Assembly: GCA_017545525.1 (NCBI GenBank)
Contig: JAFWMT010000006.1
Span: 1 to 41,170, forward strand
DNA length: 41,170 nucleotides
Direction of reading: 5' to 3'
Source: Candidatus Saccharimonadota bacterium
GTDB lineage: Bacteria > Patescibacteriota > Saccharimonadia > Saccharimonadales > Saccharimonadaceae
The position numbers and the translations under genes are program-made. This document shows positions 1-41,170 of this stretch, piece after piece; the first letter of the stretch is position 1, and each line of letters opens with the position of its first letter. Below the pieces are notes generated by a model. The model was not told the origin of the DNA. It saw only the letters and a program-made list of their open reading frames with translations, and did not search any database.

Positions 1-1
1 A

Positions 2-226
2 GCAGATGAAACAATTACAGTAGACGACGATATTATCCTCTATGGTAAATTCTCTAAAAAAGCAGTCCCAGTTATTCCAGATACTGGTGTTAACAGCCAA
101 AATGAAAATTCTTCATCTTCTAACCAAGCTGACTTAATAATCATTTCGACAATCAGCATCCTAAGCTTAGTTGCTATCACTATCGCTGATCGTCTCTATC
201 GCCGACATCGTATCTCGAAGTTCTAA
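2..226 (+). CDS. C-terminal end of a surface protein with sorting-signal-like tail (5' truncated)
   Basis: An open frame enters from the left edge and stops at TAA 224-226, giving 74 residues. The first part (ETITVDDDIILYGKFSKK) resembles the end of an InlB/Listeria-Bacteroides B-repeat, which usually closes with a 'TLYAKW'-like strand. It is followed by VIPDTG, a Ser/Asn-rich linker, one hydrophobic helix (about 18 residues, LIIISTISILSLVAITIA) and a basic tail RLYRRHRISKF. This order matches a Gram-positive LPxTG-type sorting signal, although Ile replaces Leu. The same arrangement (LPNTG, helix, YRFYR) ends the large secreted protein at 26010-29282, so the two are probably exported to the same surface. 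The main body of the protein is outside the window. Confidence 0.7.
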   Translation, partial: ADETITVDDDIILYGKFSKKAVPVIPDTGVNSQNENSSSSNQADLIIISTISILSLVAITIADRLYRRHRISKF

Positions 227-240
227 GCCTCTCTGCACGC

Positions 241-269
241 TTGATAATTTTAACCCCTTCTGATATTAT
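241..269 (+). promoter_or_regulatory. Promoter of ndk
   Basis: TTGATA (241-246), 17-nt spacer, TATTAT (264-269). The predicted start near 276 leaves only about 11 nt before the ATG, with an AGGAG Shine-Dalgarno at 278-282. Confidence 0.55.
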
Positions 270-286
270 GAAAAAAAGGAGTTATT

Positions 287-817
287 ATGCCAAAAGCAAA
301 AGATTTAAAATCACAAGATTTTATTCAAAGAAGTTTAGTAGTCTTAAAACCAGATACCGTCCAACGCGGAATTATCGGTGAAGTTATTCAGAGGTTCGAA
401 CGCGTCGGTTTGAAAATCGTCGGTATGAAAATGGTCATGCCTGATGAACACCTTTATCGTGAGCATTACGAAGGTATCGGCCAAATGATTACTCGCCGCG
501 GCGAGCAGGTTTTCCGCTACAATGTTGAGTATATGATGACCGGCCCAGTTATCGCTATGGTCTTAGAGGGCGTAGAGGCGGTCCCGCTAGTTCGTAAGAT
601 TGTCGGCCCGACCGAACCGAAATCCGCTGAAATGGGCACCATTCGTGGCGATTATTCTCACATGAGCTTCGGCTATTCCGACGCAAAGGGAACTGGTGTG
701 CCGAATCTCGTCCATGCTTCCTCTAACGCTGAAGAAGCGAAAAAGGAAATTGACCTCTGGTTCAACGGCAACGAACTCTACGATTACTCTGACTTGAACG
801 AAAAATATACTAGATAA
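287..817 (+). CDS. ndk: Nucleoside diphosphate kinase
   Basis: Transfers the gamma-phosphate of ATP to NDPs through a phospho-histidine and balances the NTP/dNTP pools in the cytoplasm. The protein shows the NDK start (LVVLKPDTVQRG, residues 18-29), the substrate segment GPTEPKSAEMGTIRGD (107-122) and the catalytic His143 in NLVHASSN. At 176 residues it is longer than the usual 135-150. The extra residues are a short N-terminal extension, an insertion between GTIRGD and the catalytic His (SHMSFGYSDAKGTG), and a C-terminal tail. The start is fixed by AGGAG 5-8 nt upstream. The gene is monocistronic and faces the small-RNA gene on the other strand. The identification is secure; only the role of the insert is unknown. 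Confidence 0.96.
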   Translation: MPKAKDLKSQDFIQRSLVVLKPDTVQRGIIGEVIQRFERVGLKIVGMKMVMPDEHLYREHYEGIGQMITRRGEQVFRYNVEYMMTGPVIAMVLEGVEAVPLVRKIVGPTEPKSAEMGTIRGDYSHMSFGYSDAKGTGVPNLVHASSNAEEAKKEIDLWFNGNELYDYSDLNEKYTR

Positions 818-818
818 G

Positions 819-970
819 AAAAAGGGCCCGGTTTTTAAGCCGGGCCCAAGGGGTAGGGGAGTTATATTGCGACACCAGCTAACTGGCGTCGCATGAAGGG
901 GTAATTTTTCTATTCTAAAAGCTACTCAGTAGCTCTTTTTCGTACTGAACCCTCTAAAGAGCGCCCTATC
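819..970 (-). ncRNA. Candidate structured small RNA, about 152 nt
   Basis: The minus strand carries a complete transcription unit with no open frame: a consensus promoter (976-1004), a predicted start at 969-970 and a GC-rich hairpin terminator with U5 (824-847). The RNA can fold into a closing stem (AAGGAUAGGG at its 5' end with CCCUACCCCUU before the terminator), a hairpin GCUAC-UGA-GUAGC flanked by A/U pairs (about 916-936), and a strong 11-bp hairpin UGCGACGCCAG-UUAG-CUGGUGUCGCA (868-893). UCAGUA (943-948) can also pair with UACUGA in an exclusive alternative to the first hairpin. No SRP, RNase P or tmRNA signature is visible. Length and closed-stem architecture would allow a 6S-like RNA, but this is only a guess. 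Confidence 0.7.
824..847 (-). terminator. Intrinsic terminator of the small RNA
   Basis: GGGCCCGG (824-831) pairs with CCGGGCCC (840-847). On the minus strand the hairpin is followed by TTTTTC. On the plus strand no T tract follows, so it belongs to the minus-strand RNA and at most blocks readthrough from ndk. Confidence 0.85.
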
Positions 971-975
971 CTTCT

Positions 976-1004
976 ATTATATCATACTAGCGCAAAAATG
1001 TCAA
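976..1004 (-). promoter_or_regulatory. Consensus sigma-70-type promoter of the small RNA
   Basis: Read on the minus strand this is TTGACA (1004-999), exactly 17 nt, TATAAT (981-976). It is the best match to the consensus in the whole window, which suggests a strongly expressed RNA. Confidence 0.85.
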
Positions 1005-1102
1005 TATCTAAGTATCATCTCATAGCCTTTGCAGCGTAAATGATTTGCTCTTCTTCGCATAATTAGCGTCCAACCGGGCGCTAATTTTACAAACTAAATG
1101 CA

Positions 1103-2026
1103 TTACTGTTTTTGAATATTGTTCAAAACATAATGTTTGCTATCTTTTATAAATGTCATTATATAAACCGGAATACTATCCGCATTTTCTTCAATATATC
1201 TACTAACTTCTTCGCTATTCGCAAGAGAATATGGAGCGACACAGGGTTCATCTTCTTCTCCATCGCCCCAAGGAGCCGTACCATGATAAACCTCTACTAC
1301 TAAATTGTCGTCATTATAGTACGCCTTTTTGACAATAGAAAACATCGTCCCACCAGTACCACCGATACCACCAGTACTAACTTTGAATAACTTAGGATCC
1401 TGATCTATAAATTTAAAATCATAATATGGTGCATCATAATCACGTTCTTCTAATTCCTGATTGCTTCCGAATAAATATTTATACTCTTCATTCAGATCGT
1501 CGTATCTTACTTTGATGGCCCACTCTCCTTCTACATTAGTTGACAAAACCCGATTTGCGCCCACGTTATCAAAAGCCACTTTTATTTTAGCATTTGTATC
1601 AAATTCAAAATCCAATATATTATTAAAAGTTCCAAATCCCTTCAAATATGGATTTACTATAGTTTGCGCCGAGGCGTTATTTATACTATTTGCGGCCTCA
1701 ATCACAGTTTCATTTGAACTAGTTGTTTCTGTAGTTTTAGTTTCGATATCATTGTCATTAACGCAACTTGCCAAAGCTGTTTCCAACGACGAAATTTTAT
1801 CATTTTGCGAAAGCATCGCCCATATGCCAAAACCAATTCCGCCAATTGCACATACCGCGAGTATAACTAGACCAACAATTATACCCTTACCAGTTTTCTT
1901 GGAGTTACCTCTAGGTAATGGCTCACTCGGTGCTGCCGGCTCGTTAGAAATAGCAGCTTCACGCGTCATCGCCATTTCACTCACTACAGGTTCTTTGGTC
2001 TCGTTATTTATTTGCTCATCTTCCAT
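1103..2026 (-). CDS. Membrane-anchored protein of unknown function
   Basis: The family is not recognised. The start chosen is ATG at 2026, because GGAGG lies 5 nt upstream; a longer frame opening with TTG at 2038 would place this Shine-Dalgarno inside the gene. The protein (307 residues) has an acidic, Pro/Glu-rich cytoplasmic N-terminus of about 45 residues, one transmembrane helix (GIIVGLVILAVCAIGGIGFGIW), and a large outer part. The outer part begins with a Ser/Thr-rich linker (TKTTETTSSNET) and continues with a globular, Tyr/Asp-rich domain with a GGIGGTGG segment. This layout recurs in several proteins of the window (10555, 17329, 39902) and suggests a surface-exposed domain. A -10-like TATAAT lies at 2058-2063. 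Confidence 0.75.
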   Translation of the reverse strand: MEDEQINNETKEPVVSEMAMTREAAISNEPAAPSEPLPRGNSKKTGKGIIVGLVILAVCAIGGIGFGIWAMLSQNDKISSLETALASCVNDNDIETKTTETTSSNETVIEAANSINNASAQTIVNPYLKGFGTFNNILDFEFDTNAKIKVAFDNVGANRVLSTNVEGEWAIKVRYDDLNEEYKYLFGSNQELEERDYDAPYYDFKFIDQDPKLFKVSTGGIGGTGGTMFSIVKKAYYNDDNLVVEVYHGTAPWGDGEEDEPCVAPYSLANSEEVSRYIEENADSIPVYIMTFIKDSKHYVLNNIQKQ

Positions 2027-2220
2027 TTTTTCCTCCAAAAAGCTTATATCTAAACCTATTATACTAAAAATAATCTTAAATCACTATAGCATCGTATTCG
2101 CACAGGACCTTTACGTATTGCATCGACCACAATAATTAAACCAGCTTTAAATAAAAGTTATAGAATTCCTGCCGAAATGTTGCAAAGGTTGTGAAAGTTG
2201 TATGTATTTAGAGTGCATAT

Positions 2221-2955
2221 CTAGAGCACTTTTTCCAGAAATTCCTTTACTCTCTCTGTTTTTGGATGATCGAAAAACTCTTTCGGCGTCCCTTCCTCAA
2301 TAATCCGCCCCTTATCAATAAATACAATTCTCGTCGCAATCTCTTTTGCGAAGCTCATTTCATGCGTTACAATCATAATCGTCATTCCACGTTCCGCTAA
2401 CTCCCGTATTAGCGATAATACATCCCCAATTGACTCCGGATCAAGCGCCGAAGTCGGCTCGTCGAATAGCAATACCTCCGGCGACAGCATCATCGCTCGT
2501 ATAATCGCCACTCTCTGTTTTTGCCCGCCCGAAAGCGAAGCTGGATAAGCATCTGCCTTATTTAAAAGTCCAATATGCCGAAGTAAATCTTTCGCTCGTT
2601 TTTCCGCCTCATTTCGCTTCATTAGTTTCAATTTCAGCGGCGCCAGCAACAAATTCTCCATTACCGTCATGTTCGCAATCAGATTAAAATGCTGAAATAC
2701 CATCCCAATATTTCGCCTAATCCGCCGGATATTTTTCTCCGTTACCAGCTCGCCATCAAAATACATCTCACCTGCCGTTGGCTCTTCCATCCAGTTAATA
2801 CAGCGCAGAAACGTCGATTTTCCCGACCCCGATGGCCCCAAAATCACCACTCGCTCCCCCTCAGTCAGTTTAAAATTAATCCCGTTCAAAACTTTATTTT
2901 TTCCAAACGATTTTCGCAGGTTTTTGATTATTAGCTCCGTATCTTGATTTTCCAT
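2221..2955 (-). CDS. Polar amino-acid ABC transporter, ATP-binding subunit (GlnQ/HisP type)
   Basis: This is the ATPase that powers amino-acid uptake at the inner face of the membrane. Visible motifs are Walker A GPSGSGKST (residues 40-48), Q-loop Gln88 (VFQHFN), signature LSGGQ (141-145), Walker B VLLFDEP with catalytic Glu166, D-loop SALD and switch His198 (VTHE). The length of 244 matches GlnQ/ArtP/HisP proteins. It is the last gene of a three-gene unit with the permease (stop and next start are adjacent at 2955/2956) and the binding protein. Together they make a complete importer with one permease gene, which implies a homodimeric channel. The substrate cannot be read from the sequence. 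Amino-acid import fits a host-dependent organism with few biosynthetic pathways. Confidence 0.95.
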   Translation of the reverse strand: MENQDTELIIKNLRKSFGKNKVLNGINFKLTEGERVVILGPSGSGKSTFLRCINWMEEPTAGEMYFDGELVTEKNIRRIRRNIGMVFQHFNLIANMTVMENLLLAPLKLKLMKRNEAEKRAKDLLRHIGLLNKADAYPASLSGGQKQRVAIIRAMMLSPEVLLFDEPTSALDPESIGDVLSLIRELAERGMTIMIVTHEMSFAKEIATRIVFIDKGRIIEEGTPKEFFDHPKTERVKEFLEKVL

Positions 2956-3660
2956 CTATTCCTCCGCCTTCAAATCGCTCTTTCTTAAGCTCTTCTCGAC
3001 TCGTTTGACGATAAAGGTAATCAGATAAATCGTCACAAGGTAGAATAGCGCCGCCACAAACATCGGCACAATATAACTCGCCATATTTTGCCCTGAGCCA
3101 ATATCCTTTGCCGCCATGTTAAGATCGTACATCCCGACCATACTTACAATTGCCGTCTCTTTAATCACCGTGATAATTTCGTTTCCCATCGCCGGGATGA
3201 TGTTTTTAATCGCTTGCGGCGCCACAATCTTAAAGAAAATCGTCCTCCTCGATAGCCCCAGCGCTAATCCCGCCTCCGTTTGACCAGGATCTACCGAAAG
3301 AATTCCGCCTCGAATTACCTCCGCCGAATACGCCGCCGAATTTAGCCCAAATGCAATAATCGCGGTAATAATACTTGGGAATCCCTTAATCGCAAAAATA
3401 ACGAAGAACATTATGAATAACTGCAACGCCATCGGCGTACCTCGGATAATTGTCGTATAAATTTGGCAAATAAACTTCGGCACTACCAGCCATTTTGACG
3501 GTTTCGCCGTGTCAACTAACGCAATAATCGTCCCAAGGAATATGCCGATCAAAATCGCAAAGTACGAAATCTGAATCGTCAATAAAAACCCGTGCAAAAG
3601 GGCATCAATATATTCTTGCGTACTAAACAATTCTACTACTTTAGAAAAGAAATCACTCAT
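2956..3660 (-). CDS. Polar amino-acid ABC transporter, permease (HisM/GlnP type)
   Basis: Membrane channel subunit of the importer encoded with 2221-2955 and 3653-4504. The 234-residue protein has about five hydrophobic helices. It carries the classic features of the His/Glu/Gln/Arg permease family: TIIRGTPMALQLF (TxRGTPxxxQL) in the first half and the coupling-loop EAA motif VDPGQTEAGLALGLSRRTIFFKIVAPQA in the second. The start codon overlaps the end of the binding-protein gene by 8 nt, indicating translational coupling. Only one permease is present, so a homodimer is expected. Confidence 0.95.
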   Translation of the reverse strand: MSDFFSKVVELFSTQEYIDALLHGFLLTIQISYFAILIGIFLGTIIALVDTAKPSKWLVVPKFICQIYTTIIRGTPMALQLFIMFFVIFAIKGFPSIITAIIAFGLNSAAYSAEVIRGGILSVDPGQTEAGLALGLSRRTIFFKIVAPQAIKNIIPAMGNEIITVIKETAIVSMVGMYDLNMAAKDIGSGQNMASYIVPMFVAALFYLVTIYLITFIVKRVEKSLRKSDLKAEE

Positions 3661-4504
3661 CAGTTAACCCCATATGTTTTAATACTAATTTATCGATTTC
3701 GGTTTTACCATCCGCATCAGGCGTCATCATCCCTGCCAACACTTCATTGAACGCTTCGAGCAGCTCCGTCTTCTCTCGGTTTACTGCAATCGCGTATGAC
3801 TCTTCTACTGGATAATCTTCTTCGCGGGTCGGACCCGAATAATACAACGGCAAAGCATTCAGGTCTGGATTTTTCTCAACGATAAATTTCGCCACCAATT
3901 CATCCGCAATCGCATAATCAATAATATGCGCGTTAATCGCATCTGCTGCTAGCTGATGCGAATCTATACCTTTAATCGTAGTGCCAGTATCTACTAATAC
4001 TCCGTTTTCAATCTCATCTTCTACAAACAAATATCCTGTACTTCCAATCTGTGAGCCAAGCTTCGCTCCGTCCAGTGCTTCCCAAACAATATGGTCATCC
4101 CTTAATGGCGGCGGCATTTCGCGGTTATATATTACATATTGCACCGAAGTATAATAGGGAATCGTGAAGTTCACTTTTTCCGCTCTTGCCGGCGTAATCG
4201 TTAGCCCCGCCGCTCCCGCATCCGCAATTTTACCCGCTTCAACGTTGTCTATAATCACATCGAATTCGACGTTTTTAATCTGGATAGTCTTATTCAGTTT
4301 TTCCGCTACTCTATCCACGATATCTACATCCACTCCTACAATCTGTCTATCTTTATAGTATTCAAATGGCGCAAATGGTACATTCGTCTCTACCACATAA
4401 TCCGCTTCCGCATCACCTTGAATCGAAAACCAAACACTCACCCCCATCCCCACCGTCACTAGCAAGAACACCACAAGCCAAAGTATGCTTTTAACCTTAT
4501 GCAT
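3653..4504 (-). CDS. Amino-acid ABC transporter substrate-binding protein (SBP_bac_3 family)
   Basis: Extracytoplasmic receptor of the importer. The N-terminus has a short basic start and a 20-residue hydrophobic stretch (SILWLVVFLLVTVGMGVSVWF) with no lipobox Cys, so it is probably membrane-anchored rather than a lipoprotein. The body has the family signature: VPFAPFEYYKDRQIVGVDVDIVDRVAEKL, AGAAGLTITPARAEKVNFTIPYY and the ligand-loop segment GSQIGSTGYLFVED. It is the first gene of the operon. Its ATG follows the extended -10 at 4511-4521 by exactly 6 nt, so the mRNA is predicted to be leaderless. Confidence 0.93.
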   Translation of the reverse strand: MHKVKSILWLVVFLLVTVGMGVSVWFSIQGDAEADYVVETNVPFAPFEYYKDRQIVGVDVDIVDRVAEKLNKTIQIKNVEFDVIIDNVEAGKIADAGAAGLTITPARAEKVNFTIPYYTSVQYVIYNREMPPPLRDDHIVWEALDGAKLGSQIGSTGYLFVEDEIENGVLVDTGTTIKGIDSHQLAADAINAHIIDYAIADELVAKFIVEKNPDLNALPLYYSGPTREEDYPVEESYAIAVNREKTELLEAFNEVLAGMMTPDADGKTEIDKLVLKHMGLTDE

Positions 4505-4510
4505 AATCCC

Positions 4511-4521
4511 ATTATATCATA
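4511..4521 (-). promoter_or_regulatory. Extended -10 promoter of the ABC importer operon
   Basis: TATGATATAAT on the minus strand, ending 6 nt before the ATG at 4504. The predicted +1 is the A of the start codon. No -35 is evident. Confidence 0.65.
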
Positions 4522-4525
4522 AAAA

Positions 4526-4546
4526 TGGTGACCTGGGTGCGAGTCG
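4526..4546 (-). repeat. Repeated 3' end of tRNA-Arg (tRNA fragment)
   Basis: These 21 nt are identical to 4602-4622, the last 21 nt of tRNA-Arg including CCA. On the transcript strand the fragment lies 76 nt downstream of the tRNA's own 3' end. Upstream of it only a short T-arm-like piece (GGUGCG-ACU-CGCACC) is present, lacking three loop bases, so it is not a functional tRNA. It may be the relic of a tandem tRNA copy or of integration at a tRNA end. Confidence 0.8.
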
Positions 4547-4567
4547 CACCGTTAGGTCCGACTCCCA

Positions 4568-4599
4568 ACTAAAAAAGCGCCATTGGAGGCGTTTAGTTT
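4568..4599 (-). terminator. Hairpin terminator downstream of tRNA-Arg
   Basis: On the minus strand: AACTAAA, CGCC, loop TCCAAT, GGCG, then TTTTTTAGTT. CGCC/GGCG form the core, and AACTAAA can pair with TTTAGTT. The T6 tract follows the core stem. The plus strand ends similarly in TTTTTT, so the element may act in both directions. Confidence 0.6.
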
Positions 4600-4601
4600 T
4601 T

Positions 4602-4677
4602 TGGTGACCTGGGTGCGAGTCGAACGCACAACCTTCTCCTTAGGACGGAGCTGCTCTATCCATTGAGCTACCAGGCC
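4602..4677 (-). tRNA. tRNA-Arg, anticodon CCU
   Basis: Read on the minus strand, acceptor GGCCTGG pairs with CCAGGTC (one G-U). The D-arm is GCTC/GAGC. The anticodon stem-loop is GCTCC-GTCCTAA-GGAGA, with anticodon CCU after U33 and an unusual G27/A43 mismatch. The T-arm is GTGCG-TTCGACT-CGCAC, the discriminator base is A, and CCA is encoded. It reads AGG codons. Total length with CCA is 76 nt. Confidence 0.93.
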
Positions 4678-4683
4678 ACAAAA

Positions 4684-4703
4684 TATGCTATAATTATATC
4701 ATG
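4684..4703. promoter_or_regulatory. Overlapping divergent promoters of tRNA-Arg and the foldase gene
   Basis: The plus strand has TATGCTATAAT (4684-4694) for the gene at 4701. The minus strand has CATGATATAAT with TATAAT at 4698-4693 for tRNA-Arg. The two -10 boxes share two bases in one palindrome, TATAATTATA (4689-4698), so polymerase can melt it in only one direction at a time. The start codon at 4701 lies 6 nt past the plus -10, which predicts a leaderless mRNA. Confidence 0.65.
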
Positions 4704-5720
4704 AATCTGTTGAAGAAGAAAGAAGCGAAGAAAACCGAACAAGAAAAGGTCGAAGAACGTCGTGAAGAAGTTCTCGCGACTGGGCGTAAATTTAAATACC
4801 CGCTCCAGTGGACTCGTCATCGTATCGTAATCAACACTATTCTTATTGCTTTTATCATTCTTTCCTTAATCATCGCTGGCGGCTGGTTCGCGCTCTATCG
4901 TTTAAACATGACTGACGACCTTCTTTTCCGCGTAACCGAAGTTTTACCAATCCCCGTCGCTACTATTGACTCTGAAAACGTCCGTTTTTCAGATTATCTC
5001 ATGTTCTACCGCAGTAGCATGACCTCAATCGAACGTCAATCTGGCAGCCAATTCGATGAAGGTTCGGTCGAAGAGCTCCGTAATGAATACAAGCGTTCCG
5101 CTCTCTCCGAATCTGAAAAGTATGCTTTTGCTACCAAACTTGCCAAAGAACTTGATCTTTCCGTCTCTGATGAAGAAATTCAAAAGGAATTTGAACGTCA
5201 TCTTAATATCGGCGGCATCGCTCGTAGCGAAGAAAGTTTTATGAAAATTGTCGAGACTAATTTTGGTCTAAATAAGAGCGAATATGAACGCATGCTTTAT
5301 CTTACGCTCATTAAATCCAAAGTTTCTATTGCCATTGATGAAAATGCCAATAAAATCGCTGGCGAAGTTGAAAAAATTCTTGCTGAATCTGGAGATGATT
5401 ATCGTAAAGTCGCCGAAGATTTAGGCGAAAAAATTATTTATGAGGAAACCGGTGGTCTAGTTGACAATAAAAATATTGACGGCGGTCGCGCCACCGAAGC
5501 TTTCACTCTCGAGCCGAATCAAAGCAGCGGCAAATTTGTCTCCATGAACGGCGACGGGTATTATTTCGTTAAACTCATTAATAAAACCAATACCGAAGTC
5601 AATTTCGTTTCCATTAAAATCCCATTTACCGAATTTGACAAACGTTTCGAATTACTCCGCGAAGAAGGGAAGATTAACGAACTTATTTCTATCGAAGATC
5701 CTTCCGCCTCCAAAGAATAA
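4701..5720 (+). CDS. Membrane-anchored SurA/PrsA-like foldase (parvulin-type)
   Basis: Likely an extracytoplasmic peptidyl-prolyl isomerase or chaperone that helps secreted proteins fold. The 339-residue protein has a charged cytoplasmic start (about 45 residues), one transmembrane helix (IVINTILIAFIILSLIIAGGWFALY), and a SurA_N-like helical segment with VATIDSENVRFSDYLMFYRS followed by KYAFATKLAKELDLSVSDEEIQKEF. The C-terminal part resembles a parvulin fold (EETGGLVDNKNI, AFTLEPNQSSGKFVSMNGDGYYFVKLI). The catalytic residues of parvulins are not all evident, so activity is uncertain and a pure chaperone role is possible. There is no Shine-Dalgarno, and the start lies exactly at the predicted transcription start. 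Confidence 0.78.
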   Translation: MNLLKKKEAKKTEQEKVEERREEVLATGRKFKYPLQWTRHRIVINTILIAFIILSLIIAGGWFALYRLNMTDDLLFRVTEVLPIPVATIDSENVRFSDYLMFYRSSMTSIERQSGSQFDEGSVEELRNEYKRSALSESEKYAFATKLAKELDLSVSDEEIQKEFERHLNIGGIARSEESFMKIVETNFGLNKSEYERMLYLTLIKSKVSIAIDENANKIAGEVEKILAESGDDYRKVAEDLGEKIIYEETGGLVDNKNIDGGRATEAFTLEPNQSSGKFVSMNGDGYYFVKLINKTNTEVNFVSIKIPFTEFDKRFELLREEGKINELISIEDPSASKE

Positions 5721-5787
5721 AACTTTTATTCCAAACCGACGAAGACCTCTTGTCGGCCGCGATACTATACGAAATTATTATCTACGA

Positions 5788-6423
5788 CTACCCATGTAAA
5801 TTATTATAGACAAATAAAAGCATAATAATTGTTGCAGCTTTTATAATCAGACTAACTGTTGATAATCGTTGCCAATTTGTCTTCAAACCAACTATACCGA
5901 ACGCTATAGCCAAACTTGCTAGCGGCACATCGATAAAGTACATCGTTAAGACCCATCCAATTCCACCTGTACTATCTGTGCTGCTCTTACCCATGGCCAT
6001 CAAACAGCATATCCAGAACAACACCGAAATCATAGTAGCTACAAACGAGAAAACTGACCATATTTTGATATCTTTTCCCCTGGTTTTCGGTTTTAAAATT
6101 TGCACCCCCTCAATTATTGCCCAAATATAAGAAGATATTGCAAGTCGTTGCAAGAAGCTAAACGATACATTCATGTAAGAGCAGCTATCACTATCATCAT
6201 AGCCACACAATGTATTAATTATAAAATACGGAGCATAAAACAAAGCGACTATGATTATATGAGCAATACCTTCTTTATATTGTTTCAATATAAAATTATG
6301 AATGCCCAATATACCAAAACATGGTATAAAAGCAAAAACAGCAGCCGTCTTAAGCCTCGAATCACCAAACTGTTTTATAGCACCACCTGGGGTGATTTTT
6401 GAACTAGCTGCTCGTTCTTCCAT
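5788..6423 (-). CDS. TM2-domain-like multi-pass membrane protein
   Basis: A 211-residue protein with about five hydrophobic segments. Near the N-terminus FIPCFGILGIHNFILKQYKEG resembles the TM2 domain pattern (GxxGxHxFYLGK followed by a Gly turn). A Cys/Asp-rich loop (CGYDDSDSCSY) lies on the opposite side of the first hairpin. The remaining helices have no recognisable family. The start ATG at 6423 lies about 30 nt past the 3' end of tRNA-Gly on the same strand with no strong promoter of its own, so it may be read from the tRNA promoter. The function is unknown; TM2 proteins are small membrane proteins with varied roles. Confidence 0.7.
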   Translation of the reverse strand: MEERAASSKITPGGAIKQFGDSRLKTAAVFAFIPCFGILGIHNFILKQYKEGIAHIIIVALFYAPYFIINTLCGYDDSDSCSYMNVSFSFLQRLAISSYIWAIIEGVQILKPKTRGKDIKIWSVFSFVATMISVLFWICCLMAMGKSSTDSTGGIGWVLTMYFIDVPLASLAIAFGIVGLKTNWQRLSTVSLIIKAATIIMLLFVYNNLHG

Positions 6424-6452
6424 ATGTCATTTATTTTTAAACTCGTATTCTC

Positions 6453-6527
6453 TGGTGCGGGTACAGGGAGTCGGACCCTGATCTCATCCTTGGGAAGGAT
6501 ACATAATAGCCGCTATACGATACCCGC
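6453..6527 (-). tRNA. tRNA-Gly, anticodon CCC
   Basis: Read on the minus strand, acceptor GCGGGTA pairs with TACCCGC. The anticodon arm is TATCC-TTCCCAA-GGATG with anticodon CCC after U33, the T-arm is CAGGG-TCCGACT-CCCTG, the discriminator base is A, and CCA is encoded. It reads GGG. Nothing here suggests a UGA-reading glycine tRNA. Confidence 0.93.
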
Positions 6528-6539
6528 TAACGTTCTCTC

Positions 6540-6550
6540 ATTATACCACA
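6540..6550 (-). promoter_or_regulatory. Extended -10 promoter of tRNA-Gly
   Basis: TGTGGTATAAT on the minus strand. The predicted start near 6533 is about 6 nt before the mature 5' end. Confidence 0.6.
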
Positions 6551-6551
6551 A

Positions 6552-7559
6552 TTAAAAATTGTACTCAATATCATCATCGGTCGGCACAGCCGCGATGAAG
6601 TTCACAATTTCATCTACCGCGTTATCTTTAGGCACAATTATGAATGCTCCAGTTGTAAAATCTCTTGTCTGCTGCTTACCTTCTTCTTTCTTTACTTTCC
6701 TTACCCCAGGCAATAAATTCACTTTATCGGCATTACAAATTTTAGGCACAAAATAATCTACAAAATATTTTCCATCATCATCTTTTTGTATATCAACTGT
6801 CAAAGCATGTCCACTATCTCTGACCATCATAATTGTCCGGTCTTTACTAACAGCTACAACATCCGTATAAGAAGCATTATCCTTTATTTTTTCAAAAACT
6901 CCTACCGCTATATCATTTTTCGAATCTTCTGTTCCATGAAGTAAACAATCTTCATATTTACCTCCTTTAGCCAAGACCGGCAATGCTTGTAGAATATTCT
7001 CATTGTTAACAATTGAAGTATGAATTAAATGCAATATTTCATTTATACTCTTTGCGTCTTTATCTAAACCATGAGGATTAGCCCATAAATAATACCCAAC
7101 ATTCGTTTTTCTTACTTCGCTATTAAAATCTTCAGACATGGCGGAAAAATCCTTCCGGTAAATATCTAATAATTTCTGAAAATTTAGGCCAGCATTAGCG
7201 ATATCTGCTTCTATTTCCTTCAAACGATTTTCTATCTCTTTTGAAGAGTAAAAATTATTCATTATAGTTTTTAAATCAAATTTTATGTCACAAAAACCAT
7301 CATAAAGTTTATCCGCATAATCTCCTGCATCATCACCATAATTATCTTGTTCATTCGGCGCTATCTTTACTAGAGTTTTTTTAATCGAAGCATCTCTTTC
7401 AAAAAAATCTACTATTTTATTGAAGTTTTCTAGTTTTTTATTTTCTCGTTCAGACTCGGCCATATGGGCCGAAAAGTCTTTTGCTTCTTCTACCGTAGCC
7501 CAATCCGTATTTTCTTGAGGCGAAGTCTCGCCGTGATTAAAAGTTTCATGGTTCATCAT
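6552..7559 (-). CDS. Soluble protein of unknown function
   Basis: I do not recognise this 335-residue protein. It has no signal peptide or membrane helix. The first two thirds are highly charged and helical (HMAESERENKKLENFNKIVDFFERD), possibly coiled-coil in part. The last third looks like a beta-rich domain (VVAVSKDRTIMMVRDSGHALTVDIQKDDDGKYFVDYFVP), and the tail is acidic. It starts with two tandem ATGs. The first, at 7559, lies exactly 6 nt past a TATACT -10 (7571-7566), which predicts a leaderless mRNA. It is divergent from argS. An annotation beyond 'hypothetical' is not supported. Confidence 0.7.
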   Translation of the reverse strand: MMNHETFNHGETSPQENTDWATVEEAKDFSAHMAESERENKKLENFNKIVDFFERDASIKKTLVKIAPNEQDNYGDDAGDYADKLYDGFCDIKFDLKTIMNNFYSSKEIENRLKEIEADIANAGLNFQKLLDIYRKDFSAMSEDFNSEVRKTNVGYYLWANPHGLDKDAKSINEILHLIHTSIVNNENILQALPVLAKGGKYEDCLLHGTEDSKNDIAVGVFEKIKDNASYTDVVAVSKDRTIMMVRDSGHALTVDIQKDDDGKYFVDYFVPKICNADKVNLLPGVRKVKKEEGKQQTRDFTTGAFIIVPKDNAVDEIVNFIAAVPTDDDIEYNF

Positions 7560-7565
7560 AATACG

Positions 7566-7571
7566 AGTATA
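7566..7571 (-). promoter_or_regulatory. -10 box for the unknown gene ending at 6552
   Basis: TATACT on the minus strand, 6 nt before the start codon. It lacks the TG extension seen elsewhere. Confidence 0.4.
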
Positions 7572-7603
7572 TTTTTCTGCTGCTCATCTGTCAAGCGATA
7601 AAT

Positions 7604-7614
7604 TATGCTATAAT
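7604..7614 (+). promoter_or_regulatory. Extended -10 promoter of argS-orn-yjbR
   Basis: TATGCTATAAT, 11 nt before the argS ATG. The predicted leader is only about 5 nt. Confidence 0.6.
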
Positions 7615-7625
7615 ATACAGTATAT

Positions 7626-9353
7626 ATGGAAGAAATTATCACATTATTAACACAGACGATTAAAGATTTATACAATCTTGATTTTCATCCCGAACTTATT
7701 CCTTCACCAGATAATCTTGATGCCGACTATTCCACCAACGCCCCCCTAAAACTCGCCAAGGAGCTCCACAAATCCCCAATGGAAATCGCGAGTGAGATTG
7801 AAACATTTATATCTGACAACGGGGGATTCCGGAGCGCGGCAGCGCGAGGTTTAGCGCGCGAGCCCCATGGCGATGGGCGCGAGCGACGCGACCCCGTGGC
7901 AGATATAAATGTTTCAATGCCAGGCTTTCTCAATTTCACTTTATCCGACGACTATTTGGAGACCCAAATTGACGAGTTATTGAACGACTTTGATAAGAAT
8001 ATCTCATCCGACGAATTTGCGGGAAAAACTGTCATTTGTGAATTTAGCGACCCCAATCCTTTCAAAGTCCTCCACGTCGGCCATCTCTACACTTCCATCG
8101 TTGGCGATTCCATCGCGAAATTATTTGAATACGCCGGCGCCAACGTCATTCGCGCCAATTTTGGCGGCGATGTCGGCCTTCACGTCGCAAAAACTATGTA
8201 CATCTTACGTCAAAAATCTCTAGATGAATTAACTATTGAAGATATCGCAAGATGCTATGTTGAAGGAACTGCTGCCTATGAAGACGATTCGTCCGCAAAG
8301 GAAGAGATTACTAAACTTAATCAAGAAATCTACAAAATTAATTCCGAAAAATTACATGATTCGGAACTAGCCGAACTTTATTGGAAGGGCAGGGAATTAT
8401 CTTACGATTATTTCCGTAATTTTTATGATTCTATCGGCGTAAAATTTGATAAGTATTACCCCGAATCTACCGTAGCCGACCTCGGCCTCACTAAAGTGAA
8501 AGAACAATTAGAAAAAGGTGTTTATGAAATTTCCAACGGAGCCACAATTTTTAACGGCGAAAAATTCGGTCTCCATACGCGCGTCTTTATTAATCAACAG
8601 GGCGTACCAACTTACGAAACTAAAGACGTTGGACTAATCTTTACTAAGTGGAATGACTATCATTTTGATAAATCTGTTGTCATCACTGGCTCCGAACAGT
8701 TAGATTATATGAAAGTTGTATTAAAATCCGTTGAACAATATGCGCCTGAGTTAGTTGAACGCACCAATCATCTAATTCATGGCCTCGTTAAACTACCAGG
8801 TAACGTCAAAATGTCCTCAAGAAAAGGCAATTTCTTGAAAGCTGTCGATGTTTTAGATATGGTTAGAGACGAGTTAAAAAGCGCCTACGATTCTTCCGAC
8901 GAGAAAGTCGCTCTCTCTGCGACAAAGTATGCTTTTCTAAAATACAAAATGGGCGGAGACATCATTTTCGACCCGAAAGAATCGGTCAAAATGACCGGTA
9001 ATTCCGGCCCCTACCTCTTATATTCCGCCGTCCGCGCTAAAAAAATCATCCAAAAAGGCGTTTCGGGCTCCGAGTCTACGAACAAAAGAAGATGCTTGTC
9101 GTCAGAACGCAATTTAATGAAAAAACTTTTTGAGTATAAGCCACTCTTACAAGAAGCGGTTTCGGAAATGGCCACGCACAAAGTCGCGAATTATTTATAT
9201 GAACTCGCCCAGGCTTTCAGCCGTTTCTACGAAAATTGCCCCGTTATCGGTTCCGAAGAAGAAACCGAGCGCTTAAAACTCGTCCAAGTATATCTAGAAA
9301 CTATGACTCATGGGCTTAACATTTTAGGGATAGAAATTCCAGAGGAGATGTAA
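7626..9353 (+). CDS. argS: Arginyl-tRNA synthetase with an in-frame palindromic insertion
   Basis: Class I synthetase that charges tRNA-Arg with arginine. Motifs are the HIGH-type HVGH at residues 150-153 within DPNPFKVLHVGHLYTSIVGD, the arginyl motif GGDVGLHV, and a KMSKS-like KMSSRKGN from residue 395. A C-terminal DALR anticodon-binding domain ends in FYENCPV and the final helices. The length of 575 is normal. The oddity is a GC-rich stretch encoding residues about 64-92 (RSAAARGLAREPHGDGRERR) inside the N-terminal domain, just before the conserved INVSMPGFLNF strand. It is Arg/Ala/Gly-rich, unlike the rest of the protein, and is enclosed by perfect 19-bp inverted arms (see the repeat at 7797-7918). 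The gene overlaps orn by one base. Confidence 0.96.
   Translation: MEEIITLLTQTIKDLYNLDFHPELIPSPDNLDADYSTNAPLKLAKELHKSPMEIASEIETFISDNGGFRSAAARGLAREPHGDGRERRDPVADINVSMPGFLNFTLSDDYLETQIDELLNDFDKNISSDEFAGKTVICEFSDPNPFKVLHVGHLYTSIVGDSIAKLFEYAGANVIRANFGGDVGLHVAKTMYILRQKSLDELTIEDIARCYVEGTAAYEDDSSAKEEITKLNQEIYKINSEKLHDSELAELYWKGRELSYDYFRNFYDSIGVKFDKYYPESTVADLGLTKVKEQLEKGVYEISNGATIFNGEKFGLHTRVFINQQGVPTYETKDVGLIFTKWNDYHFDKSVVITGSEQLDYMKVVLKSVEQYAPELVERTNHLIHGLVKLPGNVKMSSRKGNFLKAVDVLDMVRDELKSAYDSSDEKVALSATKYAFLKYKMGGDIIFDPKESVKMTGNSGPYLLYSAVRAKKIIQKGVSGSESTNKRRCLSSERNLMKKLFEYKPLLQEAVSEMATHKVANYLYELAQAFSRFYENCPVIGSEEETERLKLVQVYLETMTHGLNILGIEIPEEM
7797..7918. repeat. Palindromic insertion element A (in argS)
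   Basis: The left arm 7797-7815 (ATTGAAACATTTATATCTG) is the exact reverse complement of 7900-7918. A second stem follows inside: ACGGGG (7819-7824) with CCCCGT (7892-7897). The core is GGGGATTCC, GGAGCGCGGCAGCGCGAG (7831-7848), GTTTAGCGCG, a small hairpin CCCAT-GGCG-ATGGG, and CGACGCGACCC (7884-7894). The distance between the arms is 84 nt (28 codons). The same core, in the same order, occurs in ileS (37922-38040) with unrelated arms. The core is much richer in G+C than the gene around it. The two copies are read in different frames, which argues that the DNA or RNA structure is conserved, not the peptide. Confidence 0.85.
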
Positions 9354-9877
9354 TGAAAAAAGCGAAATTATTATGGTTAGATTTAGAAATGACCGGGCTA
9401 GACCCGAAAAAGGATAGAATTCTCGAAGTCGCCGCAATCGCAACTGACTTTAAATTCAACGAAATTGCAACTTACGAAGCCGTCGTTAAAGTCCCAGATA
9501 CCTTAATAAAAGAGCGCATGGTTGGCCCATTTTGGGAGAAAAATCAAAAATCTCGCGATGCTCTAATTGCCCAAAACGCATCCGGTAAATCAATCAAAAT
9601 CGTAGAAAAGGAGTTATTAGACTTTCTTGACCAAAACTTTAGTCAGACCATTTATCTTGCCGGCAATTCTATCCACCAAGATCGTAAGTTTATCGAAAAC
9701 GAGATGCCTGAATTAAACAAGCGCTTGCATTATCGCATGCTTGACGTTTCCAGCTGGAAAATTTATTTTGAAGAAGCTTTGCATAAAAAATTTATTAAGC
9801 CCGAGAACCATCGCGCCCTAGATGATATCAACGGCAGCATTGAGGAATTAAAATGGTATTTGACGTTTCTAAAATAA
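9353..9877 (+). CDS. orn: Oligoribonuclease (DEDDh 3'-5' exonuclease)
   Basis: Degrades 2-5 nt RNA fragments to mononucleotides, the last step of RNA turnover. The DEDDh active-site residues are visible: LDLEMTGLD (Asp/Glu), AGNSIHQDRKFI (Asp) and HRALDDI (His, Asp). The length of 174 is typical (about 180). The start ATG shares its A with the TAA stop of argS, and the 3' end overlaps the next gene by 25 nt, so translation of argS, orn and the YjbR-like gene is likely coupled. The SIHQDRKF motif is characteristic of Orn as opposed to other DnaQ-fold exonucleases. Confidence 0.95.
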   Translation: MKKAKLLWLDLEMTGLDPKKDRILEVAAIATDFKFNEIATYEAVVKVPDTLIKERMVGPFWEKNQKSRDALIAQNASGKSIKIVEKELLDFLDQNFSQTIYLAGNSIHQDRKFIENEMPELNKRLHYRMLDVSSWKIYFEEALHKKFIKPENHRALDDINGSIEELKWYLTFLK

Positions 9878-10140
9878 GCGGCATCGGTCCATATGAAGTA
9901 AAATCTGAAAAAGAGCGCGACCTCTATCTGAAGAACGGCCGCACTTTCCTAGTATTACGTCGTAATACGATTGAGCTCCGCTGTGACACTAAATTAACTG
10001 AATTATTAAAAACCAAATATGAATCAGTTATGGAGTCTCGCTATTTCGGACGTGGCGGTATTGAAGTTGTGCTCGCTGGACAATTAAGTCCCCGAGAGCT
10101 CGAGGACTTAATTCGTCTTAGTTATAATTTAACTCAATAA
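9853..10140 (+). CDS. MmcQ/YjbR-like small protein
   Basis: A 95-residue protein. Its C-terminal half fits the MmcQ/YjbR family pattern: a strand pair RTFLVLRRNTIELRCD, a helix KLTELLKTKYESV, then a segment ending in LSPRELEDLIRLSYNL (family 'LPDDELRELIxxSYxLV'). It is somewhat shorter than the usual 110-120 residues because the N-terminus is brief. The ATG at 9853 lies inside orn and is preceded by GAGG at 9841-9844, supporting this start. The stop at 10140 directly abuts the stop of the convergent mscL. YjbR proteins have a MotA_N-like fold and may bind DNA, but no role can be assigned here. Confidence 0.72.
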   Translation: MVFDVSKISGIGPYEVKSEKERDLYLKNGRTFLVLRRNTIELRCDTKLTELLKTKYESVMESRYFGRGGIEVVLAGQLSPRELEDLIRLSYNLTQ

Positions 10141-10533
10141 TTATTTTTCAGTTTCTTTTTTCGCTTTTTTCTCGTCTCGTTTACGGTTCATTCTATTCAT
10201 CGCTTTAATTACCATAAAGATTACCCATGCGATTACTAGGAACTGTACTACGTTCTGAATAAAATTCCCGTAAGCGATTACCGCTTCATCGCCCGTACCG
10301 AAAAAGTTCGGTACGCGAATTGCCAAATTCGTAAAATCCACACCACCTAGAATTAAACCTACAATCGGCATCACGATATCATTTACCAGGGAATTAACAA
10401 TCGCCGTAAATGCTCCGCCTACCGCCACACCTACCGCAAGGTCAATCATCGAGCCCCGATTGATAAATTCAATAAATTCCTCTTTTAACCCTTTTTTCTC
10501 TTTTAGCTTTTCCGCTTCTTCGGATTTTGCCAT
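10141..10533 (-). CDS. mscL: Large-conductance mechanosensitive channel
   Basis: Pressure-release channel of the cell membrane that opens at near-lytic tension. The 130-residue protein has the family pattern: a basic amphipathic N-terminus, [40 protein letters not shown] (TM1/pore lining with the Gly/Ala-rich constriction), a periplasmic loop and TM2 ([24 protein letters not shown]). It has a highly charged C-terminal tail. The N-terminal 20 residues ([15 protein letters not shown]) extend the usual start. The start is supported by GAGGAG 6-7 nt upstream. MscS is also present in the window (34267). Confidence 0.95.
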
Positions 10534-10554
10534 AAAACTCCTCTCATATTTAGA

Positions 10555-11169
10555 TTATTTTGTTTCTGAAAAATCGTTAAATTTATCATATAACTTTTCC
10601 AGACTAGTGTAAGATTCGCTGAGTATTTCTTTTAGAGTATCGTCTTTCGCGCTATTATATATCTGCGATTCTTCCGTCATAACCATTGAAATTTCATACG
10701 CCATTTTATATGCGAACGTTCTATCTAAAATCCCATTTATTTTTGCTTCAAATAACTCTACCTCTAGCCCATCCTTATTTACTGTTGCCTCATCCGCAAT
10801 CTTTTTGTCCATATCCTTTGCTTTTAGACTATATTTCTCCGACATATAATCATTTAACTTCTTATTTATATCCGAAAATGCACTATAAAGTGAAGCTGTG
10901 TTTGAACGCAGCACCGAAGATTTTATTGAGGATTGATAATTTTTTATCACTGCAGATGTGTTTTCCAGGTGTAAGCTTAATGCATAATTTTTACTTTTCA
11001 AACCATCTTTATTCCCACCGACAATACCACCAATAATCATGATAAGGAAAAACAATACAATCCCAATTACACTTACTATAAAGAATTTTGAAGACAAAAT
11101 CCCATTTCTAGGTTTTTCCAATGGGCGATTTTGCCCTGCAATTTGGTTGAGATATTCTTGGTTCTCCAT
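10555..11169 (-). CDS. Single-pass membrane protein of unknown function
   Basis: I choose ATG 11169 because the -10 of this gene (TATAAT, 11184-11179) lies upstream of it; the longer frame back to 11199 would start upstream of its own promoter. The 204-residue protein has about 28 cytoplasmic residues, one hydrophobic helix (FFIVSVIGIVLFFLIMIIGGIVGG) and an outer helical domain of about 150 residues rich in Ser, Lys and Asp, without cysteine. No family is recognised. The layout resembles four-helix sensory or lipoprotein-like domains, but this is only an impression. The leader is about 3 nt. Confidence 0.72.
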   Translation of the reverse strand: MENQEYLNQIAGQNRPLEKPRNGILSSKFFIVSVIGIVLFFLIMIIGGIVGGNKDGLKSKNYALSLHLENTSAVIKNYQSSIKSSVLRSNTASLYSAFSDINKKLNDYMSEKYSLKAKDMDKKIADEATVNKDGLEVELFEAKINGILDRTFAYKMAYEISMVMTEESQIYNSAKDDTLKEILSESYTSLEKLYDKFNDFSETK

Positions 11170-11189
11170 TATGTTATAATTATACCATG
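11170..11189. promoter_or_regulatory. Overlapping divergent promoters of dnaG and the 10555 gene
   Basis: The plus strand has TATGTTATAAT (11170-11180), 6 nt before the dnaG ATG. The minus strand has CATGGTATAAT (11189-11179). They overlap in the palindrome TATAATTATA (11175-11184), as at 4689-4698. Confidence 0.7.
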
Positions 11190-12824
11190 AACGACGCAAA
11201 GGAGGAAATTAAATCCCGGCTGAGCGTAGAAGATGTGGTGGGTCAGTATGTGGAACTAAAACGTGCCGGGCGCAACTTAAAAGGTCGCTCGCCTTGGGGT
11301 GTTGATAAAACTCCAAGTTTTATGGTTTCTCCCGAAAAAGGCATTTGGCATGATTTTTCCGCTAATAAAGGCGGCGATATTTTTACTTTCATCATGGAAG
11401 TCGAAGGCGTTAGTTTTAAAGAAGCTCTTGAAAAATTGGCCGGACAAGCTGGCGTTGATCTATCAAAATATCGTGGCGGTGATCCCGCCGTTTCAAAAAA
11501 GAAACTCCGTGCGAAAGAAGCTCTTGCTCTCGCGACTAAATATTATCAAGCTTGTCTAGTTCGTAGTAAACCAGTTTGTGAATATGTTTTTTATAAGCGC
11601 AATCTTAATCGTAGTACCGTGAAAGAATTTAAAATCGGCTATGCTCCTCCGAGCGGCAGAGCGCTTCTTGCGGTTCTAAAAAAGCACGGCTTTACTGAAT
11701 CTGAACTAGATACCGCTGGGCTTTTGAACCGTTTTAAAACTGATTTATTCCGCGATCGTATGACTGTACCTTTTATCGATACAGCTGGTAATGTAATTGG
11801 TTTTACTGCCCGTATTCTCGGTAAAGGCGAACCAAAATATTTAAACACTCCTGAAACTCTGCTTTTTAATAAATCAAAATTCATTTTCGGACTTTTCCAG
11901 GCCAAAGAATCTATTCGTAGAAACGGTTTCGTTGTCATTGTGGAAGGGAACATGGATGTGATTTCTTCTCATCAAGCTGGCGTGAAAGAAGCCGTTGCCA
12001 CTTCCGGCACCGCCATGACCGAGCATCATTTAAAGTCTTTGGCTAATTTAACCTCCGATATTCGCCTCGCTTACGATGGCGATGAAGCCGGCGTTAAAGC
12101 AACCGAACGCGCCATTATGATGGCCGGCGATTTAGGTATTGACCTAACTGTTATTTCCGATTATCACGGCGCGAAAGACCCCGATGAGCTTATCCAGAAA
12201 GATCCTAAACTGTGGCAGGAAGCTGTCAACAATTGCATCCCTGCGGTTGATTGGCTCCTTCATAAATATGAAGAAAATCTTGATCTTTATAGTTCTACAG
12301 GTAAACGTAAATATTCTGATATTGCTCTTAAGCTTTTAAGTTACGTTAAAGACGAAGTCGAACGTGCTAGTTATGAGGAAAAAGTTGCCAAAAAACTCGG
12401 CGTTGAAGTTGGAATTTTACGCGAAAAAGGTGAAAGATTACAACAAAAACTTGCCCAAGCTCCGCATAGATATTTGAAAAAACCCAAAACTTCAATTAAA
12501 TCTGACCAACTAGAAAGATTTGAAAACTCCCTCCTAGCTTTAAAAATTTTTGGTGGCATTACGAAAACCAATATTCCTTTTGAAATTCCCGATGATGACA
12601 CAAAATTATCTGAGCTTGAATTAATCTTTAATTCTGAACATGAAATTCTGGATGGCATTGATTTAGAAAAAGAAGCAGCGGAACTGCTCGCTCGCTATGA
12701 AGGGGAATTAAATAGAATTAAAATTCAGTCCTTAAGCATGCAACTCGAAGATTTAGACGAAGAATCCGACGCATACGAAAAGATTCTTCGTGAAATCCAC
12801 GACTTGCAAAAATCCAAAAAATAG
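11187..12824 (+). CDS. dnaG: DNA primase lacking all zinc ligands
   Basis: Synthesises RNA primers at the replication fork. TOPRIM-domain motifs are intact: VEGNMD (Glu253) and YDGDEAG (Asp297, Asp299), preceded by the primase core ([24 protein letters not shown]). The N-terminal CHC2 zinc-ribbon domain is present by sequence (KTPSF, residues 41-45), but the ligands are gone. CPFH became SPWG (residues 35-38) and HCFGC became HDFSA (55-59), so Cys40/His43/Cys61/Cys64 of E. coli DnaG are Ser, Gly, Asp and Ala. The zinc module recognises template initiation sites in known primases, so priming specificity may differ. The C-terminal helicase-binding region is poorly conserved. The length is 545. 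rpoD follows directly. Confidence 0.95.
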
Positions 12825-12826
12825 AT

Positions 12827-12832
12827 TATACT
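12827..12832 (+). promoter_or_regulatory. -10 box of rpoD
   Basis: TATACT overlapping the end of dnaG, 8 nt before the ATG at 12841. It predicts a leader of about 2 nt for an mRNA separate from dnaG. Confidence 0.45.
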
Positions 12833-12840
12833 CTATTCTA

Positions 12841-13815
12841 ATGAACTTGAAAAAAGACGATATTTTGAACGCGAAAGATTTAAACCTAGAAATTGACGAA
12901 CCAGAAACCGATGATTTAGAGAACGAAGAAGAACTTTCCGACGAAGAACTCGCGATTACTGCTGAAAATGTTGACGCTTTTGCGGACGACTCTGTTCGCA
13001 TGTATCTTCGTGAAATCGGCAAAATCCCGCTTCTTACCGCCGAAGAAGAAGCCGATTTAGCTAAAAGAATCGTTAAAGGTGATCGTAAAGCGAAAAATAA
13101 AATGGTCGAATCGAACATGCGACTTGTTGTTTCGATTGCAAAACGTTATGGTGGGCGCGGCCTTGATTTCCTCGATTTAATCCAAGAAGGGAACACTGGG
13201 CTCTTACGTGCCGTTGAAAAATTTGATCCTGATAAAGGCTTTAAGTTTTCGACTTATGCGACTTGGTGGGTGCGCCAAGCTATTACTCGTGCTATCGCCG
13301 ACCAGGCCCGTACTATTCGTATACCAGTTCACATGGTCGAAACCATCAATAAAGTCTTACGTACTTCGCGCAAATTAACTTCTGAATTAAATCGCGAACC
13401 AACTAACGAAGAAATTGCGAAAGCGCTTGATATGGAGCCTGAAAAAATCGACTATGTTATGCGTATTAAACAAGATATCGCTTCGCTCGACGCTTCGGTT
13501 GGACGCGAAGGTGACGACGAAGATTCTGTACTCGGCGATTTCGTGGAAGATGAAGAACGCGACTCTCCTGAAGAATCCGCTTCAAACCAAATTTTAAAAG
13601 AGCAACTTTCCGAAATTATCGCGACTTTGACTGACCGTGAACAAAAAATTATTCGCCTGCGTTTCGGTATTGGCGGCGGTCGCCCACATACGCTTGAAGA
13701 AGTTGGCAACGAATTCGACGTTACTCGTGAGCGTATCCGCCAGATTGAGGCTAAAGCCCTCTCTAAACTTCGCAAGAACAAAGACACAAAAAAATTACAT
13801 GAATATTTAAGGTAG
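12841..13815 (+). CDS. rpoD: Primary RNA polymerase sigma factor (sigma-70 family)
   Basis: Directs RNA polymerase to housekeeping promoters. The start is placed at ATG 12841 (324 residues). A GTG further upstream at 12790 would lie inside dnaG, before the rpoD -10 box. Regions visible: acidic N-terminus without a full region 1.1, region 1.2 ([19 protein letters not shown]), region 2 ([59 protein letters not shown]), region 3.0 ([13 protein letters not shown]), region 4.2 helix-turn-helix ([20 protein letters not shown]). Region 3.0 normally contacts the TG of extended -10 promoters, which are the dominant promoter type in this window. dnaG-rpoD is a remnant of the bacterial macromolecular synthesis operon; rpsU lies elsewhere (29330). 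Confidence 0.97.
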
Positions 13816-13822
13816 GAGGAAT

Positions 13823-14227
13823 ATGAAAAAAATTTTACTTGTCGTTCTAATGGTCGCCTTAGGGGTTAGCTTATTCTTCCCGGCACAGACTTTTGCTAAA
13901 AAAGCAGGTGATGCTTGCAAGTGCGCAGACGGGAGAGATGGGCACGTAGTCGTAGACACTGCAATTCTTGACGGGTGCGATTGTAGCGAAAACAGTGGCG
14001 ATAATGCAATTAGGGAAATTCTTTCGCGAGTAGTTGATACCATGTCAATCGGCATTGGCATTCTTGGCGTAATTGGTATTTCTGTTGTCGGCATTCAATA
14101 CCTTACCGCTGGTGGAAGTGAAGAAAAGGCACGTAAAGCCAAACGCCGTATGTATGAAATTGTTATTGGTCTAGCCGCCTACGTTTTAATTTATGCTCTA
14201 TTAAAATGGCTCATGCCGAGCGCCTAG
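13823..14227 (+). CDS. VirB2/TrbC-like type IV secretion pilin
   Basis: A 134-residue protein: a signal peptide (MKKILLVVLMVALGVSLFFPAQTFA), a Cys-rich segment with four cysteines (CKCADG and CDCS), and then two hydrophobic helices. The helices are separated by the loop QYLTAGGSEEKARKAKRRM. The helix-GGSEEKxxKAK-helix pattern is that of the small T4SS-type pilins widespread in Patescibacteria. No other secretion gene is adjacent, and such pilin genes are often isolated. TAGGAGGAAT just upstream gives a strong Shine-Dalgarno, unlike the leaderless genes nearby. The Cys pairs probably form disulfides outside the cell. Confidence 0.78.
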   Translation: MKKILLVVLMVALGVSLFFPAQTFAKKAGDACKCADGRDGHVVVDTAILDGCDCSENSGDNAIREILSRVVDTMSIGIGILGVIGISVVGIQYLTAGGSEEKARKAKRRMYEIVIGLAAYVLIYALLKWLMPSA

Positions 14228-14231
14228 TTGT

Positions 14232-15140
14232 ATGAAAAGAATTATCATCGTCTACAACCCTCGTTCTTCTCGCTTTGCCGATGTCGAAAAAGAAGTTCTC
14301 GAGCCCTCACGAGAATTAAAAGGTTATGTTATCGGTAAATACGAAATCGCTCCCACTAATCTTAATGATAATATTGAAAAACTCAAAAAAATTTTAAAAG
14401 ACCACGATCTCGTCGTCTCCGCTGGTGGTGATGCAACTGGCATTATTGCCAGTAATGCTATTCTAAAATCCGGCAAAGATGTTGCGCTTGCCGCTCTTCC
14501 ATTTGGCAATTTCAACGACCTCGCGAGAACTCTTAGAACGGCGTCTCTTGACGACGTTTTAGGACAGCGTCAACAAACAGTCAAACTGTATCCTCTTGAA
14601 ATTATTGTTGACGGTAAATTTTTCCGCTACGCGACTTGTTACGTTACTATCGGCATGACCGCCGAAGCTGTTAGCATCTTTGACTCTCCAAAAATGCGTG
14701 TAAAACTAAAGAAAAACTTCGGCCGCAAAATTAGTTCCTACACCGATCTTGCCGGTTGGTATCTAAAAAATCGTCATAAAAAACAATTCATTCCTGAATT
14801 TAAACTAAATGGCGTTCTGCAATCGAAAAAGACCTCCGATTATGCCGCCGTTAACGGTCGCAGTATGGCTAGAGTCATGAAAGGTGGGGAAGATTATCGT
14901 GACCCCAAATATTTTCGTCATGAAACTGACCGCCTAGCTAATTTTTATCGCTTAACGAAATTAATGCTAAAAAGTATTTTTTCCCGCATTCCAGGTTCAA
15001 CTACCTCTGGCGACATCTTAGAATTTGTTCAACCATCTACAGTTACTCTCCAATCCGAAGGCGAATCAATCACCTTTGAAAGTATTAAAAAAATTGAAAT
15101 TAGAAAGAGTAAAAAATGCCTGAAAGTAATCGAGAATTAG
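14232..15140 (+). CDS. Diacylglycerol kinase-family lipid kinase
   Basis: ATP-dependent lipid kinase of the DagK/YegS/BmrU fold, acting at the membrane on diacylglycerol or a related lipid. Motifs are the starting strand RIIIVYNPRSSR (first NPxS loop), the nucleotide-binding VVSAGGDATG (GGDGT variant with Ala) and LPFGNFNDLAR (family 'LPxGTxNDFAR', with Phe replacing Thr). The length is 302. The GGDAT and GNFND substitutions are modest and activity seems possible. The pilin stop and this start are 4 nt apart, and the 3' end overlaps the next kinase gene by 25 nt, so co-transcription with both is likely. Confidence 0.85.
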   Translation: MKRIIIVYNPRSSRFADVEKEVLEPSRELKGYVIGKYEIAPTNLNDNIEKLKKILKDHDLVVSAGGDATGIIASNAILKSGKDVALAALPFGNFNDLARTLRTASLDDVLGQRQQTVKLYPLEIIVDGKFFRYATCYVTIGMTAEAVSIFDSPKMRVKLKKNFGRKISSYTDLAGWYLKNRHKKQFIPEFKLNGVLQSKKTSDYAAVNGRSMARVMKGGEDYRDPKYFRHETDRLANFYRLTKLMLKSIFSRIPGSTTSGDILEFVQPSTVTLQSEGESITFESIKKIEIRKSKKCLKVIEN

Positions 15141-15916
15141 AAAAAATTATTAAATATATGAAGGCTCATTGGCCTTCAACAGTTAAGCCAGAGTGGCAGG
15201 TTAAAGCAAAAGAGTATCCAGTTATTTTGCAGAAAATCCTTGAGGATTTTACTCTCGCCGCTACGAAAAATCATCGCCTCATTCGTATCGCCGGTATTTC
15301 TGGCTCTGGCAAAACTACCCAAATCCTACCCGCCATCGAAGCTTATTGTGAGAAAAATCATTATGAGCCAATTTTAATGGCGGCTCGTCGCTTCGTTGGT
15401 TATCACCCACATTATCAAGAAATTAAAGATTTTTATGGCGACGAAAATCTTCGAAAAATGACCGATGAGTTCGCTACCATTATGCTATTTCTGACTTTAT
15501 CCGAATTAATCAAAGGCGGTTACGACATAGTTTTAGATGTTACTCTACTAGATCCAGAAATGGAAAACATCCTACTTACCATGATGAAAGCAGGGAATTA
15601 CGAAATGTTAATTTTGATGATTGCTGTCTCGCCAGTTGTCACTGAAAAATATTTAAGTGGCCGCGCTTGGCGTCATACTAAAGAAACTGAAGCTGAATTT
15701 ATTCGTGCCACTTCTCATGCCCTTGATTTCTATGCCGAAAATTCGCCCAATACTCGCATTATTATTTGGAGTGTTTATGACAAACCTCCGGTCTATGACG
15801 GTATCATTAAAGATTGCCGAACCATTTTCGACGATTATTCTTCTCGCGAAAAACTCCCCGCTAGCGACGACGACGCCCGCCGGGACGCCAAAATCAAATA
15901 TTTACAGTTGATTTAA
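15116..15916 (+). CDS. P-loop kinase resembling the zeta-toxin family
   Basis: A 266-residue P-loop NTPase with Walker A GISGSGKTT at residues 60-68, preceded by the helix PEWQVKAKEYPVILQKILEDF. The segment GGYDIVLDVTLLDPE looks like the Walker B/second-strand region of zeta-like kinases. A cluster of Arg residues (SGRAWRHTKETEAEFIR) could form the lid. Zeta toxins phosphorylate UDP-GlcNAc, but many relatives are not toxins and no epsilon-like antitoxin is adjacent. The start ATG lies within the DGK gene. The last 15 nt overlap the convergent APH-like gene. Confidence 0.6.
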   Translation: MPESNRELEKIIKYMKAHWPSTVKPEWQVKAKEYPVILQKILEDFTLAATKNHRLIRIAGISGSGKTTQILPAIEAYCEKNHYEPILMAARRFVGYHPHYQEIKDFYGDENLRKMTDEFATIMLFLTLSELIKGGYDIVLDVTLLDPEMENILLTMMKAGNYEMLILMIAVSPVVTEKYLSGRAWRHTKETEAEFIRATSHALDFYAENSPNTRIIIWSVYDKPPVYDGIIKDCRTIFDDYSSREKLPASDDDARRDAKIKYLQLI

Positions 15917-16714
15917 ATTAATTTCAGGGAAATGCGCTCGGATATGTTCCGCATATCCATTATCAATATGTTTCCACGCTTTTTTCATTCGTGAAATTTC
16001 TTTCGTGTCTCCGAAGTATGATAAAAATGCTTTTTCAAACTCTTCTGGTGCCGGTCGGGACACTATTCTCGCTACATCCATATTCGGATTTCCGGTCCCC
16101 GCAAAACAAAAATCAATTACCCCAATCACATGATCATTTTCGTCTAGCAATATATTACCTAAATTTAAATCGCCATGCACTAATTTATTCATTTCTGTTT
16201 CACGAATAAATTCATGGTCTGCGTCAAGATGCTTTTCATAATGTTCGTAATCTAGTTCATGCAAAAAATCCGATAGAGGATATTTCACCTCTTTCGGCGC
16301 CCCTCTTAAATCAATCCCCGAAAGCTCCTTAATGAATTTTGCCGTATCATAAGCTACACCAAGTAAAGCAGTATGCGATAAATGATAAATTCTATCTCCT
16401 AAAGTATACCCTTCAATTTTTTTATGCACCGAAAATGGCCGCCCTTTCGCATCATAATATAACTTCATTTGTGGAGTATAATAACTAGTCTTCCCATCCA
16501 CAAAATTACAAACTGCCGCATCTTTCACGATCATTTTTGACCAAAACGGATTGCGCGGGAATCTAAAAAAATACGAACCCTTGTCCGTTTTTACTTCAAT
16601 TACAATGTTTGTCCAACCCGTTAGAATATGCTTCGTCTCTAAAACTTTCTTTTTCGCCATCGTTTTTGCGATAATTTCATTCAACGGATCATCAATAGTA
16701 AAAAAATTACTCAT
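15902..16714 (-). CDS. Aminoglycoside/choline phosphotransferase-like (APH) kinase
   Basis: A protein-kinase-fold small-molecule phosphotransferase of 270 residues. The catalytic segment is complete: LVHGDLNLGNILLDENDHVIGVIDFCFAG (HGDxxxxN and the metal-binding DF). The N-lobe has the ATP-binding strand with FRFPRNP. The substrate is unknown; choline, homoserine, sugar or an antibiotic are all possible in this family, and resistance should not be assumed. The mRNA is predicted to be leaderless, because TATGGTATAAT ends 6 nt before the ATG. It is divergent from the UPF0200-like kinase, with the two promoters arranged as a perfect inverted repeat. Confidence 0.85.
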   Translation of the reverse strand: MSNFFTIDDPLNEIIAKTMAKKKVLETKHILTGWTNIVIEVKTDKGSYFFRFPRNPFWSKMIVKDAAVCNFVDGKTSYYTPQMKLYYDAKGRPFSVHKKIEGYTLGDRIYHLSHTALLGVAYDTAKFIKELSGIDLRGAPKEVKYPLSDFLHELDYEHYEKHLDADHEFIRETEMNKLVHGDLNLGNILLDENDHVIGVIDFCFAGTGNPNMDVARIVSRPAPEEFEKAFLSYFGDTKEISRMKKAWKHIDNGYAEHIRAHFPEINLNQL

Positions 16715-16720
16715 ATCTAT

Positions 16721-16759
16721 ATTATACCATAAATAAAACTCTGCTATTTATGGTATACT
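16721..16759. promoter_or_regulatory. Divergent leaderless promoters forming a perfect inverted repeat
   Basis: TATACCATAAATA (16723-16735) and TATTTATGGTATA (16745-16757) are exact reverse complements separated by 9 nt. Each arm contains an extended -10 (minus TATGGTATAAT, plus TATGGTATACT) whose last base lies exactly 6 nt before its start codon (16714 minus, 16766 plus). Confidence 0.7.
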
Positions 16760-16765
16760 AATGCT

Positions 16766-17332
16766 ATGGACAATGTAAAGATTCTCGCTATTGTTGGTAT
16801 GAGCGGTTCAGGTAAATCTGTCATAGTAGATTATCTAACCGAAAAAGGCTATCCGAAAGTCTATTTCGGCGGCATGATTTATAAAGAAATGGAAAAACGC
16901 GGTATTGTCCGCACTGAGGATGGTGAATCCGAAAAGAAATTCCGTGAAGAAATTAGAGAAAAGGAAGGGAAGGACTGGGTTGTTCGTCAAGTGATTAAAG
17001 AAACTAAAGATTTAATTGAAGCTGGCCAAAAACGTATTATTTTAGATGGTGTTTATTCATGGACTGAATACAAAATTTTAAAGCACGAATTTCCAAAAAG
17101 CATGATTTTTCTTGCTGTTGTCGTTGACAAGCATTTACGTTATGAACGTGTTGCGAAACGTCCGACTCGTGCTTTTGACAGTAAGGCTATTCGCGAGCGC
17201 GATCGTTCTGAAATTGAAAATCTCGAGAAAGGTGGTCCTATTGTTGCTGCCGATTATTATATTTTAAACAACGGTACCATCGAAGATGCTAGAACAGCTC
17301 TCGATAAAATATTAAAGGAGATTGAATTTTGA
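16766..17332 (+). CDS. UPF0200-like P-loop kinase (adenylate/dephospho-CoA kinase related)
   Basis: A 188-residue P-loop kinase. The N-terminal strand and Walker A are ILAIVGMSGSGKS. Other visible elements are FGGMIYKEMEKRGI, the REEIREKEGKDWVVRQV helix, IILDGVYSWTEYKIL (Walker B), a lid-like RVAKRPTRAFD and the C-terminal ADYYILNNGTIEDARTALDKIL. The order matches UPF0200/archaeal AK-like proteins better than true CoaE, and dephospho-CoA kinase is the main alternative. The start lies at the predicted +1 with no Shine-Dalgarno. The last bases overlap the next start (17329). Confidence 0.75.
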   Translation: MDNVKILAIVGMSGSGKSVIVDYLTEKGYPKVYFGGMIYKEMEKRGIVRTEDGESEKKFREEIREKEGKDWVVRQVIKETKDLIEAGQKRIILDGVYSWTEYKILKHEFPKSMIFLAVVVDKHLRYERVAKRPTRAFDSKAIRERDRSEIENLEKGGPIVAADYYILNNGTIEDARTALDKILKEIEF

Positions 17333-17769
17333 CCGATATCGCCAAACTCTCTAATGTAGCTTATAAAAAGGGCAATTGGATGCGTTACACCCTTTGGGCG
17401 CTAGCAGCTCTTTGTATTGGCCTGTTAATTTACACATTTATTAATACTATGAATGGCGAAGTTTCTGCTGCTGTTCCGGACAACTATCGGTTTTCTATCA
17501 CTGACAATTATTCTGAAGGCAGCAGGGTTCGCACTTCTTATTATGTTTATGATAATGAAATTTTAGTTGTTGATGAAAGTTTTGACGATAACGGCGTGAA
17601 CCGAGTAGTTTTGATTTATGATAGCATCAACACTACATCTCTATTTTTAGATACCGAAGACACAACTGAAATTTGCGAACTCGGTAGTTGCGCTGCTTAT
17701 CCGAAAGTACTCGCAACAATTAAAAGTTTAATTTCGCGCAAAATAGGCCGCGAGTATATAGGATTATAA
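17329..17769 (+). CDS. Small single-pass membrane protein of unknown function
   Basis: Starts at TTG 17329, overlapping the TGA of the preceding gene. AAGGAG at 17315-17320 gives 8-nt spacing and decides this start. The 146-residue protein has a short basic N-terminus, one helix (YTLWALAALCIGLLIYTFI) and an outer domain of about 100 residues with a Cys pair (CELGSCAAY) near the C-terminus. No family is recognised. It lies between a kinase and polA (2 nt to the polA start) and is probably co-transcribed with both. Confidence 0.7.
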   Translation: MTDIAKLSNVAYKKGNWMRYTLWALAALCIGLLIYTFINTMNGEVSAAVPDNYRFSITDNYSEGSRVRTSYYVYDNEILVVDESFDDNGVNRVVLIYDSINTTSLFLDTEDTTEICELGSCAAYPKVLATIKSLISRKIGREYIGL

Positions 17770-17770
17770 T

Positions 17771-20215
17771 ATGAAACGTCTTGTTTTGATCGATGGAAAG
17801 TCGGTTTTTTATCGTGGGTATTATGCTATGGGTGCTTTAAGTCTCTCCGACGGTACTCCTACGGGTGGTGTTTATGGCTTTGCCGCCATTGCTATGGAAA
17901 TCGTTCGTGAGCTAAACCCGACTAAAGTCGTTGTCGCTTGGGATTCTAAAACCTCCGCTAACAAACGTCGCGCTATTTACCCAGAGTATAAAGCCGGTCG
18001 TGTTAAACCGGGAGAAGATTTCTATACTCAAATTCCGCTATTACAAACTCTCGTTCATGATCTTGGTTGGGATTTTATCGAAATTAATCAGTATGAAGCT
18101 GACGATATTATCGGCACCCTCTCTAAAGAAGCTGATGATGCGGGTGATTACGAAACTTACATTATTTCGAGCGATCTCGATATGCTCCAAATTGTCGATG
18201 AAAATACTCACATGTGGCGCATCTTAAAAGGCTTTACCAAAATCGAAGAAATTAACGTTCCGGAACTAGAAGCTAAGTATGGGATTAAAAAATCGCAATT
18301 TCTTGATTTAAAGGCGTTGAAAGGTGACTCTTCCGACAACATTCCTGGCGTTCCTGGCATTGGTGAAAAAACCGCCGCGAAACTACTAAATGATTATGAT
18401 AATCTCGATGGTATTTATGCGCACCTTGATGAAATCACTGGCTCGACTAAACAAAAACTTGAAGCTGGGAAAGACTCGGCCTATATGTCGAAGACTCTTG
18501 CCGAAATTATGTTCGACGCCCCCGTTGACTTAACGAAAATCCCCGACTTCCATTTCGATTCTGAAAAAATCATCACCGGCCTGAAAAAACTCGAATTCAA
18601 CTCCCTCATCCGCAAGATCCGCAAAGGCGAATTCAAAAATAGTGCTACTCGAGGGCTTACGGAGGTTACGACCGAGTATGAGGGCGCTTCGCCCGTGACG
18701 ACGGGCCGAAGCGACCCGTCCCGAGAGAGCACTATTTTAAATTCGCCTTCTTCAGAGGTAGCGTCCCGAGAAAGTGCTATTTCGGATGATTATGATAAGA
18801 ATACGATAATTGATCAAGATATTAAATCTCTAATGCACAGTGATGAAAAAAATGCCGAAAAAATTTTAGGTGGCGCCTCTTTCTGGGACCTCGGCCAAGC
18901 TGCCTTTTTGTTAAATCCTTTGTCGCGCGAAGAACCTCATCTCGTCGTTCCCGAAGAAGAATACAAGAAACAACTCCAAGAATTCAAAAAATACCCGAAA
19001 CTATATAATATATATACTAATTTTGACTTACCCCTCATCCCGATTCTTTATAAAATGGAACGAAAGGGTATGCTGATTGACCGCAATTATTTCGCCAACC
19101 TTAAAACCGAATATGAGCAAGAAACTAAAAAAATCGAAAAAGCAGTTTACGAGCTTGCCGGCAGGGAATTTAATCTTAACTCTCCGCTCCAACTCTCCGA
19201 AATCCTATTCACGACTTTGAATCTTCCGACTAAAGGCGTTAAAAAGACTACTCGGGGTTATTCTACTGGCGCTAAAGAACTCGAAAAATTACGTCCTTTC
19301 CATCCTATTATCGATAAAATCTCCGAATATCGCGAATCCGCAAAACTATTAAATACTTATATTATACCAATGCCTGACCTTGCCGATGCGGACAATCGAG
19401 TCCATACGACCTTTACTCAAAATGTCACCGCGACCGGTCGTTTAAGCTCGAAAGACCCGAATCTTCAGAATATCCCAGTTCGCACCGAAGCTGGGAAGAG
19501 AATTAGAACTGGCTTTATCGCTCCTAAAGGTAAGGTATTAGTTTCTGCTGATTACTCTCAGTTCGAACTCCGCCTCGCCGCCATTCTCTCGAACGACAAA
19601 AACCTAATCGACGACTTTAACCACGATGTTGATATCCACACTAAAACCGCCGCCGAAGCCTTTAAGGTCCCTCTAGCTCAAGTCACCAAAGACCAACGTC
19701 GTGCCGCCAAAGTCATTAATTTTGGTATTCTCTATGGTATGAGCGTAAAAGGTCTTGCCGATTCCGCAAAAATGCCAATTAACGAAGCAAAACAGTTTAT
19801 CGACAGCTACTTTAAACTTCGTGCTCCAATAAAAGAAAAGTTGAACAATATTTTAAAGCAGGCCAGGGAAGAAGGCTATGTTGAAACTTTTTATGGCCGC
19901 CGTCGCCCCACTCCAGATGTGAAATCGAGTAATTTTGTTATTCGTCAATCCGCCGAACGCGCGGCTATGAATATGCCGATTCAGGGTACCGAAGCTGATC
20001 TAATGAAACGTGCCATGATTGCGGTCGACCAAAAGCTCCCGAAAGGTGCCGAACTCATCATGCAGGTACACGATTCTCTTATCATTGAATGCGACGAAGA
20101 CCTTAAAGAAGCAGTCGCCAAAATTCTCCAAACTAACATGGAGACCGTCGCTCCAGAGTTAAATATCAAACTCGCCGTCGAAGTTACCTTCGGTAAAAAC
20201 TGGGGCGAATTGTAA
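17771..20215 (+). CDS. polA: DNA polymerase I without a proofreading domain, with palindromic insertion
   Basis: Fills gaps and removes RNA primers. The N-terminal 5'-nuclease domain (residues 1-290) is complete, with LIDGKSVFYRGYYAM, TGGVYGFA, YEADDIIGTL and LKGDSSDNIPGVPGIGEKTA. The polymerase domain (from about 415) has motif A DYSQFELRLA (Asp594), motif B RRAAKVINFGILYG and motif C QVHDSL (Asp768). Between them only about 120 residues remain; DLGQAAFLLNPL is probably the last trace of the 3'-5' exonuclease-like domain, and no exonuclease acidic motifs are left. The linker also holds a palindromic insertion (residues about 285-338) with tandem SRES-(T/A)-I repeats. At 814 residues it is shorter than the usual 880-930. 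It presumably lacks proofreading. Confidence 0.95.
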   Translation: MKRLVLIDGKSVFYRGYYAMGALSLSDGTPTGGVYGFAAIAMEIVRELNPTKVVVAWDSKTSANKRRAIYPEYKAGRVKPGEDFYTQIPLLQTLVHDLGWDFIEINQYEADDIIGTLSKEADDAGDYETYIISSDLDMLQIVDENTHMWRILKGFTKIEEINVPELEAKYGIKKSQFLDLKALKGDSSDNIPGVPGIGEKTAAKLLNDYDNLDGIYAHLDEITGSTKQKLEAGKDSAYMSKTLAEIMFDAPVDLTKIPDFHFDSEKIITGLKKLEFNSLIRKIRKGEFKNSATRGLTEVTTEYEGASPVTTGRSDPSRESTILNSPSSEVASRESAISDDYDKNTIIDQDIKSLMHSDEKNAEKILGGASFWDLGQAAFLLNPLSREEPHLVVPEEEYKKQLQEFKKYPKLYNIYTNFDLPLIPILYKMERKGMLIDRNYFANLKTEYEQETKKIEKAVYELAGREFNLNSPLQLSEILFTTLNLPTKGVKKTTRGYSTGAKELEKLRPFHPIIDKISEYRESAKLLNTYIIPMPDLADADNRVHTTFTQNVTATGRLSSKDPNLQNIPVRTEAGKRIRTGFIAPKGKVLVSADYSQFELRLAAILSNDKNLIDDFNHDVDIHTKTAAEAFKVPLAQVTKDQRRAAKVINFGILYGMSVKGLADSAKMPINEAKQFIDSYFKLRAPIKEKLNNILKQAREEGYVETFYGRRRPTPDVKSSNFVIRQSAERAAMNMPIQGTEADLMKRAMIAVDQKLPKGAELIMQVHDSLIIECDEDLKEAVAKILQTNMETVAPELNIKLAVEVTFGKNWGEL
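18624..18782. repeat. Palindromic insertion element B (in polA)
   Basis: The left arm 18624-18646 and right arm 18728-18749 are reverse complements except for one substitution and one extra A. The arms are 81 nt apart (27 codons). The inner hairpin is CGCTTCG-CCCGT, loop GACG, ACGGG-C-CGAAGCG (about 18685-18713). The core is a divergent version of that in argS and ileS: TTACGGAG near the left, CGAGT, a hairpin with a GACG loop (GGCG in the others), and CGACCCGTCCCG on the right. A partial tandem copy of the right end follows: CGTCCCGAGAAAG-plus-CTATTT (18762-18782) matches 18718-18738 at 18 of 21 positions. The encoded peptide SPVTTGRSDPSR parallels SPVATGENDATR of the ileS copy. Confidence 0.72.
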
Positions 20216-20230
20216 ATCCAACTTATTTTT

Positions 20231-20275
20231 TTGCACAAGTTCAGCCTATGCAAATTTTGCACATACTGATATAGT
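20231..20275 (+). promoter_or_regulatory. Promoter and possible operator of the RhuM-Fic gene
   Basis: The extended -10 CTGATATAGT (TATAGT 20270-20275) ends 6 nt before the ATG. Two TTGCACA repeats (20231-20237, 20257-20263) and a near-palindrome TGCAAATTTTGCA (20249-20261) sit just upstream. These could bind a repressor, possibly the protein's own N-terminal domain. Confidence 0.45.
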
Positions 20276-20281
20276 ATAGAT

Positions 20282-21262
20282 ATGGAAAAGGGAATCGAAA
20301 TCTATAAAGTCGAGAAAGGCGAAGTAGTTTTTAATGTTGAAAAAGAAACCATTTGGGCCACAATTGATCAGATTTCGAAACTATTTGGCGTCACTAGACG
20401 TAGTATTGAGATACACCTAAATAACATCTATCAAGAAAATGAATTAGACGAGAATCGAACCGCGAAACTTTCTTTCGTAGTTCGTAAAGAAGGAACACGC
20501 AAAGTACAGCGCAAGATGAAAATTTATAATCTCGACGCTATCATCTCCGTTGGCTATCGTGTTAATTCGAAAAAAGCCACCGATTTCCGCATCTGGGCCA
20601 CTAAAGTCCTCCATCACTATGTTGTAGACGGTGTCGCCATTAACGAACGTAGACTAAAAGAACTAGATTCTGAAAAACTTCACGAAATCGAAGGCGCTCT
20701 CGGTATTGTTAAACGCCTCGTCAGCTCTTCCGCTCTCTCTGCTGACGAAGCTTCCGGCGTCCTCGAAGTTATTTCAAAATACAGTCCCAGCTTCAAAGCC
20801 TTAAAAGAATATGACGATGGTCACATTTCCTTCACGAAAGGGAAAAAGAAAGTAGTTAAAACCTTATCATTATCCGAATGTACTGATATTATTAACACTC
20901 TAAGAAAAAACGTCAAAGGCGATGCTCTTTTTGGCAAGCTTCGTGGTGCGTCTTTTGAATCCAGTCTCGGCGCCATTACCCAAACTTACGAGAACAAAGA
21001 CCTCTACCCAAGCATTTCCGAAAAAGCCGCTAATCTCCTCTATCTCATTATTAAGGACCACCCTTTTTACGACGGTAACAAACGTATCGGCGCCCTTCTT
21101 TTTGTCATTTTTCTTACCATCAACGATTATCATCTCACTAGTAACGGCGAGACCAAAATTTCCGACCGCGCCCTTACTGCCCTCGCTCTCTTAATCGCCG
21201 AATCTAATCCAAAAGAAAAAGGGCTACTTATAGCCCTTATCTGTAAACTTTTGGAAAACTAA
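20282..21262 (+). CDS. RhuM-Fic fusion protein
   Basis: A 326-residue fusion. Residues 1-120 match the RhuM virulence-protein family, with a helix-turn-helix-like IWATIDQISKLFGVTRRSIEIHLNNIY and the family hallmark NLDAIISVGYRVNSKKATDFRIWATKVL. The C-terminal part is a Fic/Doc domain with catalytic HPFYDGNKR at residues 260-268 and a second helix NLLYLIIKDHPF. Fic enzymes usually transfer AMP or other phosphate-containing groups to proteins. The GNK variant keeps the His and Arg. No separate antitoxin gene or inhibitory (S/T)xxxE(G/N) helix is obvious, so self-restraint by the N-domain is a possibility. The stop codon overlaps the opposing stop by 2 nt. The mRNA is predicted to be leaderless. 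Confidence 0.85.
   Translation: MEKGIEIYKVEKGEVVFNVEKETIWATIDQISKLFGVTRRSIEIHLNNIYQENELDENRTAKLSFVVRKEGTRKVQRKMKIYNLDAIISVGYRVNSKKATDFRIWATKVLHHYVVDGVAINERRLKELDSEKLHEIEGALGIVKRLVSSSALSADEASGVLEVISKYSPSFKALKEYDDGHISFTKGKKKVVKTLSLSECTDIINTLRKNVKGDALFGKLRGASFESSLGAITQTYENKDLYPSISEKAANLLYLIIKDHPFYDGNKRIGALLFVIFLTINDYHLTSNGETKISDRALTALALLIAESNPKEKGLLIALICKLLEN
21213..21238 (-). terminator. Terminator of the NrdD-tail-like gene, embedded in the Fic gene
   Basis: Minus strand: AAGGGCTA, loop TAAG, TAGCCCTT (21238-21219), followed by TTTCTTTT. It lies entirely inside the last codons of the opposing RhuM-Fic gene. Confidence 0.75.
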
Positions 21263-21699
21263 CGTGTTACGTAAGCAATATTTTGTTCCATCGCTTGTGT
21301 TTCTAATGCTACTAATCTTTCCGCATCATCAATTGACGAATTCACACAATGTTTCACCCGCGCTTTTTCTTCCGCCTTTTTCGCATCATTCCAACGATCC
21401 AAAGTCCCGACGAGATATCCCGTAATTCGGCGTAATCTCTCAAATTTACCTTCATCGAAGTATTCTGCGTGTTCATCAAAATATTCTTTCGCTTTCTTTT
21501 CGCCCGCCTTTTCGCTGATTAATCGCATCCCCACCTCAACCAAACATGATACGTGCATCGTCTCGTACTGATCAAAATCCGCCAAAACTTCTTTTGCCTC
21601 CTTTTCGCTCACCTTCGCGTATTTCGCCAGCGAACTTAAGAATCGCTTCATGTCGAAATTCTCCGCGTCGTTTGGGTTTCTATAAATGATTTTCTTCAT
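21259..21699 (-). CDS. Small protein resembling the C-terminal tail of anaerobic ribonucleotide reductase
   Basis: A 146-residue protein starting MKKIIYRNPNDAENFD. The segment RRITGYLVGTLDRWNDAKKAEEKARVKH resembles the C-terminal region of NrdD ('RVTGYLxxxxRWNxGKxAEFxDRxxH'). The zinc cysteines and glycyl-radical motif of NrdD are absent and the protein is far too short to be the enzyme. The middle (VSEKEAKEVLADFDQYETMHVSCLVEVGMRLI) is helical. The promoter contains tandem NrdR boxes, which independently ties it to deoxyribonucleotide metabolism. It could be an accessory or regulatory subunit. AAAGGA about 7 nt upstream supports the start. The 5' UTR is about 110 nt. Confidence 0.7.
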   Translation of the reverse strand: MKKIIYRNPNDAENFDMKRFLSSLAKYAKVSEKEAKEVLADFDQYETMHVSCLVEVGMRLISEKAGEKKAKEYFDEHAEYFDEGKFERLRRITGYLVGTLDRWNDAKKAEEKARVKHCVNSSIDDAERLVALETQAMEQNIAYVTR

Positions 21700-21819
21700 G
21701 GTTTTTCCTTTCTTTTAGTCTCGGAAGTTTCGGCGTTTTCATAAACTGATTTTGTTCATTTTGCGCTTAAAAACCACTTTCGGACTTTCCGTTTTAATTA
21801 TAAGCATTACCTAAAATTC

Positions 21820-21849
21820 ATTATAAACCCTATATATAGTGTTAGTCAA
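21820..21849 (-). promoter_or_regulatory. Promoter of the NrdD-tail-like gene
   Basis: On the minus strand TTGACT (21849-21844), 18-nt spacer, TATAAT (21825-21820). NrdR box 1 fills the spacer. A second -10-like TATAAT is at 21802-21797. Confidence 0.65.
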
Positions 21850-21875
21850 GACTTTTTTCACACTAAATGTGGTGT
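21827..21875. promoter_or_regulatory. Tandem NrdR boxes
   Basis: ACCCTATATATAGTGT (21827-21842) and ACACTAAATGTGGTGT (21860-21875) both fit the NrdR box (consensus about acaCwAtATaTwGtgt). They are 33 bp apart, three helical turns, as is usual for tandem NrdR sites. Box 1 lies between -35 and -10 of the minus-strand promoter and box 2 just upstream, so binding should repress. A nrdR gene is at 33489 in this window. Confidence 0.8.
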
Positions 21876-21897
21876 TTTATGTGGAAAACTTTTAAAA

Positions 21898-21908
21898 TAT
21901 GCTAAAAT
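21898..21908 (+). promoter_or_regulatory. Extended -10 promoter of mutM-holA
   Basis: TATGCTAAAAT ending 6 nt before the mutM ATG, which predicts a leaderless mRNA. Confidence 0.6.
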
Positions 21909-21914
21909 AGTTTT

Positions 21915-22793
21915 ATGCCAGAGTTACCGGAAGTTGAGACAATTAGACGGGGCCTAAAATCCTTTATTTTGCACAAAAAAATTAAAAAAATTGAAGTTTT
22001 TTGCGACAAATCTTTTCAGGGCAATCCTAAAATTGCTGAAAATAAAACCGTTAAAAATCTTCGTCGTTTCGGTAAAGCTCTCATCATTGATTTAGATCAG
22101 AATCTCTCTCTCATGATTCATCTTCGTATGACCGGTCAACTTATTTACGACGGCTCTAGTCCAGAACGCTATGCTGCCGGCCACCCGAGCGATAATTTTA
22201 CCGCCGAGCTTCCAAATAAACAGACTCGCGTACTTCTTCGATTTAACGATGGCGGCACTCTCTATTTTAATGATCAACGTAAATTCGGTTTTATTAAAAT
22301 CCTAGAGACCAAAGCGGTCGAAGACGACCCATTTATTAAAAAGCTTGCCAAAGAACCCTGGGTTATGACCGCGGATGAATTATATGAAAAATTACAAAAA
22401 CACCAAAATTCTCCTATTAAAGCCACTATTCTAGACCAATCCATTATCTGCGGGCTCGGCAATATCTATGCCGACGAATCGCTCTTTTCGGCTAAAATTC
22501 ACCCTCTCCAAAAATCCGGTACTTTGACTAAAGAAGAAACAAAGCTATTACTTAAGTCAGCTAGGGAAGTCATGGATAAATCCATCGCTTCAGGTGGTTC
22601 TACCATGGCGACTTACGTTAAAGCCGACGGCACAAAAGGCGATTATCTCGAACTTTTTGCCCAAGTTTTCCGTAGGGAAAACCAACCTTGCCCAAGGTGT
22701 GGTCAAAAGATTAAAAAAATTAAGGTCGCTGGACGCGGTACTCATATTTGCCCTCATTGCCAAACCCTGAAAGAAGGGAATCGTCATGCTTAA
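21915..22793 (+). CDS. mutM: Formamidopyrimidine-DNA glycosylase
   Basis: Removes oxidised purines (8-oxoG, FapyG) and cuts the abasic site by beta/delta elimination. The N-terminus MPELPEVETIRRGL supplies the catalytic Pro2 and Glu3. The body has MIHLRMTGQL and FNDQRKFGFI, and the helix-two-turn-helix ILDQSIICGLGNIYADESLF. The C-terminal zinc finger is intact, with CPRC and CPHC separated by KIKVAGRGTHI. The length of 292 is slightly long because of an insert near SPERYAAGHPSDNFTAELPNKQ. Unlike dnaG and nrdR here, its zinc ligands are retained. The last 8 nt overlap holA. Confidence 0.96.
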   Translation: MPELPEVETIRRGLKSFILHKKIKKIEVFCDKSFQGNPKIAENKTVKNLRRFGKALIIDLDQNLSLMIHLRMTGQLIYDGSSPERYAAGHPSDNFTAELPNKQTRVLLRFNDGGTLYFNDQRKFGFIKILETKAVEDDPFIKKLAKEPWVMTADELYEKLQKHQNSPIKATILDQSIICGLGNIYADESLFSAKIHPLQKSGTLTKEETKLLLKSAREVMDKSIASGGSTMATYVKADGTKGDYLELFAQVFRRENQPCPRCGQKIKKIKVAGRGTHICPHCQTLKEGNRHA

Positions 22794-23394
22794 AATTTTT
22801 ACTGGCGATGACCGTATTCGCGCTAAAAAAGCCATCGAGGTTTATCTTGGCCAAGATTATGAAATTGTCGAAGGTAGCGAGCTTGAAGTCAATAGTCTTC
22901 CGAGTATTTTTCTCGGTAACTCACTTTTTTCCGAAACTCGTCATATTCTTATCCGCGACTTGAGCGTAAATAAACCAGCTTTCGATAAACTTCCCGATTA
23001 TCTAAATACTAATCATCAAGTTGCTCTTTTGGAACTAAAACTTGATAAACGTTCTAACGCCTATAAGCTTCTTAAGACAAAAGTTGAGATTAAAGAATTT
23101 GCTCTTCCCAAAAATCCGAATTTAAATCAAGTTTTTGACATTTACAGAACTGCGAAAACTAACGGTAAAAAGGCCGTCTCCATGCTCGAAACAATTAAAA
23201 ACGATGAAGACCCGATTATGTTTTTTGGTCTTATCGTCTCCCAGGCTATTAAAGACTATGCGAGAAAACAAGGTCCAAAAGAAAAGAGAGTCTTAAAAGA
23301 ACTCTCTAAATTAGATCTTGATTTAAAATCTACTTCTTTGCCGTCTTGGCTTTTGATTGAGTCTTTTTTGCTCCGGCTTTCTTCGTTAACTTGA
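22786..23394 (+). CDS. holA: Short DNA polymerase III delta-like subunit
   Basis: Probable clamp-loader delta subunit. The start MLKIFTGDDRIRAKKAIEVYLG matches the HolA beginning ('xYLLxGxDxxxxxExxxxxL'). The middle LPSIFLGNSLFSETRHILIRDLS corresponds to the 'PFFxxxRLVxVxN' strand, followed by VALLELKLDKRSNAYKLLK. The C-terminus WLLIESFLLRLSSL resembles the typical HolA end. At 202 residues it is far below the usual 330-345, missing most of the ATPase lid and collar regions. It is translationally coupled to mutM. Its last 65 nt are antisense to the end of rpsT. Confidence 0.75.
   Translation: MLKIFTGDDRIRAKKAIEVYLGQDYEIVEGSELEVNSLPSIFLGNSLFSETRHILIRDLSVNKPAFDKLPDYLNTNHQVALLELKLDKRSNAYKLLKTKVEIKEFALPKNPNLNQVFDIYRTAKTNGKKAVSMLETIKNDEDPIMFFGLIVSQAIKDYARKQGPKEKRVLKELSKLDLDLKSTSLPSWLLIESFLLRLSSLT
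23276..23307 (-). terminator. Terminator of rpsT, embedded in holA
   Basis: Minus strand: AGAGAGT, loop TCTTTTAAG, ACTCTCT (23307-23285), followed by a T-rich CTTTTCTTTT-like tract. It lies within the coding end of holA on the opposite strand. Confidence 0.6.
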
Positions 23395-23635
23395 CGCCCT
23401 TTGCCTTTAAGATTTCGTGCAATTTTGCTTTTCGTCTAGAAGCAGTGTTCTTCTTCATCAAATCTTTTTTTACAGCCTTATCATATTCAGACTGTGCCTT
23501 AGCTAAAGTTTCTGGCGTCGGATTCGCTTTAAAAGCCTTTAAAGCATCCTTGATGTCTTTCTTGATTTGTTGGTTATGCTCGGTTCGCTTTTCCGCTTGC
23601 CGTGCAGCCTTCTTGGCAGATTTAATAATCGGCAT
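23330..23635 (-). CDS. rpsT: 30S ribosomal protein S20
   Basis: Primary 16S rRNA-binding protein of the small subunit. The start is ATG 23635 (MPIIKSAKKAARQAEKRTEHNQ, the classic S20 beginning) with AGGAAG 4 nt upstream; the longer upstream frame includes the leader. The protein is 101 residues, with the S20 helices KKDIKDALKAFKANPTPETLAKAQSEYDKAVKK and HKN-like motif KKNTASRRKAKLH. It ends in a Lys/Ala-rich tail TKKAGAKKTQSKAKTAKK, about 12-15 residues longer than usual, which is antisense to the holA C-terminus. The S20 fold and length are otherwise normal. Confidence 0.95.
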   Translation of the reverse strand: MPIIKSAKKAARQAEKRTEHNQQIKKDIKDALKAFKANPTPETLAKAQSEYDKAVKKDLMKKNTASRRKAKLHEILKAKGVKLTKKAGAKKTQSKAKTAKK

Positions 23636-23674
23636 TTTCTTCCTATATAAATTAAAAATTAATGATTTTCGTTT

Positions 23675-23685
23675 ATTATACCTCA
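23675..23685 (-). promoter_or_regulatory. Extended -10 promoter of rpsT
   Basis: TGAGGTATAAT on the minus strand. The predicted start is near 23668, leaving a 33-nt leader with a Shine-Dalgarno. Confidence 0.6.
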
Positions 23686-23740
23686 TTTCTCTAGAAAAGT
23701 AAAGAGAAAACATCTTGCGGTTTTTTTAGGCTTATGGTAA

Positions 23741-23746
23741 TATAAT
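23741..23746 (+). promoter_or_regulatory. -10 box upstream of the DHH-like gene
   Basis: TATAAT preceded by TATGGTAA. The transcript should start near 23752, next to a 9-codon ORF (ATG 23751, TGA 23778-23780) that overlaps the main start at 23773. Confidence 0.5.
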
Positions 23747-23772
23747 AACTATGAAAGGTTCGATATTTTATC

Positions 23773-25731
23773 ATGCCTGACGACAATAATATAACTTTAC
23801 CTACTGTAGTTTCCGATCAGCCGGTTTCTGACCCGGTTGCTTCTGATTCTACATCTACCTCCGCCCCGACGTCCGCTTCGGATTTGGCATCCGTTTCTGA
23901 CCCAATATCCGTCCCGGAACCAACTGAACCTGAAATTCCATCCGAAAAGGAAGACAAATCTCTCCCTTCGGTCCCTACTCCGTCCGATTTACCTGATACT
24001 CCAGCATCCGACGTCGATGTTGCTCCGGCTATTCCTACGGCCACCGCTGATCCAGAAATCTATGCCGAAGTCGCCAGTAAAATTGGCGAGGCCCATAACG
24101 TTTTAATTGCCTTATCTAGTGACCCTTCGGTAGACGAAATGGCAGCAGCGATTGGCTTTTCGCTTTTCCTTGATCGTCTCGGGAAGCGTGCCACTGCAAT
24201 TTATTCCGGTTCTACTCCAAATGCTCTTGAATTCTTAAAACCTGAAGAGACTTTCGAATCTACTGCCGATACTCTCCAAGATTTTGTCATTGCTCTAAAT
24301 AAAGAAAAAGCCGACCATCTTCGCTATAAATTAGATGGCGATTATGTGAAGATTTATATTACTCCTTATCGTACTCGCATCTCCGAGGAAGATCTCGAAT
24401 TTTCTTATGGTGATTTCAACGTTGACTTAGTTGTCGCGCTTGATGTGACGAACGGTATTGATCTCGATTCCGCTCTTCGTGAACACGGTCGCATTATGCA
24501 TAGCGCCGTAATTATTAATGTTACAACCGGCAACCCAGGTAAATTTGGTGAAATTGAATGGAGTGATAAAAGTGCTAGCTCCGTCTCTGAAATGATTGCC
24601 AGGCTTCTTTATAGTATTAACAGTAAAGTTGCTATCGAAAAAGAAGAAGCAACTGCCTTCCTTACCGGTATTGTTGCCGCAACGAACCGCTTTTCTAATG
24701 CGAAAACCACTCCTGAAACTATGAAAATTGCCTCGCGCTTAATGGAATCGGGTGCGAACCAGCAACTTATTTCTAAAAACATCACTCCTGATATCGATAA
24801 CGAAATGTATTCGCTCTTAAGCCCAGTCGCCGAAAAACGCGATGATGATCCGACCAAACTTGATATCGAACATGGCAACGAAGAGGGAATTGACGAAACT
24901 AAAGAAGTTGACGCTACTGTAACTGAGAAAGATTCTACTTTGCTCGATGACTTAAAAGCTGCTGAAGCTAGCCTTGCTGCAGCTGGAGCTGAAACTACGC
25001 CAGATACAAGCAACCAGCCTATTCGCATTGAAGACGAACCAGCTCTTGAATCAACTTCCGAAACTACACCCGAAATTACTCCAATTTCAACTCCTGAGTT
25101 GAGCGCTGAACCAACCCCCGAACCAGCTCAAGAGGCTTCCGAATCAGGTTTAGAAACTCCTGCTTCTGATTCAGAATCTCCCGAATCTACACTTGAGCCG
25201 ACGTCTGGTTTAACTCCCGAGCTATCTTCCGAACCAGCTTCTGAACCTTCTACTGCAATGCCTGCCGAAGATGGATTTGCTAAACCAGAAAAAGTCATCC
25301 AGCCGCAAGAAGATTTTAACACCACTGTTGTTGCAGATGACGGCAGTGATAAATACGGCAAAATGTTAGAAGAAGCTCTCGCTAATTCAAACGGCACCCC
25401 TGCTTTCTCAGAAAACCCGACTTTTGGCAATCCTGCTTTAGCTAATGCTCCTGCCGTTTCATCCGCGCCGGAAATTAATGGTGTACCGGAAATGAATTAT
25501 ATGCCTCTTCCGGACGAGGAAATACTCCCGCCTCCGCCAGCTCCTCCAATTGATATGAATGGTGCTAGTGGACCGGCTGCCCCCGATTTTTCAAACGTAA
25601 CTCCAATTGAACCGGCTATGCCTGTAGTCGAGCCGACTCCAGAACCACTTGGACCTCAGCCTGCCATGCAAGACCAAGTTTACCAACCCCAAGCTTCTGA
25701 TCCAGGTGCCTTTAAAATCCCAGGTATGTAA
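23773..25731 (+). CDS. DHH-family phosphoesterase-like protein with degenerate active site and low-complexity arms
   Basis: A 652-residue protein in three parts. Residues 1-95 are rich in Ser, Pro, Asp and Glu. Residues about 95-370 resemble the DHH domain of NrnA/oligoribonuclease-PAP phosphatases (IGEAHNVLIALSSDPSVDEMAAAIGFSLFL, VVALDVTNGIDLDS, SVSEMIARLLY, AFLTGIVAATNRFSNAKTTPETM). Residues 370-652 are again low-complexity with many (S/T/E)P repeats and a Pro-rich end (LPPPPAPPIDMN). The metal ligands are lost: HxxPDGDA-like is SSDPSVDEMA and the DHH motif region reads IINVTTGNPG. It is therefore probably a non-catalytic binding protein. No signal peptide or membrane helix is seen. The Shine-Dalgarno GAAAGG is 14 nt upstream, a poor distance. 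tRNA-Asp follows. Confidence 0.75.
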   Translation: MPDDNNITLPTVVSDQPVSDPVASDSTSTSAPTSASDLASVSDPISVPEPTEPEIPSEKEDKSLPSVPTPSDLPDTPASDVDVAPAIPTATADPEIYAEVASKIGEAHNVLIALSSDPSVDEMAAAIGFSLFLDRLGKRATAIYSGSTPNALEFLKPEETFESTADTLQDFVIALNKEKADHLRYKLDGDYVKIYITPYRTRISEEDLEFSYGDFNVDLVVALDVTNGIDLDSALREHGRIMHSAVIINVTTGNPGKFGEIEWSDKSASSVSEMIARLLYSINSKVAIEKEEATAFLTGIVAATNRFSNAKTTPETMKIASRLMESGANQQLISKNITPDIDNEMYSLLSPVAEKRDDDPTKLDIEHGNEEGIDETKEVDATVTEKDSTLLDDLKAAEASLAAAGAETTPDTSNQPIRIEDEPALESTSETTPEITPISTPELSAEPTPEPAQEASESGLETPASDSESPESTLEPTSGLTPELSSEPASEPSTAMPAEDGFAKPEKVIQPQEDFNTTVVADDGSDKYGKMLEEALANSNGTPAFSENPTFGNPALANAPAVSSAPEINGVPEMNYMPLPDEEILPPPPAPPIDMNGASGPAAPDFSNVTPIEPAMPVVEPTPEPLGPQPAMQDQVYQPQASDPGAFKIPGM

Positions 25732-25757
25732 ATCTTGATTTTCTCCCAAAAGTACGC

Positions 25758-25763
25758 TATAAT
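25758..25763 (+). promoter_or_regulatory. -10 box of tRNA-Asp
   Basis: TATAAT preceded by GTACGC. The predicted start near 25770 is about 5 nt before the mature 5' end. Confidence 0.55.
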
Positions 25764-25774
25764 AATATGGTAGT

Positions 25775-25851
25775 GGATTCGTAGCTCAGTTGGTTAGAGC
25801 GCTGCCCTGTCACGGCAGAGGTCGCGAGTTCGAGTCTCGTCGGATCCGCCA
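25775..25851 (+). tRNA. tRNA-Asp, anticodon GUC
   Basis: Acceptor GGATTCG pairs with CGGATCC (one U-G). The D-arm is GCTC/GAGC, the anticodon arm CTGCC-CTGTCAC-GGCAG with anticodon GUC, the T-arm GCGAG-TTCGAGT-CTCGT, the discriminator G, and CCA is encoded. The 77-nt cloverleaf is complete. Confidence 0.95.
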
Positions 25852-25899
25852 TTTTTGTTGTACAAAAATATCAAAAAGCAAGACATCGTGCTCCGCATT

Positions 25900-25919
25900 G
25901 AGTCTCGTCGGATTCGCCA
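25900..25919 (+). repeat. Repeated 3' end of tRNA-Asp (tRNA fragment)
   Basis: Twenty nt (GAGTCTCGTCGGATTCGCCA) match the tRNA's 3' end at 25832-25851 with one change (C to T), 68 nt downstream. The preceding bases do not form a T-arm, so it is not a tRNA. It parallels the tRNA-Arg fragment at 4526-4546. Confidence 0.75.
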
Positions 25920-25953
25920 TAATAATTATGTAGGCCTATAAGGCTTATTTTTA

Positions 25954-25982
25954 TTGACTTTCATCTTTAAACTATATATTAT
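25954..25982 (+). promoter_or_regulatory. Promoter of the MBL-fold surface protein
   Basis: TTGACT (25954-25959), 17 nt, TATTAT (25977-25982). The leader is about 21 nt and contains GAAAGG. Confidence 0.6.
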
Positions 25983-26009
25983 ATATAGTAGAAAGGTCAT
26001 CAAATTAAC

Positions 26010-29000
26010 GTGAAAAATAGAAATCCTCATGGTTTTAGACATCATCTAAACCTATTTATCATATTGATTATTATTTTAACTGGTTTCATCCCGACTATAA
26101 TTTTATCTAGCAACGAGAAAACCTTCGCCGACGATACTAACCAAAATTCAGTCGAAGTACGTTTTCTAAACTCCCAACTGAATCCAGCTTATTCTATCGA
26201 TCAAAAAGGCAACGAGGCAAACATTATTAAGACCTTAGATAATAAATATGTCTTGATTGACACCGGGAATAAAAACGAAAGAATTCAAAAGTTAATCAAA
26301 GATACCTTAAGCGAATATCAAAACGGCAAAAAAGGTGGTTCAGTTGTTATAGACTATCTCATTGTTTCTCACCTAGATGGCGATCACTACGGCAATGCTG
26401 CCGCTATAATCCAAGACAAAGATGTTAAAGTAAAAAACGTTGCAATAAAATATGAAGGTAGATTAATCCCATACCAGCCTAGCCGAAAAACCGCCTATGA
26501 TAGTATTATCAGCGCAGCTAAAGCCGAAAAGGCTAACATTTATACTAACGCTACTAAATATAAAGTTGATGGTGAAGCTATTCAGAATTATGCCAATTAT
26601 AAAAAAATGAATGCTGAAGGAACCGGTAACGCTGAGATATCAGTAGGGAAATATCTAAAACTCTATTTTTACAATACTAGAGATGTCTACAGCGATGTAG
26701 CGAATTGTGATAATGCTTATGTTCTAAATTTCATTAGGTACACAGGTCAATTTAACGAGAGTAATTTTCTTAAAGATTCCGACGGCTATTATCTTCGTCT
26801 TAATAATTCCAGCGGTAATTACCCAAATATTAAATATGAAAAAACCAAAAAACTTGAAAAAAGCGCTGAATACACCTTCAATACTTTCTACTACGCTACC
26901 ATGAAGAAAAATGGAGAATGGCGTGAGTCAAACACTTGTCTATCTAATGGTAATTCGTACGTAGTTCTCGCAGAAGTTAGAACCAATACTAGCAGTAAAT
27001 ATATCTATTTCGCAAACGATATCGATAATTATGGTTACGATCTTTTGCCAACCAAAGAAAAAGTCGTATATTATAGTGCAAAACAAAACAAAGAAGTTAC
27101 CTTAAAGAATCACGAAGTTTACGGTAACAGTTACCGTAGATTTACTACTCATAACGCTGATGAAATTTATGGATATAAAGGCTTTGATGGTGTGACTTTT
27201 AAGAAAGGAACCTCTAATAAAGTTTATTCTGAAACTCGTGCAGCCCTAGAAGTAGCAGATAGATTAGGCAGTGATTTAAATAACATTGTAATTTATCAAG
27301 CCTCTCATCACGGTGGCAATAGCGCCCCTGACGCAATTAAGGCGCTTAATCTCAATCGCGCCGGTGTCTATGTTGTAGCTAATCGGCGTGGTGTTACAAC
27401 TAATGCCGCAAATTTCTCCACCACTCGTTTCTATTATTATGATTTTACTTTTGACGGTAACGGACCTAAATATTTCAAAACTAGCCAGAACCAAGGTAAC
27501 GGTGTTTTCTGTGCTATCTCTAAAGCCGGAGTGACTAAATGTAGTTATAAAGAAATCAAGACCAACACTCTTTCTTACAACTTAAACGGTGGGACGGGTT
27601 CTTTCCCGGCACAATCTTGTATAGGCGTCAGCGGCTGTAAAATTAAAATCCCCGACGCTAAACCAATTAGGAACGGTTATAATTTCCTCGGCTGGGCGAA
27701 GGAAGCTTCTTCCACTTCGGGCATTTATCAGAGTAATAAAAAAATTCTTATTGCAGAAAATACAACTCTCTATGCCATCTGGGCCCCAATTTATACTTTG
27801 TCTTATGACGCTAACGGTGGCAACAATGCTCCAACTAGTCAAACTTGTTCTCCTAAAACAGCCGATGGTAACTGTAAACTCACTATAGCCGACGCTAACC
27901 CTACGCGTACTTCTCATATCTTCCTAGGATGGGGAACTAAACCCGATGCCACTTCCGCTTCATATCAAGCAGGCAAGACCATCAAACTAAAATCTAATAC
28001 CACCCTCTACGCTATCTGGAAACAAGTTATTAATGTTAATACTTCAGTTAATGGCGAAGGCGGCACCATCTCGTCATCTTTAACCAATATCCAAGTTGGC
28101 CAAGAATTCACCATTACCTTTAAGCCTAAATCAGGCTATGAAATTGACAACGTCAAGGTTAATAATAGTATCGTAGCGATATCTAACAATAAACTAACTT
28201 TGACCGCTAGCACCGAAGATTTGAACATCGTAGTTACATATAAGCTCATGGATATTCCGCCTGAACCAGAAATTTACAACACTTATTCTGTTTACTTCAG
28301 CTCTAATAACGGCGGAACTGGTTTCCCTGAGACAGTGCAGTGCACTACCTCATCGGAAAACTCGACCACATGTCAGATCACTATACCATCTAGCATCCCA
28401 ACCCGTGATGGTTATGTATTCCTAGGCTATAACGCTTCTACAGATTTAAATCATGCCACTTATTTGCCGGGCAATACCTATAATATTTCCCAAGATTTAT
28501 ATCTCTTAGGTGTTTGGGCCCCAATTTACACTTTATCTTATAACATTAACGGCGGTGAAGGTTCTTTCGCTCCTCAGACTTGCCATCCAGAAAACTCCAT
28601 CTCGGATTCTTGCAGTGTTAATCTTAGCTCAGAACAGCCAACTCTAACCGGAAAAGAATTTTTCGGTTGGTCAACTAGTGAATACGCTGAATCACCAGAT
28701 TACTCACCAGGAGCATCGTTTACCTTTACTCCAGGTGTTTATAATGAAACGCTATATGCAGTTTGGAGCAAAGGCGAAGTCGAATGGCAACAAGCCCAAG
28801 ATTATGTTATTAACTCCGATGTCGATTCAATTGTAGAAATTAGTTATCCATCAGAAGCGCTTGAGTCCGTGGAAATCGATGGTAATAAAGTAGAAGAGTC
28901 TAATTACGAAGTAAATTCGGAAGATACAGTTATCTCAATTCCAAGTCAATTTATGGACACATTACCTACCGGTTCACATACTCTAACTGCTCATTACTCT

Positions 29001-29282
29001 AGCGGAGTCAGCATCAGCACTACATTCTCAGTATCACCTGCTGGCGAATCAGAAGATATTGTAGCTGACGAGACTTGTGCCACTAACCCTAACGCTGAAG
29101 GATGTCAGGAACTTCCAAATACTGGTCCAGCCGAGATTATTATGGCCGTCGTCATTGTTTCATGTATCGGGTTTATTGGCTATCGTTTCTATCGTACCAA
29201 TCAAACTTTAAGCAAAGTAGAAAATTTCGTATCTGGCAGAAAATTTAAGTCAACAAAATCTCATAAGAAAAATCACAAATAG
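26010..29282 (+). CDS. Secreted metallo-beta-lactamase-fold protein with InlB-type repeats and LPNTG anchor
   Basis: A 1090-residue surface protein starting at GTG. Residues 1-40 are a signal sequence (NLFIILIIILTGFIPTIILSS). Residues about 47-495 form a ComEC-like MBL domain: VLIDTGN, then SHLDGDHYGN with metal-binding His121/Asp125/His126, and QASHHGGNSA with His433/His434 near its end. Four InlB/Listeria-Bacteroides B-repeats follow (about 515-593, 594-672, 752-835, 836-915), each ending in a (L)YAIW/GVW/YAVW strand. A different beta domain (VNTSVNGEGGTISSS) separates repeats 2 and 3. Each repeat carries its own Cys pair. After a linker come LPNTG (1035-1039), a hydrophobic helix and a basic tail. 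Free-standing ComEC-type MBL domains are known in secreted nucleases and phosphodiesterases, so DNA or RNA uptake is a reasonable guess but not shown. Confidence 0.85.
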   Translation: MKNRNPHGFRHHLNLFIILIIILTGFIPTIILSSNEKTFADDTNQNSVEVRFLNSQLNPAYSIDQKGNEANIIKTLDNKYVLIDTGNKNERIQKLIKDTLSEYQNGKKGGSVVIDYLIVSHLDGDHYGNAAAIIQDKDVKVKNVAIKYEGRLIPYQPSRKTAYDSIISAAKAEKANIYTNATKYKVDGEAIQNYANYKKMNAEGTGNAEISVGKYLKLYFYNTRDVYSDVANCDNAYVLNFIRYTGQFNESNFLKDSDGYYLRLNNSSGNYPNIKYEKTKKLEKSAEYTFNTFYYATMKKNGEWRESNTCLSNGNSYVVLAEVRTNTSSKYIYFANDIDNYGYDLLPTKEKVVYYSAKQNKEVTLKNHEVYGNSYRRFTTHNADEIYGYKGFDGVTFKKGTSNKVYSETRAALEVADRLGSDLNNIVIYQASHHGGNSAPDAIKALNLNRAGVYVVANRRGVTTNAANFSTTRFYYYDFTFDGNGPKYFKTSQNQGNGVFCAISKAGVTKCSYKEIKTNTLSYNLNGGTGSFPAQSCIGVSGCKIKIPDAKPIRNGYNFLGWAKEASSTSGIYQSNKKILIAENTTLYAIWAPIYTLSYDANGGNNAPTSQTCSPKTADGNCKLTIADANPTRTSHIFLGWGTKPDATSASYQAGKTIKLKSNTTLYAIWKQVINVNTSVNGEGGTISSSLTNIQVGQEFTITFKPKSGYEIDNVKVNNSIVAISNNKLTLTASTEDLNIVVTYKLMDIPPEPEIYNTYSVYFSSNNGGTGFPETVQCTTSSENSTTCQITIPSSIPTRDGYVFLGYNASTDLNHATYLPGNTYNISQDLYLLGVWAPIYTLSYNINGGEGSFAPQTCHPENSISDSCSVNLSSEQPTLTGKEFFGWSTSEYAESPDYSPGASFTFTPGVYNETLYAVWSKGEVEWQQAQDYVINSDVDSIVEISYPSEALESVEIDGNKVEESNYEVNSEDTVISIPSQFMDTLPTGSHTLTAHYSSGVSISTTFSVSPAGESEDIVADETCATNPNAEGCQELPNTGPAEIIMAVVIVSCIGFIGYRFYRTNQTLSKVENFVSGRKFKSTKSHKKNHK

Positions 29283-29308
29283 CATCCTTCTTGTAATCTA
29301 TAAAAGAG

Positions 29309-29319
29309 TATGGTATAAT
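29309..29319 (+). promoter_or_regulatory. Extended -10 promoter of rpsU
   Basis: TATGGTATAAT, 10 nt before the ATG. The predicted leader is 4 nt. Confidence 0.6.
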
Positions 29320-29329
29320 TAGAAGCAAT

Positions 29330-29548
29330 ATGGCTATAAAAGTTACAAGAAAAGACCAGGGAGAAGCTAACGAGAATATTATTCGTCGCTTTAACCGTAA
29401 AGTCCTCCAGAGTGGCATGATGCCCCTAAAGAAGTCGCAAATGCGTTTTTCTAAACCAATTTCGAAGCGTGAGCGTAGATTGAAAGCAATTATCCGCGAA
29501 GCTCGTAAGGCTGAAAAAACCGAGCGAATCAAACTAGGACTTAAATAA
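29330..29548 (+). CDS. rpsU: 30S ribosomal protein S21
   Basis: Small basic ribosomal protein near the mRNA exit/anti-Shine-Dalgarno region of the 30S subunit. The 72 residues fit bS21: a strand-like start MAIKVTRKDQGEANENIIRRFNRKVLQSG ('xxVxxxEnExxdxALRRFKRxxxxxG'), then the arginine/lysine-rich helix REARKAEKTERIKLGL. In many bacteria rpsU heads the rpsU-dnaG-rpoD operon; here it is 18 kb away from dnaG-rpoD with its own promoter and terminator. Confidence 0.88.
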   Translation: MAIKVTRKDQGEANENIIRRFNRKVLQSGMMPLKKSQMRFSKPISKRERRLKAIIREARKAEKTERIKLGLK

Positions 29549-29574
29549 AAAATCTCCCGGAAGGGAGATTTTTT
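29547..29574 (+). terminator. Intrinsic terminator of rpsU
   Basis: AAAAAATCTCCC, loop GGAA, GGGAGATTTTTT: a perfect 12-bp stem ending in T6, starting inside the stop codon of rpsU. It is near-symmetric and could act on both strands. Confidence 0.9.
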
Positions 29575-29584
29575 CATCTTCTGT

Positions 29585-29595
29585 TATGGTATAAT
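29585..29595 (+). promoter_or_regulatory. Extended -10 promoter of adk-map
   Basis: TATGGTATAAT. The predicted +1 near 29602 is the first A of the AAGGAG Shine-Dalgarno (29602-29607), so the leader is only about 12 nt. Confidence 0.6.
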
Positions 29596-29613
29596 GAAGA
29601 AAAGGAGTTATTT

Positions 29614-30207
29614 ATGATCATATTATTCGGCTTGGCAGGTTCAGGGAAGGGGACCCAAGGCAAAGCTTTATCTGAAATTTTCGGTTGGCGCTGGCTTTCA
29701 GTTGGTGAGGCTATTCGCGAAACCGGCGATTATGAAGAAATTATCAATAAAGGCGGGCTTATTCCTGACGAAGACGTAATTAAATTAATGAATAAACAAA
29801 TTGAAAAAGCCGAAGCTGAAGGTTTTGATGTTATTTTGGATGGTTATCCTAGAGATAAGGCCCAAGCCGAATATATTACTGAAAACATGGCCGACAAAAT
29901 TGACGGCGCCATTATCCTTGATGTCCCGAAGGAAGAGCTGTATGATCGCCTCGCATTGCGTGGTCGTGACGATGACAAAGAAAAAGCAAGCATCGATCGT
30001 CGCTTTGAGATTTTTGAACAAAATATTTGTTCAATTTTACCTCTGTTAGAAGGAAAAAATATTCCAATCCAGCACGTTGACGGCGTTGGCAAAATTGAAG
30101 AAGTGACTGGACGATTGGTCGAAGTAGTAAAAGAAATGAATCCCAACGCGACTGAACAAACTACGGATGTTAATGGTGGAGAAATCGAAAAAAGTTATGG
30201 TGAATAA
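29614..30207 (+). CDS. adk: Adenylate kinase
   Basis: Interconverts ATP, ADP and AMP. The P-loop is GLAGSGKGT at residues 6-14. Other motifs are the NMP-binding WLSVGEAIRE, GGLIPDEDVIKLM (family 'G.lVPDeiv'), DVILDGYPRDKAQAE (family 'fILDGFPRt.aQAe') and the lid Arg segment RLALRGRDDD with downstream IDRRF. The lid is the short type without zinc cysteines, so this is the short form (197 residues including a tail of about 20 residues, PNATEQTTDVNGGEIEKSYGE, not found in most Adk). Strong AAGGAG before the ATG. The 3' end overlaps map. Confidence 0.95.
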   Translation: MIILFGLAGSGKGTQGKALSEIFGWRWLSVGEAIRETGDYEEIINKGGLIPDEDVIKLMNKQIEKAEAEGFDVILDGYPRDKAQAEYITENMADKIDGAIILDVPKEELYDRLALRGRDDDKEKASIDRRFEIFEQNICSILPLLEGKNIPIQHVDGVGKIEEVTGRLVEVVKEMNPNATEQTTDVNGGEIEKSYGE

Positions 30208-30991
30208 ACAGGGAATTATTAATCTCGAAACCGCTACTCGTGCCGAGGTTGACGAGAAAATTTCTGCTATGCGTGAAGGCGGTAGAATCCTCGGTAATTT
30301 ACTTCGCGACCTGAAAAACTACGTCAAACCTGGCATGACTGGCAAAGAAATCGACGCATGGGTAAGAAAAGAGATTATAAAACGTGGGGCGAAAGTCGCT
30401 TATGATATGCTAGACGATGAATTTCCGGGTGCTATTTGCATTTCCGTTAATGATGAGCTTGTCCATGGTGCCCCGACTGACGAAATTCTAACGGAGGGCG
30501 ACAAAGTTTCTTTTGACCTTGATATCTATTATAAAGGTTATTTCACTGATTCAGCTTTCACCATGATTGTCGGCGAAAAAGCTTCCCCCGCGGTGAAGAA
30601 AATGATTTCCGTGACCGAATCTTCTTTTTGGGAAGGAGTTGAACAGGTTAAGCCAGGCGCCCATATCGGCGACATCGGCCATGCCGTTGAAAAGGTTTTA
30701 AGAAAAGACCATCTTGGTGTGATTGAAAATTATATCGGCCACGGTATCGGTAAATCTATGCACGAATCTCCCGAAGTTCCAAATTATGGTAAAAAAGGAC
30801 ATGGTTACCAGCTAGTTGAAGGCGACACTATTTGTATCGAACCTATGTCTTGCCTTGGCAAGCCAGCTAACTACGTCGATAAAGACAGCAATTGGACCGT
30901 AAAGATGAAAGATGGTAGCATCGGCTGTCATTATGAACATACCGTCCTCGTTACTAAAGAAGGTTATGAAGTACTGACCTTGCCAAATTAA
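30167..30991 (+). CDS. map: Methionine aminopeptidase, type I
   Basis: Removes the initiator methionine from nascent proteins. The metal-binding residues appear in order: FDLDIYYKGYFTDSAF (two Asp), the HGIGKSMHESP segment (His), IEPMSCL (Glu) and YEHTVLVTKEGYEVL (Glu). The substrate His is in VNDELVHGAPT. The longest frame starts at 30167 inside adk; ATG 30197 (MVNKQGIINLET), which overlaps adk by only 11 nt, is an equally good start, and neither has a clear Shine-Dalgarno. adk-map is a classic pairing retained from the ribosomal-protein (spc) operon. Confidence 0.95.
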   Translation: MLMVEKSKKVMVNKQGIINLETATRAEVDEKISAMREGGRILGNLLRDLKNYVKPGMTGKEIDAWVRKEIIKRGAKVAYDMLDDEFPGAICISVNDELVHGAPTDEILTEGDKVSFDLDIYYKGYFTDSAFTMIVGEKASPAVKKMISVTESSFWEGVEQVKPGAHIGDIGHAVEKVLRKDHLGVIENYIGHGIGKSMHESPEVPNYGKKGHGYQLVEGDTICIEPMSCLGKPANYVDKDSNWTVKMKDGSIGCHYEHTVLVTKEGYEVLTLPN

Positions 30992-31006
30992 AACTTTAAG
31001 CTAAAG

Positions 31007-31017
31007 TATGTTATAAT
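31007..31017 (+). promoter_or_regulatory. Extended -10 promoter of ftsA
   Basis: TATGTTATAAT ending 6 nt before the ftsA ATG, which predicts a leaderless mRNA. Confidence 0.65.
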
Positions 31018-31023
31018 GAAAGT

Positions 31024-32253
31024 ATGGAAAACGATAAGCGTTTTGTAACTGGTCTAGATGTTGGAACGGAAAACGTCCGTGCCGTCATCGCTACAGTTAA
31101 CAAAGATGGTAAAATTGCCATCGTTGGTTATAATGAAGGTAAATCTGCGGGCATGCGTAAAGGCATCCCGGCTAACTTAGCTGGCCCTGCCGGCGCTATT
31201 GACCGAATGCTCGGCGATGCTGAAAGGATGGGTGGCTATGATGTGAGAAGCGCCTATGTCTCGATCAATGGCTCTACGGTTATTTCTACTCATACCGAAG
31301 GCATGGTCGCCGTTGGTGCCGTTGAGCACGAAATTGACAATGAAGACCTAGACCGTGTTGAAGATGTTGCCGTTTCCGGACGCATCCCGGCTAATCGTGA
31401 TGTCCTAGATGTTGTCCCTTTAGAGTATGCTTTAGATGGTCAAGGTGGCATTAAAGATCCGCTCGGTATGTCTGGAGCTCGTCTTGAAATGCGTGCTTGC
31501 GTCATTTCAGCACTCACTCCAAACTGCGACAATTTGAAAAAAGCTACTCTTACCGCTGATGTAGAAGCCTTAAGGCTTGTCCCGAGTGCTGTGGCTGCCG
31601 CGCGTGCTGTTTTAAACGAACGCCAGAAGGAAAATGGCGTCGCCGTTGTTGATTTTGGCGCTGCTACGACTTCCGTCGCTGTCTATGAAGAAGGTGATTT
31701 GCAATATGTTGGCGTAATTCCGGCCGGTTCTCATAACATTACTAACGATTTAGCTATAGTCCTCGCTATCGACCCTGAATTGGCTGAAGAGATTAAAACT
31801 CGTTTCGTTACCGGTAATTTCGACCAAGAAAAAAGTATTGCTATAAAAGTTGGAAAGAACGGTGAGCGTACTTTCGATCGTAAAGAGGTCGAAGAAGTGG
31901 TAAAAGCTCGTCTTGATGAAGTTTTCAAAGAAGTTCGTAAGAAATTGAAATCTGCTGGTTATGACCAAAGATTGCCAGAAGGCATCGTTTTAGTCGGTGG
32001 TGGAGCTAAAATGCGCGATATTGATTTATACGCGAAAAAATGTCTTGAAGCCTCCGTTAAAATTGGCGCTCCGACGGGCTTAGATGGAGTTGCAGAGTCA
32101 ATCGAAAAACCTGAATTTGCCACTGCTGTCGGTCTTGCTATTCTTGCTGCTGAAGAAATAAATTACTCAACTCCAACTGGGAAAAAATCCAAAAAAGCTT
32201 CAAAAAACTTAAAAAAACCTAACTTTTTCCAAAAAATCTTTAGCAAATTCTAA
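31024..32253 (+). CDS. ftsA: Cell division protein FtsA
   Basis: Actin-like ATPase that tethers FtsZ to the membrane. Actin-fold motifs are VTGLDVGTENVRAVIA (phosphate 1), VAVVDFGAATTSVAVYEEGDL (phosphate 2) and GIVLVGGGAKMRDIDLYA (adenosine). The SHS2-like 1C domain lies near the N-terminus (SAYVSINGSTVISTHTEG). The C-terminus is a Lys-rich linker and an amphipathic membrane helix, PNFFQKIFSKF. The length of 409 is normal. ftsZ follows after 65 nt with its own promoter. Confidence 0.96.
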   Translation: MENDKRFVTGLDVGTENVRAVIATVNKDGKIAIVGYNEGKSAGMRKGIPANLAGPAGAIDRMLGDAERMGGYDVRSAYVSINGSTVISTHTEGMVAVGAVEHEIDNEDLDRVEDVAVSGRIPANRDVLDVVPLEYALDGQGGIKDPLGMSGARLEMRACVISALTPNCDNLKKATLTADVEALRLVPSAVAAARAVLNERQKENGVAVVDFGAATTSVAVYEEGDLQYVGVIPAGSHNITNDLAIVLAIDPELAEEIKTRFVTGNFDQEKSIAIKVGKNGERTFDRKEVEEVVKARLDEVFKEVRKKLKSAGYDQRLPEGIVLVGGGAKMRDIDLYAKKCLEASVKIGAPTGLDGVAESIEKPEFATAVGLAILAAEEINYSTPTGKKSKKASKNLKKPNFFQKIFSKF

Positions 32254-32260
32254 ATACCTC

Positions 32261-32289
32261 TTGATTTAGGTGTGAAATAGGTGTATACT
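32261..32289 (+). promoter_or_regulatory. Promoter of ftsZ
   Basis: TTGATT (32261-32266), 17 nt, TATACT (32284-32289). The leader is about 23 nt with GCGAGG before the start. Confidence 0.65.
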
Positions 32290-32318
32290 AGAATCAAATT
32301 TTAAGCGAGGTAATTGTT

Positions 32319-33476
32319 ATGCCAGAGGTAAAACCAACAGAGGTGGAAAGCAAAGCTAGTATTAAAGTCGTAGGAGTCGGCGGTGCCGGTGGTTCTGCAG
32401 TTGAACGTATGAAAGAAGTGGGCCTTTCTGGCGTGGAATTTGTTGCCATTAATACCGATGCCCAAGCCCTACATCATTCTCCAGCCGACGTCAAAGTCCA
32501 TATCGGCAAAGGCCTAGGCGCTGGTGGTGATCCTGAAAAAGGTCGCGAAGCTGCTGAAGAGGGGAGGGAAGCAATTGACAAAGCCCTAGACGGTGCAGAC
32601 ATGGTTTTCATCACTCTAGGTGCCGGTGGCGGTACCGGTTCTGGTGCTGGCCCAATCGTTGCTGAAGAAGCGAGAAAGAAAGATATTTTAACCGTCGGAG
32701 TTGCAACTAAACCATTTACTTTCGAAGGTGCTCGTCGCCGTGCGAATGCTGATGTTGCGATTGATAAACTCGCTCGCCAAGTTGATGCCCTTATTACTAT
32801 CCCGAACGATAGATTATTACAAACCATTGATCCTCGCACTCCTCTTCTTGAAACCTTTAAAATCGCTGACGATGTTTTACGCCAAGGCGTTCAGGGCATC
32901 TCGGAACTAATTACCGAACATTCATTAATCAACCTCGACTTTGCCGATGTGAAAGCAATCATGAAGAATGCTGGCTCTGCTCTTATGGGTATTGGCCGAG
33001 CTTCTGGCGAGAATCGTGCCGTTATTGCTGCTCAACAAGCCGTTGAATCTCCTTTAATTGAGGTTAAAATCGAAGGCGCCCGCGGCGTACTCTTCTCAGT
33101 TGCTGGTGGTTACGATATGTCAATGTCCGAGGTTCAAGAAGCTGCCGAAGTTATTACCGGTGCCGTTTCTCCGGATGCGAACATCATTTTCGGGGCCTCC
33201 ATTCGCCCAGAATTAGAGGACGAAATCGTTGTTACCGTCGTTGCTACAGGATTTGATTCTGAATATTATAATGAACCTGAAGAACCAGCTCTAGAAACTA
33301 ATTTTAAAGATGAAAAACCGACTGCTGAAGCGAAAGATTTTGCTACCGAAAATAAGTCTAACATGTGGGAATCAATTAAACACGAGCCCGAACCAGTAGA
33401 ACCTGCTCCTGAAGATGACGAAATGGATATCCCGCCGTCCTTAAGAGAGCGCCTAAAAGGAAAGAAAAGGAAATAA
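32319..33476 (+). CDS. ftsZ: Cell division protein FtsZ
   Basis: Tubulin-like GTPase that forms the division ring. The N-terminus has [16 protein letters not shown], the tubulin signature GAGGGTGSG at residues 101-109, and the T7 synergy loop [11 protein letters not shown]. The C-terminal tail is an acidic linker (residues 325-365) and a conserved end [16 protein letters not shown], the FtsA-binding peptide (family 'DIPxFLR'). The length is 385. It is followed after 12 nt by nrdR, probably in one transcript. Confidence 0.97.
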
Positions 33477-33488
33477 AAGGAGGCGCGG

Positions 33489-33953
33489 GTGGAACGGAAA
33501 TTTCGTATCGGAGATAGTAAAGTTCTAGAAAGCCGCGAAACTGTTGACGGCACTATGATTCGCCGTCGTCGTGAAGCAAGCGATGGATCTCGTTTTACCA
33601 CTTACGAGAGGATTGAAATGCCTCCTCTGACTGTCAAAAAACGAAGCGGCAATAAAGAGATTTTTGATCGTGATAAACTTCTACTTGCCGTTCGCCGTAG
33701 TGTCGGTAAATTCTTTAATTCCGAATTAGAAGTTGAGGACGTTGTCAACCGAGCTTCCGATATTCTTTATAGTTATAATACTGACGAAGTATCATCTAAA
33801 CAGATTGGCGAAGCCGTCCTTGACGTTCTAGCCGAAGTAAATGAAGTCGCCTACGTTCGTTTTGCTAGTGTTTTTCGCGAATTTAAAACCCTTGAAGATT
33901 TCGAGAATATTTTGAAGGAACAAAAGAATAAGAGGGCATCACATGACGGGTGA
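33489..33953 (+). CDS. nrdR: NrdR transcriptional regulator lacking its zinc ribbon cysteines
   Basis: ATP-cone repressor of ribonucleotide reductase genes. The family backbone is clear: DSKVLESRETVDGTMIRRRRE, RFTTYERIE, the ATP-cone PLTVKKRSGNKEIFDRDKLLLAVRRSV, and VAYVRFASVFREFKTLEDF. However, all four zinc cysteines are missing: the N-terminal CPxC is RKFR and the second pair (RECxxCG) reads REASDGS. The start is GTG with AGGAGG 5 nt upstream, and a stop codon lies just before in frame, so the N-terminus is complete. The zinc ribbon helps bind DNA in known NrdR. NrdR boxes are present at 21827-21875, so binding probably persists through the conserved Arg-rich segment. The length is 154. 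Confidence 0.9.
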   Translation: MERKFRIGDSKVLESRETVDGTMIRRRREASDGSRFTTYERIEMPPLTVKKRSGNKEIFDRDKLLLAVRRSVGKFFNSELEVEDVVNRASDILYSYNTDEVSSKQIGEAVLDVLAEVNEVAYVRFASVFREFKTLEDFENILKEQKNKRASHDG

Positions 33954-34002
33954 CGTAGCTAATTAGATTTAGGCTACATTAGAACTCGCCAGAAAGGGAA
34001 TC

Positions 34003-34257
34003 ATGAGAGTAATTTGTATTTATCGAGATAATCAAGATTATAGTAGAAGCGTTTTTGAATGGCTCGAAAACTTTCGGCGCCAAACCGGTCGCGAAATAGA
34101 AGTTATGAATCCAGACGAAAACGTTGGTTTTTGCGAAGCCTATGACGTCGTTGAGTATCCTACTATTTTAGCCCTCGGTGAGCGTGGCGAGGTGCGTGCT
34201 TCCTGGCGTGGTCGTGAACTCCCGCTTATGAACGAAGTTTTATTTTATATGATTTAA
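34003..34257 (+). CDS. Thioredoxin-fold-like small protein without active-site cysteines
   Basis: An 84-residue protein. The pattern of strand MRVICIYRD, helix SRSVFEWLENFRR, strand EIEVMNPDEN, helix and cis-Pro loop YDVVEYPTILAL followed by GEVRASWRGRELP matches the thioredoxin/glutaredoxin fold. The redox CxxC position reads YRDNQDYS, so no thiol-disulfide activity is expected. A role as a scaffold or binding module is possible. GAAAGGG is about 8 nt upstream of the ATG. The mscS start is 10 nt after the stop, preceded by AAAGGAG. Confidence 0.65.
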   Translation: MRVICIYRDNQDYSRSVFEWLENFRRQTGREIEVMNPDENVGFCEAYDVVEYPTILALGERGEVRASWRGRELPLMNEVLFYMI

Positions 34258-34266
34258 AGGAGAAAA

Positions 34267-35067
34267 ATGAAATTATTAGAAGAAATAATCGACAATGTCT
34301 GGTTCCAAAGATGTTTCTGGTCTGTCGTTGTCATTCTTTTTAGCCTAGTTATTTATGGCGTCGTCGCCCGCTTCCTTGATAGAAAGGAACAGAAAAATTC
34401 TAAAATTCTCTCGAATAAAAAGAATAAAACCTTCATTCATATGTTAAAAAGCATTGTCGGCTATGTCCTCGGCATTTTTACTCTTCTTGTCATTCTCCAA
34501 ATCTTCGGCGTTAATGTTACTTCTATGCTCGCTGGTGTTGGTATCGCCTCAATCGTGGTTGGTTTTGCTCTCCAGGACGCCATGAAAGACATTTTCCGCG
34601 GTCTTGATATTATTTCCGATGGTTATTATGAAATTGGCGACGTAATCAAATATGGTGGTAATACTGGCCAAGTGCTCTCCATCAGCCTTCGCACGACTAA
34701 AATTCAAGATATCAATACTATGAATATCGTTTCAATCGCAAACCGTAATATTGATCAAGTTGAAGTTGTCTCAGGCTACATTTACATCCCCATCCCGCTA
34801 CCTTATGAGCTAAAAGTCGAAGATGCTGAAAGCGTTCTACAGGAAATCGTTAAACAACTCGCTAAACACGACGGTATTACTAGCGTTAAATATCAGGGCA
34901 TTACCGCTCTCGCCGAATCCTCGCTTAATTATCAAATCGTCGTGACTTGTGACCCTATGAGTACTCTCCAAATTCGTCGCGACTCTCTCCGCGTTATCAT
35001 TACTACCCTCGAGTCTCATAAAATTCACATCCCTTATACGCAGCTCGACCTTCATACTAAAAAATAA
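34267..35067 (+). CDS. mscS: Small-conductance mechanosensitive channel family protein
   Basis: Channel that relieves osmotic pressure. The 266-residue protein has N-terminal helices (CFWSVVVILFSLVIYGVVARFL and SIVGYVLGIFTLLVILQIFGV), the pore helix TM3 GVGIASIVVGFALQDAMKDIFRGL, and the beta domain (YYEIGDVIKYGGNTGQVLSISLRTTKIQ) with the family 'F.vGD.I....G.V..I..R.T.i' pattern. The C-terminal alpha/beta domain closes with IHIPYTQLDLH. Two to three transmembrane helices, typical of YnaI/MscS-like short forms. Together with mscL it gives protection against osmotic downshock. Confidence 0.92.
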   Translation: MKLLEEIIDNVWFQRCFWSVVVILFSLVIYGVVARFLDRKEQKNSKILSNKKNKTFIHMLKSIVGYVLGIFTLLVILQIFGVNVTSMLAGVGIASIVVGFALQDAMKDIFRGLDIISDGYYEIGDVIKYGGNTGQVLSISLRTTKIQDINTMNIVSIANRNIDQVEVVSGYIYIPIPLPYELKVEDAESVLQEIVKQLAKHDGITSVKYQGITALAESSLNYQIVVTCDPMSTLQIRRDSLRVIITTLESHKIHIPYTQLDLHTKK

Positions 35068-35070
35068 AAT

Positions 35071-35087
35071 GGCCCCCAATGGGGGCC
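35071..35087 (-). terminator. Hairpin terminator between mscS and the HD gene
   Basis: GGCCCCC-AAT-GGGGGCC. On the minus strand it is followed by ATTTTATTTTTT, so it ends the HD-domain transcript. On the plus strand no T tract follows, as at 824-847. Confidence 0.7.
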
Positions 35088-35104
35088 TAAGGTGGGGAAT
35101 TAGA

Positions 35105-35728
35105 TCATTCAAGCTTTATTTTGCGATGTTCTGCCATTATCCTAAGCGTATTTTTTAACATTGTACGGATAGTGTGTAGCATATCCGACAGTTCCGGATA
35201 TTCATACTTTGCCTGTTTTAAAACCGGCATTAAAAGTTCATGAGTTTCTTTAATATTTTTAACAATCGCCTCTTCCGATAAGACGCCTTCAGCATCATTT
35301 AAATTAACATATCTGTCGAATGCTTTACAAATGATTGCCTCCTTCGAGTCCAAAAGCTCGTTAAAATAACGTCTTTTTGTTTCGAACTTCTCTTCGCCCT
35401 GGAACGGGCGGATAGTCATTAGTTTGACGCCGTGCCTCACCACTTCGTTTACCGGTAACGCTGATAAGGGAATATTACAATCTTCGCACACATCGTGCAG
35501 TAAAATCGTTGCGATGATTTCATCGGTCGCCCCTCTACATGCTATCGCATCACATGCCATCGCTAACGGATGGACGATATATGGCGCGCCATTTTTACGA
35601 GTCTGCTTCGCATGTGCTATCAGCGCTAATGCTAATGCTTTTTGGGATTGCTTAAACCCTTCACCATCTAATCTTCCTCTAAGATAAGCCAACGTTTTAA
35701 TTGTCGCTGTATCATAATCTTCCATCAT
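35105..35728 (-). CDS. RelA/SpoT-type HD-domain protein (small alarmone hydrolase-like)
   Basis: A 207-residue HD-domain protein. The motifs match the hydrolase half of RelA/SpoT and MESH1: ALALIAHAKQTRKNGAPYIVHPLAMACDAIA ('AHxGQxRKSGEPYIxHPLAVA'), IIATILLHDVCED (the HD pair) and KAFDRYVNLND ('KLADRxxNMR', Lys-Ala-Phe-Asp here). No synthetase or TGS domain is present, so it may hydrolyse (p)ppGpp or a related nucleotide. It begins with two ATGs (35728 and 35725), and AAAGGTGG lies about 12 nt upstream. It ends at the shared terminator opposite mscS and is divergent from ileS. Confidence 0.8.
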   Translation of the reverse strand: MMEDYDTATIKTLAYLRGRLDGEGFKQSQKALALALIAHAKQTRKNGAPYIVHPLAMACDAIACRGATDEIIATILLHDVCEDCNIPLSALPVNEVVRHGVKLMTIRPFQGEEKFETKRRYFNELLDSKEAIICKAFDRYVNLNDAEGVLSEEAIVKNIKETHELLMPVLKQAKYEYPELSDMLHTIRTMLKNTLRIMAEHRKIKLE

Positions 35729-35769
35729 CTCGTTTCACCACCTTTCAAAGTCCTCCCACCTTGCCAGAA

Positions 35770-35780
35770 ATTATACCATA
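35770..35780 (-). promoter_or_regulatory. Extended -10 promoter of the HD-domain gene
   Basis: TATGGTATAAT on the minus strand. It and the ileS promoter (35855-35865) sit in imperfect inverted copies: TTATACCATAAAAAT against ATTTTTATGGTAAAA. Confidence 0.55.
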
Positions 35781-35854
35781 AAAATCAACTTTTGCAAGAA
35801 GCATAAGTAAAAAGTATCTCCATAATCCTGCATCCCTCTCCAAAAACTTATTTT

Positions 35855-35865
35855 TATGGTAAAAT
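35855..35865 (+). promoter_or_regulatory. Extended -10 promoter of ileS
   Basis: TATGGTAAAAT, 7 nt before the ileS ATG, near-leaderless. Confidence 0.55.
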
Positions 35866-35872
35866 AATAGAT

Positions 35873-38857
35873 ATGAAATATAGAGCTGGAGAACGCCGTA
35901 AGGCTGTTGAATACGAAAAGGCCATCAGCGAGTGGTGGAAGAAAAATCAAACTTTTGAACAATCGGTCGAAAATCGCCCGATTGATAAATCCTATGTTTT
36001 TTATGACGGCCCTCCGTTCATTACGGGCAATCCGCACCATGGTACACTCCTTAGCTCTATCGTTAAAGACGTCGTCCCGCGCTATTGGACCATGAACGGC
36101 TATAGAGTAGAACGCAGATGGGGATGGGACTGTCATGGCCTTCCAGCTGAAAATTTTGTTGAAAAACAGCTCGGTATTACTGATCGTCGTGAAATTGGCA
36201 CTAAATGGAGCCTTGAAGATTATATCATCAAAGCTCGCGAATCTATGGTCGCCAATTCAGAAACTTGGCGCAGCACCATTGACCGCGTTGGCCGCTGGGT
36301 AGACTTTGATAATTGTTACCGCACCATGAACAAAGATTTCATGGAATCCGTTTGGTGGGCTTTCAAACAACTCTACGACGCTGGTAAAATCTACGAAGGT
36401 CGCAAAGTTTTAATGTATGATACTAAATTCGCTACCCCAGTCTCTAAAGCCGAAGTTACCATGGACAACGACGCCTACCAAGTCGTCACCGACCCTAGCG
36501 CTTATGTTAAATTCAAATTAGTAGATTCTCCTGAATCCGCTTATATGCTCGCCTGGACTACGACTCCCTGGACCTTAATGGGCAATCGCGCCTTAGCTGT
36601 CAGTAAAGACTTAGATTATGGTATTTATGATATAGATGGTGAAAAATATATCGTAGCTGTAAAACGCGCCGAAAACCTCTTTAAGGGCCAAAAACCCGAA
36701 AAAACCATCAAAGGCACCGACTTGAACGGTTTGACCTATGAATCTATCGACGGTACAACCTGCAAGGTCTTTACTGCTGATTTTGTTGGTGAAGAAGAAG
36801 GTACTGGCATCGTTCATATCGCCCCAGCTTATGGCGAAGACGACTACGCTCTCTACTCTAAGCACGAAGCCGAAATCGACTTTGTCGATTGTCTTGATGA
36901 AAATGGTTATTATCTTGAAGAATATGCCGAAAAATTGCATGAGCTCGGCGTTCGCGATACCGACGAGCATGGTATCCAAATCTGGACAGGCAACAAATTC
37001 ATCGCTAAATGCCTCGAAGAAAAGGGAATTATCTATAAAATTGAGTATATCCAGCACGAATATCCCTTTAATCCTCGTAGTAAAGAACGTATTATGTATC
37101 GCGCTTTTCCGTCCTGGTTCTTCAATATTGATGGTCAGAAACAGATGATGCTAGATGAGAATGAGAACATTAATTGGTTTCCAAATTATCTCAAACATGG
37201 CCGTTTCGCAAAAAATATCGAACAAGCTCCTGACTGGAATCTTTCTCGTGATCGTTTCTGGGCCACTGCTATGCCAGTTTGGAAGGGAGACAAGGGTTCG
37301 GTTAAAGTTATTGGCAGCTATGCCGAGTTAAAAGAGCTTTCCGGTAAAGAACTCGAAGATTATCATCGCCCCTGGGTTGATGAAATTGAATTCGATTTAA
37401 ATGGCGAACATTTTACCCGCATCGAAAAGGTTCTCGACTGCTGGTTCGAATCTGGCTCCATGCCGTTCGCCCAGCTTCATTATCCCTTTGAAAATAGGGA
37501 AAAATTTGAAGCTAACTACCCAGCCGACTTCATTGTAGAGTATGTTGGTCAAGTTCGCGCTTGGTTCTATTACGTTCACGCTGTTAATACTGCTCTCGCT
37601 AGTATTGGCGCTTTCGGCGAAAAGGCTAAAAATGGCCCGAAAAACGCCTACAAGAATGTCATTACTACTGGCACTTTAGCAGGGAACGATGGCCGTAAGA
37701 TGAGCAAATCCCTCGGCAACTTTACCGACCCGAATGAGCTAATGGACCAATACTCTGCCGACGCCCTCCGTTTCCTCCTTCTCTCTAGCCCAGTCCTCTC
37801 CGGCGAAGATTTCGCTCTCCTCGACAAAGACGTCTCCGACGTCAATCGCAAACTCGCCATGATTTGGAACGTCTACGACTTCTTCACGACCTACGCGGAA
37901 GTTGAAGATATAGATAGTGACGAATTCGAGAATATTACCATTGAGGGGATTACGGAGCGCGGCAGCGCGAGTCATAGCGCGTTTTCCCCTGTGGCGACAG
38001 GGGAAAACGACGCGACCCGAAATGGTAATATTTCGAATCCCCTAGATGCCTGGATCATCTCCCGCATTTATCAGTTAAGAAACGACATCACCTCCGGCAT
38101 GGAAGAATACAATATCCCGAAAGCGTTAGACGTCGTTCTCCCGTTCATCGACGACATGAGCAACTGGTTCGTCCGTCGCTCTCGCCGCCGCTTTAGTAAA
38201 AACGATGATAAAGAGGACGAAAAACAGGCCTTTGCTACGCTCTACTTTGTATTAATATATTTATCCAAACTTCTAGCGCCCTTTACTCCGTTTCTCGCTG
38301 AAGAGCTATATCAAAAAATGACCGGAAAAACTGACTCGGTCCATCTCCTTGACTGGCCTGCTGCCGGCGAAATTGACCACGAAACCCTAGACCATATGTC
38401 TCGTACTCGCCAGATTATCACCGACGCCTTAGCTCTTCGCATGCAAAAATCCGATACCGAAGACCAGATTAAGATTCGCCAACCGCTCGCTAAGCTCACC
38501 TATGATGGTGAGAAGTTAGATAGTTTCTATGAACAGATTATTGCTGACGAAGTCAACGTGAAAAAGGTCGAGAACGCTAAGACCTTTACGCTCGATAAAA
38601 CTCTTACTCCTGAACTGATTGAAGAGGGAACTGCACGCGAAATTATCCGCGCCGTCCAATCTGCCCGTAAACATGCCGGCCTTCGCCAAGACGACGAGAT
38701 TAAACTCTCTATTTCTACCACTCTTCCAGAAAACTACGTTGAACTTATAAAAACCGAAGTTGGCGCTAAAGAAATCAACCAAACCGGAAATTACGCCCAC
38801 GACGAAATTGCTAAAATCAACGGCGAAAACGTCACAATCTCCCTAGAAAAGATATAA
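35873..38857 (+). CDS. ileS: Isoleucyl-tRNA synthetase (eukaryote-like type) with palindromic insertion
   Basis: Class I synthetase that charges tRNA-Ile and edits valine. The HIGH-type sequence is PHHG at residues 54-57 within DGPPFITGNPHHGTLLSSIVKD, WGWDCHGLPAEN follows, and KMSKS is at 609-613 (GRKMSKSLGN). The editing domain (residues about 190-400) contains TTTPWTLMGNRAL, and GIVHIAPAYGEDD. The C-terminal domain has LDAWIISRIYQLRND and the anticodon-binding helices. The architecture (994 residues, no C-terminal zinc finger) is that of the mupirocin-insensitive, eukaryote-like IleS. Residues about 684-723 are coded by a palindromic insertion (37922-38040) placed between the catalytic core and LDAWIISR. 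The mRNA is near-leaderless. Confidence 0.95.
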   Translation: MKYRAGERRKAVEYEKAISEWWKKNQTFEQSVENRPIDKSYVFYDGPPFITGNPHHGTLLSSIVKDVVPRYWTMNGYRVERRWGWDCHGLPAENFVEKQLGITDRREIGTKWSLEDYIIKARESMVANSETWRSTIDRVGRWVDFDNCYRTMNKDFMESVWWAFKQLYDAGKIYEGRKVLMYDTKFATPVSKAEVTMDNDAYQVVTDPSAYVKFKLVDSPESAYMLAWTTTPWTLMGNRALAVSKDLDYGIYDIDGEKYIVAVKRAENLFKGQKPEKTIKGTDLNGLTYESIDGTTCKVFTADFVGEEEGTGIVHIAPAYGEDDYALYSKHEAEIDFVDCLDENGYYLEEYAEKLHELGVRDTDEHGIQIWTGNKFIAKCLEEKGIIYKIEYIQHEYPFNPRSKERIMYRAFPSWFFNIDGQKQMMLDENENINWFPNYLKHGRFAKNIEQAPDWNLSRDRFWATAMPVWKGDKGSVKVIGSYAELKELSGKELEDYHRPWVDEIEFDLNGEHFTRIEKVLDCWFESGSMPFAQLHYPFENREKFEANYPADFIVEYVGQVRAWFYYVHAVNTALASIGAFGEKAKNGPKNAYKNVITTGTLAGNDGRKMSKSLGNFTDPNELMDQYSADALRFLLLSSPVLSGEDFALLDKDVSDVNRKLAMIWNVYDFFTTYAEVEDIDSDEFENITIEGITERGSASHSAFSPVATGENDATRNGNISNPLDAWIISRIYQLRNDITSGMEEYNIPKALDVVLPFIDDMSNWFVRRSRRRFSKNDDKEDEKQAFATLYFVLIYLSKLLAPFTPFLAEELYQKMTGKTDSVHLLDWPAAGEIDHETLDHMSRTRQIITDALALRMQKSDTEDQIKIRQPLAKLTYDGEKLDSFYEQIIADEVNVKKVENAKTFTLDKTLTPELIEEGTAREIIRAVQSARKHAGLRQDDEIKLSISTTLPENYVELIKTEVGAKEINQTGNYAHDEIAKINGENVTISLEKI
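37922..38040. repeat. Palindromic insertion element C (in ileS)
   Basis: The left arm 37922-37942 and right arm 38021-38040 (AATGGTAATATTTCGAATCC) are reverse complements with one mismatch and one extra base. The arms are 78 nt apart (26 codons). Core: GGGGATTAC (37945-37953), GGAGCGCGGCAGCGCGAG (37954-37971), TCATAGCGCG, then a perfect 13-bp hairpin CGTTTTCCCCTGT-GGCG-ACAGGGGAAAACG (37980-38009), and CGACGCGACCC (38008-38018). The 18-mer and the 11-mer are identical to those in the argS copy (7831-7848, 7884-7894), and the GGCG loop is the same, but the arms and the inner stem differ completely. Confidence 0.87.
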
Positions 38858-39019
38858 ATATAATAAAAATCGAGCGACTCCGCAGGCGCCAGCAGTCAAA
38901 AATACAACCGTTACGAATCCGAATCTGAAACTGTTAATTTCAGTGAGGATTCGACTAACTGTTGTATTTTTGACGACTGCGAGCCGAGGACTAGCGAGAT
39001 TTTTATTATATTTATATCT
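38850..39019. repeat. 170-bp palindrome D at the ileS 3' end
   Basis: A 22-bp outer arm (38850-38871) is an exact reverse complement of 38998-39019. A 14-bp inner arm GTCAAAAATACAAC (38895-38908) matches 38961-38974 exactly. Inside are further pairs (GAATCC/GGATTC, CTGAAA/TTTCAG). Between the outer and inner arms lie non-complementary stretches of about 23 nt. The outer left arm begins in the last codons of ileS and includes its stop codon, so it is locus-specific like arms of elements A-C. The core shares only CGAGCGAC with element A, so common origin is not proven. This fills most of the gene-free stretch 38858-39163. The rest holds the promoter at 39060. The palindrome could also end ileS transcription. 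Confidence 0.75.
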
Positions 39020-39059
39020 GTTAATTTGACAAAATGTGCATATTTAAGCATAAAAAGTA

Positions 39060-39088
39060 TTGACTTTTTTAGCAAAGTGTGCTATACT
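39060..39088 (+). promoter_or_regulatory. Promoter of the 68-residue gene
   Basis: TTGACT (39060-39065), 17 nt, TATACT (39083-39088) with a TGC extension. The leader is about 69 nt and A-rich. Confidence 0.75.
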
Positions 39089-39163
39089 GAAATTAAGTTA
39101 GAAAATAAAACAAAAATTCTAACAAATAAACAAAAATAAAAACAAAAAAAAGGAAAAAATAAA

Positions 39164-39370
39164 ATGGAAGAATTAAAAATACCAAAAAAAGTTATCAACT
39201 CGGACTGGAAAGACGATATTGATTATGAACCTTATGATAGGGAGAAAGAATATATCTCTCCGGACAAAGTATCATCAGAAAGTATCGAAAAGATTAAAGC
39301 TAGAAAAATTAATCAAACTCGTGGTCACATAGTATTTAATATCTTCAAAAACGAAAAAATAACTGCCTAA
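39164..39370 (+). CDS. Small acidic/basic protein of unknown function
   Basis: A 68-residue protein with no recognised family, signal or membrane helix. It is charged throughout (WKDDIDYEPYDREKEYISPDKVSSESIEKIKARK). AAAGG lies about 10 nt before the ATG, and a strong promoter (39060-39088) stands upstream, which supports a real gene despite its small size. The leader (39095-39163) is nearly pure A-rich sequence. Confidence 0.6.
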   Translation: MEELKIPKKVINSDWKDDIDYEPYDREKEYISPDKVSSESIEKIKARKINQTRGHIVFNIFKNEKITA

Positions 39371-39389
39371 AAATCATTTACCATTTAGA

Positions 39390-39487
39390 TATAATTAGTA
39401 AATAGAAAGGAACCCCCAATGTAAGACAAACACCTAAAACTAACCATAAATTACATAAAAACCGAACATGATGTTCGGTTTTTATGT
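39390..39487 (+). ncRNA. Possible small transcript with a start-stop codon pair
   Basis: A -10-like TATAAT (39390-39395) predicts a start near 39402. A Shine-Dalgarno-like GAAAGGAA is followed by ATG-TAA (39419-39424), a minimal ORF. The unit closes with a 16-bp terminator (39453-39487). It has no -35 and its product is unknown. It might equally be the 3' UTR of the preceding gene. Confidence 0.35.
39453..39487 (+). terminator. Intrinsic terminator
   Basis: ACATAAAAACCGAACA (39453-39468), loop TGA, TGTTCGGTTTTTATGT (39472-39487): a perfect 16-bp inverted repeat with T5 on the plus strand and on the minus strand. Confidence 0.85.
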
Positions 39488-39513
39488 GTCTATAAGATTT
39501 CTGCAATTTTTTG

Positions 39514-39542
39514 TTGACCTAAAAAAAAGGTTATGTTAAACT
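39514..39542 (+). promoter_or_regulatory. Promoter of the 39583-39902 gene pair
   Basis: TTGACC (39514-39519), 17 nt, TAAACT (39537-39542) with the TATGT extension. The predicted leader is 34 nt. Confidence 0.65.
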
Positions 39543-39582
39543 AAAATCAGAAAGGTCAATAATAATTTAATAAAAATCTACT

Positions 39583-39909
39583 ATGGACGATTATCTCATC
39601 GATCGGGAAACCTTAGGCAAGTTTGTCGACGAACTTATAAAAAAGGAGCCTCTGGCAGTTAACGACGTTGAAGAGCTAGACTCCTTACGCGAAAAGACAA
39701 TGAAAGCCCTTGACGACAAAATCAGCACAGATCTTTTCGGAAAATTAAACGACGAACAACTTTCCGAAATTAACAAGCTCCTAGATGAGAGTGAAGACCC
39801 AGATATTTTTCAATCATTCTTTGACCGCGCAGGGATAGATATGGAACAGTCCATAACAGATTCTATGCAAGATTTTGCAAAAAGCTTTTTAGGAGGTCAA
39901 AATGAGTGA
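39583..39909 (+). CDS. Acidic helical protein of unknown function
   Basis: A 108-residue, strongly acidic protein without a signal or membrane segment. The pattern LNDEQLSEINKLLDESEDPDIFQSFFDRAGIDMEQ resembles the small helical proteins (DUF5663-like) often seen in Patescibacteria, where 'LxxEQxxEfxxLxe' is followed by a short helix. The stop TGA overlaps the start of the next gene (ATGAGTGA, 39902-39909), so the two are translationally coupled and probably work together. No ribosome-binding site at good distance precedes the ATG. Confidence 0.65.
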   Translation: MDDYLIDRETLGKFVDELIKKEPLAVNDVEELDSLREKTMKALDDKISTDLFGKLNDEQLSEINKLLDESEDPDIFQSFFDRAGIDMEQSITDSMQDFAKSFLGGQNE

Positions 39910-41170
39910 AAAAGATTTTGAAAAAGCCCCTACATCTGGCGCTAATCCAGATGCAGCTAAATGGGATACCATGTCTAATCCCGAAGCTGGCTACGAGGAT
40001 AAAAATATCGGAAATCTTATAGACGAGAAAGAAGCAGCTGAAAAAGAGCTCGCTGAGAATGAAGCTTTATTGAAGAGACTTGAAGAAATTGATCAACAAA
40101 TCGCCGAGCTTGAAGGTACTACTGGTGAAAAAGGCAAAAAGATTGACGAGATTAAAAATAAAGCGAAGAAGAACCAAGCCTTCCGCAAATTTATCAGACG
40201 CTTTGCTGTAGTTGCTCTTGTTGGCGGAATAGGTGCTGGAATAGGTGCTGCGATAATCGCTTCCATCTTTGGTGGTAAAGATAAAAATAAAGACAATTAT
40301 CCTGAAGAACCTGCCATCGAATCGGAAGCTGAACAAAGCACCGAAGACCAATACGAACAGGCCTTGAAAGACCTCGGCGTCGAAACCGAAAGTGAGTCCG
40401 AAGCTGAATCTGAAATTGGGATCGTATCTGAAGCTGAAGTCGATGTCGAAACCGAAAAAGGTATTAAAGACGGTTATGGCGAAAAGGGCATGTGGCTTTC
40501 TGAACATAAAACTGGTCCATACGCATTTGCTAACGCTACTGAAGTCGCTGAAGTTTGTAATAACGATGAATGCGAGATGATAAAATACGCTGCTCATAAT
40601 CAAGTTGAGAGTTTTGCCGATTACTTAGCCAATCTCCCCGAAGATCTTAAACCCGAAGAATTCAAAGGGCTTACCATCCTTGAAACTGAAGCTAAACTAG
40701 AAAGCTTGAGCGACGATGATTTTGATGCCTATCAAAAACAATTCGACAAAATCATTGATAATGCCTTCACGCGTCGAGTTATAATGAACGGTGAATGCGA
40801 TAACGCTTTCATGCGTTTGAAAGACCCTACAAAGCCTGCGACTCATGACAATATGGAACTGGTCAGATGTACTACAAACGAGGATAATCTCGAAGTCACC
40901 CAACTTTATTGGTTAGATAAAGATGGGAATGAAATCGGCCAAATGACCATTAAAATGAAGCCAGTGTATGATGATAATGGCAACATCGTAAGCCACGAGC
41001 TTTGTTTGCAAGTAATTAACCCGAAAGGCTCGCCAGTTTATGAAGATATGCCAGTTGTCCCAGATGAGCCAGATAGCCCTACCCCTACCCCAACCCCTAC
41101 CCCAACTCCTACCCCAACTCCTACCCCTACCCCAACTCCTACCCCTACCCCTACCCCTACCCCAACTCCT
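39902..41170 (+). CDS. Membrane protein with Pro-Thr repeat stalk (3' truncated)
   Basis: An open frame running off the right edge (423 codons, no stop). ATG 39902 is preceded by GGAGG. Residues 1-100 are charged and coiled-coil-like (KEAAEKELAENEALLKRLEEIDQQIAELE). One transmembrane helix follows (FAVVALVGGIGAGIGAAIIASIFGG). Next come an acidic Glu/Ser-rich linker, an outer domain of about 200 residues with six cysteines (CNNDEC, GECDN, VRC, LCL), and from residue 393 a (Pro-Thr)n stalk. Such PT stalks occur in surface proteins that span the wall. The family of the outer domain is not recognised. Confidence 0.78.
   Translation, partial: MSEKDFEKAPTSGANPDAAKWDTMSNPEAGYEDKNIGNLIDEKEAAEKELAENEALLKRLEEIDQQIAELEGTTGEKGKKIDEIKNKAKKNQAFRKFIRRFAVVALVGGIGAGIGAAIIASIFGGKDKNKDNYPEEPAIESEAEQSTEDQYEQALKDLGVETESESEAESEIGIVSEAEVDVETEKGIKDGYGEKGMWLSEHKTGPYAFANATEVAEVCNNDECEMIKYAAHNQVESFADYLANLPEDLKPEEFKGLTILETEAKLESLSDDDFDAYQKQFDKIIDNAFTRRVIMNGECDNAFMRLKDPTKPATHDNMELVRCTTNEDNLEVTQLYWLDKDGNEIGQMTIKMKPVYDDNGNIVSHELCLQVINPKGSPVYEDMPVVPDEPDSPTPTPTPTPTPTPTPTPTPTPTPTPTPTPTP
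41078..41170 (+). repeat. Tandem CCTACC/CCAACT repeat encoding Pro-Thr
   Basis: A run of 6-bp units (CCTACC with variants CCAACC, CCAACT) continues past the window edge. Every unit codes Pro-Thr, so length changes keep the frame. The copy number is likely to vary by slippage. Confidence 0.85.

Follow-up and report, generated by a model that had tools for sequence, protein, structure and literature searches.

How did a palindrome come to lie in frame within a tRNA synthetase gene, when the sequence between its arms recurs elsewhere and the arms themselves do not? This question is raised by the argS gene in the 41,170-nt stretch of Saccharibacteria DNA that was analyzed here (the window). The initial annotation had described perfect 19-bp inverted arms at positions 7797-7918 around a core that argS shares with ileS, and the sequence is as described. 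The parts of the argS element, and the two further copies that we identified in the window, are as follows.

7626..9353, + strand: argS, arginyl-tRNA synthetase, the insertion host; open frame of 575 aa
7797..7815, + strand: argS 5' private arm; perfect 19-bp complement of 7900-7918; encodes part of ...IETFIS...
7816..7820, + strand: argS 5' junction with the unpaired base(s) (bulge) typical of the family
7821..7895, + strand: argS conserved core, a 75-nt three-way junction (covariance model, pair counts)
7900..7918, + strand: argS 3' private arm; encodes DINVSM and overlaps the conserved host motif (I/V)SxPGF (ArgS alignment of relatives)
18626..18747, + strand: third copy, in polA (DNA polymerase I, 814 aa); diverged core, private arms
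37922..38039, + strand: second copy, in ileS; arms 37922-37942 and 38021-38039, core about 37944-38018

The element and its copies in the window

ArgS contains the Pfam domains PF03485 (Arg_tRNA_synt_N), PF00750 (tRNA-synt_1d) and PF05746 (DALR_1), and the identities of IleS and PolA were likewise backed by Pfam. The argS element forms one open frame with the gene. In 40 first-order Markov shuffles of the window (spacer ≤150) the longest perfect inverted repeat was 16 bp, with a mean of about 10, and the RNA fold of the argS element has a z-score of -7.9 versus shuffles. As the initial annotation had stated, an 18-mer and an 11-mer of the argS core are also present in ileS in identical order. 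The ileS copy has its own arms, different from those of argS, and the polA copy adopts the same fold as the other two although its stem sequences differ.

Elsewhere in ArgS, the alignment with other members of the genus breaks at residues about 200, 240-245 and 480-491 (query numbering), which suggests that these positions may be further insertion hotspots common to many species. The longest perfect arms of the window (22 bp) are the outer arms of a hairpin at 38847-39022, a 67-nt, 79% complementary, nested and terminator-like structure over the ileS stop codon that possibly represents another element family. At the contig end (41062-41169) lies a tandem CCCTAC/CCAACT repeat that may encode a Pro/Thr-rich linker in a surface protein.

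Fold of the core

In argS the core comprises a GGGG...CCCC closing helix, a small hairpin (GCGC-GGCA-GCGC) and a variable hairpin with a GGCG-type loop. The same three-way junction, in which the arm helix is closed by GGGG/CCCC and followed by the small and the variable hairpin, describes the family; the small hairpin has a covarying two-pair base (A-T, C-G or T-A), and the loop of the variable hairpin is of the GTGGCGAC type. In an alignment of 109 copies the proportion of paired cells is 96.2%, both sides have changed in 29 of the 35 pairs, and the covariation score is 0.477 versus 0.133 in shuffles (reached by 0 of 500), counts that use a model built from the same family, whereas the mismatch and re-pairing tests described below reach beyond the model columns. 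The small conserved core proposed initially is supported, but it is more than two boxes, namely a structured junction with covarying stems.

Measured from the closing G to the closing C, a length of exactly 75 nt (25 codons) was found for 86 of 99 cores, among them 12 of the 17 intergenic ones. In about 70 of the 99 the 5' arm has an additional base, 3-6 bp away from the GGGG and about five pairs from the core. Comparison of the window with Rfam gave no match at the gathering score except tRNAs, and nothing credible at E≤10.

Copies in the genome of origin

The 18-mer of the argS core occurs 7 times in the 720-kb genome to which the window belongs (G000). A covariance model built from seven copies (cut-off E<0.15), as the initial annotation had recommended for a search of this and related genomes, found 18 copies in it. 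All 18 lie within conserved genes, in both orientations, with an open frame spanning the element. Apart from ArgS, IleS and PolA, which were the ones tested against Pfam, the hosts were named from recognizable sequence motifs: MnmA (two copies), TruB, UvrB, TatD, Der, LeuRS, TlyA, a LepA/TypA-type GTPase, TsaD, RecX, YchF and RluB, as well as Obg or a second nearby site of Obg, with two copies in one open frame. One copy (L011 1501-1637; G000 C6:78910-79046) has a nested 36-nt insert in the loop of its variable hairpin, and this insert has an inverted repeat of its own.

Distribution and mobility of the family

Of 99 genomes of the genus (Nanosyncoccus-type Saccharibacteria), 90 carry the element, with 1 to 34 copies each. 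Nearly all positive genomes in a sample of the class belong to this genus; a few matches were found in two other genera of the same family, and none in the remaining genera sampled. When the core pattern was sought in GTDB contigs, only Saccharibacteria, mostly from ruminant gut, were among the matches listed, including a record of Candidatus Nanosyncoccus alces. A phage, viral or plasmid source was rejected, as the element had no match in IMG/VR, INPHARED and PLSDB (viral, phage and plasmid records). The core boxes are thus not confined to argS and ileS, but spread across the genome and the genus.

Of 99 aligned copies, 82 are genic and in frame and the other 17 lie between genes. The reading frame stays open across the element in all 82 genic copies, and no gene-breaking insertions were seen among the 99.

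Comparison with empty sites shows that the argS insertion, with its arms, is not a general feature of ArgS: it is missing in many relatives, which have 51-57 nt between the flanking motifs versus 141 with the insert. The uvrB site is empty in six relatives, the uvrB gene of G000 being 105 nt longer, and the ileS site of the second copy is empty in G102. Net length differences from empty sites are 114 nt in mnmA, 93 and 78 nt in ileS, 93 nt in obg and 69 nt in truB. Identical gene sites are empty in some species and occupied by different subfamilies elsewhere, and the element-bearing loops in other species also hold a second, unrelated-looking family. Two species of about 92% identity have different elements at the same uvrB codon, and a tlyA copy common to G157 and G063 is missing from G055. 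The empty and filled sites, the different uvrB elements and the patchy tlyA copy therefore indicate frequent gain and loss. The compared genomes are species representatives, and among strains above about 92% identity no insertion was observed, so that the timing of insertion rests on core identity.

Around the uvrB insertion site, a local tract of raised divergence separates L131 from L136/L137, in species about 92% identical; this suggests that recombination may have imported a different element plus its flanks. A second insert family, GGGTGG...CAGGCCCC, of about 79 nt and also with private arms, is found at G055 C2:30186 and C1:46920, and R1 cores are nested inside the ends of this family in L120, L121, L123, L126 and L138. 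The G055 genome also contains, within 400 kb, at least six copies of a dispersed repeat that is about 160 bp long and 93-98% identical between copies (C1:178303, 63798, 202005, 214384; C2:18295, 87898).

Origin of the arms

True arm pairs have a median pairing score of 19.6, versus 4.9 for re-paired arms. Fully formed arms (median score 20.8) are present in 24 copies whose cores are at least 98.5% identical within one genome, and the arm-to-arm identity between such copies is 0.44 (offset search), as in unrelated sequence. Unless the cores have been homogenized, the arms thus form at or soon after insertion, since copies with identical cores have unrelated full arms. The original description of a conserved core with locus-private arms, in frame, is supported, in contrast to the Rickettsia palindromic elements (RPEs), in which the palindrome is the repeat. 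The 29 empty sites fold at a mean z of about 0, whereas the arms with the core cut out fold at -4.1; the hairpin therefore does not predate the insertion.

Nearly all the copies examined have arms of their own, but some intergenic, terminator-like copies have more similar arms. The stems of such copies consist of an A-tract, GTACC...GGTAC and a T-tract; intergenic copies in terminator-like stems, with less private arms, are found at L031, L035, L118, L247, L263, L276, L282 and L283. The private arms are not without common features either, as they carry weak consensus positions reaching out to about 13 bp (such as the purine of 5' position 10, where G.T is present but not A.C), a bulged base near the core, and pairing that is kept on the element strand.

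Several arms can be related to host residues. The argS 3' arm retains the host motif (I/V)-S-x-P-G-F, and in a trmD-like gene one side (R-E-F-A) is conserved and the opposite side is its complement. The outer arm of the uvrB copy agrees with the left host flank (E-G-W), forcing P-S where relatives have an acidic residue, and the inner arm agrees with the right host flank (N-D-T-I-S-Q); this mosaic suggests that patches may have been copied both ways, with protein function then acting as a filter. Both arms in mnmA look added, not replaced (net 114 nt). Orthologous arms show paired changes (argS in G000/G095, tlyA in G157/G063), and in the argS clade G000/G156/G162/G095 the arms are common and the core type differs. 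The initial proposal, that the arms are inverted copies of host flank made by fold-back or template switching, remains the best reading given the hairpin-free empty sites and the unrelated arms of identical cores, but the arms are not simply a copy of one flank: uvrB is a mosaic of both, and the net insertion ranges from about 69 to 114 nt. A single-direction copy of one flank was rejected as insufficient for uvrB and ileS.

Arm pairing probably acts on the element strand

Within the first 22 bp of the arms, isolated mismatches read on the element strand are G·T in 46 cases versus A·C in 7 (p = 4e-8), counts that are not all independent because orthologous copies share some arm changes. The G·T : A·C ratio is 14:1 in sense and 26:3 in antisense copies. 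Selection on the mRNA, or a bias linked to the direction of replication or transcription, would flip between sense and antisense copies, and no such flip is present. We rejected selection for an mRNA hairpin, as antisense copies show the same element-strand bias and hence A·C in the mRNA, and likewise a strand mutation bias linked to replication or transcription, as both kinds of copy behave alike. These counts indicate that arm pairing acts in a single element strand, as RNA or ssDNA, and the wobble bias points to selection on the folded element strand, perhaps for homing between alleles.

Candidate enzymes

The Y1 (HUH) transposase PF01797 was found in only 3 of 99 genomes, and not in G000, versus the element in 90 of 99, and the TnpB zinc-ribbon PF07282 in 0 of 60 genomes. 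Reverse transcriptase (PF00078) is present in 25 of 40 genomes of the genus (about 380-440 aa, e.g., L318-L320), but without correlation with the element, and PF00078 had no match in G000 or in further genomes rich in the element, for example G035 (19 copies). As movers, these three were rejected or found unsupported. The reverse transcriptases of the genus possibly derive from diversity-generating retroelements.

Proposed mechanism and alternatives

We consider it probable, though by some way short of certain, that the copies constitute a lineage-specific, non-autonomous mobile family whose arms are made by fold-back template switching at or soon after insertion. The mobile unit would be the core, a 75-nt three-way junction that would land in either orientation and, being 25 codons long, would not shift the reading frame. 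Genic copies would survive only in permissive protein loops with an open frame, where translation would presumably add some 25 or more residues to the protein. At or soon after insertion, DNA synthesis across the strong hairpin may fold back on itself in a quasipalindrome-type template switch, so that some 15-25 nt on one side of the core become the reverse complement of the host flank on the other side, probably in patches and in either direction. Each copy would have its own arms because the local host flank is what is rewritten. Afterwards pairing of the arms would be maintained, G-U being tolerated solely on the element strand, and the working form may be the folded single strand of the element, as RNA or ssDNA. 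Template switching is the best-supported and most economical mechanism for the arms, but it leaves the element-strand wobble bias unexplained; as it predicts no strand bias of mismatches by itself, some selection, or a process specific to one strand, must act as well. As the sole source of the arms, fold-back is also at odds with their weak consensus, which is unexpected for pure host copies, and with the mnmA arms, which look like additions; the common arms of the argS clade with their differing core types fit core exchange as well.

Such exchange at resident palindromes is a serious rival to fold-back. Palindromic arms would be long-lived docking sites in certain protein loops, with cores swapped by conversion or homing, and the argS arms common to G000, G156, G162 and G095 despite differing core subfamily would be explained, as would a core-less palindrome (GGATTTAGAAAATGA...TCATTTTCAAATCC) in the ileS gene of G095 (L171) where G000 has the element, the R1 cores nested in the ends of the second family (GGGTGG...CAGGNCCC), and the filling of the same sites by different families in many species. 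Most empty sites, however, are without any palindrome, arms at the same site usually differ between species (ArgS in G000 vs G077, uvrB in G157 vs G055), and orthologous copies in the G055/G157/G161 group retain their core type, so that we regard resident docking sites as unlikely. We give about half as much credence to RNA-guided homing, with one arm serving in an element-strand RNA as guide that recognizes the empty allele of the same locus. Because the arm would act as a guide, it would be under selection for wobble-tolerant pairing, which agrees with the element-strand G.U bias in both gene orientations; a structured scaffold does adjoin a private stretch of about 20 nt, and the divergent tract at the uvrB site between close species fits allelic replacement. 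Against it, the TnpB zinc-ribbon is present in 0 of 60 genomes and Y1 in 3 of 99, no nuclease was identified, and the search for reverse transcriptase found none in G000 or in further genomes with many copies, G035 for instance.

The remaining explanations are less probable. An ordinary palindromic element whose own arms have diverged through compensatory substitution would account for the paired arm changes in orthologous argS (G000/G095) and tlyA (G157/G063) copies, but is contradicted, unless cores were homogenized, by copies with identical cores and unrelated full-length arms; on this evidence slow drift of element-borne arms was ruled out, and we consider the explanation very improbable. 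Insertion into pre-existing host hairpins, for which some intergenic copies within terminator-like stems (AAAAAGTACC...GGTACTTTTT) could be cited, has a slighter chance still: it is contradicted at the coding sites tested because the empty argS, uvrB, mnmA and ileS sites are hairpin-free (mean z about 0), and the 29 hairpin-free empty sites were taken to rule it out. Finally, the GC-rich genic hairpins are reminiscent of the mitochondrial bypass elements of Magnusiomyces (cited in PMC6649704), which would be in line with an insert left untranslated through RNA splicing or ribosome skipping (translational bypass). Yet the frame is open in 82 of 82 genic copies and 86 of 99 cores measure 75 nt, neither of which is needed if the insert is skipped, and we deem this the least probable of all.

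A bolder form of the fold-back reading is that of a mobile element without ends of its own, in which a 75-nt single-stranded scaffold makes its terminal inverted repeats from the target at every insertion, element-strand pairing of the arms is needed for maintenance or homing, and an as-yet-unrecognized enzyme is the mover. We hold this to be possible, with the balance somewhat against it.

Relation to known systems and significance

The RPEs (about 150 bp, ten families) are often in-frame insertions within unrelated genes of a bacterium with a reduced genome (PMC10969869); there the palindrome is the repeated sequence, and the identity of its arms decays over time (PMC6649704). The Saccharibacteria element resembles them in its in-frame insertion into unrelated genes (18 of 18 copies in its own genome, 82 of 82 genic copies), but only its 75-nt core is repeated, and the arms are new at each site and kept paired. 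The coding palindromes of Nematomorpha mitochondria are genic inverted repeats in which both arms encode host residues and for which template switching has been proposed; they are gained and lost between species, with arms kept matched (PMC6649704). Arms that encode host residues and are kept matched are a common trait (argS, uvrB and trmD-like sites), whereas the Nematomorpha palindromes have no conserved core or mobile unit, as opposed to a 75-nt core across 99 aligned copies, and their arms are perfect, while those of the Saccharibacteria element tolerate G.T on one strand. Template switching makes and maintains perfect stems (PMC8794818) and homogenizes inverted-repeat arms in coding DNA (PMC8604942). 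In quasipalindromes it copies the opposite arm and alters coding sequence, as proposed here (PMC8794818, PMC8604942). It is, however, a general mutation process that involves no mobile family and predicts no element-strand wobble bias.

Among small structured repeats, REP/BIME and the IS200/IS605 MITEs have single-strand hairpins. REPs have been described as tagged palindromes (PMC3733652). REP/RAYT and IS200/IS605 need Y1, in contrast to an element that is present in 90 of 99 genomes, with Y1 in 3 of 99, and that is mostly intragenic. A published description of the 75-nt core family was not found in the open-access literature. We know of no described mobile element that builds mirror-image arms from a host gene. 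The best-supported classification is an RPE-like in-frame element that is new in its internal structured core and in arms manufactured from host sequence.

With a conserved middle and private ends, the family would be missed by repeat finders that rely on terminal repeats. The strand-specific G·T bias makes the working strand directly testable. The family would link a mutation process, template switching at hairpins, to the life cycle of an element, and it has presumably placed peptides of about 25 residues or more in many essential proteins across the genus, providing a natural record of insertion tolerance.
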